A stretch of DNA of 64,000 nt from an uncultured Poribacteria bacterium. GTDB taxonomy: Bacteria; Poribacteria; WGA-4E; WGA-3G. This document shows positions 1-64,000 of the stretch, piece by piece. The notes under the pieces are model-generated. The model saw nothing but the letters and a program-made list of their open reading frames with translations. It made no database searches and was not told where the DNA came from. Position 1 is the stretch's first letter. Every line of letters begins with the position of its first letter. The position numbers and the translations under genes were made by a program. The stretch lies in assembly GCA_951828515.1 (NCBI GenBank), contig OX639992.1:3388217-3452216 (forward strand), given 5' to 3'.

Positions 1-719
1 ATATTCGCGTTCGACCAGTCCCCTGCGTAAGCCCAAGTCGCAGTCAGAGACCCGATGGCACCACTCGCAAACTGGAGAGAGACACTGTTGGCATCAGGAC
101 AATCTGTCTCTTTGAGAAACCGGTTCGCCTGCATGGCATAGACGGTTTCCACTTCTCCACATAAGTAACGTATCATGTCGATGGTGTGTGTTGCTTGTTC
201 GACGAGTTGACCGCCGGATCTGCCCATCTGTCGGAGCCATGCATTTGGGTCCCCATGTCCTGTGCTACACCAGTACTTACCAACGACCATGTTAATCGTT
301 CTATCCTGCAGGATCTGCTGCGTTATTTTTGTCGAACCGAGGTACCGGAGTTGATAACCGACACAAGTTATGAGTCCAGCATTCGCCACCGCGGCTTCAA
401 CCTCACGGGCGATATCCATATTGATGGCGACGGGCTTCTCAACCAAAAATGGTAAACCTCGTTCAATGACATCCAACTCTGGTTGTCCGTGCGCAAAAAC
501 TGGGAGACTCAGATAGACTGCATCTAAGTCATCACGTTCGAGGAGGACTTGGTGTGCGGTATAGGGGTCTGCATTATGTTTCTCGGCGGCACTTTGGGCG
601 CGTTCAGCTTGAATGTCACAGACAGCCACGACACGCGCGCCCTCGATTCCGGCTAATTGGTTCATGTGTCCATTGGCATTGCCGCCACATCCGATAAACC
701 CGATTTTAATTTCTCTCAT
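1..719 (-). CDS. Gfo/Idh/MocA family oxidoreductase (3' end cut off by window edge)
   Basis: NAD(P)-dependent sugar or polyol dehydrogenase family. The reverse strand reads MREIKIGFIGCGGNANGHM, a Rossmann GxGxxA-type nucleotide-binding start, and about 100 residues later FLVEKPVAIN, the family EKP motif carrying the catalytic lysine. The C-terminal substrate domain continues past base 1, so about 239 codons are visible of a family usually 330-400 residues long. ATG at 719 is the first start in frame. It is followed after a 33-base gap by a second Gfo/Idh gene on the same strand, so the two are probably co-transcribed. The substrate cannot be told from sequence. Confidence 0.9.
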   Translation of the reverse strand, partial: MREIKIGFIGCGGNANGHMNQLAGIEGARVVAVCDIQAERAQSAAEKHNADPYTAHQVLLERDDLDAVYLSLPVFAHGQPELDVIERGLPFLVEKPVAINMDIAREVEAAVANAGLITCVGYQLRYLGSTKITQQILQDRTINMVVGKYWCSTGHGDPNAWLRQMGRSGGQLVEQATHTIDMIRYLCGEVETVYAMQANRFLKETDCPDANSVSLQFASGAIGSLTATWAYAGDWSNAN

Positions 720-752
720 TTTTTCCTCTATAAGTGCGATATTTACTTCAAA

Positions 753-1967
753 CTAACGTGCTTTGAAATTAACTCGTAACGCTTTTTCAATATTTTCGCG
801 TGGGTGAACACCAAACTGGACTTCAAAATCGCGGTCAAATGCGGCTTCTTCAGCGGGATCAGGTTCAAGAGGGAGTTCGATAGGCTGTCGATTCATGTCG
901 ATTGACCGATGTGCCGCAATCACCATCTCTTGGTCTGCCCTGCCCATTTCACCCGTCCACAGCGGTTGTGTGTCTTCTCGGACAGCGCGAGCGATACCGT
1001 CAAGCATTGTCGCCAATGAGATACCTGTCTCTGAAATATCTGTCTGTCCATAAGGATTTACCCACTCTACGGTACCACCTAAAGACGCTGGGAGTTCCAC
1101 AAAAATACGTTGCAAAGTGCCGCTGTCACTATATTCTCTCTGGAATTCGTATGTCTGTGCCCTTCCGGCGTTCTTGACGAGATCTTCGTCCGTGCAAACG
1201 TTAATCGTTTCACCCCCCGACGCACCTTGATTCCCGTTCGTGATAACCGTGCCTCGCTCGCCACAGGTCTCGAAACCGACGAGCTTGTTTCGTCCGAGGC
1301 AGCCATTCTTGTTCCCCACCATGGCGATGCCGATACCGCCATTCTCAAAATCTACGGCATAAAACTCAAGACCTTCCCGATTGTGGTCCCGTTTTGCCCT
1401 GTCAACGTAGGGAGAAACAGACATCGTATGCCCGATGCTACTGACCGTTTTGGGTGGGGCATCCATTCGGCACCGTATTGCGGCAAGCCCATGATAGCCG
1501 GTTGTGGAGAAGAGTCGGTAACACTTGTGGACTTTTCCAATTACGTCTTCCTTAATGAGTTTACACACGAATTGTTCCACAGGAACGAACGGGAAATTTT
1601 CCGATGTCTGAAGTTTTACGCCATTCTCGGCAGCATCGGTTATCATCATATCCATCAAACCGAGTGTTGGCGCAAGGCCTGTCTCTACATTATGTGAGAT
1701 GCCACATCGGGAGAGGTAGCAGGAAACGACATGATGTAAAGGCATAGGCACGACAACATCGCAGACATCCGGTGATGTCTCGTCAATCATTTTCCTGACA
1801 TCGGTATAGGCTTTGACGCCAAGTTTCGCCGCACCTACCTCTGCGGATTCTGCGTGGGCATCACATACAGCAACTACGTCAAAGGTGTCCTTTAATATAG
1901 TGGCTGTTGACAGATGTGCTGCCCCGCGTCTACCGTGGCCAATTAAGGCGTATTTTAGACGTGACAT
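753..1967 (-). CDS. Gfo/Idh/MocA family protein with altered catalytic motif
   Basis: 404 residues. The N-terminal Rossmann motif (YALIGHGRRGAAH) is present and the fold pattern matches Gfo/Idh/MocA oxidoreductases. The usual EKP motif is replaced by NVETGLAPT at about residues 93-101, so the conserved lysine (Thr here) and proline (Gly here) are gone. An SIGH segment about 90 residues later keeps a histidine in the region of the second conserved motif. The protein may have changed chemistry or be a non-catalytic homologue. It lies upstream of the partial Gfo/Idh gene at 1-719 and downstream of the DapA-like gene, all on the minus strand, so a single catabolic transcription unit is plausible. 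Confidence 0.82.
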   Translation of the reverse strand: MSRLKYALIGHGRRGAAHLSTATILKDTFDVVAVCDAHAESAEVGAAKLGVKAYTDVRKMIDETSPDVCDVVVPMPLHHVVSCYLSRCGISHNVETGLAPTLGLMDMMITDAAENGVKLQTSENFPFVPVEQFVCKLIKEDVIGKVHKCYRLFSTTGYHGLAAIRCRMDAPPKTVSSIGHTMSVSPYVDRAKRDHNREGLEFYAVDFENGGIGIAMVGNKNGCLGRNKLVGFETCGERGTVITNGNQGASGGETINVCTDEDLVKNAGRAQTYEFQREYSDSGTLQRIFVELPASLGGTVEWVNPYGQTDISETGISLATMLDGIARAVREDTQPLWTGEMGRADQEMVIAAHRSIDMNRQPIELPLEPDPAEEAAFDRDFEVQFGVHPRENIEKALRVNFKAR

Positions 1968-2141
1968 TTTTTAACATTCCTTGCGGTTAAACAGTGTGTA
2001 CCCTGAATTTTATGTTCCTTCCTCGAATCCGCTCTCTATTTCATTACGAGCTACCGTTCTGGTGCTACAGCATATAGGACGAGGGTCCTTGAAGAAACAC
2101 CCAAGAAAAAAACCGCCATTACATTACAGGTTCAGTAAAAC

Positions 2142-3128
2142 TTAATTAACGCATTGGTAACCAGTCTCTTCAAGACGCGTTCGGATCTTATTTACTTCGG
2201 CTGTGGACAATTGACGCAAAGGTCGACGCATCGTCATTGACGGGAATCTACCCATCAACCAGCGAGCACATTTCATTCGCTGATGCGCGTCACTACTCGG
2301 TTCACCGAAGTTATAGACGATTCGTGCCAGCGAGTCCACTTGGCTACGCGCCTTACGTGCGCCGATGAGATCGTCGTTGAGTGCGGCGTGGACGACATCC
2401 ACCATCAACTCCGGCACAAACCCTGCGAACCCGATCAGCGCGCCGTCACTTCCTTCCAATAAGGAGGCAAGCAGATATTCATCATGGCAGGTCAGGATAG
2501 GCACGTCTGGTGCGGCTTCTTTCAACTGTTCATAGTCCCACCGCCAGCGCGCCATGTCGCGTGTGCCCATTTTAATGCAGATCACCTGTGGAATTTTCAC
2601 CATTGCCAACATCTCTTCAAGGCTATATCCTGCCTTTGTCCATGCGGGATACTGGTGAACAATAATCGGTATATCTGCGCCTTCGGCGACATCCTGAAAG
2701 TAACCGACTGCGGTTTCAGGTGTCCTACCAAAACGCAACCAGTGATGTGCAGGCATCAGCAGGATGGCATCCGCTCCGGCTTCCTTCGCCGCGAGTGCGT
2801 CATCAATTGCTGGGAGACTTCCTTCCGCACTAACCCCTGAAACGACTTTAACCCGATCGCCAACGGCTTCGGCGGTGATTTGCGTAACGCGCTGTCTTTC
2901 ATGCAAGCGGAGGGACATGATTTCGCCGGTATGTCCATTACAGACAACCCCTTTTATCCCCGGAACACTTGCGAGTTCCTGCATATACTCGCGCAATCCG
3001 GCTTCGTCAATTGATTCATCTTCATGAAAGGGACAGAGCGTCGCCGGAAATACACCTGTCCACGGATGGTGTTGCCAATTCATTTTCATATTTTCCACAG
3101 ATACGTTGCGAAAATCGAAGGTTTTCAC
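2142..3128 (-). CDS. Dihydrodipicolinate synthase/N-acetylneuraminate lyase family aldolase
   Basis: 328-residue TIM-barrel class I aldolase of the DapA/NAL superfamily, which forms a Schiff base with pyruvate or a 2-keto acid. Visible features are GVVCNGHTGE (substrate-carboxylate loop region), the tyrosine in IIVHQYPAW and the likely Schiff-base lysine in VICIKMGTRD. Family length is about 290-330. Two later in-frame Met codons (3089 and 3083) give shorter starts that fit the family N-terminus (MNWQHHPWTGVFPAT) better, so the first 13-15 residues are doubtful. Beside Gfo/Idh genes it more likely cleaves a keto-sugar acid than makes lysine; that is inference. Confidence 0.85.
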   Translation of the reverse strand: MKTFDFRNVSVENMKMNWQHHPWTGVFPATLCPFHEDESIDEAGLREYMQELASVPGIKGVVCNGHTGEIMSLRLHERQRVTQITAEAVGDRVKVVSGVSAEGSLPAIDDALAAKEAGADAILLMPAHHWLRFGRTPETAVGYFQDVAEGADIPIIVHQYPAWTKAGYSLEEMLAMVKIPQVICIKMGTRDMARWRWDYEQLKEAAPDVPILTCHDEYLLASLLEGSDGALIGFAGFVPELMVDVVHAALNDDLIGARKARSQVDSLARIVYNFGEPSSDAHQRMKCARWLMGRFPSMTMRRPLRQLSTAEVNKIRTRLEETGYQCVN

Positions 3129-3266
3129 AACTTTACCTTCTCGTTCGTGAACATAGTAAAACTACATTCGCCAACAGACAAATTTCTGTAAAGTGTCAGA
3201 AACCGTCTAACCTGACCGCCTTTTATTGAAAAATCCGTCCGATTCTCCAAATTAAATTCTATTTTA

Positions 3267-3297
3267 ACTTGATTTTGCATGTAAAATCAAGTATTAT
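3267..3297 (+). promoter_or_regulatory. Promoter with perfect operator-like dyad, upstream of ccmE
   Basis: TTGATT (3269-3274), a 17-base spacer and TATTAT (3292-3297) form a sigma70-type promoter reading towards ccmE. ACTTGATTTT (3267-3276) and AAAATCAAGT (3283-3292) are a perfect 10-base inverted repeat with a 6-base centre that spans exactly from the -35 into the -10. That is the placement of a repressor operator. The regulator is not known. Confidence 0.65.
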
Positions 3298-3375
3298 TTT
3301 AAAGAGTAAGGATTCATCTCGTCAGTACGATTGAGAAATCACGTCTACTGATTTTGATTAATGGAGGATATCCAG

Positions 3376-3822
3376 GTGCAAAAACAGAGAAGGCTTAAAG
3401 TGATTGCCGCGAGTTTCATTTTGTTATGTGGTATGGCACTTTTAGTGGTAACTGGAATTAAAAGGACAAGTGTTCGGCACTTCACGCCAACTGCGCTTGT
3501 GGCAGACGGAAACAGAATGAACAACCAACCGGTCCAAGTTGATGGGCTCATTGCAGAGGGTAGTTCCAAATGGGATGCTGCCAATTTTAAGCTCACCTTT
3601 GCTGTACGCGACCGCGAAACTGCAGCGACAGTCAACGTGATTTACAAAGATCGACTGAAACCGGATAATTTTACGGATGGGGGTAGCGTTTTCGTAGAGG
3701 GCAAATACAATGCAACGCAGAACCTCATCGTCGCGTCTAAACTCATGACGAAATGCGCCTCGAAATATGAGGGAGCAGAAGGTACCACATCCGCAAATGA
3801 GACCTCGTACATCTCGGAATAA
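3376..3822 (+). CDS. ccmE: Cytochrome c maturation haem chaperone CcmE, CXXXY type
   Basis: Membrane-anchored periplasmic OB-fold haem chaperone. It has one N-terminal transmembrane segment followed by the CcmE core (RHFTPTALVADG, VQVDGLIAEGS, FAVRDRE, VFVEGKY). The haem-binding site reads KCASKYEG, so cysteine stands where E. coli CcmE has the haem-binding histidine of HXXXY. CXXXY variants are known from Desulfovibrio and archaea. Start choice: ATG at 3361 has no Shine-Dalgarno site, whereas GTG at 3376 follows GGAGG (3363-3367) with an 8-base gap, so I take the GTG. It is the first gene of a plus-strand ccm operon. Confidence 0.92.
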   Translation: MQKQRRLKVIAASFILLCGMALLVVTGIKRTSVRHFTPTALVADGNRMNNQPVQVDGLIAEGSSKWDAANFKLTFAVRDRETAATVNVIYKDRLKPDNFTDGGSVFVEGKYNATQNLIVASKLMTKCASKYEGAEGTTSANETSYISE

Positions 3823-3949
3823 GAAATACGCAACACTTTAGCAACATGCTCAACAACACCTTTTTGATGCCGCTTACAACGTCGGGGTCCCCACTGGTTA
3901 CTCGGAAGGGGCTGAACTTGCTATCAAAAGTGAGGAGGTACGGAAACGG

Positions 3950-5968
3950 ATGACTGCGGAAATTGGACAAGCCGCTATATTTCTCTCTGTGCTCTCTGGC
4001 TTGTGGGCGATTGGTTTCCTCTGCATTGGGCTACGCACGCGAAATCGGAGTGCCATCCGGAGCGGTAGAAACGCCGTCATTGCTACCTTCATTCTCATCA
4101 GTATTGCAACAGGTGCATTAATCTACGGTTTTGTAACCGATGATTTCTCAATGCGCTATGTTGTTGAAGTATCCAGCGCAGCGCAACCACTACTCTATAA
4201 AATCACAGCACTCTGGGGACGAATGTCGGGATCTCTTTTATTCTGGCTTTGGTTGCTGACTGTCGCAGGTGCGATTGTCGTCTGGCAGAATCACCGACAC
4301 ACGAAAGAAACGAATGATACCCTCTCCGATTATGCCCTAATTCCTATTGCAGTCATACAACTTTTCTTCATCCTACTCGTCACCGGCTTAATCGAAGGGG
4401 TTTACAACCCACTCTCCCGATTCCCCAATGGACAGATGGCACCTGATGGTGCGGGTATGAACCCACTCCTCCAGACCCCAAGCATGGCATTCCATCCACC
4501 AACGTTATATATCGGTTGGATTAGCCTGACAGTACCGTTTGCGTTTGCAGTCGGTGCACTCGCGTCTGGCAGAGTTAGCAGTGCTTGGATACTCCGCTCG
4601 CGTAGATGGACGTTGTTCTCATGGATCATCTTGACCATCGGCATCACTCTTGGTGGCAATTGGGCATATCGTGAGTTGGGTTGGGGCGGTTATTGGGCAT
4701 GGGATCCGGTTGAAAATGCCTCTTTTATGCCGTGGCTCCTCTGCACCGCTTATTTGCATTCGATGATGATTCAAGAGAAGCGGAATATGCTTAAACTATG
4801 GAATATCCTCCTGATTACGCTTGCGTTCCAATTCACGCTATTAGGAACTTTCATCACGCGGAGTGGAATTATTTCCTCGGTGCACGCTTTCGCACAATCT
4901 GATATTGGCGAATATTTCCTCGGTTTCATTTTAGTCTCAACAGCAGGGGTCATTGGACTCATCATCTATCGTTGGAGACGCCTTAAGAGTGCCAATCGCT
5001 TAGAATCCCTTCTTTCTCGTGAAAGTGCTTTTGTTCTGAATAACTGGCTCCTTGTCGGGTTAACCCTAATCATTCTTTGGGGAACGTTGTGGCCGATTAT
5101 TTCCGAGGCGATTAACGGTCAAAAGTCCTCTGTTCCTGAAGCCTTTTTCAATCAAATTGTTATTATTCCGGGGCTATTGCTCCTTTTTCTCACAGGTGCG
5201 GGTCCAATTATCTCATGGAAAAAAATTACTGCTAACAACTTCCAGCGTATGTTTCTGTTGCCGCTTGCTATTGGCTTAGCGAGTGGGGCGTTGACATGGG
5301 GATTTCTCGCATTAAAAGGCACGACTTCTGCGCTCTACTCGGTCCTCTGTGTTTCTGTAAGTGTCTTCGTGATTGCGGCAATCTCCGCTGAATTTTATCG
5401 CGGGGCAAAACTCCGCGCGAAACGACAGGATACTTCCTTCCTCAACGGCTTGAATCTCCTGATCCAGCGTAATAAGAGACGGTATGGCGGTTACATCATC
5501 CACATCGGCATCGTTATCCTCTATATAGGTATTATGGGATCGAAAGGCTATTTCCTGCTTGAATCCAAAAGTTTGAGAATCGGGGAATCAATGGAGGTGG
5601 GTCAGTTCCAACTCACAATGAAAGACTCGTTTGAGAAAGAATTCGAGAACTATCGCCGAACGGGTATTGTTTTTGATGTCGCAAAGAACGGGAGACAAAT
5701 AGGGACAATGGAACCCGCGCGCCATTTCTATTACAAGACTGGACAGGGAGAACAGGATACTATTGAATCTGCCATCCGTCACTTCGGTGTCAACGACTTT
5801 TATATCGCTCTTGGCAGCATTCCACCGGACGTTAAGACAGGCGGTGTTGTGAATGTACAGGCGTATTATAACCCTCTTATCGGTGTGGTTTGGATCGGCG
5901 TTGCTGTGATGGTGTTAGGTGGGATTGTCGCAATAGCCGAGAAATCTGAACGTAGTACAGATTCTTAA
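3950..5968 (+). CDS. ccmF: Haem lyase CcmF
   Basis: 672-residue polytopic membrane protein of the cytochrome c maturation system that attaches haem to apocytochrome outside the membrane. The tryptophan-rich WWD signature is seen as WGGYWAWDPVENASFMPWL, flanked by conserved histidine regions (ETNDTLSDYALIP, AFHPPTLYIGW) and many transmembrane segments. Length fits the family (about 630-680). AGGAGG at 3933-3938 lies 11 bases before the ATG. It sits 127 bases after ccmE and 12 bases before ccmH, in one operon. Confidence 0.96.
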   Translation: MTAEIGQAAIFLSVLSGLWAIGFLCIGLRTRNRSAIRSGRNAVIATFILISIATGALIYGFVTDDFSMRYVVEVSSAAQPLLYKITALWGRMSGSLLFWLWLLTVAGAIVVWQNHRHTKETNDTLSDYALIPIAVIQLFFILLVTGLIEGVYNPLSRFPNGQMAPDGAGMNPLLQTPSMAFHPPTLYIGWISLTVPFAFAVGALASGRVSSAWILRSRRWTLFSWIILTIGITLGGNWAYRELGWGGYWAWDPVENASFMPWLLCTAYLHSMMIQEKRNMLKLWNILLITLAFQFTLLGTFITRSGIISSVHAFAQSDIGEYFLGFILVSTAGVIGLIIYRWRRLKSANRLESLLSRESAFVLNNWLLVGLTLIILWGTLWPIISEAINGQKSSVPEAFFNQIVIIPGLLLLFLTGAGPIISWKKITANNFQRMFLLPLAIGLASGALTWGFLALKGTTSALYSVLCVSVSVFVIAAISAEFYRGAKLRAKRQDTSFLNGLNLLIQRNKRRYGGYIIHIGIVILYIGIMGSKGYFLLESKSLRIGESMEVGQFQLTMKDSFEKEFENYRRTGIVFDVAKNGRQIGTMEPARHFYYKTGQGEQDTIESAIRHFGVNDFYIALGSIPPDVKTGGVVNVQAYYNPLIGVVWIGVAVMVLGGIVAIAEKSERSTDS

Positions 5969-5980
5969 CGGGCGCAAAAC

Positions 5981-6556
5981 ATGACTATGAAAACTGGAAG
6001 ATGTGAACACATTGCAATGCCCAATAATGCTGTGCTTCCCAACTTTATATGGATTGTTGTGGTTTTCATCGCTTGCAGTTTTACTGTCCTCACGCACGCG
6101 CAGGCGGAGGTGCCTCCCGCTGTAGAACCGAAGGACGTGAAAGATGCTACGGTTGAGTCCAATTTAGAAGAACTGATCACCACGGTTTACTGTTACTGTG
6201 GCTGCGAGCGGGAGACGATTGAGGTGTGTGTGTGCGACACGGCAGCCATGATTGAAAAGGATTTTCGTAATCGGTTGCTCGCAGGGCAAACCGTTGAGCA
6301 GATTCGCACCAATTATCTTGACACGTTCGGACCACAGTTTTACGCCGTCATGCCCGCAGAGGGTATTAATTTGCTTGCCTACATTATGCCAGCCGTCATT
6401 CTTGTCCTCATCGGTGGTATTGCCTTCGCTGTACTCCGAAGGTCAAGGCAGCAATCAGTAGCAAGCAATGGGCTTGAGGAACCGAACCAACAGGTCTCCG
6501 ATACGACTGTGAAACAAGTTGAAGCTGAATTGGAAAGGTACAGACAACAAAACTAA
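5981..6556 (+). CDS. ccmH: Cytochrome c maturation protein CcmH/CycL, Cys-rich variant
   Basis: 191 residues: an N-terminal membrane or signal segment (residues 20-40), a periplasmic CcmH domain, a second transmembrane helix (about 130-152) and a charged tail. CcmH is the thiol oxidoreductase that keeps apocytochrome haem-site cysteines reduced. The classical LRCxxCQ site is replaced by VYCYCGC followed by VCVC (Cys 71, 73, 75, 83, 85). The following helical part (EKDFRNRLLAGQTVEQIRTNYLDTFGPQF) fits the family. Five clustered cysteines are more than redox exchange needs and suggest a metal or multi-disulfide site. An internal Met at residue 13 is an alternative start. Confidence 0.87.
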   Translation: MTMKTGRCEHIAMPNNAVLPNFIWIVVVFIACSFTVLTHAQAEVPPAVEPKDVKDATVESNLEELITTVYCYCGCERETIEVCVCDTAAMIEKDFRNRLLAGQTVEQIRTNYLDTFGPQFYAVMPAEGINLLAYIMPAVILVLIGGIAFAVLRRSRQQSVASNGLEEPNQQVSDTTVKQVEAELERYRQQN

Positions 6557-6612
6557 GCGCAGCGATTTTTGCGGTAGAGTAGGCGCGCCGTGCACTTCAG
6601 AAAGGGTGTTTC

Positions 6613-6960
6613 ATGTCTTTTCTCGTGATTTTATGGATGGTAATTCTTGGAATCGCACTCCTTGTGTATCTGGGACTTCCAATTTTCTCGAAAAAAGGTG
6701 ATCAGTCCGTTGCAACATCTGATGACATAATTGAGGAACGACGGCGAACGCTTTTTCAGGAACGTGAGCGCAGTTACGCCGCTCTGGCAGATCTCGACGA
6801 AGATTACGAAACTGGCAAGCTCTCAGATGCCGACTATCAAGAACTACGTGAGGAACTCTTGCAAGAAACGGCGCGTGTTATCATGCAACTCGAAAATGAG
6901 TCTTTGTCAGATGTAGAGGCAGAAATTGAGAGGTTCAAACAACAACAACGTGGAACATAA
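6613..6960 (+). CDS. CcmI-like cytochrome c biogenesis protein, short form
   Basis: 115 residues: an N-terminal transmembrane helix (residues 3-25), then a helical segment with AALADLDEDYETGKLSDADYQELREEL, the hallmark of the N-terminal part of CcmI (also annotated as the C-terminal part of CcmH fusions). The TPR domain of full CcmI, which binds apocytochrome, is absent. AAAGGGTG lies just before the ATG. The stop codon is one base before the next ATG. Position after ccmH supports the assignment. Confidence 0.82.
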   Translation: MSFLVILWMVILGIALLVYLGLPIFSKKGDQSVATSDDIIEERRRTLFQERERSYAALADLDEDYETGKLSDADYQELREELLQETARVIMQLENESLSDVEAEIERFKQQQRGT

Positions 6961-6961
6961 C

Positions 6962-8281
6962 ATGTACACGAACGTATCTTCATATAGCAATTCAAAGGGC
7001 AATTCGCAGATTCACAATGTCCCTATGTGGTGGATGCTCAGTCTATTAGCAATTGCTCTGACGTTTCTTTTCCTACTTCCCACTCTCTATGCACAAACGA
7101 CAGGACGGGGCGATATTCAAGGCACGGTTATTGATAGAAAGCAAGACAAGCTTCTCGTTGCCCAGACTGTAACCCTTACCATTCACAGGGCTGACGCTGT
7201 TGAAAGCCAAGGAACGACAACGGATGAGAATGGGAACTATCGTTTTGAGAATCTACCGCTCGATCCAAGTGTCCACTATACGGTTTCTACGGTTCATGAA
7301 GGGACTGGCTACACCGAGAAGGATCTGGTTCTGTCGACTTGGGCACCAAACATCAAAATCGACTTTGAGATTGGGGCGTTTACGGATGACAGAACGCAAA
7401 TTCGTGTGAAGTCGCATAGTTTTGTCATCGCGCCTCCGCCTCCGGACCACGCGCCAGATGGTGCTGTCACAGTCATTGAAGCGGTTGAAATTGAAAACCG
7501 AAGCGATTTGCCTTTTAGAACAGCACATGGCACGCGAACAATCGGACTGCATTTAACCCTTCCTAAAGGAACCGAGGGTTTTCAGCCACATCAGTCAACG
7601 GAGCTTACGATAAACCCTGCTACGAATCAAGCCATCCGTACGACGCCATTGCCACCAGGGGAAACACAATTAGGCTATACTTATATTTTCCACGTCGAAA
7701 AGAACAGACTGGATTTATCACGTCGTTTGAATTTTGCTACGGAACAATTTGTATGCTTTGTCCCGGAAAGTATCAACTTTGTGCCGCGTGCGAAGATTTT
7801 CGGTACACCAACGCGCGAACAGATCCATGGTAATTTTTATCTTATATATCAAAGCACTGCACCAAAGGCGTTTGAGGCAGGGACGACGGTCGACTTATCA
7901 CTTAACGTGAACATGGGGCCCGCCGGTGGTACCCTACCCGGGCAAACATCTAACTTGGGACAGTTGATACTTATTGCTGTCGCGGCGGCATTGACGGGTG
8001 GATTCTTCGTCGCCGCCCTTTTTAAACTTCGCACAGCAAACAATCGTCCAACTACTGACACCGATGACACCTCTTCACCATTAGACGCAGGCTGGCTTCG
8101 TAAACTGAATTCAGACGACCTGGAGCATGTCCGCGTCGCGAGACTTGAATTTATCACGCATCTTGATGATAAGCACGAGAAACAAGAGATTTCGGAGCGC
8201 GTCTACAAACGCTTGCGCCGAGAGCAAACGGAACGCCTCACGACACTCTTAGAAGAACAACAAAGGGGAAACAATGCATAG
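6962..8281 (+). CDS. Membrane-anchored carboxypeptidase-regulatory-like domain protein
   Basis: Signal-anchor near residues 20-45, then GDIQGTVIDRKQDKLLVAQTVTL...TTDENGNYRFENLP, a carboxypeptidase regulatory-like (CNA-B/transthyretin type) beta-sandwich. After a longer extracytoplasmic region comes a second transmembrane helix (about residues 335-355) and a cytoplasmic charged tail. Function unknown. An earlier start at 6926 would overlap ccmI by 35 bases; ATG at 6962, one base after the ccmI stop, is preferred. Tight coupling to ccmI and an 8-base overlap with the following HEAT gene put it in the ccm operon. Confidence 0.75.
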   Translation: MYTNVSSYSNSKGNSQIHNVPMWWMLSLLAIALTFLFLLPTLYAQTTGRGDIQGTVIDRKQDKLLVAQTVTLTIHRADAVESQGTTTDENGNYRFENLPLDPSVHYTVSTVHEGTGYTEKDLVLSTWAPNIKIDFEIGAFTDDRTQIRVKSHSFVIAPPPPDHAPDGAVTVIEAVEIENRSDLPFRTAHGTRTIGLHLTLPKGTEGFQPHQSTELTINPATNQAIRTTPLPPGETQLGYTYIFHVEKNRLDLSRRLNFATEQFVCFVPESINFVPRAKIFGTPTREQIHGNFYLIYQSTAPKAFEAGTTVDLSLNVNMGPAGGTLPGQTSNLGQLILIAVAAALTGGFFVAALFKLRTANNRPTTDTDDTSSPLDAGWLRKLNSDDLEHVRVARLEFITHLDDKHEKQEISERVYKRLRREQTERLTTLLEEQQRGNNA

Positions 8282-8669
8282 CAAACACCGCATCGCTGAT
8301 TTGATCGTCATGTTGGGTCATATAGACGAAAACGTTCGGGATACCGCGAAAGCAGAATTGATTGCCATAGGCAGTCCGGCTATTCCGCAACTCATTGATG
8401 TCCTGACCCAAGAATGTTGGCATATCTCTGGGTACGGAGCGGAGTTTTACACGCACGTTGAGGAATCCGCTCTTCCTGTTTATATGGAGCAGATGGCGAA
8501 TCATGCTGCGGAGGTATTGGCAAAAATCGGTGAATCTACCGTCCCAGCACTCACGGCGGAACTCACCAGAGCCGAACGTGAGTTTTCCGAATGGTTTTAT
8601 AAGTACTTGCGACCCGAGCAAACTGACCGTCTTATCACAATGTTGGCGTATGTTAAAAAAGGTGAGTAG
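8274..8669 (+). CDS. HEAT-repeat protein, short
   Basis: 131 residues with PBS-lyase/HEAT-type helical repeats: IADLIVMLGHIDENVRDTAKAELIAIG followed by SPAIPQLIDVL and ESTVPALTAEL. No signal peptide or catalytic motif. The start codon overlaps the end of the upstream gene by 8 bases, which implies translational coupling. It resembles the first repeats of the next gene, so the two are probably duplicates. HEAT repeats usually mediate protein contacts; a role as a cytoplasmic partner in haem or cytochrome assembly is guesswork from the operon. Confidence 0.75.
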   Translation: MHSKHRIADLIVMLGHIDENVRDTAKAELIAIGSPAIPQLIDVLTQECWHISGYGAEFYTHVEESALPVYMEQMANHAAEVLAKIGESTVPALTAELTRAEREFSEWFYKYLRPEQTDRLITMLAYVKKGE

Positions 8670-8673
8670 ATAG

Positions 8674-9285
8674 ATGGACAACGAACACGTCATAGCCGAC
8701 TTGATTGATGAGCTGTCGGATATGGAGGACGATGTCCGAGATGCCGCAAAAAAGGAATTGGTCGCTATCGGCGAACCGGCTATTCCACAACTCATTGAGG
8801 CACTTTCAGAAAATTTGTGGGATGTTCCCGACCAAGCGGCAGACATTTTGGCAGAGATCGGTGCTTCCGCGGTGCCGGCACTTATGGAAGAGTTAGCAAT
8901 AGCTGAACGGCATCACGCTCTTAGCATAAGCGATACATTAGGTAGAATTGGTGCCCCTGCTATTCCAGCACTTAGCGAAGCATTACAAGCGTTAGATGAG
9001 CAACTCCGCGAATATGTTGTCCGTGCATTCTGCAACATGGGATCAGCGGCAATTGGGGCGATACCGGTTCTTATTCAAGCTTTAAGCGATCCAGAGGCAG
9101 AGGTTCGGACCTATAGTGCTTATGCACTCTCAAACCTGGAGGAAGCTGCCGCGGGAGCCGTACCTGCGTTAATCATAGCCTTAGAAGATGACTCCGAACG
9201 GGTTCAATATCACGTAGCGTATGCATTGGAAAAAATTGGAACCCCGGAAGCGAAACAGGCACTCGTAGCGTTGAGCCAAGCGTAG
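8674..9285 (+). CDS. HEAT-repeat protein
   Basis: 203 residues made almost entirely of about five HEAT/PBS-lyase repeats (EPAIPQLIEAL, ASAVPALMEEL, APAIPALSEAL, AIGAIPVLIQAL, AGAVPALIIAL), each with the AL...IG spacing. AAGGTGAG precedes the ATG. It is the last gene of the ccm run; 390 bases without a gene follow. No enzymatic motif is visible, so a scaffold function is likely. Confidence 0.8.
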   Translation: MDNEHVIADLIDELSDMEDDVRDAAKKELVAIGEPAIPQLIEALSENLWDVPDQAADILAEIGASAVPALMEELAIAERHHALSISDTLGRIGAPAIPALSEALQALDEQLREYVVRAFCNMGSAAIGAIPVLIQALSDPEAEVRTYSAYALSNLEEAAAGAVPALIIALEDDSERVQYHVAYALEKIGTPEAKQALVALSQA

Positions 9286-9454
9286 GACAAAAATTTCATA
9301 CTCCCTAAAATTCTTCCGAGATACAAGACAGGCACGCATTTTGATGTTTATTCATAGCTACAGAGTTCGCTGAAAGCCTGCTTTCAATAGACTAAATTCA
9401 TAAAAATTGATGTCCAATAAACGTTGCGATAAATTCGTCAAATCTTAAAAAAAC

Positions 9455-9483
9455 TTGAAAAAATGCATCAAATGTAGTATAAT
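9455..9483 (+). promoter_or_regulatory. Promoter for korAB
   Basis: TTGAAA (9455-9460), a 17-base spacer and TATAAT (9478-9483). The predicted transcription start near 9490 leaves a leader of about 185 bases before korA. The rest of the 9286-9675 gap is AT-rich and holds no convincing reading frame. Confidence 0.75.
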
Positions 9484-9585
9484 TAAGAAAAGAAAACTGT
9501 TTTATGTGTTCATGAATATTAAGAAAAAGGCGCAAATATCGCAATGTAACTAACAAACGAATCAATTTGCTTATTTGTCCACTAC

Positions 9586-9644
9586 TCTGGTGTCGTCAGG
9601 TTTATCGAACTGTGGCGTATCTTCGGTGAATTCGCTACACCAGA
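9586..9644 (+). promoter_or_regulatory. Structured leader element before korA
   Basis: TCTGGTGT (9586-9593) is perfectly complementary to ACACCAGA (9637-9644). After one mismatch the stem can continue with a G-C and a U-G pair. The 43-base interior and the position 32 bases before the korA ATG fit a cis-acting RNA element. No known riboswitch is recognised. Confidence 0.4.
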
Positions 9645-9675
9645 ATGGAATACAAAAAATTAGAAGGGAGCCAAG

Positions 9676-11460
9676 ATGGCAAAATACGATTTTGTAATGG
9701 CTGTAGGAGGGGCACCCGGACAGGGAATAGACTCCGTAGGTCAGGTTTTGACTCGGATCTGTGCCCGGCACGGTTTGCATGTCTTTACCTATAGTGCCTA
9801 CCAATCCCTCATCCGTGGCGGTCACACCTTCCTTACTGCCAGAATCAGTTCTGAACCGGTCGCTAACCAAGGCGACAAGCTTGATTTGGTTATTGCCTTA
9901 GACCGGAATAGCTTGGAGACACACCTTCCACATGTTGCCCCCGGTGGCACACTCATCTATAACAGCGATGATGTCAAGCAGACACCAGAGCGTGATGACA
10001 TACAACTGGCATCTCTGTCCTATCAAGAATTGTCTAACAACACCGATAGAAAAAAGCTGATGCTAAACGTCTGTATGCTCGGGGCAGCGATGAAACTCGT
10101 GGGCGGAGATTTAAAAGTCTTTGAGGATATGCTCACTGTTCAATTCCTTAAAAGTAAAGGACAAGCGGTCGTAGATGCGAACATAGATGTCGCGCGTGCA
10201 GGCTACAATCACGCAGTTGAAAACTTCACCGCATTTGATGCCCAATTTGAGAAGCAGGAACCAGTCCTCGCTGTCGCTGATGGCAATTCGGCAATGGCAA
10301 TGGGCGGTGCAGCCGCAGGTGTGAAATTTTACGCCGCCTATCCGATGAGCCCCTCAACCGGTGTTCTGCACTGGATGGCAAACAACGCTCGCGACCTTAG
10401 CATTATGGTCCGACAATGTGAGGACGAAATTAGCGTCGTCAATATGGTAATAGGTGCTGCGCATGCTGGATGTCGAGCGATGTGTGCTACTTCCGGTGGC
10501 GGATTTGCTTTAATGACAGAAGCGATCGGCAGCGCAGGCATGATGGAAATTCCCATCGTCGTTATTAACGTCCAGCGTGGTGGTCCTTCCACAGGTTTAC
10601 CGACCAAGACGGAACAGGGCGATCTATGGCAAATTCTCGGGGCAAGTCAAGGCGATTTCCCGAAGATTGTTGTTGCCCCCACGAGCATTATGGACGGCTT
10701 TGACACTATCCCGGAAGTCTTCAATCTCGCAGACAAGTTCCAATGTCCTGCCATGGTCCTCTCCGATCTAACGTTGTCCATGGGCTTCACGACGTTCGAG
10801 CCAGATTCCATCAATTGGCAGCCAGAAATAGATCGGGGTTCCCTCATCAATGGAGCCGCGCAGTCTGACGGTAAATACCTCCGCTATGAAATTACTGACA
10901 GCGGAATCTCACCACGAGCGGTTCCCGGGACCCCGGGGCACGTTCACGTCGTTGCGACTGATGACCACGATGAAGACGGCACTTTGATTAGTGATGAATT
11001 CACGAATCCTCACAAACGGCGTGACATCATGGAGAAACGGCAACGGAAGATGGACGGTCTTACTGCACTTCTCCCGCCGCCGACGCTCGAAGGCCCTGAA
11101 GATGCCGAAGTCACGCTCATCGGGTGGGGCTCCACACAGAGTGTGATTGGGGAAGCGGCTCAACTGCTAACAGAGGCTGGCGTTTCTACGAATCACATCC
11201 ATTTCAAGTGGCTCTATCCGATAGACGAAGATGCAGTGAACGAAGTGCTTGAAAAATCGGCACATTCGATTATCGTCGAGTGTAACTACACCGGTCAATT
11301 CGCACGATTCCTGCGTGGTGAAACCGGCTTTAAGGCAGACGGTCAAATCCGCAAGTACGACGGTGAACCGTTTATGCCACATCATATCGTTAATGGTGCC
11401 CGCGAACTCTTAAGCGGTAAGACAGACCTCTATGTTCCCTATCAAGAAATTGTAGTCTAA
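9676..11460 (+). CDS. korA: 2-oxoacid:acceptor oxidoreductase, fused gamma-alpha subunit
   Basis: 594 residues. Residues 1-190 are the gamma domain (VMAVGGAPGQGIDSVGQ, YSALIRGG-type motif seen as SYQSLIRGGHTFLTARIS) and the rest is the alpha subunit (GNSAMAMGGAAAGVKFYAAYPMSPSTGVLHWM, TSGGGFALMTEAIG). This gamma-alpha fusion is typical of KorA-type 2-oxoglutarate or other 2-oxoacid:ferredoxin oxidoreductases, which oxidatively decarboxylate 2-oxoacids to acyl-CoA and reduce ferredoxin. AGAAGGGAG lies before the ATG. It is followed by the beta subunit. The exact 2-oxoacid cannot be fixed from sequence. Confidence 0.92.
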   Translation: MAKYDFVMAVGGAPGQGIDSVGQVLTRICARHGLHVFTYSAYQSLIRGGHTFLTARISSEPVANQGDKLDLVIALDRNSLETHLPHVAPGGTLIYNSDDVKQTPERDDIQLASLSYQELSNNTDRKKLMLNVCMLGAAMKLVGGDLKVFEDMLTVQFLKSKGQAVVDANIDVARAGYNHAVENFTAFDAQFEKQEPVLAVADGNSAMAMGGAAAGVKFYAAYPMSPSTGVLHWMANNARDLSIMVRQCEDEISVVNMVIGAAHAGCRAMCATSGGGFALMTEAIGSAGMMEIPIVVINVQRGGPSTGLPTKTEQGDLWQILGASQGDFPKIVVAPTSIMDGFDTIPEVFNLADKFQCPAMVLSDLTLSMGFTTFEPDSINWQPEIDRGSLINGAAQSDGKYLRYEITDSGISPRAVPGTPGHVHVVATDDHDEDGTLISDEFTNPHKRRDIMEKRQRKMDGLTALLPPPTLEGPEDAEVTLIGWGSTQSVIGEAAQLLTEAGVSTNHIHFKWLYPIDEDAVNEVLEKSAHSIIVECNYTGQFARFLRGETGFKADGQIRKYDGEPFMPHHIVNGARELLSGKTDLYVPYQEIVV

Positions 11461-11478
11461 AAAAGGAGGATGAATCAG

Positions 11479-12387
11479 ATGGCGAAACGAGAAAGATCTA
11501 CTCGACGAGAAAGACCCGTTAAGGGCGCGCCTACGGCGAAAGATTTTCAGGGTGATGTTCGTCCGGATTGGTGCGCAGGCTGCGGTGATTATGGCGTACT
11601 GAGTTCCCTACAAAATGCTTATGCCAAACTTGGCAAAGGCAATCATGAACACCTCACTGTGAGTGGCATCGGTTGTTCCTCCAACCTTCCCGGCTACATC
11701 CAGACGTACGGAATGCATACCCTGCATGGACGTTCTCTTGCTGTGGCTACCGGTGCGAAATTTGCGAATCACGAAATGAACGTGGTTGTTACCGGCGGTG
11801 ATGGAGATGGATACGGCATCGGCGGAAATCACTTCATTCATACGATGCGAAAAAATATTGACCTCCTCTATATTGTGATGGACAACCAAATTTACGGGTT
11901 GACCATCGGTCAAGCCTCGCCGACGAGCTTGATGGATATGAAAACTAAAAGCACCCCGTTTGGCAATATAGAGGCTCCGCTCAATCCGATTGCTATGGCG
12001 ATTGTCACTGGGGCGACTTACGTTGCCAGAGGATTTAGCGGTAACCCAAGACAACTGACAGAACTGATGTACAACGGCATGCAACACAAGGGATTTGCCC
12101 TTATTGATGTGTTTAGCCCCTGTATCACTTTCAACAGGGACAACACGACTGCCTTTTTCAAACAGCGCGTCAACGAGCTTGAAGATCACGATCCAAGCGA
12201 CAAGGCTGCGGCACTTGAACAAGCCGTCAAATGGGGAGACGAAATCCCGATCGGACTGTTCTATCAAGATACAAGCCGTCCTGCCTTGGATGAAATGGAA
12301 CCCGTTTTGGAAAACGGTCCCATGGCGCATCAACCCCTTGGTATTACCCAAGAACAGGGTGCCGCGATTGTCCAGCGTATGATGTAG
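11479..12387 (+). CDS. korB: 2-oxoacid:acceptor oxidoreductase, beta subunit
   Basis: About 302 residues, thiamine-diphosphate-binding beta subunit. It shows the WCAGCGDYGVL start region, SGIGCSSNLPGY, the ThDP/magnesium motif GGDGDGYGIGGNHF and MDNQIYGLTIGQASPTS. The extra N-terminal basic stretch (KRERSTRRERPVK) is unusual. Start: an ATG at 11470 abuts the Shine-Dalgarno AGGAGG (11464-11469), while ATG at 11479 lies 9 bases after it and is preferred. No 4Fe-4S ferredoxin domain is attached. Two terminators follow. Confidence 0.93.
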   Translation: MAKRERSTRRERPVKGAPTAKDFQGDVRPDWCAGCGDYGVLSSLQNAYAKLGKGNHEHLTVSGIGCSSNLPGYIQTYGMHTLHGRSLAVATGAKFANHEMNVVVTGGDGDGYGIGGNHFIHTMRKNIDLLYIVMDNQIYGLTIGQASPTSLMDMKTKSTPFGNIEAPLNPIAMAIVTGATYVARGFSGNPRQLTELMYNGMQHKGFALIDVFSPCITFNRDNTTAFFKQRVNELEDHDPSDKAAALEQAVKWGDEIPIGLFYQDTSRPALDEMEPVLENGPMAHQPLGITQEQGAAIVQRMM

Positions 12388-12402
12388 AGAAAAACAGTGT
12401 TA

Positions 12403-12430
12403 GTAGGTTTTGAGCTTACCTACCCTTTTT
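12403..12430 (+). terminator. First terminator after korB
   Basis: GTAGGT (12403-12408) pairs with ACCTAC (12418-12423) around a 9-base loop. Two C and five T follow. Confidence 0.6.
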
Positions 12431-12442
12431 AGCTACGATATT

Positions 12443-12482
12443 GGTAATAGGGCGGGCTTATGTCCCGCCCATTGCCTTTTTT
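12443..12482 (+). terminator. Second, strong rho-independent terminator after korB
   Basis: GGTAAT (12443-12448), one bulged A, then GGGCGGG (12450-12456) pair with CCCGCCC (12464-12470) and ATTGCC (12471-12476), giving 13 pairs. Six T follow (12477-12482). It separates korAB from ccmA. Confidence 0.85.
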
Positions 12483-12506
12483 ACCTGATACGGAATCTCT
12501 CACGCC

Positions 12507-13226
12507 ATGCGCCTTCGTGCTTCCCAACTCACAAAAGACTTCGGACATCGCACGATTGTCAAAAATGCTACACTCTCGGTTCATCCGGGAGAAGTGGTCA
12601 CGATTTTCGGTCCCAACGGTGCGGGTAAAACAACGCTCATCAAAATTCTCGCAACCCTCCTGAAACCGACATCCGGAAAACTTGAGATTGAAGGCACGGA
12701 TGCAATCGCGGATTCCTCGGATGTCCGTCGCATGTTGGGAGTCGTTATTCATGAAAATCTCGCCTACCCTTCGTTCAGTCCTTATGAGAACCTCCGGTTT
12801 TTCGGTCAGATGTACGGTATTAAGCAGTTGGAGCATCGTGCAACAGCACTTCTTGCTGAAGTCGGGCTGCAGCGTTTTTTACATGAACCTCTTCGCATCT
12901 TCTCACGCGGCATGACGCAGCGTTTCATGATCGCCAGAGCCCTTCTCCATGCTCCCTCAGTGTTATTACTCGATGAACCCTTTTCTGGATTAGATGCTTC
13001 TGCGAGACAGTTTGTCCTTGCTCGTATTGCAAAAGAACAACAAAAAGGCACAGGCATCGTCATTACAACACATAACACAGAATTAGGTTATCTTGCTGGC
13101 ACGAGGTTCCTCTTCATGATAAATGGAGAATTGGAAGAGGTTGCGCAAAAAGATGAAATCGAGGCAGAAACATTGCTGCTAACGTATGAGGAGAGGTTGA
13201 CAGACAACGCTCCGAAGGGGCTATAG
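12507..13226 (+). CDS. ccmA: Haem exporter ATP-binding protein CcmA
   Basis: 239-residue ABC ATPase: Walker A GPNGAGKTT, signature FSRGMTQRFMIARAL, Walker B VLLLDEPFSGLD, and a switch histidine in TTHNTELGY. The sequence alone would fit many ABC-2 ATPases; the call as CcmA rests on the CcmB-type permease directly downstream. CcmAB uses ATP to release holo-CcmE from CcmC. It lies 25 bases after the korB terminator and about 8.5 kb from the ccmEFHI genes, so the system is split. CcmC, CcmD and CcmG are not seen in this window. Confidence 0.85.
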   Translation: MRLRASQLTKDFGHRTIVKNATLSVHPGEVVTIFGPNGAGKTTLIKILATLLKPTSGKLEIEGTDAIADSSDVRRMLGVVIHENLAYPSFSPYENLRFFGQMYGIKQLEHRATALLAEVGLQRFLHEPLRIFSRGMTQRFMIARALLHAPSVLLLDEPFSGLDASARQFVLARIAKEQQKGTGIVITTHNTELGYLAGTRFLFMINGELEEVAQKDEIEAETLLLTYEERLTDNAPKGL

Positions 13227-13252
13227 GTAGACTCTTTCACATCGAGGCAAGC

Positions 13253-15276
<2,024 letters not shown>

Positions 15277-15293
15277 ATCGTTGTATTCACATA

Positions 15294-15315
15294 GGGACAG
15301 TCTTTGTGCTGTCCC
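15294..15315 (+). terminator. Hairpin after eno
   Basis: GGGACAG (15294-15300) pairs with CTGTCCC (15309-15315). There is no T-run, so it may attenuate rather than stop transcription into the next gene. Confidence 0.45.
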
Positions 15316-15341
15316 AAAATATCTCCTTTAAAAGGGACCCT

Positions 15342-15629
15342 ATGGGAATTTTTCGCCCAATCTTATTCTTGATCGCGCTTGCCTTACTCCTTGTGAGTGT
15401 CAGGCAATTTATGAACGGTTATAGCGACTGGCAACGAGCGCAACTTGCGGAGGAAGGCTACCGTGCTGAGATACGGGAATTAGAGGCGGAACGCGATCGG
15501 TTGAAACAACGCGTCGAAATGCTGCAAAACGACAGGCTAACAAAGGAGCGCCTCGCCAGAAAACGACTCGGTTATATCAAGCCGGGTGAACTCAGATTTA
15601 AAGTCGTTAAGCCGGATGCGGTTGAATAG
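15342..15629 (+). CDS. Septum formation initiator (FtsB/DivIC-like)
   Basis: 95 residues: an N-terminal membrane helix (FRPILFLIALALLLVSVRQF) followed by a coiled coil (LAEEGYRAEIRELEAERDRLKQRVEMLQND) and the short conserved end KERLARKRLGYIKPGE, the pattern of FtsB/DivIC cell-division proteins. The eno-ftsB order is common in bacteria. A GTG at 15306 would extend it, but ATG at 15342 follows AAAAGGGA and is preferred. Confidence 0.88.
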   Translation: MGIFRPILFLIALALLLVSVRQFMNGYSDWQRAQLAEEGYRAEIRELEAERDRLKQRVEMLQNDRLTKERLARKRLGYIKPGELRFKVVKPDAVE

Positions 15630-15684
15630 TTTTTTGGGTTCACAAAATTGGCTTAAATTTTTTCTTCCCTTTTTTTGCGCGTTG

Positions 15685-15693
15685 TGCTATAAT
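15685..15693 (+). promoter_or_regulatory. Extended -10 promoter for the structured RNA
   Basis: TGCTATAAT is a perfect extended -10 (TGnTATAAT). A start near 15700 falls inside the perfect palindrome GCGAAATTTCGC (15697-15708). The -35 region is T-rich without a good match. Confidence 0.6.
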
Positions 15694-15699
15694 GAAGCG

Positions 15700-16094
15700 A
15701 AATTTCGCATGGCGAGCAATGGCACCAGTTGTGCTAATGATGTCCACCTATCACACGGCAAATGCAGGCATTTGGGGGGTTCGATTCCCCTCTGTCGTAT
15801 CCAGTAGTGTTGTGCGATAACCAAGCACACCTGACGATAACCAAGTCGGTTCTACTGAGACGGGTTCATATACGAGTGAGACGAACCCGGACACCGTAAG
15901 GACACTCGGCAGCGAAAAAGCGTTAGCATTTCGGTGCTAACTTTGAAGGTTCGTCCATGCCTCGTGTTCCTTGAGGTATGCAAGCCGCTTATATCTTCTG
16001 CGACGTGGCAGATTAAGTTGGGTGTAGGCAGGCTTAGACACCGACGGGTGTCGTAACAGGGGAGTAGGAGCCCTTTAAGAATTCTGTTGTTTTT
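15700..16094 (+). ncRNA. Unassigned structured RNA, about 395 nt
   Basis: No convincing gene lies between 15630 and 16131; instead base-pairing is dense. A tRNA T-arm-like hairpin has stem GGGG/CCCC (15776-15779, 15787-15790) and a TTCGATT loop, enclosed with a small hairpin by ACGGCA/TGTCGT (15755-15760, 15793-15798). CAGTAG/CTACTG (15802-15807, 15852-15857) encloses two hairpins with the same nine-base loop GATAACCAA. CGGGTTC/GAACCCG (15861-15867, 15883-15889) has a loop CGAGTG that pairs with CACTCG (15903-15908), an H-type pseudoknot. Further stems: 15922-15941, 15956-15980, 15982-16035 and 16037-16052. The end is AACAG...CTGTT then GTTTTT (16055-16094). It may be a free RNA or the leader of the gene at 16132. 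Not recognisable as tmRNA or RNase P RNA. Confidence 0.7.
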
Positions 16095-16131
16095 CATAGA
16101 AAAACATAGGTTTTTAAGAACAGAAAAGAGA

Positions 16132-16563
16132 ATGGCAGGAATGATTCCGACAATTAGTTCCGGGGTTGCAGGACCGCTCGGCGTGTTACACCTCCCCCGA
16201 TTCTGGTCGAAAGTGCTACTGGATTCCAAGGGGCAGTTGCATGAAGATTATCCCGCATGCGGGGCAGGCTTCGATCAGATGGTGTTAGATGGACTCGGTT
16301 TGGATAAAGATGCTACGCTGGCATATATCAGTAGCAATTCCCCGACTTACCCACAGTTTGAAGCGTGGGTTTCGGCAAACGGAAGTTTTGACCAAGCGGC
16401 AGTCAACGAACTGAACGCCGCAATTTCAGGTTATGATCACGACGACGATACCCGCGGGAGCATCCTCGGTGCAAGCGGTATCGATGATGATGGCTCCATC
16501 TTAGACGCTGTTAATCTCAACAACCTTGATGATTGGTATGAACTTCACGCCGGTTTGGGTTAG
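16132..16563 (+). CDS. DUF5069-like protein
   Basis: 143 residues, soluble, acidic. The stretch LGVLHLPRFWSKVLLDSKGQ...DYPACGAGFDQMVLDGLGLD matches the general pattern of DUF5069 proteins (hLPRhhxK...G..fD). Function unknown. ATG at 16132 has a weak GAG-type ribosome site. It lies 38 bases after the U-rich end of the structured RNA, so the RNA could be its leader. It converges with the Gfo/Idh gene at 16650. Confidence 0.7.
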   Translation: MAGMIPTISSGVAGPLGVLHLPRFWSKVLLDSKGQLHEDYPACGAGFDQMVLDGLGLDKDATLAYISSNSPTYPQFEAWVSANGSFDQAAVNELNAAISGYDHDDDTRGSILGASGIDDDGSILDAVNLNNLDDWYELHAGLG

Positions 16564-16580
16564 ACCTTTATACCGTTTCG

Positions 16581-16609
16581 TGTAGGCGCGGCGAAGCATC
16601 GCGCCTACA
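16581..16609. terminator. Hairpin between convergent genes
   Basis: TGTAGGCGCG (16581-16590) pairs with CGCGCCTACA (16600-16609), a 10-bp stem with a 9-base loop. It has no long T-run and lies between a plus gene and a minus gene, so it may serve both directions. Confidence 0.4.
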
Positions 16610-16649
16610 TGAACATACCTACTTTTCCTTCCTAATTGCCTGTCCCCTC

Positions 16650-17738
16650 TTAACAACAGTCCGACGATGAACAATTTTCACAATTGTCCGCTTCTGTTGT
16701 CAATTCAATCGCCCTACCCGCCTCAGAGGATTCGAGCCCCGCAAGCAGGATTTCAGTGACATGCCGCGCCGTATAGGCGTTTGAGAGCGGCGGTTGCGTT
16801 CCCTCACGGATACACTCTGCAAAATGTGTGTGCAGTCCGCTCGGGGCTGCGTCGGAGCAGTCGATGGCTTTAACGTCAACCGGAGCGTGTTCGCGCGTAT
16901 AAGAGGTCGGTGTCCACTGACTGAGCGTTGTTCCGTCTTTGCCGGGCATCGTGAATTTGCCAGCGGTGCCGTGCACACTCGCTTCACCTGTGCGCGCCGG
17001 ATCACACCAACTCGTTTCCGCAGTGACAATTCCCCCCGATTGCATTTCAAGCACAAGTGTCGCGACATCTTCTAATTCCGTCGGTTTGTCGAATGTGGAA
17101 ACGAAACCGGTCACCCGCTTGAAGGTACCGAGCATCGCGACGAGACCAGAAACAGCATAAACTCCCATGTCGAAAAGCGCGCCGACACTCGCCTGTTTGG
17201 CATCAAAAAACCATAGATCATCGCCAGATTCACCGAAGATGTCACGAATTTCTGCATAGTAGATTTCGGGACCTCCGTGACTACTTCGCATCCTCGCCCC
17301 GGACACACGCCCAATCGCATTCTCCGCAATCAATTGACGAATTTTGTAGATGGCGGCGTTGAAATGCGGGAGACACATGACCGTTTTGCCACTCGCTTCA
17401 GTTGCCTCGACGAATTGGTTCGCCTCGTCCATGTCACCACAGAGCGGTTTTTGCATGAGGACATGTTTACCGGCTTCGAGTGCTTTGATACCCCACGAAA
17501 CATGTAAAGGGTGCGGAGTACCGACAAGAATAGCATCAAGCGTATCATCAGCGATGATTGCGTCGTAATCCTGTGTCCAGCGGGGTATATCGAATTCTTG
17601 ACATTGATGCTTGAGACGGTGTTCGCGTCTGCCGCCGATGACACTTACTTCAAAATCGTTGCCTTCTGCGAGGTCAGGCAGGTGCATTCGGCAGACAATA
17701 CCGCCCGCACCGATAACACCCAGTTTCAGTTTTTGCAT
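16650..17738 (-). CDS. Gfo/Idh/MocA family oxidoreductase with Cys-rich tail
   Basis: 362 residues from ATG 17738 (MQKLKLGVIGAGGIVCRMH); the longer frame to 17852 has no family similarity and lacks a ribosome site, whereas AAGGAAGAAGAG precedes 17738. Rossmann GxGG motif, then HVLMQKPLCGD, a QKP variant that keeps the lysine, and ALFDMGVYAVSG. The last residues DNCENCSSSDCC carry five cysteines, unusual for the family, which could bind metal or form disulfides. It is followed upstream by a DUF1080 gene on the same strand. Confidence 0.88.
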   Translation of the reverse strand: MQKLKLGVIGAGGIVCRMHLPDLAEGNDFEVSVIGGRREHRLKHQCQEFDIPRWTQDYDAIIADDTLDAILVGTPHPLHVSWGIKALEAGKHVLMQKPLCGDMDEANQFVEATEASGKTVMCLPHFNAAIYKIRQLIAENAIGRVSGARMRSSHGGPEIYYAEIRDIFGESGDDLWFFDAKQASVGALFDMGVYAVSGLVAMLGTFKRVTGFVSTFDKPTELEDVATLVLEMQSGGIVTAETSWCDPARTGEASVHGTAGKFTMPGKDGTTLSQWTPTSYTREHAPVDVKAIDCSDAAPSGLHTHFAECIREGTQPPLSNAYTARHVTEILLAGLESSEAGRAIELTTEADNCENCSSSDCC

Positions 17739-17867
17739 AACAATCTCTTCTTCCTTTCTTCTATTCACTTCATTACGGACACCAAAACCCGTAGCCTGCA
17801 ACATCGGCGCAGGGTTTTTGCTGGGGTGTTTCTTCAGATTTGAGGAGGGCACATCCCTGATTCAAAT

Positions 17868-18545
17868 TCACGGTGTTTCTCCGCAAGGTATAATTAAAAT
17901 ATTGCGAAAGGCAACAGGTCCATGGTCACCTTGCAACATTAGCGGACCCGTAGCGACTTCATCTTCAATCATTGCCCCACGCGTGCAACCCGCCATCTCA
18001 ACATTCTCATGGATGGCTTGTCCATTCCAGGCGACTTTCACAAAGGTAGCATTGGCAATTTTATTGCCATTGGCATCGAATTTTGGGGCGCGGAAGGTGA
18101 TATCGTAGGTTTGCCACTCACCGGGTGGTTTACTGGCATTGACCCGCGGTGGCACACCATCTACCGGTTTATTGTCAATCCAACGACAATATACGCCGCC
18201 ACAGGTCCCGTAGCTAAGTTCCGTTTCTCCCCAACTGTCCAATATCTGGATCTCGTATCTCCCCATGAGGTAAACACCAGAGTTAGAGCCTTGTGGCACC
18301 ATAAACTCTACGTGCAGTTCACAATCACCGTATTCAGCCTCAGTGTAGATATCAACGGTGCGTCCGGTGGCACCGTTATAAAAAATTCCTTCGCCTGCTG
18401 TTGTTGTCAGTAGTTTGGAATCGTCAGGGTCGAGGACAACGCTGCCAGCGGCGTCCCATTCATGGTGTGGCGCGCCCCCGCGAGCGAGCCAACCGTCCAT
18501 ATTTTTACCATTAAAAAGGTTAATTCCGTTTCCAGATTGAGACAT
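17868..18545 (-). CDS. DUF1080 (3-keto-disaccharide hydrolase-like) protein
   Basis: 225 residues without a signal peptide. NLFNGKNMDGWLARGG opens the DUF1080 fold, a concanavalin-like beta-sandwich; later motifs are CELHVEFMVPQGSNSGVYLMGRYEIQILDSWG and PPGEWQTYDITFRAPKFD. Some members cleave 3-ketoglycosides made by Gfo/Idh-type enzymes, which fits the neighbouring Gfo/Idh gene. ATG at 18545 follows AGGAGG with a 7-base gap; TTG at 18548 is one codon upstream. The C-terminus ILIIPCGE is encoded by a copy of a dispersed 22-base repeat. Confidence 0.9.
   Translation of the reverse strand: MSQSGNGINLFNGKNMDGWLARGGAPHHEWDAAGSVVLDPDDSKLLTTTAGEGIFYNGATGRTVDIYTEAEYGDCELHVEFMVPQGSNSGVYLMGRYEIQILDSWGETELSYGTCGGVYCRWIDNKPVDGVPPRVNASKPPGEWQTYDITFRAPKFDANGNKIANATFVKVAWNGQAIHENVEMAGCTRGAMIEDEVATGPLMLQGDHGPVAFRNILIIPCGETP
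17881..17902 (+). repeat. Dispersed 22-base repeat, copy 1
   Basis: CCGCAAGGTATAATTA plus AAATAT, identical over 22 bases to 62863-62884 and close to two units at 27422-27463. Here it lies antisense inside the 3' end of the DUF1080 gene. Confidence 0.8.
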
Positions 18546-18643
18546 CAAAGTTCCTCCTATAGTCCGATCTCCAGATCGAAGTTTCTCGACGAGTTCAGCG
18601 TGAAATTAGGGTAAAACTCGCAAATTCTTACACCGATTAAGTG

Positions 18644-18672
18644 TTGACATATTTCATAAGATAGGGTATGAT
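18644..18672 (+). promoter_or_regulatory. Promoter for multihaem cytochrome gene
   Basis: Consensus TTGACA (18644-18649), 17-base spacer, TATGAT (18667-18672). It reads towards the gene at 18812, with a leader of about 130 bases. Confidence 0.8.
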
Positions 18673-18811
18673 ATTTAATCAAGATAAGGTATAGTCAACT
18701 TAGAGGCATTTCGTTTTAAAAAATATATTCGGATATCCAAAATAGGTATAGGATCACCGAAAACCACCGCGTGATGAAATAGAGCGGTGCCCAGGAGCAA
18801 AAAATTAAAAC

Positions 18812-19717
18812 ATGAAACAGACTTTCTTATTTTTAGGGTTGTCCATATTGATGGGGACAGTTGCCATTTTCGCACTTTGTGGCTACGATACAACTGCAAT
18901 ATCCCACGCCGCACCTGTAGAGGCGGCTACGTCTGATCCGACAACACCCTTTGCTGAAGGATGCGTCAAGTGTCACGGAACCGAACCTGCCTATCAAGAA
19001 TGGCAGCACGCGGGGCATTCGCATGCCCTTGTCAACCTGATTGAGGGTCCGTATGAGCTCCAAACCTCATGCCTGAGCTGTCACTCTTCTGGCTATGAAG
19101 TTTTCAGCGATCGGATCTACCCAGGGCATACCTATAACATAGAGACGGCGGTAAACGCCGTTGCCTGTTCCTCATGCCATTCACACACCAGCAGATCGGA
19201 ACATCTATTGGTGAAACCTGCGAAGAAATTATGTGTTGACTGCCATAAAATGGACTGCGGTTGTGCAGGTGCTGGTATTGTCCATCAATCACAGTCGGAA
19301 ATGTTCCTTGGTCGCGAAGGTGCCGGTGTGAAACGGATGCCATCGCCACATGTACGCGCGATGAAGAAACGATGCGTGCACTGCCACATGGCAAAAGAGG
19401 ATCCAGAGACCGTCGCACAGCACGGGGGGCACACATTCAAAGCGGATTTCTCGATATGTAGCACCTCGGGGTGTCACGACAGTGCCGACAACAGTATGGA
19501 GACGAGGTTACCGCAATACCGTGCCGAGATAGAGGCAAAGATGCAAGCTGTCAAAACGATGCTTGACGCTGCACCTGACAAAGTTTCGCAAGCCTATCTG
19601 GACGCAAAGTTGAACTACGATATGGTTAAAGGCGATAACGGATACGGACTTCACAACATACCGTATGCCAACGCGTTGCTCGACTACAGTCTTTCGCTCA
19701 AAAGCGAACTTGAATAG
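18812..19717 (+). CDS. Multihaem cytochrome c, probably six haems
   Basis: 301 residues with an N-terminal signal helix. Five CXXCH sites: CVKCH (51), CLSCH (87), CSSCH (119), CVDCH (141), CVHCH (188). A sixth, CSTSGCH (216-222), has the rarer CX4CH spacing. Several free histidines (GHSHA, SHTSRSEH, GGHTF) could be distal ligands. A helical C-terminal region of about 75 residues follows. General type is a cytochrome c554/multihaem c protein for periplasmic electron transfer; the redox partner is unknown. It depends on a Ccm system such as the one encoded upstream. Confidence 0.9.
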   Translation: MKQTFLFLGLSILMGTVAIFALCGYDTTAISHAAPVEAATSDPTTPFAEGCVKCHGTEPAYQEWQHAGHSHALVNLIEGPYELQTSCLSCHSSGYEVFSDRIYPGHTYNIETAVNAVACSSCHSHTSRSEHLLVKPAKKLCVDCHKMDCGCAGAGIVHQSQSEMFLGREGAGVKRMPSPHVRAMKKRCVHCHMAKEDPETVAQHGGHTFKADFSICSTSGCHDSADNSMETRLPQYRAEIEAKMQAVKTMLDAAPDKVSQAYLDAKLNYDMVKGDNGYGLHNIPYANALLDYSLSLKSELE

Positions 19718-19755
19718 GGCGTGAGTGCCTCCTCGCTTTGCAATATGGGGTACTC

Positions 19756-19776
19756 GGACAGGCACAAGACCTGTCC
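19756..19776. terminator. Hairpin between convergent genes
   Basis: GGACAGG (19756-19762) pairs with CCTGTCC (19770-19776). It lies between the cytochrome gene (plus) and PhyH (minus); no T-run. Confidence 0.4.
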
Positions 19777-20613
19777 CTACGCCTGTCCATCAAGTAATGT
19801 CCGAAGCGGTACATCTTGTTCCTGCGGTAGATAATAACTGAGCGGATCGCTGACGACTCCAATCAACTGCTTCTGAATTGGGTTACACTTAGCGACCAAT
19901 TCATCGGGCATCGTGATATAATCCATCGGTTTGACCCAACGGTAAGCATATCCCATAAAAATGGTTTTGCGTGGCATACCGGACCAGTTGTGTCCAATGC
20001 CGTGCCACGTGCGCTGTTCAAAGAGGAAGGCATCACCGGGGTTGACGTTCATAGAGATAGCACCGCGTGCCCGACCTGTATCTGGGTCCAGTGGGGGTCT
20101 ACCCGTCAATCGGTTACTCCCCGGCACCAGCACAGTCGCACCGGAGGCAGGGTCGGATTGGTCGCTGATGGCGTAAGCAATCTTGAGCATGATGCGAGGG
20201 TGCGGTTCCTGCATTTCGGCATGTGACGTGCCACCATCGCGATGCAAGCCGATGCGGTTTCTTACCTCAGGCGGCGGCTCATCTTTTGAGGGGAGTACGA
20301 TGAGGTGTGACGTGATCATCTGTACGTTCCAATTGAGAACCCCGTAGGCGAGCGGCACTGTTTTTTGCCAGTCAAGGAGTTGGAGAAATGCTTCGTGGTG
20401 CGTGATGCAGTTACGGAGGTTTAATTTGCCGCCAGCCTCAAGTCTACCTGCGGCTTCCTCTTTCGCATAAACCTCATCAACGGCAGCATCAATTTCCGAG
20501 ACAACATCCAGAGGTAGGGCGTTTCTAATCAGCAGATACCCATTGTTTTCAACAAATTCCCGATGCTCCGGTGTAAAGACTGCGGCTTGGTTAAGATCTG
20601 TTATGGCATCCAT
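19777..20613 (-). CDS. Phytanoyl-CoA dioxygenase (PhyH) family protein
   Basis: 278 residues, Fe(II)/2-oxoglutarate-dependent oxygenase family. The iron site is seen as HRD in IGLHRDGGTSH and the distal histidine in RTWHGIGHN, followed by RKTIFMGYAYRW with the likely 2-oxoglutarate-binding arginine. The N-terminal FVENNGYLLIRNAL is the typical opening. AAAGGAT lies before the ATG. The substrate is unknown; such genes are greatly expanded in this kind of genome and need not act on phytanoyl-CoA. Confidence 0.9.
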   Translation of the reverse strand: MDAITDLNQAAVFTPEHREFVENNGYLLIRNALPLDVVSEIDAAVDEVYAKEEAAGRLEAGGKLNLRNCITHHEAFLQLLDWQKTVPLAYGVLNWNVQMITSHLIVLPSKDEPPPEVRNRIGLHRDGGTSHAEMQEPHPRIMLKIAYAISDQSDPASGATVLVPGSNRLTGRPPLDPDTGRARGAISMNVNPGDAFLFEQRTWHGIGHNWSGMPRKTIFMGYAYRWVKPMDYITMPDELVAKCNPIQKQLIGVVSDPLSYYLPQEQDVPLRTLLDGQA

Positions 20614-20732
20614 AGTTTTTATCCTTTAGCGTGCTGATCGAGATTTAAGACATATTATGCATTATACAGGACATACCGAAAAAAAATCAAAGCAATTTTA
20701 TTTCTCTAATTGACTTGGTAAGGACACTTAAT

Positions 20733-21743
20733 ATGGAAGAAAATATAGAGCAACCTGAGTCTGCAGTGTCCGATTTTCCGAGTGGGCAATATGATACTGT
20801 CGCAAAAAATGTTGTCCGAGACAGTCCAGACGACTTTATTAGGTACTGCCTTGGGATTTCGGATGCTCAGGCGATTCAGGTTCTCGAAACAGAACAACCT
20901 ACTGTTCAATGGTACCGTGCCGATAGTTTTATACACGCGAACGTTCGAGGCGAAGAAGTTATCGTACATATAGAGTTTCAAACACATGACAGTACACAAG
21001 TCCCTATGCCATACCGGATAGCAGGCTACGCGGGGCTGGGTGTTCGTATGTTTGAGATGCCGATCTATTCACATGTCATCTACCTTCATCCTAATGCTGG
21101 TCGTAATGATCCGGGCATGTACCTGCAAGACGCGCCAGGGTACGAGATTAACATCAGGTATAAGGTAATCAGACTTTGCGAAATAGACGGACAAAACATT
21201 TTGGATACGCGAATGGGTGGTCTTATCCCTTTTACCCCGCTGATGAAACCGCCTGAAGAAATGGATACCCAACAGTGGTTACGGCAGTGTGTTGAGGTTG
21301 CCAAAACTGTCCGTATGGATGTAGCAGATAAACCGAATTACCTCGCCTCCATGGCTGTTTTGTGTAATGTAGTTTTTGACTTTCAAGACATTCGTGAAAT
21401 TATACCGGAGGAAATCCTTATGCAATCAGATGTTGTCCAATACTTCAAGGAACTGGGTATGCAAGAAGGCATTGAACAAGGCATTGAACAAGGCATTGAA
21501 CAAGGCATTGAACAAGGCATTGAACAAGGCATTGAACAAGGTGCCCGGGCGAGCATCATTGAAAGTATTCTCGAGTCGCTGGAGTTTCGATTTTCCGCCA
21601 GAGGCTTAGAAGAACTGAAGCCGATGCTTGAAAACGTTGAAACCCTTCAGCGTCTTAAGGAACTACGTCGTGAAGCTTTACGAACCTATAGCCTTGAGAC
21701 CTTTACCCAAATATTGGAAAATGACAGCAACATTGAACCTTAG
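20733..21743 (+). CDS. Rpn/PD-(D/E)XK nuclease family transposase-like protein
   Basis: 336 residues. DTVAKNVVRDSPDDFIRYCLG, then EEVIVHIEFQTHDSTQVPMPYRIAGYA with the E...IEFQ core of the PD-(D/E)XK fold, as in Rpn recombination-promoting nucleases and related cyanobacterial proteins. Residues of the form GIEQ are repeated six times near residue 246-270 from a 12-base DNA repeat. A C-terminal helical region (EELKPMLENVETLQRLKELRREAL) follows. ATG at 20733 has AAGGA upstream and is preferred over TTG 20715. Confidence 0.82.
   Translation: MEENIEQPESAVSDFPSGQYDTVAKNVVRDSPDDFIRYCLGISDAQAIQVLETEQPTVQWYRADSFIHANVRGEEVIVHIEFQTHDSTQVPMPYRIAGYAGLGVRMFEMPIYSHVIYLHPNAGRNDPGMYLQDAPGYEINIRYKVIRLCEIDGQNILDTRMGGLIPFTPLMKPPEEMDTQQWLRQCVEVAKTVRMDVADKPNYLASMAVLCNVVFDFQDIREIIPEEILMQSDVVQYFKELGMQEGIEQGIEQGIEQGIEQGIEQGIEQGARASIIESILESLEFRFSARGLEELKPMLENVETLQRLKELRREALRTYSLETFTQILENDSNIEP
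21468..21539 (+). repeat. Six perfect 12-base tandem repeats
   Basis: Unit GGCATTGAACAA repeated six times without a mismatch inside the Rpn-like gene, encoding GIEQ each time. Copy-number change keeps the frame and only alters linker length. Confidence 0.97.
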
Positions 21744-21755
21744 CAACTCAGATAG

Positions 21756-21822
21756 AACTTACGCACCCCACTCGGTAGGTTGGGTTCCTAACCGGACCCA
21801 ATACCCCGCGCGCATGCCGCGA
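21756..21822 (+). mobile_element. Degenerate MITE/palindromic repeat remnant
   Basis: TAGAACTTACGCA (21756-21768) matches the terminal repeat of the MITEs at 46263 and 51708. The following CGGTAGGTTGGGTTCCTAACCG matches in pattern the core of the 46263 copy. The right terminal repeat is not found. Confidence 0.5.
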
Positions 21823-21889
21823 ATAAAAGTGTACAAGTAATTCCAGAATCCACTATATAGGATAATAGGAAAGAAAAGGCGTATATCTA

Positions 21890-23435
21890 ATGAAAAACTT
21901 CTTTTTCTATATCGCATTCTGCTTCATGTTCTTGGGCAACGGAATATATGCCTCAACATTTACCTACCATTGGGAAATAGATGAAACACCTTCCGGACAG
22001 GAGTCGGTTTCTTTACCGGAGCCTATAGAAGTTGAAATAGAGGCTCTGGCATTAAAGCATCTTTATCTGATGGTGCTGCAACCAAATTAGCATCCAAATA
22101 TAAAGTTTTTCTTTCTCCGCAGTGGGATTCGGAGAAAGCATATCTGTTGTTGAAAACTATTGAGGATATGCCAACGACGATTAATAACATCTATCAGGAA
22201 TACTTTAAACCCAGTTATTGGATATTAAGCAATGCCCATATAACCCACGATATTCAATTTGGCAGAGAGGTTAAAGGCGTAAAGTTTGTAACTATTGCCT
22301 CGGAAGCATTTGGTTATGCGAATCCCCTAATGGCTAAAATAGATGGTGTTCGGGGTAGGTTTTTTTCCAAAAGATTACATCGGGCAATCGTGCGGTATAT
22401 CACAGATAATGGTAGAAGTTGGTTAACAAAAGAATTACTGAAACTCAGATGTGGTGTAAGTGTGGATATTCCCGATTATGTGACACTTACTAAACATACA
22501 ACAGGCGAACATGTGGGTAGGTTTGACAAATTTAAACCCGAGGAACTCATATCGATTATATCTATGCTTGAGGAGTACCCATCCGGTATGGTTTCGACGC
22601 CAGGATTAAAATACTTGGTGAGAAGATTAGATGGCACGCCGCACCCACTTAACCCTGGTGCTACAGCTGTTGCTTGGCCCTCTGCGGGTTATATTGAGTT
22701 CATGGAAAGTGCTTTTAAGGATGGAATAACCAAATATACCCAACGTCTTATATTACACGAAAAGGCTCATTTTTTGTGGCATTATCTATTTGATGAACAA
22801 CTCAAAGCCGATTGGATAGAATTAGGGGGGTGGTTCCAAGAGGGAGATAGATGGTTTACTACGAAGCAGACCGAATTTGTATCCGCCTATGCACACGGCG
22901 AAAATCCAAACGAGGATATGGCGGAATCCATTAGTTATTACATCGTTAACCCTAATAAATTGCGTTCCCGATCACCTGCGAAATATGAATTTATCCAGAA
23001 CCGAGTTATGCACGGCACTCGCTATATTTCAAAAATTAGGGAAGACCTGACGTTTGAGGTTTATAACCTTTATCCAGACTATATCTATCCGGGTAAAATG
23101 GTGAAGAACTCGCTGCGCCCTCACTCATAGCAGGCTTGCCGCAGACAACCCAACTCTTGGCGAACTATCCTAACCCGTTCAATCCGGAGACGTGGATACC
23201 GTATCAGTTGGCGAAACCCGCGGATGTGACGCTTACCATCTATGCGACGAACGGTCAGGTCGTCCGGCAGTTGACACTTGGACATCAACCTGCCGGTGTT
23301 TACCAGAGCCGTAGCCGAACTGCCTATTGGAATGGCAGAAATGAGTGGGGGGAACAGGTGGCGAGTGGTGTCTATTTTTATACGCTCAAAGCTGGCGATT
23401 TTACAGCCACGCGGAAACTGCTGATAAGGAAATAG
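21890..23435 (+). pseudogene. Secreted gluzincin-type metallopeptidase with FlgD-like sorting domain, two frameshifts
   Basis: Three frames make one protein. 21890 on: signal peptide and start (MKNFFFYIAFCFMFLGNGIYAS). Between about 22036 and 22060 the frame moves (EIE to GIKASLSDGAATKLASKYK). The middle part holds the zinc motif LHEKAHFLWH (HExxH) and ETEFVSAYAHGENPNEDMAES-type third-ligand region (seen as TEFVSAYAHGENPNEDMAES). Between 23094 and 23130 the frame moves again (to NGEELAAPSLIAGLPQ) and ends in LLANYPNPFNPETWIPYQLA...FTATRKLLIRK, a C-terminal cell-surface sorting or FlgD-Ig domain. Each shift is a single-base type indel; real decay and sequencing error are both possible. Confidence 0.82.
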
Positions 23436-23465
23436 ACGTATGACAGAGAGGAAGCATCACGTAAT

Positions 23466-25391
23466 TTGAAAAGTGAATTGACTTCAGAACCTCACAGGTT
23501 CAGAGAACCTTCCAAATATGGAGCATCATGGCGAGCGATCCTACTCGGTACAGTCCTTATCATCCCGAATATGTACTGGATTCTGGACTCTGCCGGTCAA
23601 GGGTATCCGACCACGATCTCCCTCTACTTTAACGTCATTTTCTGCGTCTTTGCTATCGTAGGTGTTAACCTCATCTTAGTACGGATAGCACCAAAGGTTG
23701 CAATACAACAAGGCGAATTGTTAACGATTTACGTAATGTTAGCGATTGCTTCCTCACTCGCAGGACACGACGTGCTTCGCGTTTTGATTCCGATGATCCC
23801 TTACGCATTCTGGTATGCAACACCGGAAAATGACTGGGCAGACCTGTTTCATCGGTATATCCCCGATTGGATGGCTGTCAAGGAAAGATCTTTCTTGACG
23901 GAGTATTATCGCGGCGAAACAACTCTTTACCAATGGGAGACTATACACGGATGGCTGACAACAACTTTAGTCTGGGGAGGCTTCCTATGTGTAATGGTCT
24001 TCCTGATGGTGTGTATTAACAGTCTTGTTCGGAAGCAGTGGACAGAACATGAGAAACTGAGTTACCCCATCATCCAACTACCCCTTGAACTGACAAGTGG
24101 CGGTAGAACAAACTTGCTGACGAATAAGATGATGTGGCTCGGCTTCGGGATCGCAGGGGCAATTGACATCCTCAATGGACTCCACTACCTCTACCCTACC
24201 GTGCCAAGTTTGGGTGGGAGGCTCTACGATTTACGTCCATTCTTTACACAGAAACCTTGGAGTGCCATCGGATGGAGCCCGATCGCTGTATTTCCGTTCG
24301 CAGTCGGTATCGCTTTCTTTATTCCGCTGGACTTGTCGTTCTCCTGCTGGTTTTTTTATCTCTTCTGGAAGGTAGAACGCATCTTCGGAGATGCTTTAGG
24401 GATCCGTGGCATGCCGAACTTTCCCTTCACTGATGAACAATCTTTCGGGGCATATCTCGGCTTATTTGTCATCGCGATTGTGGCGACGCGAAAACACTTG
24501 GCACAAGTCGGGCGCAAGTTATTTAGAAATGATCAGAGTGTTGACGACTCAGATGAACCGATGTCCTACCGAGTGACAGTGTTGGGTCTCATCGCGAGTC
24601 TTGTCTTTATCGTTGGCTTCTGCAAAACGGCGGGGATGTCTATCTGGGTGGTCCTCGTATTTTTTGGTATCTATTATGCTATCTCTACGGCGGTGACCCG
24701 AATGCGTGCGGAACTCGGATCGCCTGTCCACGATTTGCACTTCATTGGACCGGATGAGATGATGCCCCGCATTTTCGGGACACGTCTGCTCGGTCCGCAC
24801 AACTTAACCGTAATGGCATATCTGTTCTTCTTCAACCGCGCCTACCGCGGGCATCCCATGCCACATATCTTAGAGGGATTTAAGTTAGCAGAACGGACCG
24901 GAATTTCCAATCGACGATTGTTAATTGCAATGTGCATTGCAATTGTCGTTGGGACATTTGCCTCATTTTGGGCATTCTATCATATCTCTTACATTGAAGG
25001 CGCGCGGGATTGGTTCGCAGGGCGACCTTTCAATCGACTCCAGAGTTGGCTGACCTCACCGAGAGCACCGGATGTGCCAGCAATCGTCGCGATGTGTATC
25101 GGTTTTCTCATCACCGGTTTTCTCATGGTGATGCGGATGCGGCTCTTTTGGTGGCCCTTTCATCCTGCTGGGTTCGCTATCTCCAGCAGCTGGTCAATGA
25201 ATGTATTCTGGTTTTCGATTTTAGTGAGTTCAGTCATTAAATGGATCATTCTTCGACACGGCGGTGTGAGCGCACACCGGAAACTTATTCCGCTCTTCCT
25301 CGGTCTGATTTTAGGCGAATTCATCATCGGTAGTATCTGGAGCCTCATCGGAATTACGACAAATCAACCGATGTACCGATTTTTATTTTAG
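23466..25391 (+). CDS. Polytopic membrane protein, DUF6785/DUF6784 family
   Basis: 641 residues with about 14 membrane helices. Conserved family stretches are GHDVLRVLIPMIPYAFWYATPENDWADLFHRYIPDW, RKQWTEHEKLSYPIIQLPLEL and LGSPVHDLHFIGPDEM. The family is widespread in planctomycete- and poribacteria-like genomes and looks like an oligopeptide-transporter-type permease, but function is not established. The start is TTG 23466 with GAGGAAG upstream. It begins 30 bases after the frameshifted peptidase. Confidence 0.8.
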   Translation: MKSELTSEPHRFREPSKYGASWRAILLGTVLIIPNMYWILDSAGQGYPTTISLYFNVIFCVFAIVGVNLILVRIAPKVAIQQGELLTIYVMLAIASSLAGHDVLRVLIPMIPYAFWYATPENDWADLFHRYIPDWMAVKERSFLTEYYRGETTLYQWETIHGWLTTTLVWGGFLCVMVFLMVCINSLVRKQWTEHEKLSYPIIQLPLELTSGGRTNLLTNKMMWLGFGIAGAIDILNGLHYLYPTVPSLGGRLYDLRPFFTQKPWSAIGWSPIAVFPFAVGIAFFIPLDLSFSCWFFYLFWKVERIFGDALGIRGMPNFPFTDEQSFGAYLGLFVIAIVATRKHLAQVGRKLFRNDQSVDDSDEPMSYRVTVLGLIASLVFIVGFCKTAGMSIWVVLVFFGIYYAISTAVTRMRAELGSPVHDLHFIGPDEMMPRIFGTRLLGPHNLTVMAYLFFFNRAYRGHPMPHILEGFKLAERTGISNRRLLIAMCIAIVVGTFASFWAFYHISYIEGARDWFAGRPFNRLQSWLTSPRAPDVPAIVAMCIGFLITGFLMVMRMRLFWWPFHPAGFAISSSWSMNVFWFSILVSSVIKWIILRHGGVSAHRKLIPLFLGLILGEFIIGSIWSLIGITTNQPMYRFLF

Positions 25392-25412
25392 AACAGGACT
25401 GACGCAGATTGA

Positions 25413-25892
25413 CTATTCGTCCGATTCTGATAGCGGTTGGATATAGTGAATCTGCCTTGCAACTTCTGTAAAGCCCATAGCGGGATAAAAACTGGTACCT
25501 ATAGGGTTCTGCTCCAGGGTTTCAATGCGAGCGTAAAGCATCCCTTCTGCCTGCAAATACGCCAATGCTTTTTCAATGAGTCGCCTGCCGATACCGCGAC
25601 GTTGAAACTTCGGCAGTACAGCGAGGTTGGGAATACCGCCAATGCGAGTTGAGTGGTTAAGTCGAGTTGTGATGTAACCAGCAATCTCTCCTTCAACTTC
25701 CGCCACAAAAATCCCGTCCGAATTAGCTGCTGCATCGTCATCAATATGGGACATTTTGCGTTCTTCCCAGTCCATGTCGCCAACGTGCCCAAACCGGTCT
25801 TCGATATTTTTATCTATCGACACCTTCTCAAAACAGATAGCGGTGATTTGTCGGAGTGTTTGCAGGTCGCTCGGTTTATAGTTTCGGATCAT
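25413..25892 (-). CDS. GNAT family N-acetyltransferase
   Basis: 159 residues from MIRNYKPSDLQTLRQI. The acetyl-CoA-binding core is NLAVLPKFQRRGIGRRLIEKAL (Q/RxxGxG/A motif), followed by YARIETLEQNPIGTSFYPAMGFTEV, the classic GNAT beta-5 to beta-7 region. Acceptor unknown. A longer frame reaches 25949, but ATG 25892 follows a purine-rich AGAGAAAGAG and gives the normal family start. Confidence 0.92.
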   Translation of the reverse strand: MIRNYKPSDLQTLRQITAICFEKVSIDKNIEDRFGHVGDMDWEERKMSHIDDDAAANSDGIFVAEVEGEIAGYITTRLNHSTRIGGIPNLAVLPKFQRRGIGRRLIEKALAYLQAEGMLYARIETLEQNPIGTSFYPAMGFTEVARQIHYIQPLSESDE

Positions 25893-26071
25893 CTCTTTCT
25901 CTCTTTTTTTACACTTGCTTGTAAAGTCTGTTTGACTATAGGAACACAAACTACTTCAGGAGAACCATCTTCTGTGTTGATGAGTTCTCATACAAATATG
26001 TTATACCGTATGGAAAAAAAATACAAATTGTTGCTTAAGATTAAATGGCTCCGAGATTCCGAAGGCGGATA

Positions 26072-26100
26072 TTGAAAAATATGTGGGGGTCTGCTATAAT
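26072..26100 (+). promoter_or_regulatory. Strong promoter for trpD
   Basis: TTGAAA (26072-26077), 17-base spacer, TATAAT (26095-26100), with TG one base before the -10 (extended -10). Start near 26107. Confidence 0.85.
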
Positions 26101-26132
26101 TGCGAACAGAATATTCTCAGGAGGAACATTGC

Positions 26133-27176
26133 GTGATTCGTGAAGCAATTCAAAAGGTTGTGGCAGGGAATGCTTTAACCGAAGCAGAAATGATTGATAC
26201 CATGAACGAGATTATGGAAGGTGAGACGACAGACGCTCAGATCGCCTGTTTTCTTACCGCATTGCAACTTAAAGGCGAAACAATAGAAGAACTTACAGGG
26301 GCAACGCGTGCCATGCGCGCTAAGGCTACCCCTGTTCCTACCCGTCATACACCTGACTTGCAAGCTACACCGAAAGTCCCACGACTTGTCGATACATGTA
26401 GCACAGGTGGTACAGGTTTAAACCATTTCAACATCTCAACAACTTCTGCCATTGTTACCGCCGGAGCAGGTGTACCGGTCGCAAAGCACGGTAATCGAGG
26501 TGTAACGCGACAGAGCGGCAGTGCGAACGTACTTATGGCATTAGGTGTGAACATTGAAATCGGTCCCGAACAGGTCGGACAATGTGTTGATGAAGTCGGC
26601 ATCGGTTTTTTATTTGCACCAACACTCCATGGTGCCATGAAATACGCGATCGGACCACGGCGAGAAATCGGGATTCGGACGATTTTCAATGCCATAGCAC
26701 CGCTGACCAATCCGGCAGGACCGCAGGCACAGGTGATCGGTGTCTACGCACCAGAACTGACTGAGGCACATGCGAATGCCTTGAACAGTCTCGGATGTCA
26801 GCACGCATTTATCGTGCGTGGAGATGACGGTTTGGACGACTTCACGACGACTACAACTTCTCGCGTCTCCGAACTCCGAAACGGCACCGTTAAAACTTAT
26901 ACCCTTGATCCGACAACACTCGGAATTCCGAGAGCGGAGCCTGAAGCACTTCTGGGTGGCGCACCGGAGGAGAACGCTGAAATCGTAGTCAATCTCCTGA
27001 AGGGTGAAAAGGGACCCAAGCGCGACATTGTTGTGCTAAACGCTGGTGCGGCGATTACTGCGAGCGGGAAAGCCGATAGTTTTGATGCGGGTATTGCACT
27101 TGCCTCAGAATCCATTGACTCAGGGGCGGCACTCGCGAAGTTAGAAGGACTGAAGGTAGTCTCAAACAATTTTTAA
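26133..27176 (+). CDS. trpD: Anthranilate phosphoribosyltransferase
   Basis: 347 residues. Transfers phosphoribosyl from PRPP to anthranilate in tryptophan synthesis. Seen: VDTCSTGGTGLNHFNIST (PRPP loop), VAKHGNRGVTRQSGSANVLMALG, FAPTLHGAMKYAIGPRREIGIRTIFNAIAPLTNPAG. The frame can be read from 26100, but that base is inside the promoter; GTG at 26133 follows AGGAGGAA with a normal gap and gives the standard start MIREAIQKVVAG. trpC follows after about 290 bases. Confidence 0.95.
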   Translation: MIREAIQKVVAGNALTEAEMIDTMNEIMEGETTDAQIACFLTALQLKGETIEELTGATRAMRAKATPVPTRHTPDLQATPKVPRLVDTCSTGGTGLNHFNISTTSAIVTAGAGVPVAKHGNRGVTRQSGSANVLMALGVNIEIGPEQVGQCVDEVGIGFLFAPTLHGAMKYAIGPRREIGIRTIFNAIAPLTNPAGPQAQVIGVYAPELTEAHANALNSLGCQHAFIVRGDDGLDDFTTTTTSRVSELRNGTVKTYTLDPTTLGIPRAEPEALLGGAPEENAEIVVNLLKGEKGPKRDIVVLNAGAAITASGKADSFDAGIALASESIDSGAALAKLEGLKVVSNNF

Positions 27177-27305
27177 TTATTCGCACGGCGTTAAACAAGT
27201 TGATTGATTTGTTGACACTTTTTTCTCAGATCCGCTTGCGCCGTTGTTGCAAGCTGCTGTCTTAAGCTAATTTTCGTAACAGTAGTCCGTAATGAAATGG
27301 AGGTG

Positions 27306-27337
27306 TTTTTGCTTGGGGTTTTTGCTTGGGGTTTTTG
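27306..27337 (+). repeat. 13-base tandem repeat in trpD-trpC gap
   Basis: TTTTTGCTTGGGG twice, then TTTTTG. It lies in a 287-base gap in which I see no gene; the AT-rich frames here look spurious. Confidence 0.75.
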
Positions 27338-27421
27338 ATAGGGCGTTTCCCCAATTTCCTCAAATTTCCCTTTCTTCAGATAGATGGAACGCACACAATA
27401 GTTCAAATGTCCTTCATAACT

Positions 27422-27463
27422 CCGCAAGGTAAAATTAAAAATTCGCAAGGTGGAATTAAAAAA
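27422..27463 (+). repeat. Dispersed repeat, two tandem 21-base units before trpC
   Basis: CCGCAAGGTAAAATTAAAAA and then TTCGCAAGGTGGAATTAAAA are variants of the 22-base repeat at 17881 and 62863. The second unit ends at the likely trpC start codon and supplies its AGGTGG ribosome site. Confidence 0.7.
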
Positions 27464-28237
27464 TTGATACTTGATACTATCATCGCTCACAAACAAAAGG
27501 AATTGGCAGCCGAACAGGCACAGGTGCCCCTAACGAAGTTAAAAAAAGAGGTCACGTACCTGCCGCCGACACGGGATTTTCATGATGCCATTGCAGGCAG
27601 TGGGACTGTTAAACTCATCGCGGAGGTGAAGAAGAAATCGCCCAGTAAAGGCATTATTCGTGAGGATTTTGAGCCAGTCTCAATCGCCGAAACCTACGTC
27701 GAAAATGGGGCAGCTGCGATCTCTGTGCTAACAGACAAAAAATTTTTTGCAGGTGAACTCGACTATCTGCGTGCAATTCGGGATGTCGTTGACGTGCCAC
27801 TCCTCCGCAAGGATTTCACAATTGATCCGTATCACATCTACCAAGCTCGCGCTGCAGGGGCGGATGCTATCTTACTAATTGTAGCAGCGTTGACAGCGGC
27901 ACAATTGCGGACGTTTATGGATATTGCAACGTCGGTGTCGCTGGCGTGTTTGGTGGAGGTGCACACACAAGAAGAATTGGCTATCGCTTTGGACGTGGAT
28001 GCCCAGATTATCGGTATCAATAACCGAGATCTGCACACATTTCATACGGACCTCGCCACAACATTTCAGTTGCGTGAAGCTATTCCAACAGATAAGGTTG
28101 TGATAAGCGAAAGTGGTATCTACTCGCGTGAAGACGTGGTGCGGCTACAGGAGGCGGGTGTGCAGGCGATGCTTGTCGGTGAGTCATTGATGCGGAGTCC
28201 TGACATTGGTGAACAGGTTCGCAATTTAATATTTTGA
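27464..28237 (+). CDS. trpC: Indole-3-glycerol phosphate synthase
   Basis: 257 residues from TTG 27464. Closes the indole ring in tryptophan synthesis. Seen: LIAEVKKKSPSKG (substrate-binding, catalytic Lys), ISVLTDKKFFAGELDYL, PLLRKDFTIDPYHIYQARAAGADAILLI, CLVEVHTQEEL, IIGINNRDLHTF, VISESGIYSREDV. TTG 27464 gives ILDTIIAHKQKELAAEQ, the canonical family start, and lies 10 bases after AGGTGG; ATG at 27407 would add 19 atypical residues and has no ribosome site. Confidence 0.95.
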   Translation: MILDTIIAHKQKELAAEQAQVPLTKLKKEVTYLPPTRDFHDAIAGSGTVKLIAEVKKKSPSKGIIREDFEPVSIAETYVENGAAAISVLTDKKFFAGELDYLRAIRDVVDVPLLRKDFTIDPYHIYQARAAGADAILLIVAALTAAQLRTFMDIATSVSLACLVEVHTQEELAIALDVDAQIIGINNRDLHTFHTDLATTFQLREAIPTDKVVISESGIYSREDVVRLQEAGVQAMLVGESLMRSPDIGEQVRNLIF

Positions 28238-28279
28238 GCGTCCGTCTTCTGTAAGATTCCAAATGCTATCCAGTGGGAA

Positions 28280-28717
28280 CTATAGCGAAGTAACGGTAAT
28301 GCCGTGCCGTTTCAGAAGTGCAGTGGTTACACCGTCGCCAGATGTGAGGGTCCCTGAAAACGTGCCGTCGTAGATGTCGCCACAGCCACAGGATGGACTC
28401 CTTGCTTTCAGAACTACGTGGGTCGCGCCGTTTAATTGAGCAACCTCCAAAGCGTGATGTGCGCCTTTCAAATAGGCGGCTGTTACATCTGTACCATCGG
28501 CAGTCATAACCTTTGCTTTGCCGTCCAAAACATCATCGCCATCGCCACCAACGATTTCTGCGGGTGGACGCGGCGTTGACAACCCACCCGATTCTTCCGG
28601 ACAGACAGGAATCAGTTCGTACTTCGTCCCCTGTTTTATCGCTGTTTCGTTTCGGCTGTCGCCGCCGTCGTAGCGGCAGCGGACACCAAGTAGACAGGCA
28701 CTAATGACTACCTTCAT
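28280..28717 (-). CDS. DUF523 family protein
   Basis: 145 residues. MKVVISACLLGVRCRYDGG opens the protein, with further motifs VCPEESGGLSTPRPPAEI and VVLKARSPSCGCGDIYDGTFSG. The conserved cysteines (CLLG.RCRYD, SPSCG) define DUF523, a small cytosolic family of unknown function. ATG 28717 overlaps the 3' end of birA by 17 bases, so the two are translationally coupled. Confidence 0.92.
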   Translation of the reverse strand: MKVVISACLLGVRCRYDGGDSRNETAIKQGTKYELIPVCPEESGGLSTPRPPAEIVGGDGDDVLDGKAKVMTADGTDVTAAYLKGAHHALEVAQLNGATHVVLKARSPSCGCGDIYDGTFSGTLTSGDGVTTALLKRHGITVTSL

Positions 28718-29426
28718 TTTCCCGCAGTACCTCAAATTGGTTCATGATTAAATCTGTTTCGCCTGTCTTCAGTTGCAGGTAACTTTGTTCCAAATGACGG
28801 AGTATATCACATAGCAGTGAGGCGCGACAGATTTCGGGGTTTTCATTTTCCGAGAGGGCATACGCCATACGCACGGAGGTTGCTGTTTCACGCAGTTCAA
28901 GCGGAAAATCATCCAAAACGCAATTGACGTTCACACCGAAACCCAAAACGAGAAAAGGTTGACCCGCCTCGTCATAGGCAAGTTCTGTTAAGACACCCGC
29001 GACCTTCTTTTTCTCAATACGGACATCGTTGGGCATTTTGATCCGCGCGTCAAGTCCTTGCGTTATACGAATCGCCTTTGCTATTGCCATGGCACCGATG
29101 AGATTGGGGAGGGCAATCTGGTCCCGCAGGAGTCGATGTCTAAGGATAACAGAGACGAGAAGGCACTTCCCCGACGGTGCCTCCCAACTTCTGCCATATC
29201 TGCCGCGTCCGGCGGTTTGGTGTTCCGCAATGATGAGCGTTCCTTCTGCCGCACCGGTTTTGCCACGAGCAAGAGCGATGTCGTTGGTAGAGGCGACCTG
29301 TGAATGATGCTCAATCTGGCATCCAATAAATGCAGTCTGAAGCGTTGCCCGCAATTTTTTTATTTTCGCACCAAATGTGAAAACACGAGGCTGGTTCATA
29401 TTCTGGGTATAAGATTCGCAAGCCAT
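28701..29426 (-). CDS. birA: Biotin--[acetyl-CoA-carboxylase] ligase, no DNA-binding domain
   Basis: 241 residues. Activates biotin with ATP and attaches it to biotin-dependent carboxylases. Seen: STNDIAL, ADEHQTAGRGRYGRSWEAPSGK as AEHQTAGRGRYGRSW, and KMPNDVRIEKKKVAGVLTE (KWPND usually; Met replaces Trp here), LGFGVNVN. The N-terminal helix-turn-helix of E. coli BirA is missing, so it is a group I enzyme that cannot repress bio genes. A second in-frame Met at 29399 is an alternative start; neither has a clear ribosome site. Confidence 0.93.
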   Translation of the reverse strand: MACESYTQNMNQPRVFTFGAKIKKLRATLQTAFIGCQIEHHSQVASTNDIALARGKTGAAEGTLIIAEHQTAGRGRYGRSWEAPSGKCLLVSVILRHRLLRDQIALPNLIGAMAIAKAIRITQGLDARIKMPNDVRIEKKKVAGVLTELAYDEAGQPFLVLGFGVNVNCVLDDFPLELRETATSVRMAYALSENENPEICRASLLCDILRHLEQSYLQLKTGETDLIMNQFEVLRENEGSH

Positions 29427-29475
29427 TGTTGTTGGCTTGCACGGACACTTAGCCGTCTTAAAAAATCCAAAAAAA

Positions 29476-32403
29476 CTACTGACTCAGATGTCTCTCCGCC
29501 TCGATCCGCCACTGTTCAGGTGGATTGAGTTCGAGGAAACGTTGCCATTGCGCTCTCGCCTGTTCATGCTTCTCCCTGTATTCATACATGAGCGCGAGAT
29601 TGTAGTTCGCTGTCAAGTTACGGGGTTCCAGTTGTATCACCCGTTCAAACTGTTCCGTCGCGGCACCGAGTAGATCCATACTGAAGAGATTGTTGGCGTA
29701 GTTGAGCAGTGTCGGCACGTGAGTGTCGTCCAAAGCGAGTGCCATTTCCAGCGTCTCTTTCGCGGCGTTGTAATCCAAGGCATGTGCATAGTATAGATCG
29801 CCGAGACGTTGATACGTCTTAATGGCAATGCTGTCCCCTTCTTCAACGGGTTGTTGAATGAGTGCCGCCTCCGCTTCATAATGTTGAATTGCCTGCTTCC
29901 ACGCCTGCTCCCATTCCGCAATCTGTCCGAGATGCAAGTGGATACCTCTGTATTTTGGTGCATAAGAGAGCATATTTTCAAAAACATCTTTAGCGAGACG
30001 ATGCCGATCAATTTCGAGATAAATGATACCGAGTTGATAGTTCGCCTCACGATTTTTGGGTTGCCGTTCAACGACCTGCTTGAAATCCTCTAAGATTTGG
30101 CTATAGCGGTAAAGCGTTTTACCAATGTGTCTGTAACGGAGCGTGAGTGCCCCACGGTAGAAATAGGCATCTATGTAGTCTGAATTCAGAGCGATAGTTT
30201 CGGTATACTCCTTGACAGCCATCTCAGCATGTTTATGATAGTTATCTCCGAGTGTTTCGGCATGTTGGTGAAGCAGACGAGCATAACTATAGTGCCAATC
30301 GAACTTCTTAGGGTTGTATTGATTCGCCAATCCGTAGTACCGAATGGCACTTTCACGTTCACCTCGCTTCTCGAAGATGACAGCGAGAAGATGATGGAGT
30401 TCCGGGTGATCGGGTTCAATCTCCAACACAGGTTGATAGATCCGAATGATGTTATCTTCATCATTGCGCTCGCGATAGATTGCACCGAGTCGGAAAAATG
30501 GTGCGACTTCCGTCGCCTCAAAAAATGGACTTTCAAGCCGCGTGGTATCCAGACCTATTGTTTTCTCATAATGTACGATGGCGTTGTCTATGTCACCCTT
30601 TTGTTCAAACAGGATTGCTGCGTGGTAATGTGCTGAGACATCATCCGGATTTAACCGAACAGTTGCGAGAAACGCGGGCAGTGCAGCATCAGGCTGTTCC
30701 AGTGCGAGGTAGGACAGTGCCAATAGATAGTGTGCCTCGATCGTGTCGGGTGCAATTTCAATAATCTTCTGTAAGCTGTCGATTGCTTGTTGATGTGCCT
30801 CTCGGTTTCGATAAATGCGGATCATCTTGAAAAGCACATCTATTTGCTGTGCATCTAATGTTAAGGTGCGTTTATAAAAGATGAGAGCGTTGTCTGTGTC
30901 GCCATTCGCCTCGTAACTCTGCCCCAGCAGATAGACAGCACCAACATCCTCAGGAAATAGCAGGAGGTGCGTATTCAAAGATTCAATAGCCTCTTGATAG
31001 TTCGCCGCCTCAAAAGCACTTTGTCCTTGCTCGATAAATTTATTCGCTAATTCTGGATTTAATGCCAATGCGCGTTTAAAGTAAACAGTAGAAGCCTCTA
31101 CATCTCCCTGCTGGTGATAAAGTTCACCGAGTTTTAAGTAAACATCATTGAAATCGCCTAAGGGGAGTTCTGTTTGCATAAGACTTGGATCGGTTTCTAT
31201 AATCTCAACGGTCTTTTCGTAAGATTCGATGGCTTTCGGAATATTGCCAGCATCGGCTTCAAGCGTACCCGCATAAAAATGGGAACGCGGATCGTCAGGA
31301 AGGACCAACATCGCTTTCTCAAGGAACGGCATCGCCTCGTCTGAGGTCATCAACCCTGCGAAGTAAGGTTCAAGCGGTGCGTAGAAAGCATCTATAATGT
31401 TCGGTGTGAGAGATAACGCCTGTTGGTAATGTTGTACTGCTGTCGTGGTATCACCGCTCGCATAGAGAATCTCTCCAAGCGCGAAATGTGTTTTTGCGTG
31501 GGTTGGCTCAACCTCAATGACGCGTTGATATATGTTGATAGCACCGTCCGTATTGCCTTTTTCATCGAAGATAACCGCCAGTTCGTAAAGGTCTTGTGCT
31601 GAGTAATCCTGATATTGTGATCCTTTCGCGTATTCTTCCAACGCCTCATCAAAGAATCCCTCTGTCGCAAGGACTTGTCCAAGTTTGAAGTAGGCAGGCG
31701 CGAATCTCTTTTTTTGACCCTTAAGATTCTCAAAGGTCTCGCGGGCGCGATCTATCTCGCCCTGTGCAAAATAAACCAAACCGATACCGTACTGTGGATA
31801 TTCCCACTTTCTGTTTACCTTCCGTGCCGCGTCAAAAGCGAGGAGTGCTTCTATATAATTCTGCTGCTTTAAGTGAATCTCACCCATACGATAGTGAACT
31901 GGATAGTAGTTGCGGTTTAAACGGATGCACGCCTCAAATTCAGCAAGTGCTAAATCATCTTCGCCCTGTTCCTGATAGATACCGCCGAGGTTGAAGCGCG
32001 CCCAAAATAGGTCTGGATTAATCTCAAGAGCATGCTGAAAATAAGCGATAGCAGTATCCAACGCTTCGCCGGTTTCTGTTGTTTGAAGGGCATGTAGGTA
32101 TCCCAAGCCGTAATGGAACGCTGCCTTAATCCGGGGAGTAGCAGGTTGTTGTGCTTGGCGGTTATTTTCCCTTGCGGTATAAAGCGTGAGGAGCGCGGAA
32201 AGTCGTCCCTGTTTCTGCCACTTGAGGATGAGTTCACGATGTTTCTCCGCCGGTTTCTTCTTTTCCTTCAACACCTTTGCGAAGTCGTTTCTCATGTCCG
32301 CTTCCCATTTTTCCACTGCGGAAGAAACCTGTAAGAAAGGCGTATTGAATCCTAAGCATACGATTAGTACTATGAATAGTAGGGTTAATCCTGTTTTTTT
32401 CAT
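29476..32403 (-). CDS. Large exported TPR protein
   Basis: 975 residues. An N-terminal signal peptide (KKTGLTLLFIVLIVCLGFNTPFLQ) is followed by more than 20 tetratricopeptide repeats to the C-terminus, for example DTAIAYFQHALEINPDLFWARFNLGGIYQ and GAINIYQRVIEVEPTHAKTHFALGEILY. No catalytic domain. A periplasmic or outer-membrane scaffold for protein complexes is likely. The gene ends 49 bases before birA and begins 12 bases after the ribokinase stop, so it probably shares the ribokinase promoter. Confidence 0.9.
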   Translation of the reverse strand: MKKTGLTLLFIVLIVCLGFNTPFLQVSSAVEKWEADMRNDFAKVLKEKKKPAEKHRELILKWQKQGRLSALLTLYTARENNRQAQQPATPRIKAAFHYGLGYLHALQTTETGEALDTAIAYFQHALEINPDLFWARFNLGGIYQEQGEDDLALAEFEACIRLNRNYYPVHYRMGEIHLKQQNYIEALLAFDAARKVNRKWEYPQYGIGLVYFAQGEIDRARETFENLKGQKKRFAPAYFKLGQVLATEGFFDEALEEYAKGSQYQDYSAQDLYELAVIFDEKGNTDGAINIYQRVIEVEPTHAKTHFALGEILYASGDTTTAVQHYQQALSLTPNIIDAFYAPLEPYFAGLMTSDEAMPFLEKAMLVLPDDPRSHFYAGTLEADAGNIPKAIESYEKTVEIIETDPSLMQTELPLGDFNDVYLKLGELYHQQGDVEASTVYFKRALALNPELANKFIEQGQSAFEAANYQEAIESLNTHLLLFPEDVGAVYLLGQSYEANGDTDNALIFYKRTLTLDAQQIDVLFKMIRIYRNREAHQQAIDSLQKIIEIAPDTIEAHYLLALSYLALEQPDAALPAFLATVRLNPDDVSAHYHAAILFEQKGDIDNAIVHYEKTIGLDTTRLESPFFEATEVAPFFRLGAIYRERNDEDNIIRIYQPVLEIEPDHPELHHLLAVIFEKRGERESAIRYYGLANQYNPKKFDWHYSYARLLHQHAETLGDNYHKHAEMAVKEYTETIALNSDYIDAYFYRGALTLRYRHIGKTLYRYSQILEDFKQVVERQPKNREANYQLGIIYLEIDRHRLAKDVFENMLSYAPKYRGIHLHLGQIAEWEQAWKQAIQHYEAEAALIQQPVEEGDSIAIKTYQRLGDLYYAHALDYNAAKETLEMALALDDTHVPTLLNYANNLFSMDLLGAATEQFERVIQLEPRNLTANYNLALMYEYREKHEQARAQWQRFLELNPPEQWRIEAERHLSQ

Positions 32404-32415
32404 TGTATATTATCC

Positions 32416-33354
32416 TCAGTTTTCGATTCTTTCAATTCTTGCGCGCGTTGGCATTGAAGGTGTCGCGCCAACAACGGTCACTGCCGCTGCCCCAGCCGCA
32501 TTTGCAAACTCAACTGCTAAACGTAAGGTCTCGCCACTTGCCAGCGCGGTCGCGAGTGCCCCACAAAACGCATCACCTGCGCCTGTCGTATCCACAGCAT
32601 CAACAGTCAATGCCGAAATATGTTCAGACTCGGTGGCTGTCAACATCAATGCCCCTTGCTCTCCAAGCGTTAAGACAACAGCAGTGCTTTCGGCATCCAT
32701 CATGCGGGTGCGTAACACCTTTGCTGCGCGGCGCGCGTCTTCGTGATTGTCAACCTTCATCCCTGATAACAACTCGGTTTCAGATTGGTTCGGGATGAGA
32801 ATATCAACAAACGCTAACAGGCTATCCGGCAATGGTTGCGCAGGTGCGGGATTTAATATCACGGTCGTCCCGTGTGTCTTCGCAATTGCTGCGGCATGCT
32901 CGGATGCCGGCACCGGTGTCTCTAGTTGTAGAAGTAGAACATCGGCGTTTGCGATGTCGTCAGCAGCAGCGTCTATATCTGTTATTGTAAGTGCCATATT
33001 TGCGCGCGGCACGACGATGATGCTATTGTCGCCATCCGGTTCAATGACGATGGTTGCCACACCTGTCCCGACCTCTGTACGTTTTGTGACAAACCTGCTA
33101 TGAATGCGTTCGTTTTCCGTTGCCGCGAGGAGCATATCTCCGAAAAGATCGGCACCGACACTTCCAATCAGTGTGACTTCGGCACCTAACCGTGCCGCGG
33201 CAGTTGCCTGATTAAATCCTTTTCCACCTGTGAAAATATCAAAAGCATCGCCGAAGAGCGTTTCGCCTTTGCCGGGTCGCCGCGCCGCGCGGCATACCAG
33301 ATCGACGTTCAGACTGCCAACAACGGCAACTTTCGGAATTGCTTGGTTTGTCAC
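32416..33354 (-). CDS. rbsK: Ribokinase (PfkB family)
   Basis: 312 residues. Phosphorylates ribose or a related sugar with ATP. Seen: VVGSLNVDLVCRAARRPGKGETL, FTGGKGFNQATAAARLGAEVTLIG (GGKG.NQA), ILNPAPAQPLP, and the PfkB signature DTTGAGDAFCGALATAL with the catalytic Asp. A long upstream frame reaches 33516, but GTG 33354 follows AGGAAC and gives the normal start. No rbs transporter is nearby; it may serve the surrounding sugar-breakdown genes. Confidence 0.93.
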   Translation of the reverse strand: MTNQAIPKVAVVGSLNVDLVCRAARRPGKGETLFGDAFDIFTGGKGFNQATAAARLGAEVTLIGSVGADLFGDMLLAATENERIHSRFVTKRTEVGTGVATIVIEPDGDNSIIVVPRANMALTITDIDAAADDIANADVLLLQLETPVPASEHAAAIAKTHGTTVILNPAPAQPLPDSLLAFVDILIPNQSETELLSGMKVDNHEDARRAAKVLRTRMMDAESTAVVLTLGEQGALMLTATESEHISALTVDAVDTTGAGDAFCGALATALASGETLRLAVEFANAAGAAAVTVVGATPSMPTRARIERIEN

Positions 33355-33387
33355 GACTTGTTCCTGTCTTTCTAACGATTTTTGACA

Positions 33388-33417
33388 ATTATAGTTGACA
33401 TGTAGTGTGAGTGTCAA
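33388..33417 (-). promoter_or_regulatory. Promoter for rbsK-TPR operon (minus strand)
   Basis: On the minus strand, TTGACA (33417-33412), an 18-base spacer and TATAAT (33393-33388). On the plus strand the same stretch shows TTGACA at 33395-33400 and TGTCAA at 33412-33417, an 11-base-spaced dyad that could bind a regulator. Confidence 0.7.
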
Positions 33418-33475
33418 GATTTTTACAACGATCGCGACTTGCCTCCTATTCCAATCTTGACAGAGCAGTTTTGGC

Positions 33476-33504
33476 TTGCTAACTGCACCCGAAAGTGCTA
33501 TTAT
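33476..33504 (+). promoter_or_regulatory. Promoter for nhaC-like gene
   Basis: TTGCTA (33476-33481), 17-base spacer, TATTAT (33499-33504) with TG one base before it. It diverges from the rbsK promoter. Confidence 0.6.
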
Positions 33505-33561
33505 GCACATCAGCAAGTAGAGTAGATTTTGCGAACCGAAAGGGGTGTGTCGAACACGCTG

Positions 33562-35232
33562 ATGAATTCTAAAGTAAAATATGTAATAGGCTTTTTAATC
33601 TTTTTCGGAATTAGTCTCGCACTGAGATGGCGTGCGGAGCAGGTGAGCGATGCGGAAGCCCTTGTGTGGTACAGCATAATTCCGCCGTTACTTGCCGTTA
33701 CGTTGGCTATTCTAACAACGCGACTGCTTCCAAGCCTCAGTATAGCGGTAGGTGTAGGGATTGTGCTCTCGTGGTATCAGCAAGGTGCCATCCCAATCGG
33801 TTTTTTGACAGAAGTTGTTTGGTTTGTACGTGCCGTGAGCATTGGAAATGATGGTGTGGATCTTTTCAATTTTTGGGTCGTTCTGTTTGTTTGCCTCATC
33901 ATGGCGACGATCTCCGTTGTGGTCGCGTCCGGTGGTATTGGTGGCGTTGTTATATGGCTTTCTCAGTTTGCAAAGGGACCTCGTTCAGCCCAGTTTATTA
34001 CCGGGTTGATGGGGATTGTCATCTTCATCGGGGATTATTCTAACGCCATGCTTGTGGGTCCTACGATGCGTCCACTCACGGATCATCATCGCGTCAGTCG
34101 TGAGAAATTGGCGTTTCTTGTCGACTCCACGAGTGCACCGATTGCCGGTCTTGCGTTTGTCAGCACTTGGATCGGTTATGAAGTGGGTCTTTTTGAAGAC
34201 ATCGCCAAAACAATTGGTCTCGAACGCGATGGGTATTCCATGTTTTTTGATGCCCTCAGCTTTCGGTTCTATTGTGTCCTGACGATTATCTTTGTTATCG
34301 TCAATGCGATCAGCGGCAGAGATTATGGTGCGATGTACAAAGCGGAAAGGCGTGCCCGGGAAACAGGAGATGTCGCCGCCTCGGATGCTAAAGCACTTGG
34401 ACATACTTCATCTTTCACCAGTCTACCGAATGTTGTCACACAACCGTTTTCAGCGGTTTTACCGCTCTTAACGCTTTTCGGATTGTTATTGGCGGGTTTC
34501 TGGATAGATGGTGAGGGGACAGGGTTTATTTTTTCACTAACTGCATGGCGAGACGCACTTTCAAACGCAGACAACGTCAAGATTCTGGCGAGTGCGGCAG
34601 CGAGTGCGTTTATTGTCTCAATTGTTTGTGCACGCTGGCTCTCAAAACTGCGATTCTCGGATATCATTCCCGTTGTTTGGAGCGGTGTCAAGGGAAGTCT
34701 AACACCGTTGAGTATTCTGCTATTGGCGTGGGGGTTAAAAGCGAGCTGTGATAGACTCATGACGGGTCAATTCCTCGCAATGATGCTCAGTGATATTGTA
34801 TCGCCACTTTGGTTTCCGATCTTCGTCTTTGTATGCGCATCGGTTACCTCTTTTGCAACCGGAACAAGTTGGGGAACGATGGCGATCCTGATTCCCACTG
34901 CGATCCCAGTGGCGTTTTCGCTTGATAACGGAAGTTACGGACTCACAACAATCATCTGCCTCGGTGCGGTATTAGATGGTGCCATCTTCGGTGACCATTG
35001 CTCGCCACTTTCAGATACAACGATCCTCAGTTCCATCGCGAGTAGTTGTGACCCGCTTCACCACGTGAGGACACAATTGCCATATAGTCTCACTGTGGCA
35101 ATCATCGCTTTAGTCTGCGGCTATCTTCCTGCCGCGCTCGGTATCTCTTCAGTGCTCGGGATTGCCGGTGGCACAGGTTTAATTGTCTTGCTATTTTTTG
35201 GCGTAGCTCGCAAGCCAAAACTGGCTACATAA
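33562..35232 (+). CDS. Na+/H+ antiporter, NhaC family
   Basis: About 556 residues with 12 or more membrane helices. The late motif LGAVLDGAIFGDHCSPLSDTTILSSIASSCDPLHHVRTQLPY is diagnostic for NhaC-type antiporters, and IVIFIGDYSNAMLVGPTMRPLTDHHRVSREKLAFLVDSTSAPI is the matching first-half motif. Exchanges sodium (or a carboxylate) for protons. The start is uncertain: ATG 33562, GTG 33547 and TTG 33529 are in frame, with AAAGGGG near 33540. Confidence 0.92.
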   Translation: MNSKVKYVIGFLIFFGISLALRWRAEQVSDAEALVWYSIIPPLLAVTLAILTTRLLPSLSIAVGVGIVLSWYQQGAIPIGFLTEVVWFVRAVSIGNDGVDLFNFWVVLFVCLIMATISVVVASGGIGGVVIWLSQFAKGPRSAQFITGLMGIVIFIGDYSNAMLVGPTMRPLTDHHRVSREKLAFLVDSTSAPIAGLAFVSTWIGYEVGLFEDIAKTIGLERDGYSMFFDALSFRFYCVLTIIFVIVNAISGRDYGAMYKAERRARETGDVAASDAKALGHTSSFTSLPNVVTQPFSAVLPLLTLFGLLLAGFWIDGEGTGFIFSLTAWRDALSNADNVKILASAAASAFIVSIVCARWLSKLRFSDIIPVVWSGVKGSLTPLSILLLAWGLKASCDRLMTGQFLAMMLSDIVSPLWFPIFVFVCASVTSFATGTSWGTMAILIPTAIPVAFSLDNGSYGLTTIICLGAVLDGAIFGDHCSPLSDTTILSSIASSCDPLHHVRTQLPYSLTVAIIALVCGYLPAALGISSVLGIAGGTGLIVLLFFGVARKPKLAT

Positions 35233-35338
35233 ACGTATGGGCTTGCAGGCTTCCGAAAATTTCAGAGATTGCGCGGCTCATAACCACATCCATATCGTGG
35301 ACGTAAACCGAAGTTCGTGGTAGAAAAGGAGAAATCGT

Positions 35339-36157
35339 ATGAGGGTTGAACTTGAAGGAAGAGTAGCAGTTGTTACGGGGGGTGCGAACGGCATTGGTCG
35401 CTCTACCGTAGACGCGCTGGTTAACAATGGTGCACAGGTCGCAATCGTTGACATCGACACGCAAGCAGGCATGAAAACCGTCGAAGAGATTAAAGAGATG
35501 GGTGGGAACTGTCTGTTTGTGGAAGGCAATGTCTCAGACGCAGCACAAATGGAGGATATTGCCGCTCAGATTGCAGCGCATTTTGGTAAAATTGAGATTT
35601 TGATAAACAATGCCGGCATTAACACGCGAAGTAATAGGGTGCCGATTCATCAGTACACTTTAGAGGACTGGCAACGGATTTTAGAGATAGACCTAACAGG
35701 TGTTTTTACGACGAGCCGTGCTGTTATTCCTCATATCTTGGATACTCACAGCAAGTCTGGTTCCGAAAATGCGACTGGACGCATTGTCAATATCAGTTCT
35801 ATTGCTGGGTTGGTGCCGCTGCGTTTACAGAGTGCTTACGTTGCGGCGAAAGCAGGTGTTGCGAATCTAACGCGTTCGATGGCGTTGGAACTTGGACCGG
35901 AAGGGATTCTGGTGAACGCTGTTGCCCCCGGTTCGACGCTGACGCGTGGCACGAGGGCACTCTTTTACGGAGATGACGGCGCGTACACAGAAAACGCCGC
36001 GAGTCTTCTATCGCATATTCCACTTGGTAGACCCGGGGAGACGACTGAAATCGCAGCCGCGGTGCTTTTTCTTGTTTCGCCAGATGCAAGTTACATCAAT
36101 GGTACGATTCTCACAGTAGACGGCGGTTGGACCGCAGGTTATACGCGGGACTGGTAA
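35339..36157 (+). CDS. Short-chain dehydrogenase/reductase (SDR)
   Basis: 272 residues, classical SDR. Cofactor motif TGGANGIGRS, Asp in VAIVDIDTQ (favours NAD), NNAGIN, catalytic Ser in NISSIAG and YVAAK with Tyr and Lys, then the C-terminal INGTILTVDGGWTAG. Substrate unknown; probably a sugar or hydroxy-acid dehydrogenase. AAAAGGAGA lies before the ATG. A hairpin and a cupin gene follow. Confidence 0.93.
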   Translation: MRVELEGRVAVVTGGANGIGRSTVDALVNNGAQVAIVDIDTQAGMKTVEEIKEMGGNCLFVEGNVSDAAQMEDIAAQIAAHFGKIEILINNAGINTRSNRVPIHQYTLEDWQRILEIDLTGVFTTSRAVIPHILDTHSKSGSENATGRIVNISSIAGLVPLRLQSAYVAAKAGVANLTRSMALELGPEGILVNAVAPGSTLTRGTRALFYGDDGAYTENAASLLSHIPLGRPGETTEIAAAVLFLVSPDASYINGTILTVDGGWTAGYTRDW

Positions 36158-36174
36158 AGTAGTCTCGCTGTTAC

Positions 36175-36199
36175 GGCACACGGCGTGTGCCTACTACTT
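36175..36199 (+). terminator. Hairpin with T-run after the SDR gene
   Basis: GGCACAC (36175-36181) pairs with GTGTGCC (36185-36191) around a 3-base loop; TACTAC and five T follow. Confidence 0.55.
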
Positions 36200-36218
36200 T
36201 TTAATATAGGAGAAAAAA

Positions 36219-36635
36219 ATGGCAAAAATTACGATGTTCAAAGGGTATCAAGGAGAGCCCCCTATTCCGAAACCCGCACATCAGGTGAAAGCGAATGTTG
36301 TCACGGTTCAAGACGGGGTGCCTGTAAAGTATTCGGGCTGTGATGGGATCGGTGTACGTGTTGTGCATCCTGCCAATCCGAACGCGCCCGCACAAAACTT
36401 GGGTCTCGTGGTGTTTTTTGTGCCACCACACGTTGTTCTTGAACCGGGGAGCCACCATACCGAGGAATGCTACGTGATTCTAAAAGGGAAAGGCGTGATG
36501 ACACTCGCTGGTGAAAAGGTACCCGTTGAAGCAGGAACATTCATTCATCTCCCACCGTGGTGTGAGCATGGCATCGAAAATACAGGTGATGAGTCTATGG
36601 AAGTATTAATTTGTACATCTCCACCGAACCCGTAA
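36219..36635 (+). CDS. Cupin domain protein
   Basis: 138 residues, a single small beta-barrel. Cupin motif 1 is LEPGSHHTEECYVILKGKG (metal-binding His, His, Glu) and motif 2 is GTFIHLPPWCEHGIEN. Metal-dependent sugar isomerase, dioxygenase or sensor functions are all possible. It directly follows the SDR gene and may act in the same pathway. Confidence 0.9.
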   Translation: MAKITMFKGYQGEPPIPKPAHQVKANVVTVQDGVPVKYSGCDGIGVRVVHPANPNAPAQNLGLVVFFVPPHVVLEPGSHHTEECYVILKGKGVMTLAGEKVPVEAGTFIHLPPWCEHGIENTGDESMEVLICTSPPNP

Positions 36636-36783
36636 ATTGACCGATAAATTGAGGTTATAAGCGATAAAATCCGCTAATTTAGCGCATATCCATACTTTTT
36701 TGCATTTTAATTTAACCCTTTTTCTATATTCTACGTTAAATAAAATATATTAACTGTTTAATATAGGCTGATAAACCACGCCT

Positions 36784-36789
36784 TATAAT
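36784..36789 (+). promoter_or_regulatory. -10 box in AT-rich gap before ABC exporter
   Basis: TATAAT at 36784-36789 sits in the very AT-rich gap 36660-36812. No convincing -35 was found. A GGGGG ribosome site (36798-36802) follows. Confidence 0.45.
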
Positions 36790-36812
36790 TAATTTGTGGG
36801 GGTTTTTAATTT

Positions 36813-39269
36813 ATGCGAGGGATAATGCCGAAGTCATCTAACGTGCGGCGGGATTTTCTACGGAAAAAACATTTCAATGGAAACTCCGCCCATGAGCAAC
36901 CGGCTGACGAAGAGCTAACATCAATGGAAGAAGTGCCCGAAGAGTTAGAAGAACGGGTACAGGCGCTACTCGCAAACGGAGAAGAAATCAAAGTCGCTGT
37001 CTCAACCGATCTGCGGTTTGATGGCAACTATGGAAAAGATTGGGTAATTGCTACTGATAGACGCCTCATCGCTTTTAATCAGAACGGTGCACCGGAGCCT
37101 CAACTTCGTGAGATTCCGCTTACCTCAATTGAGGCTGTTGAGATCGTTGAGATGTACGGGAACAATATCCTCAAGGTCAGAACATCCGAGGATGCCATGG
37201 AAGTTGCCCGCTACTCACGTCGGGTCTCGCCAAAGTTTGAGTTGGCAACGCCTGAATTAGAGACATTAGTTCAGGACGCAAACCCGGACATGGAGCACGA
37301 GAAGCAGCATCGTCCGCAAGGCTGGGGTAAAAATAAAGACAAGTGCGAAACATGTGGACAGCCGATGCCACGCTGGTCGGGCGTTTGTGTTAATTGTGTT
37401 GAAAAACGAAAACTCATCTTCCGGCTTATTAAATATTCGTTCCCCTTCTGGCACATCGCCGTTCCCGCCCTTGCATTGATGATGGTCATCCGACTTGTTT
37501 CGCTTCTTCCAGCTGTTCTGAGCAAGGAGATGGTTGATAATATCCTTGTTCCAGCAGAAAGGAACATAAGCGGAGCAACATTAACCGCGACCGGTGAGCC
37601 AATTCCAGCTCCGACATGGGGACTCCTTGGCGGGATAGTTGAAGGTGTTTCAGGTTGGTTAACGCTTCCAGTTGCTGGAGGTTGGGGACACCTCACCACC
37701 ATTGTCCTTTTAATGGTTAGCTTCAACGTTTTCACTATGGGGGCTTCCGCTGTACGTGGCTATATGATGGCGTGGGTGGGTCAAAATATTACGCGCAGGC
37801 TTCGGAACGAAACTTATGAACATCTCAACTCACTCTCGTTGGATTTTTACAATCAGCGTGATACCGGAAACCTAATGTCGAGAATCACAAGCGACGTGGC
37901 AAGGCTCCGGGATTTCATCGCGAACGGATTGCAGGATTTGATCGGAGATTCGCTGACGCTCGTCAACATCTGTGCCATTATGTTTCTTACCAATTGGAAA
38001 CTGGCTGCATGGACGTTGATCCCGGTGCCCTGTCTCATTTTCTTTACTATCTTCTTTGGAAAAAAGATGAGCAAGGTCTTTTCCGTGCTATGGAAGCGAT
38101 ATGCCGATGTGAGTACCATACTGGCAAGCACCATCCCTGGCGTGCGGGTCGTCAAAGCCTTTGCGCGCGAACGTTATGAGGTAAACCGATTTAGCGAAAA
38201 AACATATCAAGTGTTTGATGGCGAAATGAATGCGGCAAAGTTGTGGACGCTGTACCGCCCGATCATGGAATTTATCATTTTCTCCGGTTCCATTCTGATA
38301 TGGTTGATTGGTGGTTCACAAATCTTTGACGGGTTACTAACGCTCGGCGAGCTCTTTATGTTCCAGGCGTTGATGGGACGGTTCTTCAGACCCGTCTACA
38401 CGCTTTGTCAGATGAACGAAAGATTCATCCGAGCCGCGACTTCTGCCGACCGTGTGTTTGAGATCATAGACACTCCCCCAAGTGTTGCGGATAAAGAAGA
38501 CGCGATCACGCTTGAAAACATCAAAGGCGATGTCGAATTCAAGGATGTCTATTTCTCTTACGACACAGAAAAGAATGCCATTAACGGTGTCAGTTTCCGT
38601 GTGGAAGCGGGCGAGATGATTGGGCTTGTAGGACATAGCGGTGCTGGCAAAAGCACGGTTATTAACCTGATTACCCGTTTCTACGATCCGAGTGAAGGCT
38701 CAATAGAGATTGATGGTCATGACAACCGCGATATTAAACTGAAAGCATTGCGGCAACAGGTTGGTGTCGTACTTCAAGATCCATTCCTGTTCCAAGGGAC
38801 AATCGCCGAAAATATTGGGTATTCGAAACCCGGTGCTTCTCGGCATGAAATTATCGCCGCAGCGAAAGCCGCAAATGCGCATGAGTTCATCGTCAAATTT
38901 CCCGATGGTTACGATACAATGGTGGGTGAACGTGGAGCTCGCGTATCCGGCGGTGAACGGCAGCGAATTTCTATCGCCCGCGCGATCCTAAAAAATCCGA
39001 GAATTCTCATCTTGGATGAAGCGACATCGTCTGTAGACACAGAGACTGAATCGAATATTCAGGAAGCGTTGGAACGGCTCGTCCGCGGCCGTACCGTGTT
39101 CGCTATCGCACACCGACTCTCTACTCTCAAGTATGCTAACCGTCTGGTTGTACTGAAAGACGGAAAAGTGGATGAAATCGGCACGCATGCCGAGCTTCTT
39201 GCGAAAGAGGGTACCTATGCAGGTTTGTGTGAAAAGCAGATAGAATTGTCGAAGATTCGCGCCTTATAG
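36813..39269 (+). CDS. ABC exporter (permease-ATPase) with bPH and zinc-ribbon N-terminal extension
   Basis: 818 residues. Residues 55-135 resemble a bacterial PH-like domain (DWVIATDRRLIAFNQ). Cys 178, 181, 192 and 195 (CETCG...CVNC) form a zinc ribbon. Then comes a six-helix ABC exporter domain and an ATPase: Walker A GHSGAGKST, Q-loop VLQDPFLFQGTIAENI, signature VSGGERQR, Walker B ILILDEATSSVD, switch AHRLST. A typical half-transporter has about 580 residues, so the extension adds over 200. Paired with a DUF1854 gene 80 bases downstream; in some bacteria this pair is annotated as cyanophycin-metabolism-associated, but no cyanophycin gene is seen here. Confidence 0.9.
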   Translation: MRGIMPKSSNVRRDFLRKKHFNGNSAHEQPADEELTSMEEVPEELEERVQALLANGEEIKVAVSTDLRFDGNYGKDWVIATDRRLIAFNQNGAPEPQLREIPLTSIEAVEIVEMYGNNILKVRTSEDAMEVARYSRRVSPKFELATPELETLVQDANPDMEHEKQHRPQGWGKNKDKCETCGQPMPRWSGVCVNCVEKRKLIFRLIKYSFPFWHIAVPALALMMVIRLVSLLPAVLSKEMVDNILVPAERNISGATLTATGEPIPAPTWGLLGGIVEGVSGWLTLPVAGGWGHLTTIVLLMVSFNVFTMGASAVRGYMMAWVGQNITRRLRNETYEHLNSLSLDFYNQRDTGNLMSRITSDVARLRDFIANGLQDLIGDSLTLVNICAIMFLTNWKLAAWTLIPVPCLIFFTIFFGKKMSKVFSVLWKRYADVSTILASTIPGVRVVKAFARERYEVNRFSEKTYQVFDGEMNAAKLWTLYRPIMEFIIFSGSILIWLIGGSQIFDGLLTLGELFMFQALMGRFFRPVYTLCQMNERFIRAATSADRVFEIIDTPPSVADKEDAITLENIKGDVEFKDVYFSYDTEKNAINGVSFRVEAGEMIGLVGHSGAGKSTVINLITRFYDPSEGSIEIDGHDNRDIKLKALRQQVGVVLQDPFLFQGTIAENIGYSKPGASRHEIIAAAKAANAHEFIVKFPDGYDTMVGERGARVSGGERQRISIARAILKNPRILILDEATSSVDTETESNIQEALERLVRGRTVFAIAHRLSTLKYANRLVVLKDGKVDEIGTHAELLAKEGTYAGLCEKQIELSKIRAL

Positions 39270-39286
39270 GCAACAATATACTCCTA

Positions 39287-39313
39287 TAGTGCGCATTTTC
39301 TAAATGCGCACTA
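39287..39313 (+). repeat. Perfect 12-bp hairpin between exporter and DUF1854 gene
   Basis: TAGTGCGCATTT (39287-39298) pairs fully with AAATGCGCACTA (39302-39313) over a 3-base loop. Without a T-run it is more likely an mRNA stabiliser or processing site. Confidence 0.6.
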
Positions 39314-39349
39314 CATCCTCCCTGCTGTAGAAGAAGGAGAAGTTACGTT

Positions 39350-39859
39350 ATGCAGGAAGCTACAAAGATTACCGATGAGGTGCAATTCCTTGATGCCCCC
39401 AACATCAAAATTGCGCGAAATTCGTTTGAGGAACTCACAGTTGAACTACCAGACGGCGCAAGTCACGCAAACGTTGACGCAGTCCGGTCCTTTCCGCTCA
39501 CTGATTCTAACAAATATATCACGCTGCTGGATAGCGAAGGCGAGGAAATCGGTATCATTCAGGACATCAAACAGTTGCCTCGCGAGTCAGCGGAAATCCT
39601 TGTGTCGGAGTTGCAGAAACGGTATTTTATGCCGAAGATAACCAAAATCCACGAACTGGATGGTCAGTTCGGTGTTACACAGTGGGTCGTGGAAACAAAC
39701 CGTGGTCCTGTAACATTTGGCATGCGTACCCGATATGATGTTGTCAGTCTTGAGAATGGACGGGTGCTTATTAAAGATGCCGATGGTAATCGTTACGAGA
39801 TTGAGAATTATCACCATTTAGATCCGGCGAGTCTCGCCCTGCTTGAAACGCAATTATAG
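39350..39859 (+). CDS. DUF1854 family protein
   Basis: 169 residues, soluble. Conserved DUF1854 features: VRSFPLTDSNKYITLLDSEGEEIGII, ILVSELQKRYFMPKITKI, FGVTQWVVETNRGPVTFGMRTR, VLIKDADGNRYEIENYHHLDP. It is regularly encoded next to an ABC exporter with an N-terminal extension, as here, and is probably a partner of that transporter. AAGGAGAAG lies before the ATG. Confidence 0.88.
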   Translation: MQEATKITDEVQFLDAPNIKIARNSFEELTVELPDGASHANVDAVRSFPLTDSNKYITLLDSEGEEIGIIQDIKQLPRESAEILVSELQKRYFMPKITKIHELDGQFGVTQWVVETNRGPVTFGMRTRYDVVSLENGRVLIKDADGNRYEIENYHHLDPASLALLETQL

Positions 39860-39890
39860 CAGTTTATTCCAGCAGGATATTCAATCTTTA

Positions 39891-39932
39891 AGGCGCAGTT
39901 TCCTATATTAGGCGGATCGCGCCTCTCTTTTT
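39891..39932 (+). terminator. Terminator after DUF1854 gene
   Basis: AGGCGC (39891-39896) pairs with GCGCCT (39919-39924); CTCTTTTT follows. The loop is long (22 bases). Confidence 0.55.
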
Positions 39933-39982
39933 ATTCAAATGAAATAATACTGCTGAATTTTCACCTACGGAGGTTGGTAAGC

Positions 39983-41107
39983 GTGGAAGACGTAAGAATT
40001 GAACGGATTGAATGGGCACGCTTGACAGGCGAACGTCCCCGTAAAGCTGGCTGCAATTCGAGGCTCGGCGAACACGGGTTACATGTCCGTCCCGCTATTG
40101 CCCGTATAACAACAACAGATGGCGCGAGTGGATTCGGATTTTCACCGATTTCTCGTGAAAAAGCGCAGATGGTTGTTGGGTTTCAACTCAGTGAAGCGTT
40201 CGATGCAGAGAGTGGTGTCACCGAAGAATTCAGAATGTTAGAGTACCCGCTCTGGGATCTCGTAGGAACGTTGGCAGCAAAACCGGTCTACGCGCTGCTT
40301 TCGGGAGAAAACGGAGCGTTTCGCGCCCCGTGTTACGATACTTCGCTTTACATTGATGACTTGCACCTTGAGGACAATGCTGAAGCGGCGGCACTCATTG
40401 CGTCCGAGGCATTGGAGGGAAAGGCGCGCGGGCATAATGCTTACAAAATAAAAGTAGGGCGCGGCGCGATGCACATGCCACTCGACAAAGGAACCCAACG
40501 CGATATTGACGTTATCCGTGCGGTTCGAGAGGCAGTTGGGGCTGACGCTTCAATCCTAATAGATGCAAACAATGGCTACAACCTCAACCTGACCAAACAG
40601 GTATTGGGTGCTGCTGCTGATGCAAACGTCTATTGGATGGAAGAGGCATTCCACGAGGATGCCCGTGTCTATAGCCTGCTGAAAGAATGGCTAAATGCTG
40701 AAGGTTTAGAAACCCGCATCGCTGACGGCGAAGGTGGTGCTTCGCCGAATTTGGTAGACTGGGCAAAAGATGGGCTCATCGACATTGTCCAATACGATAT
40801 CTTCTACCCTGGCTTCTCACGTTGGCTTGAACTCGGTCCTGAGTTAGATGCAGTGAACGTCGGCACAGCACCACATCACTACGGTGGACACTACGGAAAT
40901 TACGTAACCTGTCACCTTGCCGCAAAGGTGGAACGGTTTGAATTCGTCGAATGGGATCATGCGACCACTCCTGGCTTAGATGACTCTGGGTATTCCATAT
41001 CCAACGGCTATGTGAACGTTCCACAAAGTCCCGGTTTTGGGTTGAATTTGGATGAGGCACCCTACCAAAAAGCGATGGCAGAGAACGGGTTTGAGGTTCG
41101 CGCGTAG
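39983..41107 (+). CDS. Enolase-superfamily (mandelate racemase/muconate lactonizing type) enzyme
   Basis: 374 residues. N-terminal capping domain and a barrel domain with YKIKVGRG (KxK-type base), SILIDANNGYN (metal Asp), YWMEEAFHED (metal Glu), TRIADGEGGASPN and a late APHHYGGHYGNY with the catalytic-region histidine. Removes a proton next to a carboxylate, usually in sugar-acid dehydration. GTG 39983 lies 9 bases after GGAGG (39969-39973); TTG 39974 abuts that site. A PhyH-type gene follows. Confidence 0.88.
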   Translation: MEDVRIERIEWARLTGERPRKAGCNSRLGEHGLHVRPAIARITTTDGASGFGFSPISREKAQMVVGFQLSEAFDAESGVTEEFRMLEYPLWDLVGTLAAKPVYALLSGENGAFRAPCYDTSLYIDDLHLEDNAEAAALIASEALEGKARGHNAYKIKVGRGAMHMPLDKGTQRDIDVIRAVREAVGADASILIDANNGYNLNLTKQVLGAAADANVYWMEEAFHEDARVYSLLKEWLNAEGLETRIADGEGGASPNLVDWAKDGLIDIVQYDIFYPGFSRWLELGPELDAVNVGTAPHHYGGHYGNYVTCHLAAKVERFEFVEWDHATTPGLDDSGYSISNGYVNVPQSPGFGLNLDEAPYQKAMAENGFEVRA

Positions 41108-41176
41108 CAACGCTTCTATATGTAAACGCACTTTGCAGGCACACTTGGTTTGTGTGCCAAAATGAGGATGAGAACT

Positions 41177-41914
41177 ATGGGACATTTAACTGCTGAAGAC
41201 AAAGAATTTTTCAAAGAAAACGGTTATCTGGTTGTACGCGGGGCACTGGAGCAGGAAGCGATTGATGCGGCTCTTGACAGGCTCTGGGAAGAAATGGACG
41301 AAGACAGGAACGACCCAGAATCATGGATACGCCAAGGTTACCGCACTGTACCTGTTGGCAGTGAAGAAGTTATCAGTAGTACAACGTATAGCAACCGAGT
41401 TTTTGCTATGGCAGAGGAACTTGTCGGCAAAGACAAATTACATACGAGCGGTGGCGCGGGACCGCATATCAATTTCCCAGATCCAGACAGGAAATGGAAT
41501 GAACCGATGGGACATCTTGATGGTTACCACACGCCTACCAACGGTGTGCCGAAAGGGGTCGTTAGTGCGTTCACACTTGGTGCTACCGTTTATCTTGGCA
41601 CAGTTGAAAAACGTGGTGGTGGATTTACTGTCTGGCCAGGGAGCCATCGGATCTGGGCAGAATACTTTAGACACCATGACCTGGATAGTCTCCCAGGAGG
41701 TATCGCCCCATTTGATTTAGGACCGGGTTACGAATTCACCGGTGAGGCAGGCGATGTCTGTTTCTGGCATCATCAGATGAGCCATACTGCTGGTCCAAAC
41801 TGTGGTCGTAACGTCCGGATTGCATGCATTAGTAGGTACCGACGGAAGGACCTTGACGAGATTAAGTTTGAAACCCCTGAGGATATGTGGAAATATTGGG
41901 AGGGGATTTCATAG
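41177..41914 (+). CDS. Phytanoyl-CoA dioxygenase (PhyH) family protein
   Basis: 245 residues. FKENGYLVVRGALEQEAID is the family start; the iron site is HLDGYH in PMGHLDGYHTPTNG and the distal histidine in HHQMSHTAGPN, followed by VRIACISRYRR with the likely 2-oxoglutarate arginine. ATG 41177 follows GAGGATGAG; earlier frames to 41150 overlap a hairpin (41138-41158) and are unlikely. It pairs with the enolase-superfamily gene upstream. Confidence 0.9.
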   Translation: MGHLTAEDKEFFKENGYLVVRGALEQEAIDAALDRLWEEMDEDRNDPESWIRQGYRTVPVGSEEVISSTTYSNRVFAMAEELVGKDKLHTSGGAGPHINFPDPDRKWNEPMGHLDGYHTPTNGVPKGVVSAFTLGATVYLGTVEKRGGGFTVWPGSHRIWAEYFRHHDLDSLPGGIAPFDLGPGYEFTGEAGDVCFWHHQMSHTAGPNCGRNVRIACISRYRRKDLDEIKFETPEDMWKYWEGIS

Positions 41915-42113
41915 CGTCCGTGTTTTTACCCTTATCCAGTTTCCGTTGTGTTGGGACACTTGCATAGTGCTCCAAAGCCGCCCGCGTAGATACACCGGAA
42001 TTTTAACTTGTCAGATGTTTTGATATATGTTATGCTTTTCTTAACCTCATTTTATAGCAAACAACTGTATCAACCTTCAGTTAGTAGCAGAAACATGTTA
42101 GGGAAGTTTCGGA

Positions 42114-42578
42114 ATGGACCTCTATCTGAACCCTTCCAAAATCACCGAGATAATAGGTGTGGAAGAAGAAATAATTAACCGAACATTGGAACGACGAGAT
42201 GTGGACATTGAGCCCTATCTGCGTGTCGTTTCTGCCGCCCCCGAAGGTCCTGGAGATCGTCCAAAGCCACAGATTCAGTTAAGGATTGATGGTCTCGCAC
42301 TGCTGATAAAAAAACTTACCTATAATATTCCAACGGATGATATTATTGAGAACCTCAGTTGTCAGATTTTTCATATTACGCATCTAAGGGAAACTTGTGA
42401 AAAATTGGAAGAGGAGAATCGAACCCTTATTGCCGAAAATGAGAAACTTCGGGAAAGCATTGAAACTTTCCAAACCGAAAAAGAGAATTTGTCTGCAGAA
42501 GTTGACAACCTGCAAAGTCAACTAATTGTGGAACAATCTAAGACCTGGGTAGCGCGTTTACTGAAACGCGGAGATTGA
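42114..42578 (+). CDS. Coiled-coil protein of unknown function
   Basis: 154 residues. I do not recognise the family. Residues 1-35 look like a small helical, possibly DNA-binding, segment (LNPSKITEIIGVEEEIINRTLERRDVDIEPYLRV); residues 95-140 are a coiled coil rich in Glu and Leu (RETCEKLEEENRTLIAENEKLRESIETFQ). The C-terminus WVARLLKRGD is basic. The next gene starts 56 bases later on the same strand. Confidence 0.65.
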   Translation: MDLYLNPSKITEIIGVEEEIINRTLERRDVDIEPYLRVVSAAPEGPGDRPKPQIQLRIDGLALLIKKLTYNIPTDDIIENLSCQIFHITHLRETCEKLEEENRTLIAENEKLRESIETFQTEKENLSAEVDNLQSQLIVEQSKTWVARLLKRGD

Positions 42579-42633
42579 TAGGGCTGGACAAGCAAGGCTC
42601 AAGATTCTACTCTCACAAGTATCGAAAATCGCT

Positions 42634-43254
42634 ATGGGAAAAGAAAAACGGAATCAACTGCTTGCGGTCGGGTTCTTCGTGCTCGGCATGGTCTTCCTCT
42701 ATGGAGGGGGTATCTCATTCGCCCCATCCGTCATTACCCAGAATGCCGTTTTGCTCAAAGGTACCGCGCTGGTGCTGCTGAGCATTGCTGCAATCCTCGC
42801 TGGTACTGCTTTTGAAAATAAACAGCGAATCGCCATCATTTCCAGCATAGGTTTGGCGATGAGTCTCGGATTCCTCTATTTGCCTGTCCCTTCAATCTTG
42901 CACGGTTCAACGTTCCATATCCTTTTCGCTTGTGCAATTGCATTTGGCATGACAACCACTGCGAAGCGAGCAGCGACTATCGGGGCAGCAGCCCTTGCCT
43001 GTATCGGCATCGTTTTTCTTTACCAGCCTTTCTTTCCATCACTTAATAGCACCGCCCTACACTTGCTTTTACCGGGTGTGATCGTTTTCTCAATCGTCTT
43101 TTCGCAGAAAACCTTGTGTGAGCAGATTTCTGTCGGCTTAATCGCGCTGGGTTTAATCGCGCTCTGCCAACCTTTTCTGATGCTATTCTATCAAACCGGT
43201 TTCCAATTGTTGCTTACCGGATTAACAGGTTTTATTGTCGCAGCGCATCGCTAA
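42634..43254 (+). CDS. Small polytopic membrane protein, unknown
   Basis: 206 residues, mostly hydrophobic, with seven or eight short membrane helices. Repeated-looking units of the form GLAMSLGFLYLPVPS and ALACIGIVFLYQPFFPS and ALGLIALCQPFLM suggest an internally duplicated protein. No family recognised. It lies between the coiled-coil gene and a flavin oxidase, both on the same strand. Confidence 0.65.
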   Translation: MGKEKRNQLLAVGFFVLGMVFLYGGGISFAPSVITQNAVLLKGTALVLLSIAAILAGTAFENKQRIAIISSIGLAMSLGFLYLPVPSILHGSTFHILFACAIAFGMTTTAKRAATIGAAALACIGIVFLYQPFFPSLNSTALHLLLPGVIVFSIVFSQKTLCEQISVGLIALGLIALCQPFLMLFYQTGFQLLLTGLTGFIVAAHR

Positions 43255-43285
43255 AAAATTGTTAGACAAAAATTCTGGTCTTTCC

Positions 43286-44407
43286 ATGAACTCCAATAGA
43301 AAAAAAGTTGTAATAGTAGGGGCGGGGGTTATCGGTGCCGCGATCGCGTATCATCTGTCCCAACGCGATGGAATCGCTGTAACGCTTCTGGAGCGTGATA
43401 TTCCCGGCGCGGGGGCATCTGGACACTCTTTCGCGTGGGCGAACGCTTTTGGGAAAGATCCGCGGGACTACCATACCCTCAACCGACGCTCGTTGGATAT
43501 GTGGTACCGACTTGCCCATCAACTTGATGCGGATATTGGTATTCACTATGGCGGCGAAATGCGGTGGGAAAACGATCCACAGCGTGCAACACAACTTCGC
43601 CAACGCATCCAACAAATTCAGATGTGGGGTTACCCGTGTCGGCTCATCACCCGTGACGAGATGTTGACCCTTGAGCCACACTTACACCCTGGTACTGTAG
43701 TCGCCGCGTCCTTTTCTGATGCAGATATCCACGTTGAGACCGACAGATTCATCGGTGTGTGTCTCCAACGCGCATGCGAAAGGGGTGCGGTTGTGCACCA
43801 ACAAACCAGCGTTACTGGATTTGTCATTCGTAACGGCAGTGTTGCTGCTGTCAAGACCACCGATGCCGAATTTCCGTGTGATGTTGTCGTCTTAGCAAGT
43901 GGTGTTCAGACGACTGAACTCGCCTCCTTAGCGCAGGCGCATATTCCACAGCAACGGAGTCCGGGTATTGTGATTAAGACAACGCCGTGTGCTACGGTTT
44001 TACACAACGTCGCGGTCATTCACGCGGCTCCGACGGATGAAAACCATCAGCATCTCCATCTCCGTCAACTGGCGGATGGGAGTCTTAGAATTGGGCAAGG
44101 TACTCAAGAAGGGATAAATCGTGATGACTCGCAACAGCACGCCGATGCACTCCTCACTCGTGCCAAGGCTTATTTGCCAGCGATAGGAGATGCTAAAGCG
44201 ATTCCAACACCGGTTGGGTATCGTCCAATGCCGCTTGATGGGTTTCCCGTAATTGGGTTTACCGAAGCGGTGCAAAATCTGTATATCGCCTTAATGCATA
44301 GCGGTGTAACCTTGGCACCTTTGGTGGGTGAAATGGCAACTGTGGAAATTGCCGACAGTGCGAGGGTGGATTGGTTCGCGCCTTATCGACCAGAGCGATT
44401 TAGATAG
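43286..44407 (+). CDS. FAD-dependent oxidoreductase, DAO (D-amino acid oxidase/sarcosine oxidase) family
   Basis: 373 residues. N-terminal FAD motif KVVIVGAGVIGAAIAYHLSQRDGIAVTLLERD (GxGxxG with acidic end), GASGHSFAWANAFGKDP near the flavin, VVVLASGVQT, and a C-terminal GYRPMPLDGFPVIGFTEAVQNLYIALMHSGVTLAPLVGEM typical of this fold. Oxidises a primary or secondary amine. A longer frame from 43235 would overlap the membrane-protein gene; ATG 43286 starts just before the FAD motif. Confidence 0.9.
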   Translation: MNSNRKKVVIVGAGVIGAAIAYHLSQRDGIAVTLLERDIPGAGASGHSFAWANAFGKDPRDYHTLNRRSLDMWYRLAHQLDADIGIHYGGEMRWENDPQRATQLRQRIQQIQMWGYPCRLITRDEMLTLEPHLHPGTVVAASFSDADIHVETDRFIGVCLQRACERGAVVHQQTSVTGFVIRNGSVAAVKTTDAEFPCDVVVLASGVQTTELASLAQAHIPQQRSPGIVIKTTPCATVLHNVAVIHAAPTDENHQHLHLRQLADGSLRIGQGTQEGINRDDSQQHADALLTRAKAYLPAIGDAKAIPTPVGYRPMPLDGFPVIGFTEAVQNLYIALMHSGVTLAPLVGEMATVEIADSARVDWFAPYRPERFR

Positions 44408-44508
44408 GCTGTTGGTTTGAACTACGAATTGAATTAAAAAGAAGGGAATTTACCTTAATCTATTGTTTACACACACCTTCTGAGATTAAGGCAACGGAGG
44501 AGATGAAG

Positions 44509-45273
44509 ATGTTAAATGCAAGAAAATTTTCGTCGATTCAGCTTTTTACGCGAATTGCTATTTCTGTTTCCATCCTGATTTTTATATCGGTTCCCCTTAG
44601 CTTTAGCGGGGAAATCCTCGATGACTTTGATGATGGCGATACAGAAGGCTGGGAACGCTCCCCACAGAATGAAGATAGCAAGTCCTTCTGGGGTATAGAG
44701 AAAGGAAACGCTTTCGTCACTTTTGATCCAAAGGGTCTCGTGTGGAGTGAGGCAATCTCCCAATTCAATTTTACCGGCGAAGGGTTAAAGGTTGGTGACC
44801 CAAGCAAATGGACAGACTATGACGTAGAGGTTGATTTGCGGCACAAAGAGATCGCCAACTTCCCAGGTGGTGTCCGTGGGCGTGTTGACCTTGAGACAGG
44901 TTCACATTATGTGGTCTGGTTATATCCCGGATCGGCAAAAATGAATCTATTCAGCAATCCGGGCTGGGACATTAATACCGGTTTGCAGAACCACGGTGAA
45001 GCTCCTTACAAGCCAGAAGTGGATAAATGGCATACGGTCAAGTTGAGTTTTTCAGGTACCACTATCAAGGTGTTCTATGACGGGAAGATGATGATTGAAG
45101 CAAAGGATAATCAGTACAAAAGCGGAACGGTAGCACTGGGGAATCAGGACAAAATTGTGGATTACGATAACGTCCGCATCACAGGTCCCGATATTCCCAA
45201 CTTTAATGCAAGTGCTGTCGAACCACAAGATAAATTGACGATAACTTGGGGACAGATAAAGTCGTCGTTTTAG
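44509..45273 (+). CDS. Secreted DUF1080/laminin-G-like protein
   Basis: 254 residues with a signal peptide (LFTRIAISVSILIFISVPLSFSG). The mature part is a concanavalin-like beta-sandwich: DDFDDGDTEGWERSP, DYDVEVDLRH, WHTVKLSFSGTTIKVFYDGKMMIEAKDNQYKSGTVALG. Such proteins bind or process glycans at the cell surface. The end SAVEPQDKLTITWGQIKSS recurs in paralogues of this lineage (my recollection). Of two ATGs, 44509 lies 7 bases after GGAGGAG and is preferred over 44503. Confidence 0.8.
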   Translation: MLNARKFSSIQLFTRIAISVSILIFISVPLSFSGEILDDFDDGDTEGWERSPQNEDSKSFWGIEKGNAFVTFDPKGLVWSEAISQFNFTGEGLKVGDPSKWTDYDVEVDLRHKEIANFPGGVRGRVDLETGSHYVVWLYPGSAKMNLFSNPGWDINTGLQNHGEAPYKPEVDKWHTVKLSFSGTTIKVFYDGKMMIEAKDNQYKSGTVALGNQDKIVDYDNVRITGPDIPNFNASAVEPQDKLTITWGQIKSSF

Positions 45274-45369
45274 AATGAATTGTCCGGACGAAGGCGGGGT
45301 TAGATAGACGAGCTTTACTGGTTGGCTTGGGAACTCGCGTAGGATTTAGAAGTTGTCCTGAAGTAAATC

Positions 45370-46227
45370 CTATTTCTCATAATGATCTGTGTACACCTTC
45401 ACCAAGTCCCCCTTCCGAAAACCCGGAACAGCCGTAGCACATTCCTGTGCCAAGCGTTCATAATCAATCCCCATCAACCGTGCTAAGACCGTAGAATTTT
45501 TCGCTTTTAAAAGCATCCACTGCTTATTCCGTTCACACTGCTTTTCATCTATCTCTCTCCGGGAATAATCTTGCCATCCTTGACACGGCACAGCGAAATC
45601 GAACGGGTTTTGAAAGACTTTCAAAGCGTCAGACGTGTTGTTATACTGCCACATCTGAAAATCACGATGTTGAATCGGTAAAGGTTTATATTGCCGCATG
45701 TCCGAGTGTGCGCTTACCAAACGGGTCCATATTTGGAACTCCGTATTTACCGAGTACGGTTTACCCGTCTCGAGGTGAAACGCATCTCTTGGAAGAGGCA
45801 ATTTACTGATAAATCGCATACTGGCATCAAGCCTCTTGTGAGTGCCAAACTTTCTGAAGTTGACGGGGACAATAAACGCGACAATATCTGCTAAGTAAGC
45901 GGCATGGTTAAAGAAGTCTATCGCTAATTTTCCACGCTTACCAAAAGGTGGATTACCGATGATGACGGTGTCTCTGGGTGTGAACGGGGAATCGGGGACT
46001 TCAAAAAAGTCTTGAGATTTCACATCGCTGCATTTTGGCACGAGATCTATGCCTAACCGCTTTTCCGGCGGTAAGAGTTTGTAAAACGCACCGGTGCCAG
46101 CAGCAGGTTCTATAAAAAAGAGGTCGCTGAGGTTTCGGTTTAGAGTTGGAAGTGTGCCTGTGAAGTGCTCCCAACATGCCTTCGCGACCTCTAATTTAGT
46201 ATAGAATTGGTCTAATGAATTTTGCAC
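45370..46227 (-). CDS. Orphan N6-adenine DNA methyltransferase-like protein
   Basis: 285 residues. AdoMet motif I FIEPAAGTGAFYKLL and catalytic motif IV TVIIGNPPFGKRG (NPPF) are both present in the gamma-class order. No target-recognition domain is obvious beyond the C-terminal 130 residues, and no restriction enzyme gene is next to it. The start is GTG 46227 without a clear ribosome site. A MITE lies only 36 bases upstream and could have altered its promoter. Confidence 0.8.
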   Translation of the reverse strand: MQNSLDQFYTKLEVAKACWEHFTGTLPTLNRNLSDLFFIEPAAGTGAFYKLLPPEKRLGIDLVPKCSDVKSQDFFEVPDSPFTPRDTVIIGNPPFGKRGKLAIDFFNHAAYLADIVAFIVPVNFRKFGTHKRLDASMRFISKLPLPRDAFHLETGKPYSVNTEFQIWTRLVSAHSDMRQYKPLPIQHRDFQMWQYNNTSDALKVFQNPFDFAVPCQGWQDYSRREIDEKQCERNKQWMLLKAKNSTVLARLMGIDYERLAQECATAVPGFRKGDLVKVYTDHYEK

Positions 46228-46262
46228 GATTTATGTGAACTAAAAGACATCTATGACTTATA

Positions 46263-46353
46263 TAGGACTTACGGACTTCCCCGGTAGGTGCGGTTTCCCA
46301 ACAGCACCGAATGCGTCCGAATAGATGAAATTTAGTGATTTTGCTAAGTCCTG
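46263..46353. mobile_element. MITE, 91 bp, with 5-bp target duplication
   Basis: Terminal repeats TAGGACTTA (46263-46271) and TAAGTCCTG (46345-46353). TTATA flanks it on both sides (46258-46262 and 46354-46358), an exact target duplication. The centre holds an imperfect palindrome (GGTAGGTGCGGTTTCCCAAC). It encodes nothing. Confidence 0.88.
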
Positions 46354-46505
46354 TTATAGAAAACTGAACACTCCTAAAAAGTACACCAGCAGTGGATACA
46401 TCGGAAATCAAGGGAATAGTCGGTTTTGGAATCCTAATGCTTTAGTTTTGGGAGGAAAAAACGCTCTCGTATGTGAGTCCATAGCGTTTTTTTTTGAAAA
46501 AACAC

Positions 46506-46534
46506 TTGACATTTTTAGCAAATTATGGTTTAAT
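46506..46534 (+). promoter_or_regulatory. Promoter for tnpB
   Basis: TTGACA (46506-46511), 17-base spacer, TTTAAT (46529-46534). The predicted start near 46541 lies at the 5' side of the structured leader. Confidence 0.75.
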
Positions 46535-46630
46535 AGATGTATCGTGTTGGCAGACATTTCCAGCGTTACCGCTTGGTAACGTGTCTGCCTCCCACTGGAA
46601 AGCGGATAAAAGCACGATACACGATAAACC
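46527..46630 (+). promoter_or_regulatory. Pseudoknot-capable leader directly before tnpB
   Basis: GTATCGTG (46539-46546) pairs with CACGATAC (46613-46620); inside, GGCAGAC (46549-46555) pairs with GTCTGCC (46583-46589) and GCGTTACC (46563-46570) with GGTAACGT (46575-46582). TTTCCAG (46557-46563) pairs with CTGGAAA (46595-46601) across the second stem, a pseudoknot. GGTTTA (46527-46532) and TAAACC (46625-46630) close the whole region right at the ATG. Confidence 0.7.
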
Positions 46631-47860
46631 ATGAGATTAACCTTTAAGTATCCTGTGTATCCGACACAGGAAGAAAAAAGAATATTAGAAAAGTGGTTGG
46701 TACACCTTTGCGACCTTCAGAACTCCGCTCGCCACGATAGACTGGTTGCGTATGAGACGGAAGGTACTTTTGTGTCGCTCTCTGACCAACAAACCCTTCT
46801 CAGGGTCGCGCGCGAGACGTATAACGACTTCCGTGAAGTTCCCCAAGATTTTCAAAACCATGCGCTCCGCAGAAACGACAAAGCGTTTACGGCTTTCCGT
46901 AAACGTTGTAAAGAAAACGCTGTAAAAAAAGGGTATCCTCGCTATAAAAAGCGTGTGCGTTCTCTGACGTGGAGTCTTCGCAAATATACCAAAGTCGTTC
47001 GTAAAAAGACCAAAGACGCTGAAAAACAAACGATTCGTGTTCGTGAGAATCCAATCATAGAAACCCAGTTTAGACACAACCGCTTGAGAGTGCCCAAGCT
47101 GGGTCAAGTCAAGATACGCATGCACCGCCCCCTACAAGGCGACCCCAAAGAAGTCACGATCATCAAGAAAGCGTCGGGGTGGTATGCCCATATCTCTTGT
47201 GAGATACCTGATACGCCGAAAGTTGAACCGACGGACGCGATCGCTGTTGACGTTGGCACGACCCACTACCTGACCACTTCCGAAGGCGAAAAAGAGAGCA
47301 ACCCGCGCTGGTATCGCAAAGCAGAAGGGTTACTCCGAAAACATTCTAAAGATCTTTCTCGAAAGAAAAAAGGGAGTCAGCGTTGGCAGAAACAACACCA
47401 CAAACTCGCTTTGCACCATGAACGGACGACAAACAGACGCAAAGACTTTATCGGGAAACTCGTTTACAAACTCTACCACCATCAGAAAAACAATGTGTTA
47501 GTGGCAGAGGGTTTAGGCGTATCCAATATAATTCAGAACAAACACCTCAGCAAGAGCATTGCCGATGCGTCTTGGGGTATCTTCTTTAAGTGGTGTGCAG
47601 ACATAGCCGAAAGAGACGGTCTGCACTTCCACCAAGTTGACCCTAAGAATACCTCGCAAACCTGCTCCGCTTGTGGTGAGAAATCGCAAAAGAAACTCTC
47701 TCTTGCGATACGGACCTTTGATTGTCAGTTTTGTGGACACGCTATGGACCGCGACCACAACGCTGCAATAAACATACTCTTACGGGCGGCTTGCGCCCAT
47801 CGTGGAGAGCGTTGGGTTACCAACCTCACTGAAACGAGAAACTTATCGGTAGACCGATAG
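46631..47860 (+). CDS. tnpB: TnpB, RNA-guided endonuclease of IS200/IS605 family
   Basis: 409 residues, apparently intact. Ancestor-type relative of Cas12. RuvC catalytic residues are visible: Asp207 in AIAVDVGTTHYL, Glu293 in VLVAEGLGVSNI and Asp375 in AMDRDHNAAINIL. Zinc-finger cysteines 345, 348, 365 and 368 (CSACG...CQFCG). The N-terminal part is basic and matches the recognition lobe (FKYPVYPTQEEKRILEKWL). No ribosome site precedes the ATG, which follows the structured leader directly. The guide RNA (omega RNA) is expected to overlap the 3' end and the right hairpins. Confidence 0.95.
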   Translation: MRLTFKYPVYPTQEEKRILEKWLVHLCDLQNSARHDRLVAYETEGTFVSLSDQQTLLRVARETYNDFREVPQDFQNHALRRNDKAFTAFRKRCKENAVKKGYPRYKKRVRSLTWSLRKYTKVVRKKTKDAEKQTIRVRENPIIETQFRHNRLRVPKLGQVKIRMHRPLQGDPKEVTIIKKASGWYAHISCEIPDTPKVEPTDAIAVDVGTTHYLTTSEGEKESNPRWYRKAEGLLRKHSKDLSRKKKGSQRWQKQHHKLALHHERTTNRRKDFIGKLVYKLYHHQKNNVLVAEGLGVSNIIQNKHLSKSIADASWGIFFKWCADIAERDGLHFHQVDPKNTSQTCSACGEKSQKKLSLAIRTFDCQFCGHAMDRDHNAAINILLRAACAHRGERWVTNLTETRNLSVDR

Positions 47861-47899
47861 GCTTGTTTTTCTTAACAAGCCCAAGTCTTTAGGCTTGGG
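47845..47899 (+). ncRNA. Probable 3' scaffold of TnpB omega RNA / element right end
   Basis: Three consecutive hairpins: ATCGGT/ACCGAT (47845-47858), GCTTGTT/AACAAGC (47861-47880) and CCCAAG/CTTGGG (47880-47899). For TnpB elements the omega RNA ends in the right end and takes its guide from the flanking sequence. Here the guide would begin just after GGGTAC (about 47903). Confidence 0.55.
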
Positions 47900-47946
47900 T
47901 ACATTGACAGATGTTAGCGAGGTCCGATGTGTTACTCGACAGTGAA

Positions 47947-49113
47947 TTACTCAAAGAGCCCCAATTTGCCATCCTTGACAATCAAGACCTTCGCCTCGTA
48001 AACCGCATCTCCATTATCGTCAAAAGAGAATTTACCTAAAATTGTGTCAAAATCTCTAATACTTGCAAGCGCGTCTCGAATCGCTGTGGAATCGGTTGAT
48101 TGTGCCTTCGCTATCGCCTCCGCCAGAATATGGAGGGTGGCGTACGAACGCGCAGCGTAATTGTTCGGTTCCATACCGAATTTGGTATTATAGTTCTGTA
48201 CAAATGCCTGATTTATTTCCGTGTCAACAGCGGCACCCCATCCTATAAAAGTCATTGCCCCTTCAGCAGCAGCGCCTGCGGCTTGTACATCTGCTCCAGT
48301 TAATGTACGTACGATAAACGGAGCTGATATACCGAGTTGATGCCCTTGAGTTAGGATTCCAAGCTTTTCTGGTGGTAAAGATGAAACAAAGATGACGTCC
48401 GGATCCAGTGTCTGTATTCGGGTTAGTTGTGCAGAAAAATCGGTATCACCACCTTGAAAGGTTTCAGTCGCTACCACTTCGATCCCTTTAGTCGCGAGTA
48501 CCTCCTGCACCGCTTCATCCGCATCAGTGGCGAAAAAATCCACCTCATCGTATATTGTGGCAGCCTGTTGATAACCAAGTTTTGCATGCGTCACTTCAAT
48601 TCCGCTCGGGGTCAGTACATCTGTGGTAAGCGCGACGCGAAAGACAAAATCGCCAAGCGCGCTGAGACCCCGAGCAGCAGATGTCGGGCTTATTGCTACC
48701 ACCTGATTCTCCTGTGCAATCGGAAAGGCTGCCTCGGCTTGACTTGAGGTCGCAGGTCCGAGGATAACAGACACCCCATCTTGGTGAATAAGTTTGTTAA
48801 AACCCTCAACTGTCCCCTCTACAGTGCTTCCATCGTCTTCAATGATGAGTCTGAGTTGCGCGCCATTGTGTTGTGCGGCGTTAATCTCATTGAGTGCCAA
48901 TTCAAAGCCTCGCGATATTGGGATACCAAACGAGTCGCTGAGCCGACCTGTCATCGGTAAGGTGACACCGATGACAATATCTTCGGTGGCTCCTGTCATC
49001 TGAGGTATGGTAGGTTGAACAATCTGAGAAACTCGATCACAAGCGGAAAATCCGACAATGAGTACAGTAATCGCAAATAAAAATGCGAACGATGTGAATT
49101 TTTTAGTATTCAT
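47947..49113 (-). CDS. Periplasmic substrate-binding lipoprotein, branched-chain amino acid/urea type
   Basis: 388 residues. Signal peptide with lipobox VGFSAC, then IVIGVTLPMTGRLSDSFGIPISRGFELALNEIN and VSVILGPATSSQAEAAFPIAQENQVVAISPTSA, the type I periplasmic-binding fold (Peripla_BP_6, LivJ/UrtA-like). Binds an amino acid, amide or similar ligand for an ABC importer, but no permease or ATPase gene is near. ATG 49113 follows GAGGAG; the frame upstream to 49143 is not needed. Confidence 0.9.
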   Translation of the reverse strand: MNTKKFTSFAFLFAITVLIVGFSACDRVSQIVQPTIPQMTGATEDIVIGVTLPMTGRLSDSFGIPISRGFELALNEINAAQHNGAQLRLIIEDDGSTVEGTVEGFNKLIHQDGVSVILGPATSSQAEAAFPIAQENQVVAISPTSAARGLSALGDFVFRVALTTDVLTPSGIEVTHAKLGYQQAATIYDEVDFFATDADEAVQEVLATKGIEVVATETFQGGDTDFSAQLTRIQTLDPDVIFVSSLPPEKLGILTQGHQLGISAPFIVRTLTGADVQAAGAAAEGAMTFIGWGAAVDTEINQAFVQNYNTKFGMEPNNYAARSYATLHILAEAIAKAQSTDSTAIRDALASIRDFDTILGKFSFDDNGDAVYEAKVLIVKDGKLGLFE

Positions 49114-49193
49114 GAGACTCCTCGCATCGTATATGAAATGCATACTTTAGTCTATTGACAACACATGAGGTGCTTATTGCTTCTGGTTTTCTA

Positions 49194-49221
49194 ATTATAT
49201 CACTTTTGCTCTCAAAGTCAA
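49194..49221 (-). promoter_or_regulatory. Promoter for substrate-binding lipoprotein (minus strand)
   Basis: On the minus strand: TTGACT (49221-49216), 16-base spacer, TATAAT (49199-49194). Confidence 0.65.
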
Positions 49222-49253
49222 GTTAAAGCCGATTCAGTCCTATGCCTATATGC

Positions 49254-49282
49254 TTGATCAATTTTCTGTTCCGCGGTATATT
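49254..49282 (+). promoter_or_regulatory. Promoter for Gfo/Idh gene at 49334
   Basis: TTGATC (49254-49259), 17-base spacer, TATATT (49277-49282); divergent from the lipoprotein promoter. Confidence 0.55.
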
Positions 49283-49333
49283 ATAAATAAATTTAAGCCT
49301 CAGAACAGACAACTTCACATCAGACGGAAGAAT

Positions 49334-50335
49334 ATGACAACTGAAGTAAAATCACCGGTCCGCTGGGGAATTCTCAGCACAGCAAATATCGCAACAAAGG
49401 TCGCCCGCGCGATCCATCTCGCTCGGAATGCTGATTTAATAGCGGTCGCGAGTCGGACCGAAGAACGTGCCGCTGCGTGGGGACAAGCGCATAATGTCTC
49501 TACGACTTACGGCACCTACGATGCCCTCCTCGCTGATGACTCACTCGATGCCATCTACATTCCCTTACCGCCCTCACTCCACGCCGAATGGACAATCAGA
49601 GCCGCCGAACACGGCAAACACGTCCTCTGTGAGAAACCGCTCGCTGCAAACGCTGATGAGGCTATCGCAATGGCAGATGCCTGTCGCCAAAATGGTGTGC
49701 AACTCATGGACGGTGTTATGTGGGTTCACCATGAACGCACCACGGCGATGCAGCAGAAATTAAGTGACGGCTCCCTCGGACGACTCCGACGCGTAACAGC
49801 GGCGTTTACTTTCAATTGGGACACGATTCCTGACGGGAATATCCGCGCAATGAAAGAGTTCGCGGGTGGAAGTCTCGGAGATTTAGGATACTACTGTATC
49901 CGTGCGATTCTCTGGGCATTTCAAGAGATGCCGACGCAGGTTTTCGCGACGGCGCGTTACAAAGTGGGTGTGGATTTTAACCTTGCAGGTATCCTCTGGT
50001 TCAGCGATGAACGTATCGCTACCTTAGATTGCGGGTTTGATACAGGACTTCGAAAATGGTTTGAGGTGGCTGGCACATCTGCATCAATCGTTTGTGATGA
50101 TTTCACCGTCCCTACATCTGAGGACTCCGCTCGGTTTTGGGTTCATGGACCCAACGGAAATGAGCAGAACACGATTGAGGGGGACATCCAAGAGGTCGCA
50201 ATGATTGAGCGGTTCTCTCATATCGTGCAATCTGGGAACCTTGAGGAAAAGTGGGCTGAAGTGGCAGTAAACACAACGCGTGTCTGCGACGCGCTCCTTG
50301 AATCAGATAGACGTAAAGAAGTGATTAAGTTGTAA
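49334..50335 (+). CDS. Gfo/Idh/MocA family oxidoreductase
   Basis: 333 residues from ATG 49334. WGILSTANIATKVARAIHLA is the Rossmann start, HGKHVLCEKPLAANADEAI carries the EKP motif and GGSLGDLGYYCIRAILW the DxGxY motif, so the catalytic Lys, Asp and Tyr are in place (trans-1,2-dihydrobenzene-1,2-diol or xylose dehydrogenase-like subgroup). The longer frame to 49250 has no ribosome site. An enolase-superfamily gene starts 27 bases after the stop, forming an oxidation-dehydration pair. Confidence 0.92.
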   Translation: MTTEVKSPVRWGILSTANIATKVARAIHLARNADLIAVASRTEERAAAWGQAHNVSTTYGTYDALLADDSLDAIYIPLPPSLHAEWTIRAAEHGKHVLCEKPLAANADEAIAMADACRQNGVQLMDGVMWVHHERTTAMQQKLSDGSLGRLRRVTAAFTFNWDTIPDGNIRAMKEFAGGSLGDLGYYCIRAILWAFQEMPTQVFATARYKVGVDFNLAGILWFSDERIATLDCGFDTGLRKWFEVAGTSASIVCDDFTVPTSEDSARFWVHGPNGNEQNTIEGDIQEVAMIERFSHIVQSGNLEEKWAEVAVNTTRVCDALLESDRRKEVIKL

Positions 50336-50362
50336 TATCAGAAATATCAATTGAGGATTGCT

Positions 50363-51550
50363 ATGAAAATTACCAATATCGAAACGTTTATTGTGGACGC
50401 TGGCTGGCGTCCGTGGACTTTTGTGAAGGTCGAAACCGATGCAGGTGTCACCGGCTACGGCGAATGTAGCGACGGCAGGAATCCTAACGGCGTGGTGGGA
50501 ACGATCAAGGACTTTACGCCACTGATGGTTGGACGGGATCCACGCCCTTATGAGATGCGGTTTTGGGACATGATTCGCGGTTCTCGGCAAAGCCCTGGCG
50601 GTATTGCAGCGAAAGCAATCGCAGGTATTGAGTGTGCGCTGGTAGACATTAAGGCGAAGGCGTTGGGGATCTCGGTTGTTGAGCTGTTCGGTGGACCGAC
50701 ACGCGACGATGTACGTGTCTACTGGTCGCACTGCGGTTCTTCCCGGGCACGCAACTATGAACTGATTGGCGTGCCACCCTTAAAAAGTATGGATGACATC
50801 GCCGCACTGGGTCGTGAAGTCGTCGAAAAAGGTTTCACTGCACTCAAAACCAACGTCATTTTCCCCGGCGACACCGCATCTGTCCATTTCGGAGGCTTCG
50901 GCGGTGGACCCGGTACTACCGACGGGAATGTAACATCTCAAGTTCTACGTCACATTGAAACCTTAATTGGCACTTTCAGAGAAGCCGTAGGTCCCGATGT
51001 CAGTATCAACCTCGATCTGAACTTTAACTTCAAACCGGAAGCCTGCATGCGTATCGCCAAAGTCCTTGAGCAGTTTGACATGCTGTGGTTGGAGATTGAT
51101 ATGTACGACCACGAGGCTCTCCGGCAAATCAAGGATTCTACGACAACCAAGATCTGCACCGGCGAAAACCTCTATTACATGCGCGAATATCTCCCCTACT
51201 TTGAGTGCCGTGCCGCTGATGTGTTCATGATAGATGTGCCGTGGAACGGATTCGCGCCCTCAAAGAAGATTGGTGACTTAGCAAATGTGTTCCAACTCAA
51301 CGTCGCGCCGCACAACTACTACAGCCACCTTGCAACCCACATGAGCGCGAGTCTTTGTGCCGTGCTACCCAATGTGCGAATCATGGAAATCGATATCGAT
51401 GATGTCCCGTGGAAAGACGATTTAACGACGCATGTCCCAGACATTACGGATGGCTACATGAAAATCCCGACGCGTCCCGGATGGGGAACTGAGCTCAATG
51501 AAGAGGTTGCCAAAGCACATCCCTGGCCCGATCGAAGAGGGGAATGGTAA
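50363..51550 (+). CDS. Enolase-superfamily (mandelate racemase/galactonate dehydratase-like) enzyme
   Basis: 395 residues from ATG 50363, which lies 7 bases after GAGG. MKITNIETFIVDAGWRPWTFVKVETDAGVTGYGECS is the capping domain. Barrel residues: FTALKTN, SINLDLNFNF (metal Asp), LWLEIDMYDH (metal Glu), KICTGENLYYM (metal Glu) and LNVAPHNYYSHLATH (catalytic-region His). The pattern resembles sugar-acid dehydratases such as galactonate dehydratase. It is downstream of a Gfo/Idh gene in one operon. Confidence 0.9.
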   Translation: MKITNIETFIVDAGWRPWTFVKVETDAGVTGYGECSDGRNPNGVVGTIKDFTPLMVGRDPRPYEMRFWDMIRGSRQSPGGIAAKAIAGIECALVDIKAKALGISVVELFGGPTRDDVRVYWSHCGSSRARNYELIGVPPLKSMDDIAALGREVVEKGFTALKTNVIFPGDTASVHFGGFGGGPGTTDGNVTSQVLRHIETLIGTFREAVGPDVSINLDLNFNFKPEACMRIAKVLEQFDMLWLEIDMYDHEALRQIKDSTTTKICTGENLYYMREYLPYFECRAADVFMIDVPWNGFAPSKKIGDLANVFQLNVAPHNYYSHLATHMSASLCAVLPNVRIMEIDIDDVPWKDDLTTHVPDITDGYMKIPTRPGWGTELNEEVAKAHPWPDRRGEW

Positions 51551-51606
51551 ATATATAGGAAGGGAAAAGTCATCTTACACTACGAAGTCTTTTTGCCAAA
51601 CTCACG

Positions 51607-52110
51607 TTATATAGTGAGTCGGGCATCAAGAAGATAAAAAATTGATAAGGCTATAGTAGTACAAGTAATCCTTGATTTGTATCTCTTGCAAAGGTTTGGA
51701 TATCTGATAGGACTTACGCAGTTGACCCATTGTCGCGCAGTCTTTGGTTCGTAGTAGCGCAATTCATTGCGCTTTCTTCGGGAATATCCCCTCAATCTTG
51801 GCATGGAATCCAATGTTGCGTAAGTCCTGTCTGAGTAATGATTTCGCAATATGCCTTCGACGGTACTCGTTGGGCAATTTCCCCGTTTGAGCCAAATTAC
51901 TTTAGGCGAATGTCCGTGAATAGCAACCTTCTCGCCGAAGTCTGCATCTTTTGACACGACGATATACCCATTGGCATGGGCATAATCCCATACCTCGGTA
52001 TCCTCTGCCGTATCTAAGCCAGCGTCTTGGACATGAATGGAATTAGGGAAAAGATCTGCCAGTTGGTTTACGAGTTTAGGCGACGGGTTTTGATTGAATA
52101 GGAGTTTCAT
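51607..52110 (-). pseudogene. DUF5615 (PIN-like) toxin-family gene disrupted by a MITE
   Basis: MKLLFNQNPSPKLVNQLADLFPNSIHV...VVSKDADFGEKVAIHGHSPKVIWLKRGN is the DUF5615 PIN-like domain with its acidic residues. After NHYSD the frame enters a 122-bp MITE and then reads an out-of-frame tail to 51607. Removing the MITE and one copy of its 5-bp duplication (127 bp, not a multiple of three) restores SDIQTFARDTNQGLLVLL and a stop at 51651, the expected family ending. No antitoxin gene is evident upstream. The current product may be inactive or just have a foreign tail. Confidence 0.88.
51708..51829. mobile_element. MITE, 122 bp, inserted in DUF5615 gene
   Basis: Perfect 12-base terminal repeats AGGACTTACGCA (51709-51720) and TGCGTAAGTCCT (51817-51828). 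TCTGA flanks on both sides (51703-51707 and 51830-51834). The internal sequence differs from the 91-bp copy at 46263 but the ends are shared. Confidence 0.93.
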
Positions 52111-52167
52111 CTGATTCTTCAGATTTGGAAACTCCAATCTTTAGATTGGAGAGGAAAATCTGTCTTC

Positions 52168-52671
52168 CTATATATTAAAAGTGAGTTGTAGTGCTAATTC
52201 GCTCTGTTCCACTTTAGGGTGTTTAGATACAATTCGTTTGTATCTAAAATTAAGTCTTGTTAGTATTTTGCAGTCGCTTATCTTAGCTGCTGGATTCACT
52301 CTCTTACCAGAAAGATTGGTAAGAGACACTTTACCTTTCTGAAATCCGCTGATAGCACACAAACCATATTTAACATGCCTTACCAATGTATTCTTTACTA
52401 ATCCATACATCGTCGTGCCGCCATATCTGGTTCTAATACCACCTTTCTTTGGTATTTCTCTATGAAGGTTTCTTCTTTGTATGGGTATAGGCGATATACA
52501 GAAGATATTGGTATTATCTACAATAGGTTCGCCACCAATAACATGATAAGCCAAGCACCAACTATCCACACAATGTGCATCAAAGGTTTCAGCGGTTTTG
52601 TTGGAGTTCTTCTTTACCCCAAGTGAGTCGCGAATGCCTTTTGTTTCGTGTCCCTGTAAAGTGAACAACAT
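52168..52671 (-). pseudogene. C-terminal relic of RRXRR/HNH (IscB/IsrB-type) RNA-guided nuclease
   Basis: 167 residues that look like only the last third of the family: LQGHETKGIRDSLGVKKNSN, then FDAHCVDSWCLA (RuvC-III-like His/Asp region), RRNLHREIPKKGGIRTRYGGTTMYGLVKNTLVRHVKYGLCAISGF, ending KISDCKILTRLNFRYKR. The N-terminal RRXRR motif, RuvC I and II and any HNH domain are absent, and the next gene ends 22 bases upstream, so it is a truncated relic. Family recognition is from memory of RRXRR-domain proteins. Confidence 0.72.
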
Positions 52672-52692
52672 TTATCTGCGAGGCGAATGGCT

Positions 52693-53760
52693 TTACTGCA
52701 GGATAATTGTATCATCCGCACTGTGGACAGGATGGGGACTTAGGTCGTAGTCACCACCCAACGAAATATCGTCAAGCAGAACGACCTCGCCTGAACTCGC
52801 GGATTGGTGCATGGCGAAAAGTGTCTGAACAACATGTAGATTGCTTCGTCCATGAGTGATGGGTTTTTCTCCGGTACGCAGACATTCCAAAAAGTGCACC
52901 ATGACGTTTCCAAAAGCATCTGGAAACCACGTCCCTTCTATTGACGGTTTAATCTCATGCACTTCCGGCTCCGTGAGGTGAACGGTCATGTCACCGCTAT
53001 TTCCATAGATTGCACCTTTGGTGCCTTGAATCCGAATCTCTTCGTGTGGGTGTTGTAAATTGCGTCCAGAATCGGCAAGGAACGCCCAGTTGCACGAAAG
53101 CAAGCCTTGGACACCGCTCCGACTCCTGAAAAGCGCGAGGGAAAGGGTTTCTCCGTCCTCAATAGACCTGTTATGCCCGTGCGCTTGACAGTAAACGCTC
53201 TTGTATTCACCGAACCACTTATGGACAAGTCCGATGTGATGCACCTGCATCGCTGGAATCAGATGGCGTTCGGGGAACTCAGTGTAGAACCCGTTACAGG
53301 TTATCGAGACGTGGTAGATTTCGCCGAGGTGTTCAGCGTTGATGTAGGGTTCAATAGCGAGGAAACCGGGAACAAAGCAGGAATTCTGGTTCACCATGAG
53401 CTGCACGTTGTGTTGCTCACAGGTCTCCACCATTTCAACGGCTTGTTGCATCGACATTGAGAACGGTTTTTGACAGAGGATATGTTTGCCAGCCTCAGCA
53501 GCGGCTTTGACGATAGGAGAACGGATCCATGGTTGTACTGCCATGTCAACCACGTCAACATCGGCATCGGCAATCAGATCAGCGATACGAGTGTATCGTT
53601 TATCGATTTGAAACCGTTCTCCAACCTCGTTAAGGCGTCCAGCATCTTTGTCACAGATTGCAGTAACGGGTAAGTTTTGGCGTTGATAACCGAGCAGGTG
53701 CTGCTGTCCGATACCCAACCCGATCAAACCGATGCCGGATTCTTGCTTGTTGGTCTCCAT
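52693..53760 (-). CDS. Gfo/Idh/MocA family oxidoreductase
   Basis: 355 residues from ATG 53760, with GGAGGAC upstream; the longer frame to 53784 overlaps the ribosome site. GIGLIGLGIGQQHLLGY is the Rossmann start, HILCQKPFSMSMQQAV the QKP version of the EKP motif, and PAMQVHHIGLVHKWFG the histidine-bearing second motif. It forms an operon with the next Gfo/Idh gene (37 bases apart). Substrate unknown. Confidence 0.9.
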   Translation of the reverse strand: METNKQESGIGLIGLGIGQQHLLGYQRQNLPVTAICDKDAGRLNEVGERFQIDKRYTRIADLIADADVDVVDMAVQPWIRSPIVKAAAEAGKHILCQKPFSMSMQQAVEMVETCEQHNVQLMVNQNSCFVPGFLAIEPYINAEHLGEIYHVSITCNGFYTEFPERHLIPAMQVHHIGLVHKWFGEYKSVYCQAHGHNRSIEDGETLSLALFRSRSGVQGLLSCNWAFLADSGRNLQHPHEEIRIQGTKGAIYGNSGDMTVHLTEPEVHEIKPSIEGTWFPDAFGNVMVHFLECLRTGEKPITHGRSNLHVVQTLFAMHQSASSGEVVLLDDISLGGDYDLSPHPVHSADDTIILQ

Positions 53761-53797
53761 TGTATCGATTGTCCTCCAACGCACAACTGCGAGAGGC

Positions 53798-55054
53798 TTA
53801 GATGCCTAACCCTTCGTCAATTTCGCGCTGGTATGTATTAATTGACTCATCCAGCATCTGATCCATCTGAACAATTTGCCCTGTTGCGCCGGATTCAAGA
53901 ATTGCGTAAGAGACAGCGACGGAGCGTGTGCCTTGGTAGGCATCGACTTCAACTGTCCTATTGCCAGCGATGGCCTCAGCAAATTCACCGTATTCAATGG
54001 CAATATTCTTCGCGTCACCTTGCGTAAACGTGTAGTTCCACAATCGGTCGCCGCCGAAAAGGTCTGCTGTGACGGCATCTAAGCGAAAATCTGGAACGAG
54101 ATCCAAAAGTCGTTCGTCATTAATCGTTTCCTGCCCGTTAATATTAAGGGTGATGATTCCACCGCTCCGGTCGCCGGGGAGCGTCATAGAGCCTTGGGAT
54201 CCGTGAATTTGGCGGAGCCAGCTGCCTTGGCCCCATGCGGCATGCTCCTCAATATATTGCCCGACGACACCATTCTTGAAAGTAAGCGTTGCATAAGCGG
54301 CATCCTCTGCGGTTGCCTCAAATTCAGCAGGCATCTTGCGTTGCCATTTCGTATACACTCCAGCAGGGTTAGAACTGGATTCACCCGTCACCGCGGCCGG
54401 ATTATGCCGGATAGGTTCATGAAGACGTGTTTGCGCATAGACAGTGTCAATTTCACCGAGTAGATACTCCATCATGTCAGCGAAGTGAACACCGACATCA
54501 AGCAGGACACCACTCTGGTCTTTCTGGTGTCGCCAGACGGAGATAGTCATACGGTTTGTGCCACCGATTGCGTGATGGATGAGAAAACGCGGTGTGCCGA
54601 TGACTTCCGCATTCAGCAGTGCTTTTGCGAGTCGATTCATCGGATCGCGCCGATAGTTTTCTGCGACACTGAGGATTGCATCAGATGCATCTGCGGCACG
54701 ACGAATGAGGTTACACGCTCGAACGGTTAACCCCATCGGCTTTTCGACCATCGTGTGCCAGCCGCGCTCAAGGGTTTCAACGGCGACGGTGTGATGATAC
54801 GGTGGCGTCGTTGTTACATCTACAGCATCCACACCGACTTCAGCAAGTTCTTCCAGGCTCCCAACAACAGCAGGTTTCTGACCGAAACGTTCTTCTGCTT
54901 GTGCGGCGAGCGATTCGGCGTTAGCGAGAACAGGATCACACGCACCGACAAGGTCAAACCGCGTCCATCCTACCCGATGAAGTTCTGCTAACCCGTACAT
55001 GTGTCGGTGTCCCATACCGCCACATCCAACGATTGCCAATCTAATTTTATCCAT
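53798..55054 (-). CDS. Gfo/Idh/MocA family oxidoreductase, long form
   Basis: 418 residues from ATG 55054. DKIRLAIVGCGGMGHRHMYGLAEL is the Rossmann motif with GCGGMG, WHTMVEKPMGLTVRAC the EKP motif and GVLLDVGVHFADMMEYLLG the DxGxH motif, so catalytic residues are intact. Longer than the neighbour because of an insert of about 60 residues in the beta-sheet domain. It lies between a second Gfo/Idh gene and a cell-envelope gene. Confidence 0.92.
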   Translation of the reverse strand: MDKIRLAIVGCGGMGHRHMYGLAELHRVGWTRFDLVGACDPVLANAESLAAQAEERFGQKPAVVGSLEELAEVGVDAVDVTTTPPYHHTVAVETLERGWHTMVEKPMGLTVRACNLIRRAADASDAILSVAENYRRDPMNRLAKALLNAEVIGTPRFLIHHAIGGTNRMTISVWRHQKDQSGVLLDVGVHFADMMEYLLGEIDTVYAQTRLHEPIRHNPAAVTGESSSNPAGVYTKWQRKMPAEFEATAEDAAYATLTFKNGVVGQYIEEHAAWGQGSWLRQIHGSQGSMTLPGDRSGGIITLNINGQETINDERLLDLVPDFRLDAVTADLFGGDRLWNYTFTQGDAKNIAIEYGEFAEAIAGNRTVEVDAYQGTRSVAVSYAILESGATGQIVQMDQMLDESINTYQREIDEGLGI

Positions 55055-55092
55055 ACTATCCCCCCGCATCTGACGCACTTTGTGCGTCTACT

Positions 55093-56553
55093 TTAATACT
55101 TAAGGATTCTTTCTAACCGCTTAAGGTCAATCTCCATTTGTGCCGGTTTATCACGGTAATATTGGGAACGGTTAATCACCTTCTTCGCATATCTTTTACC
55201 TCTGCGAATAAGGGGACCGCGTATTCTCACCTTAGCGGGACCGACGTTATACGCTCCGAGTGCCAAAGTCAAATTGTTCAAATGTTTTTCATAGAGCATC
55301 TTGAAATAAGTTAAACCAGCGTGCAAGTTTTTGTTCGGGTCAAATCGTTCATCTATCTTCCGATCAAGTTTCGGTTTCCTTCTATTTTTGTAGTTCGGCA
55401 CCTTGAGCCCAAGGTCTTTTGCGGCATCAGGCATTATCTGCATTAACCCTGCTGCTCCATTTATCGACACGGCGAGTGGGTTAAAGTTGGATTCAGTATG
55501 AATAATAGCAAGCATGAGTGCTACGTCAATGTCGTATTCGCGCGCGATTTGGGCAGCCTTGTATTGGTTATTAGCCATCGGCTTTCGGCTTTCGGCTTCT
55601 TTACTGATTGCTGACTGCTGACTGCTGACTGCTGACCGTGAAATAGGTTGTGTTCCGCCAAAGGACATGCCTATTGAAGCGAGATGTCTGTGCTTGAAAT
55701 CATCGTGGTTCAAATATGTATAATGAAACTGCTTTCCTAATTGGTTAAGTGAAAACCCTATACTCCAAGATTGAGAAGGGTTTCCGTTGTCAAAGGTAAA
55801 CATTGATCCGAGGCGAGCGGCGATCGTTCTATTTCCGATTTCTACGCTTGTACCAAAACAGGGATGGATAATATCGAGTCGGTTATGCCATCGGATAATC
55901 GGGTGAGGCGTTAGGACGGCACCGAGGGCAAGTTGCTGATCGAAGGTTTGTAACACCTGACCATCTCTATGTCGAATCGTTACACCAGCAATATCGCGTA
56001 ATCGCATCCCTACAGCAAGGTAAGGATTAAGTTCTGTAAGCACACCAACATCATAATTTTGTGCCCAGAGGCTACCGTAATAAGGTGCCCGACTATATCC
56101 TGTGCTGGCACCGAGTTGGAAAGTTCCGAATCTCCTAGCATAAGAGAAAAGGGCTTGATTATTGCCAAGTTCAAAACTGCCAATCGGGTTCGTGGTATGT
56201 TCTACGAGAAATCGATCACTGCGGTTTAAATCAAGGAAATTTACGCCAAAGGTGCCAATGTATTTGATAGGATAAGCGATGGAGACAGCACCTTGGGATA
56301 GGTCGTAAATTAGGTTTCCACGCTGCAATGTGGCAAGTCCCGCAGGATTCCAGAGGGGACTTGTTGCGTCATCTGCGCTGCTAATAAACGCGCCGCTCAA
56401 CCCGAGGCCGCGCGTGCCGACTTCCGGTCTCAGGTTAAGAGGTTCTGATAATGTGCTTTCTTGACTGAGAAGATACGGTAATAAAAGAAAAACAATCGCT
56501 ACAAGCAGCAAATCTCGTTTATGGTATAGTGATGTGATTCGTTGGATTTTCAC
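55093..56553 (-). CDS. Fusion of PorV/UPF0164-like barrel and SLT lytic transglycosylase
   Basis: About 486 residues. After a signal helix (LLLVAIVFLLLPYLLS), residues to about 320 form an outer-membrane barrel-like part (VGTRGLGLSGAFISSADDATSPLWNPAGLATL, as in PorV/UPF0164). A linker (SAVSSQQSAISKEAESRKPMANN) leads to a C-terminal SLT domain: IAREYDIDVALMLAIIHTESNFNPLAVS with the catalytic Glu, GAAGLMQIMPDAAKDLG, and LGAYNVGPAKV. It would cut peptidoglycan near the outer membrane. GTG 56553, 5 bases after AAAGG, is the best start and overlaps the upstream LysM gene by 35 bases. Confidence 0.82.
   Translation of the reverse strand: MKIQRITSLYHKRDLLLVAIVFLLLPYLLSQESTLSEPLNLRPEVGTRGLGLSGAFISSADDATSPLWNPAGLATLQRGNLIYDLSQGAVSIAYPIKYIGTFGVNFLDLNRSDRFLVEHTTNPIGSFELGNNQALFSYARRFGTFQLGASTGYSRAPYYGSLWAQNYDVGVLTELNPYLAVGMRLRDIAGVTIRHRDGQVLQTFDQQLALGAVLTPHPIIRWHNRLDIIHPCFGTSVEIGNRTIAARLGSMFTFDNGNPSQSWSIGFSLNQLGKQFHYTYLNHDDFKHRHLASIGMSFGGTQPISRSAVSSQQSAISKEAESRKPMANNQYKAAQIAREYDIDVALMLAIIHTESNFNPLAVSINGAAGLMQIMPDAAKDLGLKVPNYKNRRKPKLDRKIDERFDPNKNLHAGLTYFKMLYEKHLNNLTLALGAYNVGPAKVRIRGPLIRRGKRYAKKVINRSQYYRDKPAQMEIDLKRLERILKY
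55579..55638 (-). repeat. Low-complexity repeats encoding the fusion linker
   Basis: GGCTTTC units (55580-55598) and then about four CTGACTG units (55606-55636) code for the SAVSSQQSAISKEAESRK linker. The 7-base unit is not a multiple of three, so copy-number change would break the fusion. Confidence 0.8.
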
Positions 56554-57301
56554 TTCTGCCTTTGTACCTAATTTCAAAATGTAAATGGGGTCCTGTTGAA
56601 ATACCCGTGTTCCCGGAAAGCCCAATTACCTTTCCCTTTGAGACAGTTTGCCCAACTCTCACTCTAATACGTGACAAGTGTCCATACCATGTCGTAAAAT
56701 CGCCCTCGTGTTCGATACCTACGAGCTTACCGTAACCACCTCTCCGTGCAGCAAAAATAACCCGACCAGCTCGTGAAGCATAAACGCGAGTACCGGTGGA
56801 GGCACGGAAATCTATACCTTCATGGCGCTGATAGCGGCGAGTCACAGGGTGAGGCCGATAACCATACTTTGAGGTTACAACTAAAGGGACCCGAAGCGGA
56901 TTTCCAAAACTGAGACTGTTATCTCGTTGAATACGGATTCTTGTGCCAATCTGGAGGGTGCGAGGCGAAGAAATCCCATTAATTCGTTGAAGATCCTGGG
57001 GTTCCATGTTATGGCGGCGTGCGATACCCCATAACGTATCTCCAGCTTTAACCCGATACCAAACTCCCTCAACAGGTGCACCAGGTATTAAAAGCTTTTC
57101 CCCGATCTGCAACCGTTTTGTTGGCTGAATGCTATTCGCCTGTATAATCTTTTTGAGAGGTACTTTGTATTTCCGAGAAAGCCCCCACAACGTATCGCCT
57201 TTTTGGACCAGATGTTGGTGCCCATCAGCGTTGAGTTCCCCTCCAGAGATTGCCATTACAGATACAACAATTATAAAAATACGAATCAATTTTCTTTTCA
57301 T
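56519..57301 (-). CDS. LysM-M23 peptidase (murein hydrolase/activator)
   Basis: 260 residues. Signal helix (KLIRIFIIVVSVMAISGG), two LysM repeats (HLVQKGDTLWGLSRKYKVPLKK and YRVKAGDTLWGIARRHNMEPQD), then an M23 domain: RHEGIDFRASTGTRVYASRAGRVIFA and TWYGHLSRIRVRVGQTVSKG...NTGISTGPHLHFE. Zinc ligands HxxxD and HLH are present, so it may be an active endopeptidase. ATG 57301 is preferred over 57352. Its 3' end overlaps the transglycosylase gene, so the two wall enzymes are coupled. Confidence 0.93.
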   Translation of the reverse strand: MKRKLIRIFIIVVSVMAISGGELNADGHQHLVQKGDTLWGLSRKYKVPLKKIIQANSIQPTKRLQIGEKLLIPGAPVEGVWYRVKAGDTLWGIARRHNMEPQDLQRINGISSPRTLQIGTRIRIQRDNSLSFGNPLRVPLVVTSKYGYRPHPVTRRYQRHEGIDFRASTGTRVYASRAGRVIFAARRGGYGKLVGIEHEGDFTTWYGHLSRIRVRVGQTVSKGKVIGLSGNTGISTGPHLHFEIRYKGRSENPTNHITIP

Positions 57302-57402
57302 TTGATACCCTAAGACGATACGAAGCGAAGATAAACTCTGTCGATATGTCAAGCGAAGCGAATACTATTATCGCTTATTAGGACAGGTTTTGCTTCTACG
57401 AA

Positions 57403-57933
57403 CTAATCTCTAACGGTTAATAAAACCGTTTTCGTTTCCGAAAAAATTTGGGTATCGGTATCAATTCCAGAGGTGCCGACTGAAACAACCTCGCTAATCA
57501 CAGTCACAATAAGTTGAATGACTTCAACTTGAACATTCTCTCCATTTAATGTCTGCGGAGCAGTCCAAGTAATTGGATTTTCGCTGGAGGCGGAAAGTTT
57601 CCCATGCTTTGTAATATTCAGCCAGTTCAACGTGACACTGGTACCTCTAACCCCTTTGACGGAAGCAGCCAGTTCCACCTCTTCACCCGGTTCCACCGTT
57701 TTCTTCGTAACGGTGACTTTTACGTCAAGATCGGCTATCTGCCCCGTCGTCTCCTCAGCGTCCAGATTTTGTGCAAGTTCAACGACATCGCCGGTGCTTT
57801 CACCGCCTTCAGCGGTTGCATCCGTTTCTGATACTGGGTTGTTTAGGTTGCTCCCACCGCAACTCGTGAAACTTAATACAAAACCCGCAAGGAGAATGTA
57901 AAAAGATATTGTAAGGAATTGAGATCTTCTCAT
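57403..57933 (-). CDS. Lipoprotein, unknown
   Basis: 176 residues. Signal peptide with lipobox LSFTSCGGS, an acidic linker (SETDATAEGGESTGDVVELAQNLDAEETTG), then an Ig-like beta-sandwich (VKVTVTKKTVEPGEEVELAASVKGVRGTSVTLNWLNITKHGKLSASSENPITWTAP). No enzymatic motif. Likely a surface or periplasmic adhesion or scaffold lipoprotein; it is upstream of the LysM peptidase on the same strand. Confidence 0.78.
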   Translation of the reverse strand: MRRSQFLTISFYILLAGFVLSFTSCGGSNLNNPVSETDATAEGGESTGDVVELAQNLDAEETTGQIADLDVKVTVTKKTVEPGEEVELAASVKGVRGTSVTLNWLNITKHGKLSASSENPITWTAPQTLNGENVQVEVIQLIVTVISEVVSVGTSGIDTDTQIFSETKTVLLTVRD

Positions 57934-58108
57934 GGCACCATCCTCTCTTCATATTTAGATCAACCAAAACGCGTATACGTTTTGGGACTAACACAACTAC
58001 TATTTTGTTTCAGAAAACGAGTCGTGAAGAGAGTTGGTTACAGAAAATCAGACAGTTTCAAAAATTAAATGTTCGGCTGGGAGGACTTATCCCAGCCGAA
58101 CCAATTGT

Positions 58109-58891
58109 TTATTTTTTTGTGCTTTCTATTTCCTGACGCAGGAATGCGAGAATATCAGCGATGTCCTGGTTACTAAGGATGTCAGGGGCATAGAAGGGCA
58201 TAAGAGACCCACCACCGCGGATTTTAGTAGCCCAACGCACCATTGTTTTATCAATATCGCGAGGGGCTCTCGAGCGGACAAGTTGCGGACCGATACCAGA
58301 TTTATTGGCTGCTGGATGACAGACAATGCATGCGCGTCCGAAAAGACCCCATCCGTTGCTTGGATCACCACTCATGGCGGCGATTTTCTCACCGGCTGCT
58401 TTTTTCGCATCGTCATCGAGCATTGCGATTTCAAACTCGGGTCCTTTGTTGTCCCCTGAGATAACCTCAAAATAAGCCATAAGTGCTTCGGCATGTTCTG
58501 CTGGGATTGCAGTCGGATTAACTTTATCGCCTGGGACTCGTTGCAAGAAATGCTCATAGCAGAAACCACCGCCGCCAGCTGCGCGTGCGAAATCCGCGCC
58601 TTTGATCATCCCGCCCTTCGCTTCTCCGCGGTGCGGGACACCAACAACACTGTGCCCTGCTCGAATGAGACCGTCTGGGTTCGCTGTGTCATCGAAATCA
58701 GCATGGCAGTTTGCGCAAGAAAGTCCAGTTGCGAAGCCGGATCTATTCCCTGGTTTAATCGTTCCCTTAAAAGTTGGATCGTGGAAAAGTTCTCGCCCCA
58801 GTTGCGCTTTGTCTGACATTTGGGCTTGTGTCAAAAGGATAAACCCTACAATCAAAACGCCACAGAGGCCGAATGAAACGAATTTACGCAT
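58109..58891 (-). CDS. Dihaem cytochrome c
   Basis: 260 residues with a signal peptide (FVSFGLCGVLIVGFILLTQA). Two haem sites: CANCH in ATGLSCANCHADFDD and CIVCH in GRACIVCHPAANKSG. GIGPQLVRSRAPRDIDKTMVRWATKIRGGGSLMPFYAPDILSNQDIADILAFLR is a typical class I cytochrome c C-terminal half with the sixth-ligand Met in LMPFY. Periplasmic electron carrier; matured by the Ccm proteins. Confidence 0.9.
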   Translation of the reverse strand: MRKFVSFGLCGVLIVGFILLTQAQMSDKAQLGRELFHDPTFKGTIKPGNRSGFATGLSCANCHADFDDTANPDGLIRAGHSVVGVPHRGEAKGGMIKGADFARAAGGGGFCYEHFLQRVPGDKVNPTAIPAEHAEALMAYFEVISGDNKGPEFEIAMLDDDAKKAAGEKIAAMSGDPSNGWGLFGRACIVCHPAANKSGIGPQLVRSRAPRDIDKTMVRWATKIRGGGSLMPFYAPDILSNQDIADILAFLRQEIESTKK

Positions 58892-59020
58892 TATAAATCT
58901 CCTTTCAAGATAATAACTTTAAATACCTTATCAGATACGTAATTTATTGTCAAGAAAAAGTTATAGTAAATCCTAAAAATAAGTGCACACTTTAGAAACA
59001 CAAGCACCGTTCCGCCGCTG

Positions 59021-59039
59021 GCGAGGTTTCTAACCTCGC
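59021..59039. terminator. Hairpin between hpt and cytochrome gene
   Basis: GCGAGGTT (59021-59028) pairs with AACCTCGC (59032-59039), with possible outer pairs. It lies in the 251-base gap 58892-59142, which otherwise holds nothing recognisable. Confidence 0.4.
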
Positions 59040-59142
59040 CTTCCGGTGGGTGTATAGTTAATTGTTGACTTTACTATAAATAAAAAATACGTTCTGCACT
59101 GAATTTTGTGCTTGTATAGCCCTGATTCTGGGCTGAAAGTGT

Positions 59143-59706
59143 TTAAATTGACTCCAGAACAGCAATGTGGGGTAAATTTCGATACCGTTGCGCATAGTCA
59201 AGTCCATACCCAACGACGAAAGTGTCTGGAATCTCAAAACCGATATAATCGACAGCAACAGACACTTGGCGTTGAGAAGGTTTATCAAGTAGCGTACAAA
59301 CCTTAACGGTTTTCGGGTTCAACGTCTGAAGGTGCTCACAGAGAAAATTTAAAGTACGTCCGGTATCAACAATATCTTCCACAATGAGAACATGCCGCTG
59401 TTTGAGATAGTCGCTGCCGCCACGGATGAGTTCTACTCTCGAAGGTTGCGTACCATCATGGTAACTCATGAGTTGCACAAACTCAAAACGGAGTTCGACT
59501 TCTCTCGTTTGATTTTCATGCTGCGCCTTAAAGATGGCACGGGCAAGATCCGCGAAAAAGAGGACGCTGCCCCTAAGGACACCAAGGAGGACCAACTCTT
59601 GGTTCTCATAATCAGTAAATATTTGCGTGCCAAGTTCACGAATGCGAGTCTGAAGACAAGATTCAGAGATAAAAACGGATTCAAGAAGTGGTTTTTTCAC
59701 TGACAT
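59143..59706 (-). CDS. hpt: Hypoxanthine phosphoribosyltransferase
   Basis: 187 residues from ATG 59706. Salvages hypoxanthine/guanine with PRPP. Seen: LVLLGVLRGSVLFFADLARAI, VELRFEFVQLMSYHDGTQPS, the PRPP motif VLIVEDIVDTGRTL and FVVGYGLDYAQRYRNLPHIAVL. The frame extends to 59844, but that part lies inside tilS; ATG 59706 overlaps the tilS stop by 26 bases. The tilS-hpt order is conserved in many bacteria. Confidence 0.96.
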   Translation of the reverse strand: MSVKKPLLESVFISESCLQTRIRELGTQIFTDYENQELVLLGVLRGSVLFFADLARAIFKAQHENQTREVELRFEFVQLMSYHDGTQPSRVELIRGGSDYLKQRHVLIVEDIVDTGRTLNFLCEHLQTLNPKTVKVCTLLDKPSQRQVSVAVDYIGFEIPDTFVVGYGLDYAQRYRNLPHIAVLESI

Positions 59707-61168
59707 AACGTAGATAAAGATATTGCCGCGTGCCGGGATGAATTTTGAACGGATCACTGGTGGTATAACCAACGATCCAAAGGATTTCATCGCCACGAAC
59801 AAGCATCGGAATGCGATCGCGCTCGTAGCGAGGCACCTTGGCATCTATGAAAAAATCCTTAATCTTTTTCGTTCCCCGCATACCGTAAGGCTGAAACCGG
59901 TCGCCTTGTCGTCGATTGCGCACTGTAAGCGGAAATGTTTCTGAAGAGGTATCTGCGAACGCTCCCTTTACCTTTTCATAATCAAAAATCGCTTCATACC
60001 TTCCGTTCGGGAACGTAAGCGTCTCGCCAGACGGAATATCGCCCAATTCAGCCGTAATTTCCGTATTTAAAGCGGCGATAAACGTTTTACCGGGAACAGC
60101 CAACGGATAAGCAAAACTCTCGGTCTGAACCGGAAGTGGTGATTTGGAACTTGTGTTCACTTCAAAGATAAGGCACTGATATACACGTCGGAATCGCAAG
60201 CCGTTCGGTAGTGCCAATGCTGCATTAGGAACATCTCCGTCAATAAGGCTCAGCATCGCTTCACAATGCGAAAAATAGAGATCACCCAGACTTCCTGACA
60301 TTTCAAAGAAACTCAGTCGTAGTACCCGTCTCTGCACTGCGATGTGAAACTGTTGGAATTCTGCTCTGTCCAACACAACACTTTTCAACGTTGCGAGTGC
60401 CTTAATCCTATCTGGATCTCGGACCTGACAGGTTTCCAATGCCTCTCGTGCGACTGTGTCCAAGTATTCGGATTCAGCACCTAATACATCAGCAGTCCGG
60501 CTTAATCCGACTTTGATATTCGGATTATAGTCGCTTTCAAGTCTCGGTATCAATTCATGGCGGATACGATTGCGGAGATAGCGGGTATCCGTGTTGGTTG
60601 AATCCTGTCGTGGCACTAACCCCTTGGAGGCAAGGAACGTTTCAATGTGTTGCCGTGTAAATCCTGCAAGTGGTCGAATAAACTTAATGTCTCTTACAGA
60701 CGGGATACCTTTCAACCCAGTGGATCCACTCCCGCGAAAGAGGTTCATCAAAACCGTCTCAGCGGTATCGTCCTGATGGTGTCCTAAGGCTATCTTGGTG
60801 GCACCGATTTGCTTGGAGACCTCTTCATAAAATTGATAGCGTGCCTTCCGAGCCGCTGTCTCCACAGAGAGTTTCCATTGCTTTACCAAACGTGGCACGT
60901 CAGTGCGTTGAATGGTACAAGGCACTCCTAAATGCACAGCGTGCTGCTGGACAAAGTCCGCATCTGCATCAGCGTCCGGACGGAGGCAGTGATTTAAGTG
61001 GGCGAGGTGAAGTTGGCAGTCGAGTTGCGAGTGTAGGGCGTGCAAACCGTATAGGAGTGCGAGGGAATCCGCACCACCTGAGACTGCAACAAGCACTGTT
61101 TCGCCGTTCTTAATCATTGCATGCCGCAAAATGAAGCGGTGCATCTGTCGCACAAAGTCGGCTGTCAT
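59681..61168 (-). CDS. tilS: tRNA(Ile)-lysidine synthase
   Basis: 495 residues. Converts C34 of tRNA-Ile2(CAU) to lysidine so that it reads AUA. Seen: VLVAVSGGADSLALLYGL (PP-loop), LHLAHLNHCLRPDADADADFV, ALGHHQDDTAETVLMNLFRGSGSTGLKGIP, FIRPLAG, STNTDTRYLRNRIRHELIP and a C-terminal domain (LTVRNRRQGDRFQPYGMRGTKKIKDFFIDAKVPRYERDRIPML). A tRNA with a CAU anticodon lies 98 bases upstream on the same strand. Confidence 0.97.
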   Translation of the reverse strand: MTADFVRQMHRFILRHAMIKNGETVLVAVSGGADSLALLYGLHALHSQLDCQLHLAHLNHCLRPDADADADFVQQHAVHLGVPCTIQRTDVPRLVKQWKLSVETAARKARYQFYEEVSKQIGATKIALGHHQDDTAETVLMNLFRGSGSTGLKGIPSVRDIKFIRPLAGFTRQHIETFLASKGLVPRQDSTNTDTRYLRNRIRHELIPRLESDYNPNIKVGLSRTADVLGAESEYLDTVAREALETCQVRDPDRIKALATLKSVVLDRAEFQQFHIAVQRRVLRLSFFEMSGSLGDLYFSHCEAMLSLIDGDVPNAALALPNGLRFRRVYQCLIFEVNTSSKSPLPVQTESFAYPLAVPGKTFIAALNTEITAELGDIPSGETLTFPNGRYEAIFDYEKVKGAFADTSSETFPLTVRNRRQGDRFQPYGMRGTKKIKDFFIDAKVPRYERDRIPMLVRGDEILWIVGYTTSDPFKIHPGTRQYLYLRYVSEKTTS

Positions 61169-61193
61169 GAGATATGCCTATTTTCGACAGTAG

Positions 61194-61220
61194 GGGCAGG
61201 TCTTGTGCCTGCCCTATTTT
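61194..61220. terminator. Hairpin between tRNA and tilS
   Basis: GGGCAGG (61194-61200) pairs with CCTGCCC (61208-61214), followed on the plus strand by TATTTT. Confidence 0.4.
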
Positions 61221-61265
61221 CTTGTGCCTGCCCGCATATCTTGCGAGATGCGCCAAAAAGGCAAT

Positions 61266-61338
61266 GCCGGTGCGGAGAGTCGAACTCCGGACAGCACGAT
61301 TATGAGTCGTGTGCTCTAAACCACTGAGCTACACCGGC
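61266..61338 (-). tRNA. tRNA with CAU anticodon (elongator Met or Ile2)
   Basis: The reverse strand folds as a 73-nt cloverleaf: acceptor GCCGGTG/CACCGGC, D-arm GTAGCTCAGTGGTTTAGAGC, anticodon arm CACGA-CTCATAA-TCGTG, T-arm TTCGACT loop. CCA is not encoded. The anticodon stem pattern CGACTCATAATCG is close to known tRNA-Ile2, and tilS is next door, so the Ile2 identity is possible; acceptor pairs G4 and G5 do not settle it. Confidence 0.93.
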
Positions 61339-61603
61339 AATTTCCTGGATCCATGTGTGAATTCTACTCCAGTATCTTTATTAAGTATAATACATATTAC
61401 AGGAAAAGTCAAGTGTTTTGTCTTTTCTTGTAGATATGGTATCGAATTGAAAAATCAGAATATGAGGAAATGCGGTGCAAGGGATTGCGTGGGTACAGAA
61501 AGAAAATGGGTTGAACACGTTTCGCTTGCCGGATTTTCAGAAACTAAATGTGTTCTTTGTACATGTATCCTCACCTGAAAAAAATAGAGAAAGGTTCAAG
61601 AAG

Positions 61604-61677
61604 TTGCAGGGGGGGGATTTGAACCCCCGTCCTCCGGGTTATGAGCCCGACGAGCTACCTGGCTGCTCTACCCTGCG
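61604..61677 (-). tRNA. Initiator tRNA-fMet (CAU)
   Basis: 74 nt on the reverse strand, CGCAGGG... to ...CCCTGCAA. Hallmarks of the initiator are present: C1-A72 mismatch at the acceptor end and three G-C pairs (GGG/CCC) at the base of the anticodon stem GTCGGGCTCATAACCCG. CCA is not encoded. Confidence 0.95.
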
Positions 61678-61700
61678 GCAAGAATCATGATCCTGGACCA

Positions 61701-61786
61701 TGGTCGAGGGGGGACTTGAACCCCCACACCTTTTTACAGGCGACGGATTTTAAGTCCGTTGTGTCTACCGATTCCACCACTCGACC
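61701..61786 (-). tRNA. tRNA-Leu (UAA)
   Basis: 86 nt on the reverse strand, class II with a long variable arm (CGCCTGTAAAAAGGTG). Acceptor GGTCGAG/CTCGACC, anticodon arm ACGGA-CTTAAAA-TCCGT, T-arm GGGGG-TTCAAGT-CCCCC. It is the first of three tRNAs read in the minus direction. Confidence 0.95.
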
Positions 61787-61932
61787 ACCAACACTTTAAT
61801 AGTATACACCATCTGTAGGTGTTTGTCAACTTTTTTTCTTTTTCTCTCGAAAAAGTTGCTAACACCAGCAGAGATCGCGAGTACAACTCGCTCCTACAGA
61901 AGGGGGCACCTCCCCGATTTTTTTCTTCGTAC

Positions 61933-61961
61933 TTGACTTTTTTTTCCAAATCGCATACGAT
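61933..61961 (+). promoter_or_regulatory. Promoter for aldo/keto reductase, near-leaderless
   Basis: TTGACT (61933-61938), 17-base spacer, TACGAT (61956-61961). The expected start is near 61968, only about three bases before the ATG at 61971. Confidence 0.65.
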
Positions 61962-61970
61962 GAAGGTATT

Positions 61971-62744
61971 ATGAAAAATCTTACACTTGCATCAGGACAT
62001 GAAGTCCCCATATTCGGCTTGGGAACTTGGCAACTCAAAGGCGGGCAGTGCGAACGCATCGTTAAAGAAGCCGTTGCATTGGGCTACACACATATCGACA
62101 CGGCATGGATGTACCAAAACCAGCGCGAGATCGGGAAAGCACTCCGCGACATCTCTGTTGATCGCCAGGAAATCTTTCTGACCACCAAAATTTGGGGTAC
62201 CCATCTCAGACATGCCGATGTTCTTTCGCAATTTGAGGAATGTCTGAGCGATTTACAGATGGATTACGTTGATCTGTTATTGATTCACCATCCGAGTGAT
62301 TCTGTTCCGTTTGCCGAGCCTTTAGAGGCTTTCCACAAACTTCATGAAGCCGGTAGTGTCAAAAGTATCGGTATCAGCAATTTTAGCATCCCTCAGGTAG
62401 AGGAGGCATGTGAAGTCTCCGAACTCCCGATTTGCACGAATCAGGTGGAATACCATGTGCGCAGAAACCGATCAGAATTGCGGGACTACTGCCATGGGCG
62501 CGGTATTGTGATGACGGCACACCGTCCGCTTGCTGTTGGGGACCTTGCCGGTGATACAGTGCTGCGTAGCATTGGAGAAAACCACGGAAAGACTGCGGCA
62601 CAGGTAGCACTCCGGTGGTTGGTGCAACAAGACATTATCACAATTCCCAAATCGGGTTCAGTGCCGCATTTGCGCGAGAATTTAGATGTTTTTGAATGGC
62701 AATTGACTGACGAAGAGATGCATAGACTTGATACCGAAATGTAA
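61971..62744 (+). CDS. Aldo/keto reductase
   Basis: 257 residues. NADPH-dependent carbonyl reductase with the full tetrad: Asp in GYTHIDTAWMYQNQREIG, Tyr in the same segment, Lys in FLTTKIWG and His in VDLLLIHHPSD. GSVKSIGISNFSIPQVEEA and NQVEYHVRRN follow, and the C-terminal ITIPKSGSVPHLRENLDVFEWQLTDEEM binds NADPH. It resembles the 2,5-diketo-D-gluconate reductase subgroup. GAAGG lies 4 bases before the ATG but would be outside the mRNA if the promoter start is right. Confidence 0.93.
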   Translation: MKNLTLASGHEVPIFGLGTWQLKGGQCERIVKEAVALGYTHIDTAWMYQNQREIGKALRDISVDRQEIFLTTKIWGTHLRHADVLSQFEECLSDLQMDYVDLLLIHHPSDSVPFAEPLEAFHKLHEAGSVKSIGISNFSIPQVEEACEVSELPICTNQVEYHVRRNRSELRDYCHGRGIVMTAHRPLAVGDLAGDTVLRSIGENHGKTAAQVALRWLVQQDIITIPKSGSVPHLRENLDVFEWQLTDEEMHRLDTEM

Positions 62745-62862
62745 AATTAGCAGTCAGTTGTCGGTAAAGAGGTGTTTGTTAAACCTAAGCGCGTAGCCCG
62801 TAAGCGTAGCGGAGGGCAGGTCTACGTAAAGGCACTTCAATTATCAAACCCACCTGACCGAA

Positions 62863-62884
62863 CCGCAAGGTATAATTAAAATAT
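62863..62884 (+). repeat. Dispersed 22-base repeat, copy 2, at a gene start
   Basis: Identical over 22 bases to 17881-17902. The repeat ends inside the start codon of the next gene and provides TATAAT (62871-62876) and AAGG (62867-62870) upstream of it. Confidence 0.85.
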
Positions 62885-64000
62885 GAAATTTGGGCTGTTT
62901 TATGAACATCAGATTCCCCGCCCGTGGCACGATGGAGCAGAGCATAAACTCTTCCAAGATGCGTTAGCACAAGTAGAATTGGCGGATACACTTGGATTCG
63001 ACTATATCTGGGAGGTTGAACACCATTTCCTTGAGGAGTATTCACATTCTTCAGCACCAGAGGTATTTCTCGCAGCGTGTAGCCAACGGACAACACAGAT
63101 TCGATTGGGACACGGTATAGTGCTGATGCCCCCGGCTTACAATCACCCGGCGCGTGTTGCCGAACGCATTGCCACACTTGACCTCGTTTCAAATGGACGT
63201 GTAGAATGGGGTACAGGGGAATCCGCCTCCCGTATGGAACTCGATGGGTTCAACGTTGATCCAAAATGTAAGCGTGAGATGTGGGCGGAATGCACACGTG
63301 AAACGGCGAAAATGATGTGCCAATCACCTTACGCAGGGTATGACGGACAGTATTTTTCGATGCCGACCCGCAACATCGTTCCGAAACCGTTACAGACACC
63401 ACATCCGCCACCGTGGGTAGCCTGTTCCAGCCGCGATAGCCTTCGATACGCTGCCAGATATGGACTCGGCGCGTTAACCTTTGCATTTGTCGATGCAAAC
63501 GAAGCAAAATTTTGGGTGGAAGAGTATTATGAGATTTTCGAGAAAGAGTGTGAACCCTTGACGCAGCGGGTGAATCCAAACATCGCTATGGTATCAGGTT
63601 TTTCGTGCCATGATGACGAAGAGACTGCTATCGCTCGCGGTTTAGACGGTTTGCGCTTCTTCCGATTTGGGCTCGCGCACTACTATCATAACGGCTCGCA
63701 GATACCGGGGGAAACCGATATTTGGCAGTTATATAAACAGACACCGCAGGATCCAGCTGAAGGTAGAGCAGGGATCGGCACACCGGATCAAGTCCGTGAG
63801 CACTTAGAGATAATGGAAGCCGCCGGCGTGGACCAAGTTGTCTTCATCCAGCAGGCTGGCGCGAACCGTCATGAGGACATAATGGAATCATTAGAACTCT
63901 TTGCGGAGCGAGTACTCCCAGATTTCAAAGCGCGAGACACAGCACACGTTGCTAAGAAAAACGAACGATTCGCTGAAGCAACTGAGAGAGCGGAAGGACG
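62883..64000 (+). CDS. Luciferase-like (LLM) flavin-dependent monooxygenase, 3' end beyond window
   Basis: 372 codons visible. MKFGLFYEHQIPRPW opens the bacterial-luciferase TIM barrel; DTLGFDYIWEVEHHFLEEYSHSSAPEVFLAA, LGHGIVLMPPAYNHPARVAERIATLDLVSNGRVEWGTG and AGIGTPDQVREHLEIMEAAGVDQVVF are family segments for FMNH2-dependent oxygenases. The frame is open at the window edge. ATG at 62883 has only AAGG 12 bases upstream; a TATAAT seven bases before the ATG raises the possibility of a leaderless transcript. Confidence 0.9.
   Translation, partial: MKFGLFYEHQIPRPWHDGAEHKLFQDALAQVELADTLGFDYIWEVEHHFLEEYSHSSAPEVFLAACSQRTTQIRLGHGIVLMPPAYNHPARVAERIATLDLVSNGRVEWGTGESASRMELDGFNVDPKCKREMWAECTRETAKMMCQSPYAGYDGQYFSMPTRNIVPKPLQTPHPPPWVACSSRDSLRYAARYGLGALTFAFVDANEAKFWVEEYYEIFEKECEPLTQRVNPNIAMVSGFSCHDDEETAIARGLDGLRFFRFGLAHYYHNGSQIPGETDIWQLYKQTPQDPAEGRAGIGTPDQVREHLEIMEAAGVDQVVFIQQAGANRHEDIMESLELFAERVLPDFKARDTAHVAKKNERFAEATERAEG

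Follow-up and report, generated by a model that had tools for sequence, protein, structure and literature searches.

The densely folded RNA between the ftsB-like and the DUF5069-like genes of this uncultured Poribacteria bacterium is one copy of a dispersed mobile element that encodes no protein. Insertion after AGGAG, common ends, a common 3' scaffold and a conserved 5' fold were observed, and it is probable that these features together describe an RNA-only, non-autonomous IS607-type element, in which a 3' TnpB guide-RNA scaffold is accompanied by a separate 5' RNA domain. The copy considered here lies in the window, i.e., the whole stretch of 64,000 nucleotides that was analysed, and positions given without a locus name refer to it.

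The folded RNA and its host locus

A previous reading of this region from the sequence alone had proposed a structured RNA gene at 15685-16094, equipped with its own promoter and a terminator-like end. The absence of a convincing protein gene within 15685-16094 was confirmed, and so was the dense folding, given that the stretch 15756-16127 reached -137 kcal/mol compared to -108 +/- 5.5 kcal/mol in dinucleotide shuffles (z = -5.3). The boundaries had to be redrawn, since the element extends from approximately 15755 to 16123 and positions 15685-15751 correspond to the native upstream region of the host gene. This gene (16132-16563, + strand) encodes a DUF5069-like protein (Pfam PF16798, 22.4 bits, below the cut-off of 27) with orthologues that are not preceded by the element. 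The extended -10 box TGCTATAAT (15685-15693, + strand), previously taken as a promoter of the RNA, is also located 5' of the same gene in four element-free orthologous loci (L028, L029, L034, and L035) and therefore belongs to the host gene; a search for a full sigma-70 site at the folded-RNA locus found none. The supposed terminator is likewise reinterpreted, as the U-rich end ...AACAG is the right end of an IS607-type element and no terminator-like site was found there. The suggestion of a long leader of the 16132 gene was right as to position, although the sequence concerned is a transposable element, which two relatives lack at their orthologous loci.

The interpretation of the locus as a stand-alone new non-coding RNA gene, or as a divergent permuted tmRNA, is now scarcely credible. 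It draws on the T-arm motif GGGGTTCGATTCCCC and on the strong folding of the whole stretch, but the RNA is multicopy with known empty sites, has IS607-type ends and lacks an element-specific promoter or terminator. A divergent or permuted tmRNA in particular is excluded, since the genome carries an ordinary one-piece tmRNA elsewhere (G000:C1:1074894-1075247, 189 bits over the full model), and the resemblance of the folded RNA to the tmRNA model is limited to the 15-nt T-arm (9.4-10.9 bits compared to 47). No Rfam family reached its gathering score over the folded RNA; at E <= 10 the search yielded these T-arm-like 15 nt and otherwise chance matches. On the Rfam results tmRNA, in its ordinary or permuted form, RNase P, SRP, and introns of groups I and II were all rejected as candidates. 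A TTCRANT-loop T-arm stacked on a 6-bp closing stem is also found in mascRNA/tRNA-like elements and in the T-arm of tmRNA (RF01684 and RF00023); however, the scores are far under gathering (18.8 vs. 42.5 and 9.4 vs. 47, respectively), a conserved CCA end and a tag are absent, and the module is embedded in a mobile element.

Autonomous relatives, the 3' half and the empty sites

Elements with the left and right ends of the RNA-only copies, here enclosing two genes, were found at loci such as L080, L087, L088, and L090. The products encoded in L087 are an IS607 TnpA (NCBIfam NF033518, 156 bits compared to a cut-off of 110) and a TnpB that scored above the cut-off of guided_TnpB (NF040570, RNA-guided TnpB) and matched the Pfam Cas12f1-like TNB entry. 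Two intact tnpA-tnpB copies, with both frames free of stop codons, are present in the genome of the window. Judged from the ends that the RNA-only copies have in common with these TnpA-encoding elements, the folded RNA is a non-autonomous member of the IS607 family. Additionally, an autonomous IS607 copy with an internal deletion was observed in L096 (1649-2143), in which a truncated tnpA is fused directly to the right end, and a deletion of this type is a possible route by which protein-less copies could arise.

The 3' half of the element (15917-16123, + strand) starts with a hairpin (15922-15928/15935-15941), finishes in ...TTTTTAAGAACAG with a right end as in the autonomous copies, and is 76-82% identical to the region after tnpB in L080, L084, and L087; in the RNA-only copy L038 the identity to tnpB-bearing elements of other genomes reaches 92% in this half. 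In IS607 systems, the region after tnpB is the guide-RNA scaffold and the guide of the TnpB reRNA lies just past the right end (PMC11061315). Because the 3' half matches this region, 15917-16123 were assigned to a putative guide-RNA scaffold, and the best reading of the 3' half is that of a TnpB guide RNA (reRNA), so that the new RNA class suggested earlier would not include it. The predicted guide would consist of host sequence, its first 20 nt (16124-16143, + strand) spanning the start codon of the DUF5069-like gene, and the empty allele of G033 (L029) has AGGAG followed by exactly these 20 nt. The likeness to IS607-family insertion sequences with TnpB and reRNA (PMC11061315) thus covers the ends, AGGAG at the left, the right-end scaffold, and the guide beyond it. 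The present element differs from them in that tnpA and tnpB are missing and an extra folded 5' RNA module is present, whereas the TnpB of its relatives appears to be of another clade (21.7 bits with the NCBIfam IS607_TnpB model, whose cut-off is 350) and the 3' half matched neither RAGATH-18 nor any other family in the Rfam search. Considering these last two differences, the scaffold, the TAM, and the guide are treated here as predicted features.

The orthologous ftsB-DUF5069 loci of G008 and G033 are without the element (empty sites L028 and L029), and together with the AGGAG flanks they indicate that the element inserts at a short G-rich target, which is not duplicated. These empty loci read ...CATAAGAAGGAG AAAA(G/A)AGAATGGCAGG; the corresponding sequence in the window is ...TTTTTAAGAACAG AAAAGAGAATGGCAGG. 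The window copy has neither its left end nor the flank TATTCACAACATTCATAAGAAGGAG; it therefore suffered a deletion, in which the Shine-Dalgarno (SD) sequence of the gene itself was lost. Comparison with the two empty sites and with full-length copies places the deletion junction at 15752-15754 (+ strand), where the left end of the element (approximately 60 bp) and approximately 25 bp of flank with the SD of the gene (AAGAAGGAG) are missing. This loss would be a later event in the history of the copy, and the whole RNA fold has been retained; copies without a left end still keep a median of 99% of the pairs.

Altogether, the ends, the target, and the empty site are directly seen, and the following steps are proposed from homology and from the published mechanism of IS607 TnpB. 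The TnpA serine recombinase, probably supplied in trans, would have used the element ends and inserted the element just 3' of AGGAG, and the transcript of the host gene would then read through it. TnpB, also provided in trans, would load onto the scaffold in the 3' half, take the host sequence past the right end as guide, and recognise AGGAG plus the guide sequence in an unoccupied allele, such that homing could contribute to the spread and retention of the element.

Structure of the 5' module

In the RNA-only copies, the space of tnpA and tnpB is filled by a 5' module of approximately 160 nt (15755-15916 in the window), which would represent a separate conserved RNA domain replacing the two genes. 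It starts with a tRNA-elbow-like domain (15755-15798, + strand), composed of a closing stem (15755-15760/15793-15798), a D-arm-like hairpin (15761-15772), and the T-arm that matches the tmRNA model (15774-15792, loop TTCGATT). This domain is followed by a three-way junction (15802-15857, + strand) with a stem at 15802-15807/15852-15857 and two hairpins (15811-15829 and 15831-15849), both carrying the loop GATAACCAA of the shared AAAAACCA type, and by an H-type pseudoknot (15862-15908, + strand) in which 15862-15867/15883-15888 is crossed by 15873-15878/15903-15908. The helices of the elbow-like domain (1-3), the junction (4-6), and the pseudoknot (7-8) covary over 32 dispersed copies.

In the MAFFT alignment of these 32 copies, 94% of the cells were paired compared to 31-46% when the partners were slid by 1-3 columns, and two-sided changes were found at 32 of 51 pairs compared to 19.4 +/- 2.5 in shuffles; the structure string was taken from the window row, which favours the former figure and, to a lesser extent, the latter. 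Three related copies of a single genome from another genus (G066) have GGCAGA/TCTGCT as the crossing helix of the pseudoknot in place of CGAGTG/CACTCG; the rows of this genome were partly misaligned by MAFFT, and their paired fraction accordingly fell to approximately 70%. The minimum free energy of the 5' module folded alone was no better than that of shuffles (z = -0.05), so that its structure is argued from covariation and not from energy. Considering this strong covariation and the lack of an Rfam match, the idea of a new RNA class, untenable for the 3' half, is possible for the 5' half, and the 5' module may represent such a class.

Other folds were compared with the module by eye. A group I core (P3-P7-P8) could not be sustained, as a counterpart of P4-P6 is absent and the P7-like helix differs entirely from one genus to the other, and an HDV-like topology was also rejected. 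A second subtype of the module, B, was recognised in seven sequences (L036, L011, L032, L074, L075, L076, and L100), with the invariant CCCGCACC.CCCGCRACGTCGAAGCGGTATA, a different sequence but a comparable layout, covariation of its own (18 of the 50 pairs predicted), and perhaps a pseudoknot (GTCG/CGAC). The copy upstream of tsf (L095) has a third kind of 5' region.

Placement between the Shine-Dalgarno sequence and the start codon

The left flank was exactly AGGAG in 28 of the 37 copies with a readable left flank, a count obtained from a hand-picked copy list that excludes values from copies lacking a left end, some of which had been misplaced by the fuzzy search. AGGAG was the TAM of IS607 TnpB in 18 of the 22 strains tested (PMC11061315), and its designation as a TAM here would be by analogy, since the TnpB is of a different clade. 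In the present elements the AGGAG target is the SD sequence of the downstream gene, and this coincidence places the surviving copies between the SD and the start codon, close 5' of the latter in almost all cases. The right end lies 2-15 nt 5' of the start codon in nearly all copies. Among the 33 type A copies listed, the start codon is 2-14 nt past the right end in 29 and at 47 nt in L077, no start codon was assigned to L014 and L052, and in L018 an ATG at 8 nt is followed by a frame broken, as read by eye, by a likely selenocysteine UGA. The genes downstream of the copies, named by reading their protein sequences, include those of ribosomal proteins L21, L28, S20, S21, and L22, cytochrome oxidase III, superoxide dismutase, and acyl carrier protein. 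No intragenic copy was recognised among those examined, although 61 of the 82 AGGAG sites in the window fall in genes and 13 are 5' of a start codon, according to crude gene calls.

Two further observations were made at these loci. The downstream gene in L018 (from 1891), and also in L024 and L072, appears to encode a MerP-like protein (GMTxxxC) with a TGA in frame where the first cysteine would stand, and thus a likely selenoprotein. Besides, a T-box leader (Rfam RF00230, 100.2 bits, above gathering) is located at L019:2742-3020 (+), downstream of the superoxide dismutase locus in a Poribacterium.

The right end of many copies lacks an SD. The right end ACTAACAG, devoid of an SD-like AGGA, is found in many RNA-only copies (L010, L012, L015, L025, L027, L066, L069-L071, and others) but not in any of the 17 autonomous copies that were scored, and a search with the corresponding type of 3' half found no tnpB-bearing element with that end. 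Joining the flanks of the copies restores a strong SD (type A median -8.5 kcal/mol, compared to -4.2 kcal/mol as found). Both observations would suit a 5' module acting as a ribozyme of a new class, a non-group-I analogue of IStrons whose self-splicing joins AGGAG to the start region and restores the SD, as would the layout of group B IStrons, in which a group IA2 intron at the 5' side is combined with an IS607 part at the 3' side, GG-containing targets are used, and ORF-less copies are known (PMC4227781). Group B IStrons are those of Firmicutes and Fusobacteria (PMC4227781), and the present elements are poribacterial. However, we regard self-splicing as improbable. No group I core was found here and Rfam gave no group I/II match, with Intron_gpI unmatched at E <= 10 in the window and at E <= 2 in nine loci. 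IStrons are intragenic in 58% of the cases, in contrast to the present copies, none of which was recognised inside a gene. Moreover, the distribution is the same for tnpB-bearing copies that have no module as for the RNA-only copies, and copies that lost the 5' junction, that of the window included, retain the module.

Assistance to the translation of the host gene, either by recruitment of the ribosome or by a folding that brings the upstream SD near the start codon, appears very doubtful as the role of the RNA. The position of the copies between SD and start codon, the SD-less right ends 5' of genes expected to require good translation, and the fold retained in copies without a left end all agree with such a role. 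Nevertheless, autonomous copies without the module are found at comparable sites, the window copy has lost its upstream SD, and the right end, being U-rich and unstructured, could alone permit SD-independent initiation. In more general terms, the 5' module could be a new functional RNA class, either ribozyme or ribosome-recruiting, that keeps the host mRNA working after landing between SD and start codon, a counterpart of the IStron intron outside group I that was captured independently by IS607/TnpB elements, and this proposal is considered unlikely.

The role that seems most likely for the 5' module, and is favoured here, is in the maturation of the guide RNA or in its stability and protection, as the module takes the place of the tnpB message upstream of the guide RNA and opens with a tRNA-like domain. 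In the absence of an upstream tnpB message, it might mature or stabilise the guide RNA, for instance as a tRNA-elbow processing or protection domain.

With regard to distribution, a search with 501 bp of DNA gave matches in 27 of 60 relatives, which all belong to a single genus, and in some of them only the element-free host locus was matched. The module pattern, run against 84,980 species genomes, was restricted to Poribacteria (17 stretches), and in the IMG/VR viral contigs it had no match, leaving a phage origin unsupported. Within Poribacteria, the module is limited to two genera of one family, close relatives of the TnpB extend to further genera of that family, and seven genomes have type A copies without a close TnpB, a point against the explanation proposed here. 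The occurrence in such genomes and the fold kept in copies without a left end are compatible with a use beyond transposition, which they do not prove.

The open-access literature searched contained no account of such elements in Poribacteria or of TnpB elements at SD sites. The kind of element, IS607/TnpB type, is known, and the RNA of the 5' module is possibly new. Taken together, these results describe protein-less elements in which a TnpB-type guide RNA is apparently combined with a covarying RNA domain that is undescribed and lies outside the IStron lineage. They also indicate that a TAM-like AGGAG target can double as a Shine-Dalgarno sequence, so that elements pile up between the SD and the start codon, including those of ribosomal protein genes, and the translation of SD-less host genes and the function of the 5' domain are now directly testable.

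Follow-up and report, generated by a model that had tools for sequence, protein, structure and literature searches.

A predicted RNA domain with twin AACCA-loop hairpins in protein-less IS607/TnpB-type elements of Poribacteria

Features of the locus

The window analysed here is a 64-kb stretch of Poribacteria DNA. The part of it described below contains the leader of a protein-coding gene, a structured insertion and the gene itself, with the following features.

15660-15751, forward strand: host 5' flank, the leader of a DUF5069-like gene; it contains a promoter-like TATAAT and is conserved in element-free relatives
15755-15798, forward strand: alpha part 1, a minihelix resembling a tRNA T-arm and acceptor, made up of a stem (15755-15759/15794-15798), a small hairpin (15760-15773) and a T-arm (15774-15792; T-loop TTCGATT), covarying in alignment A3, with weak mascRNA and tmRNA T-arm matches below the gathering score
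15802-15857, forward strand: alpha part 2, a three-way junction with twin GATAACCAA-loop hairpins, based on direct reading, folding, covariation and shuffles
15861-15908, forward strand: alpha part 3, a pseudoknot of helix S1 (15861-15867/15883-15889) and helix S2 (CGAGTG 15873-15878/CACTCG 15903-15908)
15922-15941, forward strand: hairpin GTTAG..CTAAC with covarying pairs, joining alpha to the 3' domain
15941-16123, forward strand: 3' domain, a predicted TnpB reRNA/omegaRNA scaffold and right end; the same sequence follows tnpB in L161-L167
15949-15952, forward strand: GTTC, loop side of the 3'-terminal reRNA pseudoknot, pairing with 16118-16121
16118-16123, forward strand: GAAC (pseudoknot strand) followed by AG, the element right end, with the boundary taken from the empty site in L030
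16132-16563, forward strand: downstream host gene, an ORF of 143 aa, DUF5069-like (Pfam PF16798 match under its cut-off)

The host 5' flank forms a separate BLAST block (1-92) in relatives. In the element-free relative L030 this flank runs straight on to AAGAAGGAG-AAAAGAGAATGG, and the empty-site junction reads ...CCTATTATTCACAACATTCATAAGAAGGAG/AAAAGAGAATGG. In the window, alpha starts at 15753-15755, and both the left end (GTTCCTAAATAG...) and the original AAGAAGGAG, the Shine-Dalgarno sequence, have been lost; host sequence upstream reaches 15751. The right end (16123) joins AAAAGAGAATGG, with the start codon at 16132. Most other alpha copies have both transposon ends. The window copy is a one-ended relic, whose alpha and 3' domain still match the structure of the family.

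The twin hairpins and the alpha domain

A preliminary description of this DNA had noted two neighbouring hairpins with a common loop, enclosed by a closing helix, and all of these were found where it placed them. The closing helix pairs CAGTAG (15802-15807) with CTACTG (15852-15857). Hairpin 1 consists of TGTGC (15811-15815), the loop GATAACCAA (15816-15824) and GCACA (15825-15829), and hairpin 2 of CTGAC (15831-15835), the same loop GATAACCAA (15836-15844) and GTCGG (15845-15849), with one T.G pair in stem 2; all of these were read directly in the window. When the 56-nt unit is folded in isolation, the predicted fold is exactly this three-way structure (-14.8 kcal/mol, z -1.76). Folding energy alone is weak evidence for the unit, since 12 of 200 shuffles did equally well. 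Neighbouring hairpins with the same loop (stem of at least 5, loop of 7-11, distance of at most 40) occur once in the 64 kb and in none of 40 dinucleotide-shuffled windows. The identical loop on two adjacent stems is not due to chance. The loop sequence occurs four times in the window against 0.41 expected, and the flanks of the other two sites, checked for pairing, form no stems.

The twin hairpins are the middle part of a structured RNA domain of about 160 nt, named alpha, in which the T-arm minihelix is followed by the three-way junction and then by the pseudoknot. In an alignment of 23 distinct alpha copies, 93.5% of the cells are paired and 14 pairs show compensatory changes. Cells changed on both sides number 82, compared with 33.5 in shuffles (0 of 500 as high), and pairing falls to 34-44% when the partners are slid by 1-3 columns as a control. 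The alignment also shows unpaired bases of high conservation in addition to the pseudoknot. Pseudoknot helix S1 covaries; S2 is invariant in A3, but a compensatory CGAGCG/CGCTC is present in L077. Across 28 homologous copies, both the closing helix and stem 2 covary. Compensatory changes affect three of the six pairs of the closing helix (variants CAGTAG/CTACTG, GCGTAG/CTACGC and CAGTCG/CGACTG) and four of the five pairs of stem 2 (CTGAC/GTCGG, AGAGAC/GTCTTT and CCTAC/GTAGG).

The preliminary description would have been refuted by homologues with freely varying loops or non-covarying stems; this comparison found conserved loops and covarying stems. Its picture of one loop on differing stems applies to stem 2, while stem 1 is nearly invariant, with GUG/CAC in almost every copy. 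Exact identity of the two loops, as in the window copy, is exceptional in the family, where the loops follow the consensus RANAACCA(A/C); in most copies loop 1 ends in AACCAA and loop 2 in AACCAC.

A DNA search retrieved a dispersed repeat family from 27 of 60 related genomes, all of one genus. The alpha covariance model found 33 copies in 18 genomes of this Poribacteria genus, one of them in the window's own genome. In the sister genus it gave two divergent matches with the minihelix and closing stem and without the twin hairpins (L149 178-293, forward strand; L150 1622-1501, reverse strand). These lie in a prophage- or plasmid-like stretch of small ORFs that is conserved between two genomes. 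The preliminary description had also proposed a genome search for further stem-loop units. Across 38 genomes there were 26 occurrences of the hairpin-1 pattern GTGYRANAACCAMRCAC and none of its reversed control; the positions coincide with alpha copies, so there are no free-standing units.

ARAGORN, and Rfam at the gathering score, gave no match at the twin hairpins, and Rfam at this score gave none for alpha (the window at that place, 15600-16200; eight loci). A permissive Rfam threshold returned only T-arm-type partial matches just upstream of the twin hairpins. A tmRNA or permuted tmRNA was rejected, given only T-arm matches and the genome's real tmRNA elsewhere. A phage origin was also rejected, with no relevant phage record and no viral contig.

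The 3' domain

Autonomous and non-autonomous copies share a consistent fold of the 3' domain, in which 28 of the 48 predicted pairs carry compensatory changes. A pseudoknot is formed between the loop of the first stem-loop and the last bases of the element. This pairing is GUUC/GAAC in 20 copies (one with A-U for the first G-C) and GUUA/UAAC in seven; it is complete in 27 of 27 copies, and 0 of 500 shuffles were as high. Guide RNAs of IS607 TnpB are reported to have a conserved pseudoknot that is required for activity (PMC10711439). The covarying 3' pseudoknot, together with a right-end structured RNA that stops at the guide, suggests that 15941-16123 is a TnpB guide-RNA scaffold with the right end, a prediction made from its anatomy.

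Carrier element and autonomous relatives

The carrier of alpha is a short, non-autonomous (MITE-like), protein-less derivative of an IS607-family/TnpB transposon. The element ends are fixed, (n)GTTCCTAAATAGTTCTTTTTCTATG... on the left, where the first two bases vary among copies, and ...TTTTTA(GG/AG/CT)AACAG on the right. The last ~183 nt are common to many other copies, which carry genes upstream of this segment. One of them, L161 in the window's genome, contains the left end, tnpA, tnpB and the same right end within 1.9 kb. Its TnpA passes the IS607 transposase cut-off (NF033518, 156 bits; cut-off 110) and its TnpB the cut-off for RNA-guided TnpB (NF040570, 119 bits; cut-off 100). Autonomous relatives therefore encode TnpA and TnpB between identical ends, placing the family with IS607/TnpB transposons.

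Alpha is absent from the autonomous copies. Among the non-autonomous copies, some have alpha, others a domain that looks unrelated (beta) and a single one a third domain (gamma); alpha is found with two kinds of right half. The beta domain (L011, L036, L053, L060, L071 and L076) has conserved GGGCGAAG...CCCGCAACGTCGAAGCGGTATAGAAAA and AACCA-loop hairpins. The third 5' domain, in L065, is related to neither. A separate, larger IS607 group is present in the same genus (L173-L181; TnpA of about 200 bits) and lacks alpha; it was rejected as autonomous partner on its different ends and the absence of alpha.

Insertion site

Empty sister sites define the insertion point. At nuoD, the empty site reads AAAAAGGAG/TATTTTATG and the filled site AAAAAGGAG/TCGTTTCTAAATAG...TAGGAACAG/TATTTTATG. 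The junction is the same at coxC and sodA; for each of these genes 30 sister loci were read, of which 28 have the empty site. These comparisons place the point of entry of the element immediately behind the GGAG of the Shine-Dalgarno sequence. In these sponge-associated Poribacteria it lies between the ribosome-binding site and the start codon, in the orientation of the gene, and most copies having a left end retain the upstream Shine-Dalgarno sequence. An ORF of at least 60 codons starts 2-20 nt downstream of 53 of 58 right ends, mostly at 5-11 nt, compared with 18% of random positions and 16 of 74 positions after AAGGAG. The remaining five right ends comprise L019 (ATG at +8, in-frame TGA), L068 (gyrA, ATG at +24), one running into N and two without an obvious start.

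Insertion at a GG dinucleotide was not observed: the junctions lie after GGAG and the right end is CAG, that is, an AG core. We infer that the IS607 recombinase crosses over at the AG of (A)AGGAG or GGAG and of the right-end CAG. The IStron CsISt1 also inserts after AG and ends in CAG (PMC4227781). Within the window, 63 of 82 AGGAG sites lie in ORFs and 10 are Shine-Dalgarno-like. No element copies were found inside ORFs, although most AGGAG sites are there, which points to purging of such insertions and thereby argues against efficient exact splicing.

Several further insertions were observed. Different alpha copies (75% identical) occupy the same Shine-Dalgarno sequence of coxC in L185 (G012) and L200 (G025), apparently through independent insertions. 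A heavy-metal gene and a thioredoxin gene each have element copies in more than one species. A truncated right-end copy lies between gyrB and gyrA, before the gyrA start (L163 3317-3341, reverse strand; G000 C1:2341900-2346000). The gene downstream of the element in L019 (1883-1960, forward strand), L024 and L061 encodes a heavy-metal-associated domain protein whose metal-binding motif contains an in-frame TGA (GMT-TGA-G...C); present in three species, it is a possible selenoprotein.

Possible roles of alpha

The best-supported reading includes that alpha belongs to the element and not to the host. We tentatively favour, at a probability close to but short of even, that alpha extends the element's own guide-RNA transcript on the 5' side, with the twin loops engaged in internal or protein contacts. 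Insertions within genes would be purged, leaving survivors in mRNA leaders. A host promoter would then transcribe alpha together with the reRNA scaffold and a guide formed by the first bases of the gene, and TnpB supplied in trans by an autonomous copy would use this transcript to retain the insertion. The least certain steps concern alpha itself: as a 5' extension it might aid folding, processing or stability of the transcript, the T-arm minihelix might act as an RNase P-type processing signal, and the two AACCA loops might dock internally or on protein.

The fixed-end repeat family, the TnpA and TnpB of L161, the 3' covariation, the empty sites, the ORF starts close behind the right ends, the covariation of alpha and its 33 copies, its pairing with two kinds of right half and the AACCA hairpins of beta count in favour of the guide-RNA extension. 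Three observations count against it. The autonomous copies manage without alpha, and alpha is retained where the 3' half is shortened (L020, L024, L040 and L061), which means that it has no strict link to an intact reRNA. No IS607 transposase was found at E≤1e-10 in the alpha-bearing genomes G010, G012, G013, G016, G017, G019 and G025; the proposed mechanism therefore cannot actively maintain alpha there, unless the genes are missing from the assemblies.

The preliminary description took the shared loop as a sign of selection for a loop-binding partner. In this explanation, which we regard as unlikely, the loops bind a protein or RNA in trans and alpha serves as a binding platform or decoy. 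The conserved loops and the covarying closing stem and stem 2 agree with it, hairpins with AACCA loops are found again in beta, a domain otherwise unrelated, and the loop of reRNA stem-loop 1, GGUU, is the complement of AACC. However, loop 1 stays AACC when stem-loop 1 changes (GAUU in L016; GUUU in L024 and L061), with only L019 changing in step, and the GGUU loop is better supported as pairing with the 3' end of the element. On these two grounds a kissing interaction that would join the AACC loops to the 3' domain's GGUU loop, at first favoured, was largely rejected. The proposal is partly supported: the loops are conserved, while a separate partner finds no support in the 38 genomes, where independent stem-loop units are absent. 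Twin loops that belong, as a conserved component, to a larger folded domain and make internal or element-specific contacts fit better than a general loop-binding partner.

We consider it quite unlikely that alpha represents a novel type of RNA by which a transposon can occupy the gap between Shine-Dalgarno sequence and start codon without silencing the gene, either by self-splicing unlike that of group I or II or by ribosome delivery, with the AACCA loops in the working core. Two further explanations are each improbable. In the first, alpha (or alpha with the ends) is an IStron-like ribozyme that splices the element from the mRNA and rejoins the Shine-Dalgarno sequence with the start codon. 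Cutting at the observed junctions would restore their spacing exactly, known group B IStrons are IS607 chimeras with CsISt1 at similar junctions (PMC4227781), and alpha has a pseudoknot and highly conserved unpaired bases. Yet a group I intron was rejected, with no RF00028 match in the elements and none over the cut-off in 11 genomes (two weak sub-threshold matches, in one genome). Autonomous copies are placed identically and leave no space before tnpA in which an intron could fit; the left end varies in its first two bases and is missing altogether from the window copy. Efficient exact splicing should also tolerate insertions within ORFs.

In the second, the folded element acts as a leader bridge that holds the Shine-Dalgarno sequence and start codon together, or recruits ribosomes, and so allows translation of the host gene to continue. 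In its favour, almost every placement is between these two signals in gene orientation, and most copies with a left end keep the upstream Shine-Dalgarno sequence. A helix bridging the left and right ends is, however, unsupported: the ends do not pair in the consensus (the left end is trimmed in some rows), and the right-end bases facing the constant left-end CC follow the terminal stem and pseudoknot of the reRNA, and not the left end, in their variation (GG, AG, CU). Moreover, the left end is absent in the window, L037, L039 and L062, and 1.9-kb autonomous copies sit likewise.

Recruitment of alpha by the host as a riboswitch-like leader element is highly improbable: alpha does precede metabolic genes such as nuoD, coxC and sodA, but the genes behind insertions have no function in common, the coxC and sodA insertions are private to one or two of the sister species read, and in the best orthologous pair (L048/L050) alpha has diverged no less than the coding sequence (both 94%).

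Relation to known elements and implications

IS607/TnpB elements, their protein-less derivatives and guide RNAs are already known. The family described here resembles IS607/TnpB transposons with reRNA (ISXfa1; PMC10711439) in the serine-recombinase TnpA and TnpB of the autonomous copies, the dinucleotide-type junction and the ~183-nt reRNA-like 3' domain with a 3'-end pseudoknot. It differs in its target, the AG of the Shine-Dalgarno GGAG instead of GG, and in that the non-autonomous copies have a further conserved RNA domain on the 5' side (alpha, beta or gamma). Group B IStrons (BcISt1, CsISt1; PMC4227781) are likewise chimeras of an IS607-type transposon and a structured RNA and include protein-less copies. 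In contrast to them, the present elements have no recognised group I intron, occur in leaders only and not in ORFs, and lack the structured RNA in autonomous copies. The phylum also differs, IStrons being reported from Firmicutes and Fusobacteria only (PMC4227781). mascRNA and tRNA-like minihelices share with alpha a T-arm with a TTCRATT loop stacked on a short acceptor-like stem, but the scores are below gathering, and the junction and pseudoknot that follow the minihelix are absent from those RNAs. In the open-access literature, we found nothing on IS607/TnpB elements at Shine-Dalgarno sites or on TnpB in Poribacteria, and no description of an extra conserved RNA domain with twin AACCA-loop hairpins in IS607/TnpB elements.

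Together, the data describe a transposon family that lands in the ribosome-binding sites of genes, for which sister species provide empty sites exact to the base, and that is linked to a conserved structured RNA not in Rfam. An action of alpha on the TnpB guide RNA would give protein-less elements a new means of exploiting an RNA-guided nuclease. If alpha instead rescues translation, it would be a new solution for inserting into important genes.

Follow-up and report, generated by a model that had tools for sequence, protein, structure and literature searches.

A pseudoknotted leader with two possible pairing sites for its 5' end precedes transposon, homing endonuclease and defence genes in Candidatus Poribacteria

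Introduction

Individual selfish genes with structured leaders have been described before. In the T4-family homing endonuclease genes I-TevI, mobE and segB, leader hairpins sequester the ribosome-binding site (PMC2988022); these hairpins are simple and gene-specific, lie over a real Shine-Dalgarno (SD) sequence and have a second promoter inside. Within the IS200/IS605 group of transposons, the transcript of IS200 tnpA has a highly structured 5' end (5'tnpA) of about 110-125 nt, which belongs to tnpA and is an sRNA after processing, and the accessible part of this source describes no shared leader on other genes (PMC12594629). The omega RNA, or reRNA, of TnpB is a structured RNA from the tnpB transcript that sits at the 3' end, runs into the right flank and fits its own TnpB.

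Here we describe a structured leader that is found in front of tnpB but also in front of genes of quite different kinds. For genes whose products attack DNA it has the look of a new on/off control, an impression that comes from its 5' end being complementary to either of two sites, one of which is beside the start codon. No description of this RNA family was found in Rfam or in literature searches.

The element and its promoter

The source genome is a single contig of 5.85 Mb, and the stretch analysed, hereafter the window, comprises 64,000 nt of it. All features described below are on its plus strand. The element is of the IS200/IS605 type, with an LE hairpin (46431..46453) whose position and pairing are kept in other copies (e.g. 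CCCCCG..CGGGGG), a tnpB gene of 409 aa (46631..47860) matching the OrfB_IS605 and Cas12f1-like_TNB domains, and an RE hairpin (AAGCCCAAG..GGCTTGGG, 47877..47899). A terminator-like hairpin, AACGCT..AGCGTT followed by a T run (46460..46495), lies 5' of the promoter and recurs in related copies; it had been overlooked in the initial annotation, and a consensus promoter/terminator scan left it unflagged. The promoter consists of TTGACA and TTTAAT separated by 17 nt (46506..46534, with the -10 box at 46529-46534). The same scan reported no promoter at the leader because its rule excludes TTTAAT, and the call is based on the fixed spacing of the -10 box over 124 copies instead: in 105 of them the box ends 4-5 nt 5' of the first strand of the leader (the PA 5' strand, see below), so that, given the usual -10 spacing, transcription should start inside this strand. 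One short element lacking tnpB (L140) has kept the LE-like hairpin, the promoter, the leader and the RE-like hairpin.

The fold of the leader

The initial annotation had described the region from the promoter to the start codon (46527-46630) as four nested stems plus a pseudoknot, and every stem that it named is present in the sequence. The pseudoknot and the inner stems stand. The outermost stem, GGTTTA/TAAACC, was rejected as a part of the RNA; because it contains the -10 box, the RNA probably begins downstream of it, and it is not kept in other copies. The leader begins instead with the 5' strand of helix PA, GUAUCGUG (46539..46546), which likely holds the transcription start and is the partner of copy A, CACGAUAC (46613..46620). 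Helix P1 (GGCAGAC, 46549-46555, with GUCUGCC, 46583-46589) has inside it the P3 hairpin (CGUUACC, 46564-46570, with GGUAACG, 46575-46581) and is crossed by P2 (UUUCCAG, 46557-46563, with CUGGAAA, 46595-46601), which makes the latter a pseudoknot. Two parts had escaped the earlier reading, namely the short P4 (UCCC, 46590-46593, with GGA, 46604-46606), which encloses the P2 3' strand, and copy B, CACGAUA (46620..46626), a second partner of the same 5' strand that adjoins the start codon.

Even with the pseudoknot left out, the 104-nt fold reaches -43.2 kcal/mol as compared with -22.9 +/- 3.0 in shuffled sequences (z = -6.9). In an alignment of 25 leader sequences, 97.0% of the cells in the named helices are paired and 18 of the 33 pairs change on both sides, including six of the seven pairs of P2 and six of the seven of P3; none of 500 shuffles matched the observed pairing and covariation, and sliding the partners by 1-3 columns lowered the pairing to 25-46%. 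Helices PA, P1, P2 and P3 are thus proven by compensatory changes. P4, with 97% of its cells paired, is only consistent with these data because its C-G pairs hardly vary; in the window copy it contains one C-C mismatch. Divergent copies scoring 35-55 bits follow the same plan with different sequences. In L090/L128 and in L171, the P3 loop carries a hairpin-like insertion of about 25 nt, the remaining fold being intact.

One 5' strand, two partners

The most unusual feature of the leader, absent from the initial annotation, is that its 5' strand is complementary to each of two tandem repeats, A and B. B covaries with this strand just as A does, all three strands changing together through quite different sequences, and one variable position passes through four pair types in step across the three. 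Among 86 distinct triples, 5' strands paired with their own partners at -9.9 (A) and -8.8 (B) kcal/mol versus -5.1 and -4.5 with swapped ones, and when A and B were tested separately in this set, none of 500 shuffles gave energies as low as the own-partner values. Over 125 leaders the mean pairing energies are -9.8 (A) and -8.7 (B) kcal/mol, the stronger partner being A in 87, B in 26 and neither in 12, where the two are equal. A and B are therefore near-equal in energy, as a switch needs, although the same is also expected of a simple backup partner.

The layout persists where the sequence is unrelated and the repeat period differs. L145, from genus g5, has the tandem copies GAAAGCC-A-GAAAGCC, the L018/L022 leaders have GAUAAGG twice, and L314, on a phage-like contig, has GCAAUACA twice, 13 nt apart. 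In the leaders defined below as class II, ACUGG-like copies occur twice in 51 of 68 cases, three times in nine and once in eight.

Coupling to the start codon

At the other end, class I leaders mostly finish at an AUG, with C at -1 in 104 and at -2 in 106 of 116 cases, and copy B ends about 4 nt before it. The earlier remark that no ribosome site precedes tnpB is borne out on a larger scale: an SD-like motif at -4 to -17 is missing from all 125 class I leaders, whereas among window genes 21 of 53 have one ahead of the first ATG, and internal ATGs show one in 19 of 258 cases. The distance is greater at some class II loci, where about 40-200 nt separate the leader from the start of the main gene; several of these genes have a good SD (L312, L384, L371), and A and B are still present. 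The methyltransferase genes of L312, L323, L326, L336 and L392, for instance, lie about 100 nt downstream, each with its own SD; directly behind the leader there is nonetheless an AUG, from which a short ORF runs, about 30 codons long in L312.

Copies and distribution

The leader occurs hundreds of times in sponge-dwelling Poribacteria, about 40 of these in the source genome, where a DNA search found 33 matches, a covariance model built from 25 source-genome copies (R1) 40 and a broader model (R2) 43. Of 84 Poribacteria genomes, R1 matched 49, and these belong to a single order: all 38 of the source genome's genus (with 2 to 49 copies each), eight of 18 of the sister genus g19 and three of six of genus g5, which belongs to another family; the remaining genomes among the 84 searched gave no R1 match. 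A pattern search of one genome per species over 84,980 species returned 44 stretches, all from Poribacteria, and the exact class I and class II patterns had no match in 2.9 million viral contigs. As far as searched, the family is confined to one order of Candidatus Poribacteria.

In the source genome the leader stands at 36 of 47 tnpB hits and at 33 of the 36 open frames of at least 350 aa. The initial annotation had named unrelated, unstructured leaders on related tnpB copies as the outcome that would speak against it; what was found is this recurrent leader and, at two of the three other open genes, a shorter one of the same architecture. This shorter form is without P3 and has the 5' strand AUUACCUUAUC, P1 formed by GCGGUGGGU/ACCUACCGC and the pseudoknot GUUGUAGC/GCUACAAC, followed by two GAUAAGG copies, the second shortly before the AUG.

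The leader does not follow the divergence of TnpB. In the source genome the distances of the two show a weak correlation (Mantel r 0.26), and leaders with 90-92% identity are found on TnpBs that are 37-38% identical. The leader apparently passes from one element to another, and its recogniser is presumably not the individual TnpB.

Genes behind the leader

What else does the leader precede? Leaders with full or reduced scores stand before ORFs for GIY-YIG endonucleases at L118/L212, L143, L216/L318 and L236/L314, Pfam confirming GIY-YIG and NUMOD3 for L118/L212 and L143. In L118/L212 the start codon is changed to AUA and the GIY-YIG ORF follows about 40 nt on, in L216/L318 it follows about 190 nt on, and in L236/L314 it has its own SD 19 nt on. 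R2 also matched leaders before genes with no transposon nearby. A covariance model built from five such non-tnpB leaders ('class II'; R3) matched 50 of the 84 genomes and also recovered tnpB leaders at E 1e-8 to 1e-4 (rough values, the calibration having been shortened), hence classes I and II constitute one family.

By our count, recognizable DNA-modification or defence genes follow the leader at 24 of 73 class II loci, which were sampled from the best scores, the gene being taken as the longest plausible ORF near the leader and in some cases identified by likeness to a scanned relative. They include N6/N4 methyltransferases (L312, L323, L326, L336, L392, L337, L365, L348, L369, L149), a D12 methyltransferase (L355), a Type III Mod (L380), restriction enzymes of the BglII, DpnII, MvaI/BcnI and another type II family (L353, L343, L366, L391), HSDR_N (L390), ApeA-HEPN (L381), TIR (L385), HmaA-like helicases (L349, L363), FRG (L370), a nucleotidyltransferase (L384) and Hypoth_Ymh (L339). 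In a PADLOC comparison, 14 of 18 class II proteins matched at E 1e-5 or better as against two of 20 random window genes, both through generic domains; since the 18 came from among the larger ORFs, with the small membrane protein described below left out, this enrichment is an indication rather than an unbiased rate. The source genome has three clear class II leaders, one before this membrane protein, one before a methyltransferase and one before a small coiled-coil ORF, and just one of its 24 N6/N4 methyltransferase hits carries such a leader, from which it follows that most defence genes are without it: the defence bias belongs to the leader-carrying genes, not to defence genes at large.

A small membrane protein (MKTIL..GELTDADL..) stands behind 31 of the matches in the 73 class II loci, nearly half of the cases read, and belongs to no Pfam family above the cut-off. 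Small proteins directly behind the leader (L311, L143 at 2255-2367 and about 29 more) are about 110-130 aa long, with an N-terminal signal or transmembrane segment, a coiled coil and often a second transmembrane segment. Another small ORF, MD(M/L/I)LEELKARDERIE(R/K)LERALLLVLSLNVGNHLDKS, lies directly behind class II leaders in L313, L350, L373 and L388, and in L349 a second leader with that ORF is found near the HmaA-like helicase gene.

Two contigs deserve separate mention. One phage-like contig (G006:C178) carries a GIY-YIG copy (L314) as well as a class II copy; it has a tape-measure-like ORF and several GIY-YIG genes, one of them behind a divergent leader. In another genome, a small separate contig of 288 kb (G017:C2), which may be a plasmid or another mobile replicon, holds four of the genome's seven best class II leaders, next to BglII-type restriction and methyltransferase genes.

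How might the leader act?

While the data show the fold, the double complementarity, the links to promoter and AUG and the kinds of genes that follow, we infer exchange between A- and B-paired states, along with an effect of it on translation and any trigger. The RNA folds into a three-way junction of PA (the 5' strand with A), P1 with P3, and probably P4, the loop of P4 engaging the 5' side of the P1-P3 stem in the pseudoknot P2. With A paired, B and the AUG would be single-stranded and a ribosome could start without an SD site; with B paired, a helix would abut the start codon and initiation would fall. That the leader is a cis-acting 5' RNA in which strand exchange between A and B controls SD-less initiation is the reading we favour, at a little short of an even chance, and the initial suggestion, a leader with a pseudoknotted fold and a possible role in translational control, gains support to this extent. 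Mobile genes acting on DNA, i.e. tnpB and genes for GIY-YIG endonucleases, restriction-modification and Abi, would carry the leader, joined to its promoter, as a movable cassette that restricts how much of a dangerous protein is made, or when. Masking of the AUG does not explain everything, however, because A and B persist where the main gene starts downstream, several times with its own SD. That persistence fits an element of mRNA stability or transcription, in which the sealed 5' end would withstand 5' decay, or the leader would serve as an antitermination signal, giving mobile genes a portable and reliable start in any operon; B and A would then be backups for each other, keeping the 5' end paired when a ribosome covers B. 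A helix that encloses the RNA 5' end at a constant distance from the promoter, and the cassette-like movement of the leader between genes, also agree with this alternative, which nevertheless does not explain why the leader in most copies ends at an AUG without SD, and which we consider unlikely, if worth keeping in view.

The presence of one RNA family before many unrelated conflict genes, together with the near-equal A and B energies, would suit a sensor, the pseudoknot binding a ligand or a protein of the host or an infecting phage and thereby setting the A/B balance for a regulon of such genes. Most metabolite aptamers have more conserved unpaired bases than this leader, in which few are conserved across classes; there is no hint of a ligand and the Rfam riboswitch models gave no match, so that a sensor appears improbable. 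The scarcity of conserved unpaired bases also counts against a ribozyme that would cleave itself, either to trim the 5' end or to release a leaderless mRNA at the AUG. Its HDV-like strand order (P1-P2-P3-P1'-P2') and the conserved CC before an SD-less AUG speak for it, but the search with ribozyme models that the initial annotation had proposed returned no Rfam ribozyme match, the third short stem is not at the place of the HDV P4, and the strict duplication of A and B would not be expected, all of which leaves this option with little credence. Least probable is an RNA specific to TnpB, be it an extra guide or a site at which the TnpB of the element binds to regulate its own gene. Most copies do reside in IS200/IS605-type elements, and even the ORF-less L140 keeps its leader; yet TnpBs of 37% identity share leaders of up to 92% identity, the leader model had no second match at the 3' ends of element loci, and the class II loci already contradict it. 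The 'extra transposon RNA' considered in the initial annotation is unlikely because the same family fronts GIY-YIG, methyltransferase, restriction and Abi genes at loci that show no transposon.

Returning to strand exchange between A and B, a wider reading, possible but doubtful, would have Poribacteria maintain an RNA-based regulon of conflict genes, in which pseudoknotted leaders with this switch are a common post-transcriptional signal for transposon nucleases, homing endonucleases, restriction-modification and abortive-infection genes, some of these members on phage-like or extrachromosomal-looking contigs. Copies A and B provide a defined handle on how bacteria restrain DNA-cutting genes and on whether a control signal is common to selfish and defence genes, and the covariance model finds such genes without protein homology, including the uncharacterised small membrane protein.

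Comparison with known systems

What is new, according to Rfam and the literature searched, is that one RNA family is common to TnpB transposons, homing endonucleases and unrelated defence genes. As a conserved structured RNA between the promoter and the start codon of many genes, the leader has the general character of cis-regulatory leaders. It shares with HDV-like ribozymes the order of strands P1, P2, P3, P1', P2', covariation backing P1, P2 and P3. The ribozymes, however, have P4 between P1 and P2, an L3/P1.1 and a free catalytic C, and the leader lacks all three; only 4-5 nt separate P1' from P2', and the C's there are paired in P4, which encloses P2'. Thus, of the initial description as HDV-like in strand order without P4 or a catalytic C, the order and the absence of a free C hold, while a short P4, placed differently, is consistent with the data. 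The leader has, in addition, the extra helix PA and the tandem copies A and B. The Rfam HDV-type models gave no match at E up to 10 (for the divergent copies, none at E up to 1), which together with the displaced stem argues against membership of the HDV-like group.

Like omega RNA, the leader is structured RNA from the tnpB transcript, but it is 5' of the ORF, lacks a match at the 3' end and is not bound to a TnpB lineage; TnpB-specific guides or autoregulation were rejected because TnpBs less than 40% identical and non-TnpB genes have such leaders in common. With 5'tnpA it has in common that the mRNA of an IS200/IS605-group transposon is highly structured at its 5' end. The T4 homing endonucleases provide a precedent for leaders that restrain a selfish nuclease, both systems having a structured 5' region before selfish endonuclease genes, those for GIY-YIG enzymes included. 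A T4-type helix covering an SD is nevertheless not what is found in the 125 class I leaders: in place of simple hairpins specific to one gene, there is one pseudoknotted family with no SD, two alternative partners for its 5' strand and a range of unrelated genes behind it.
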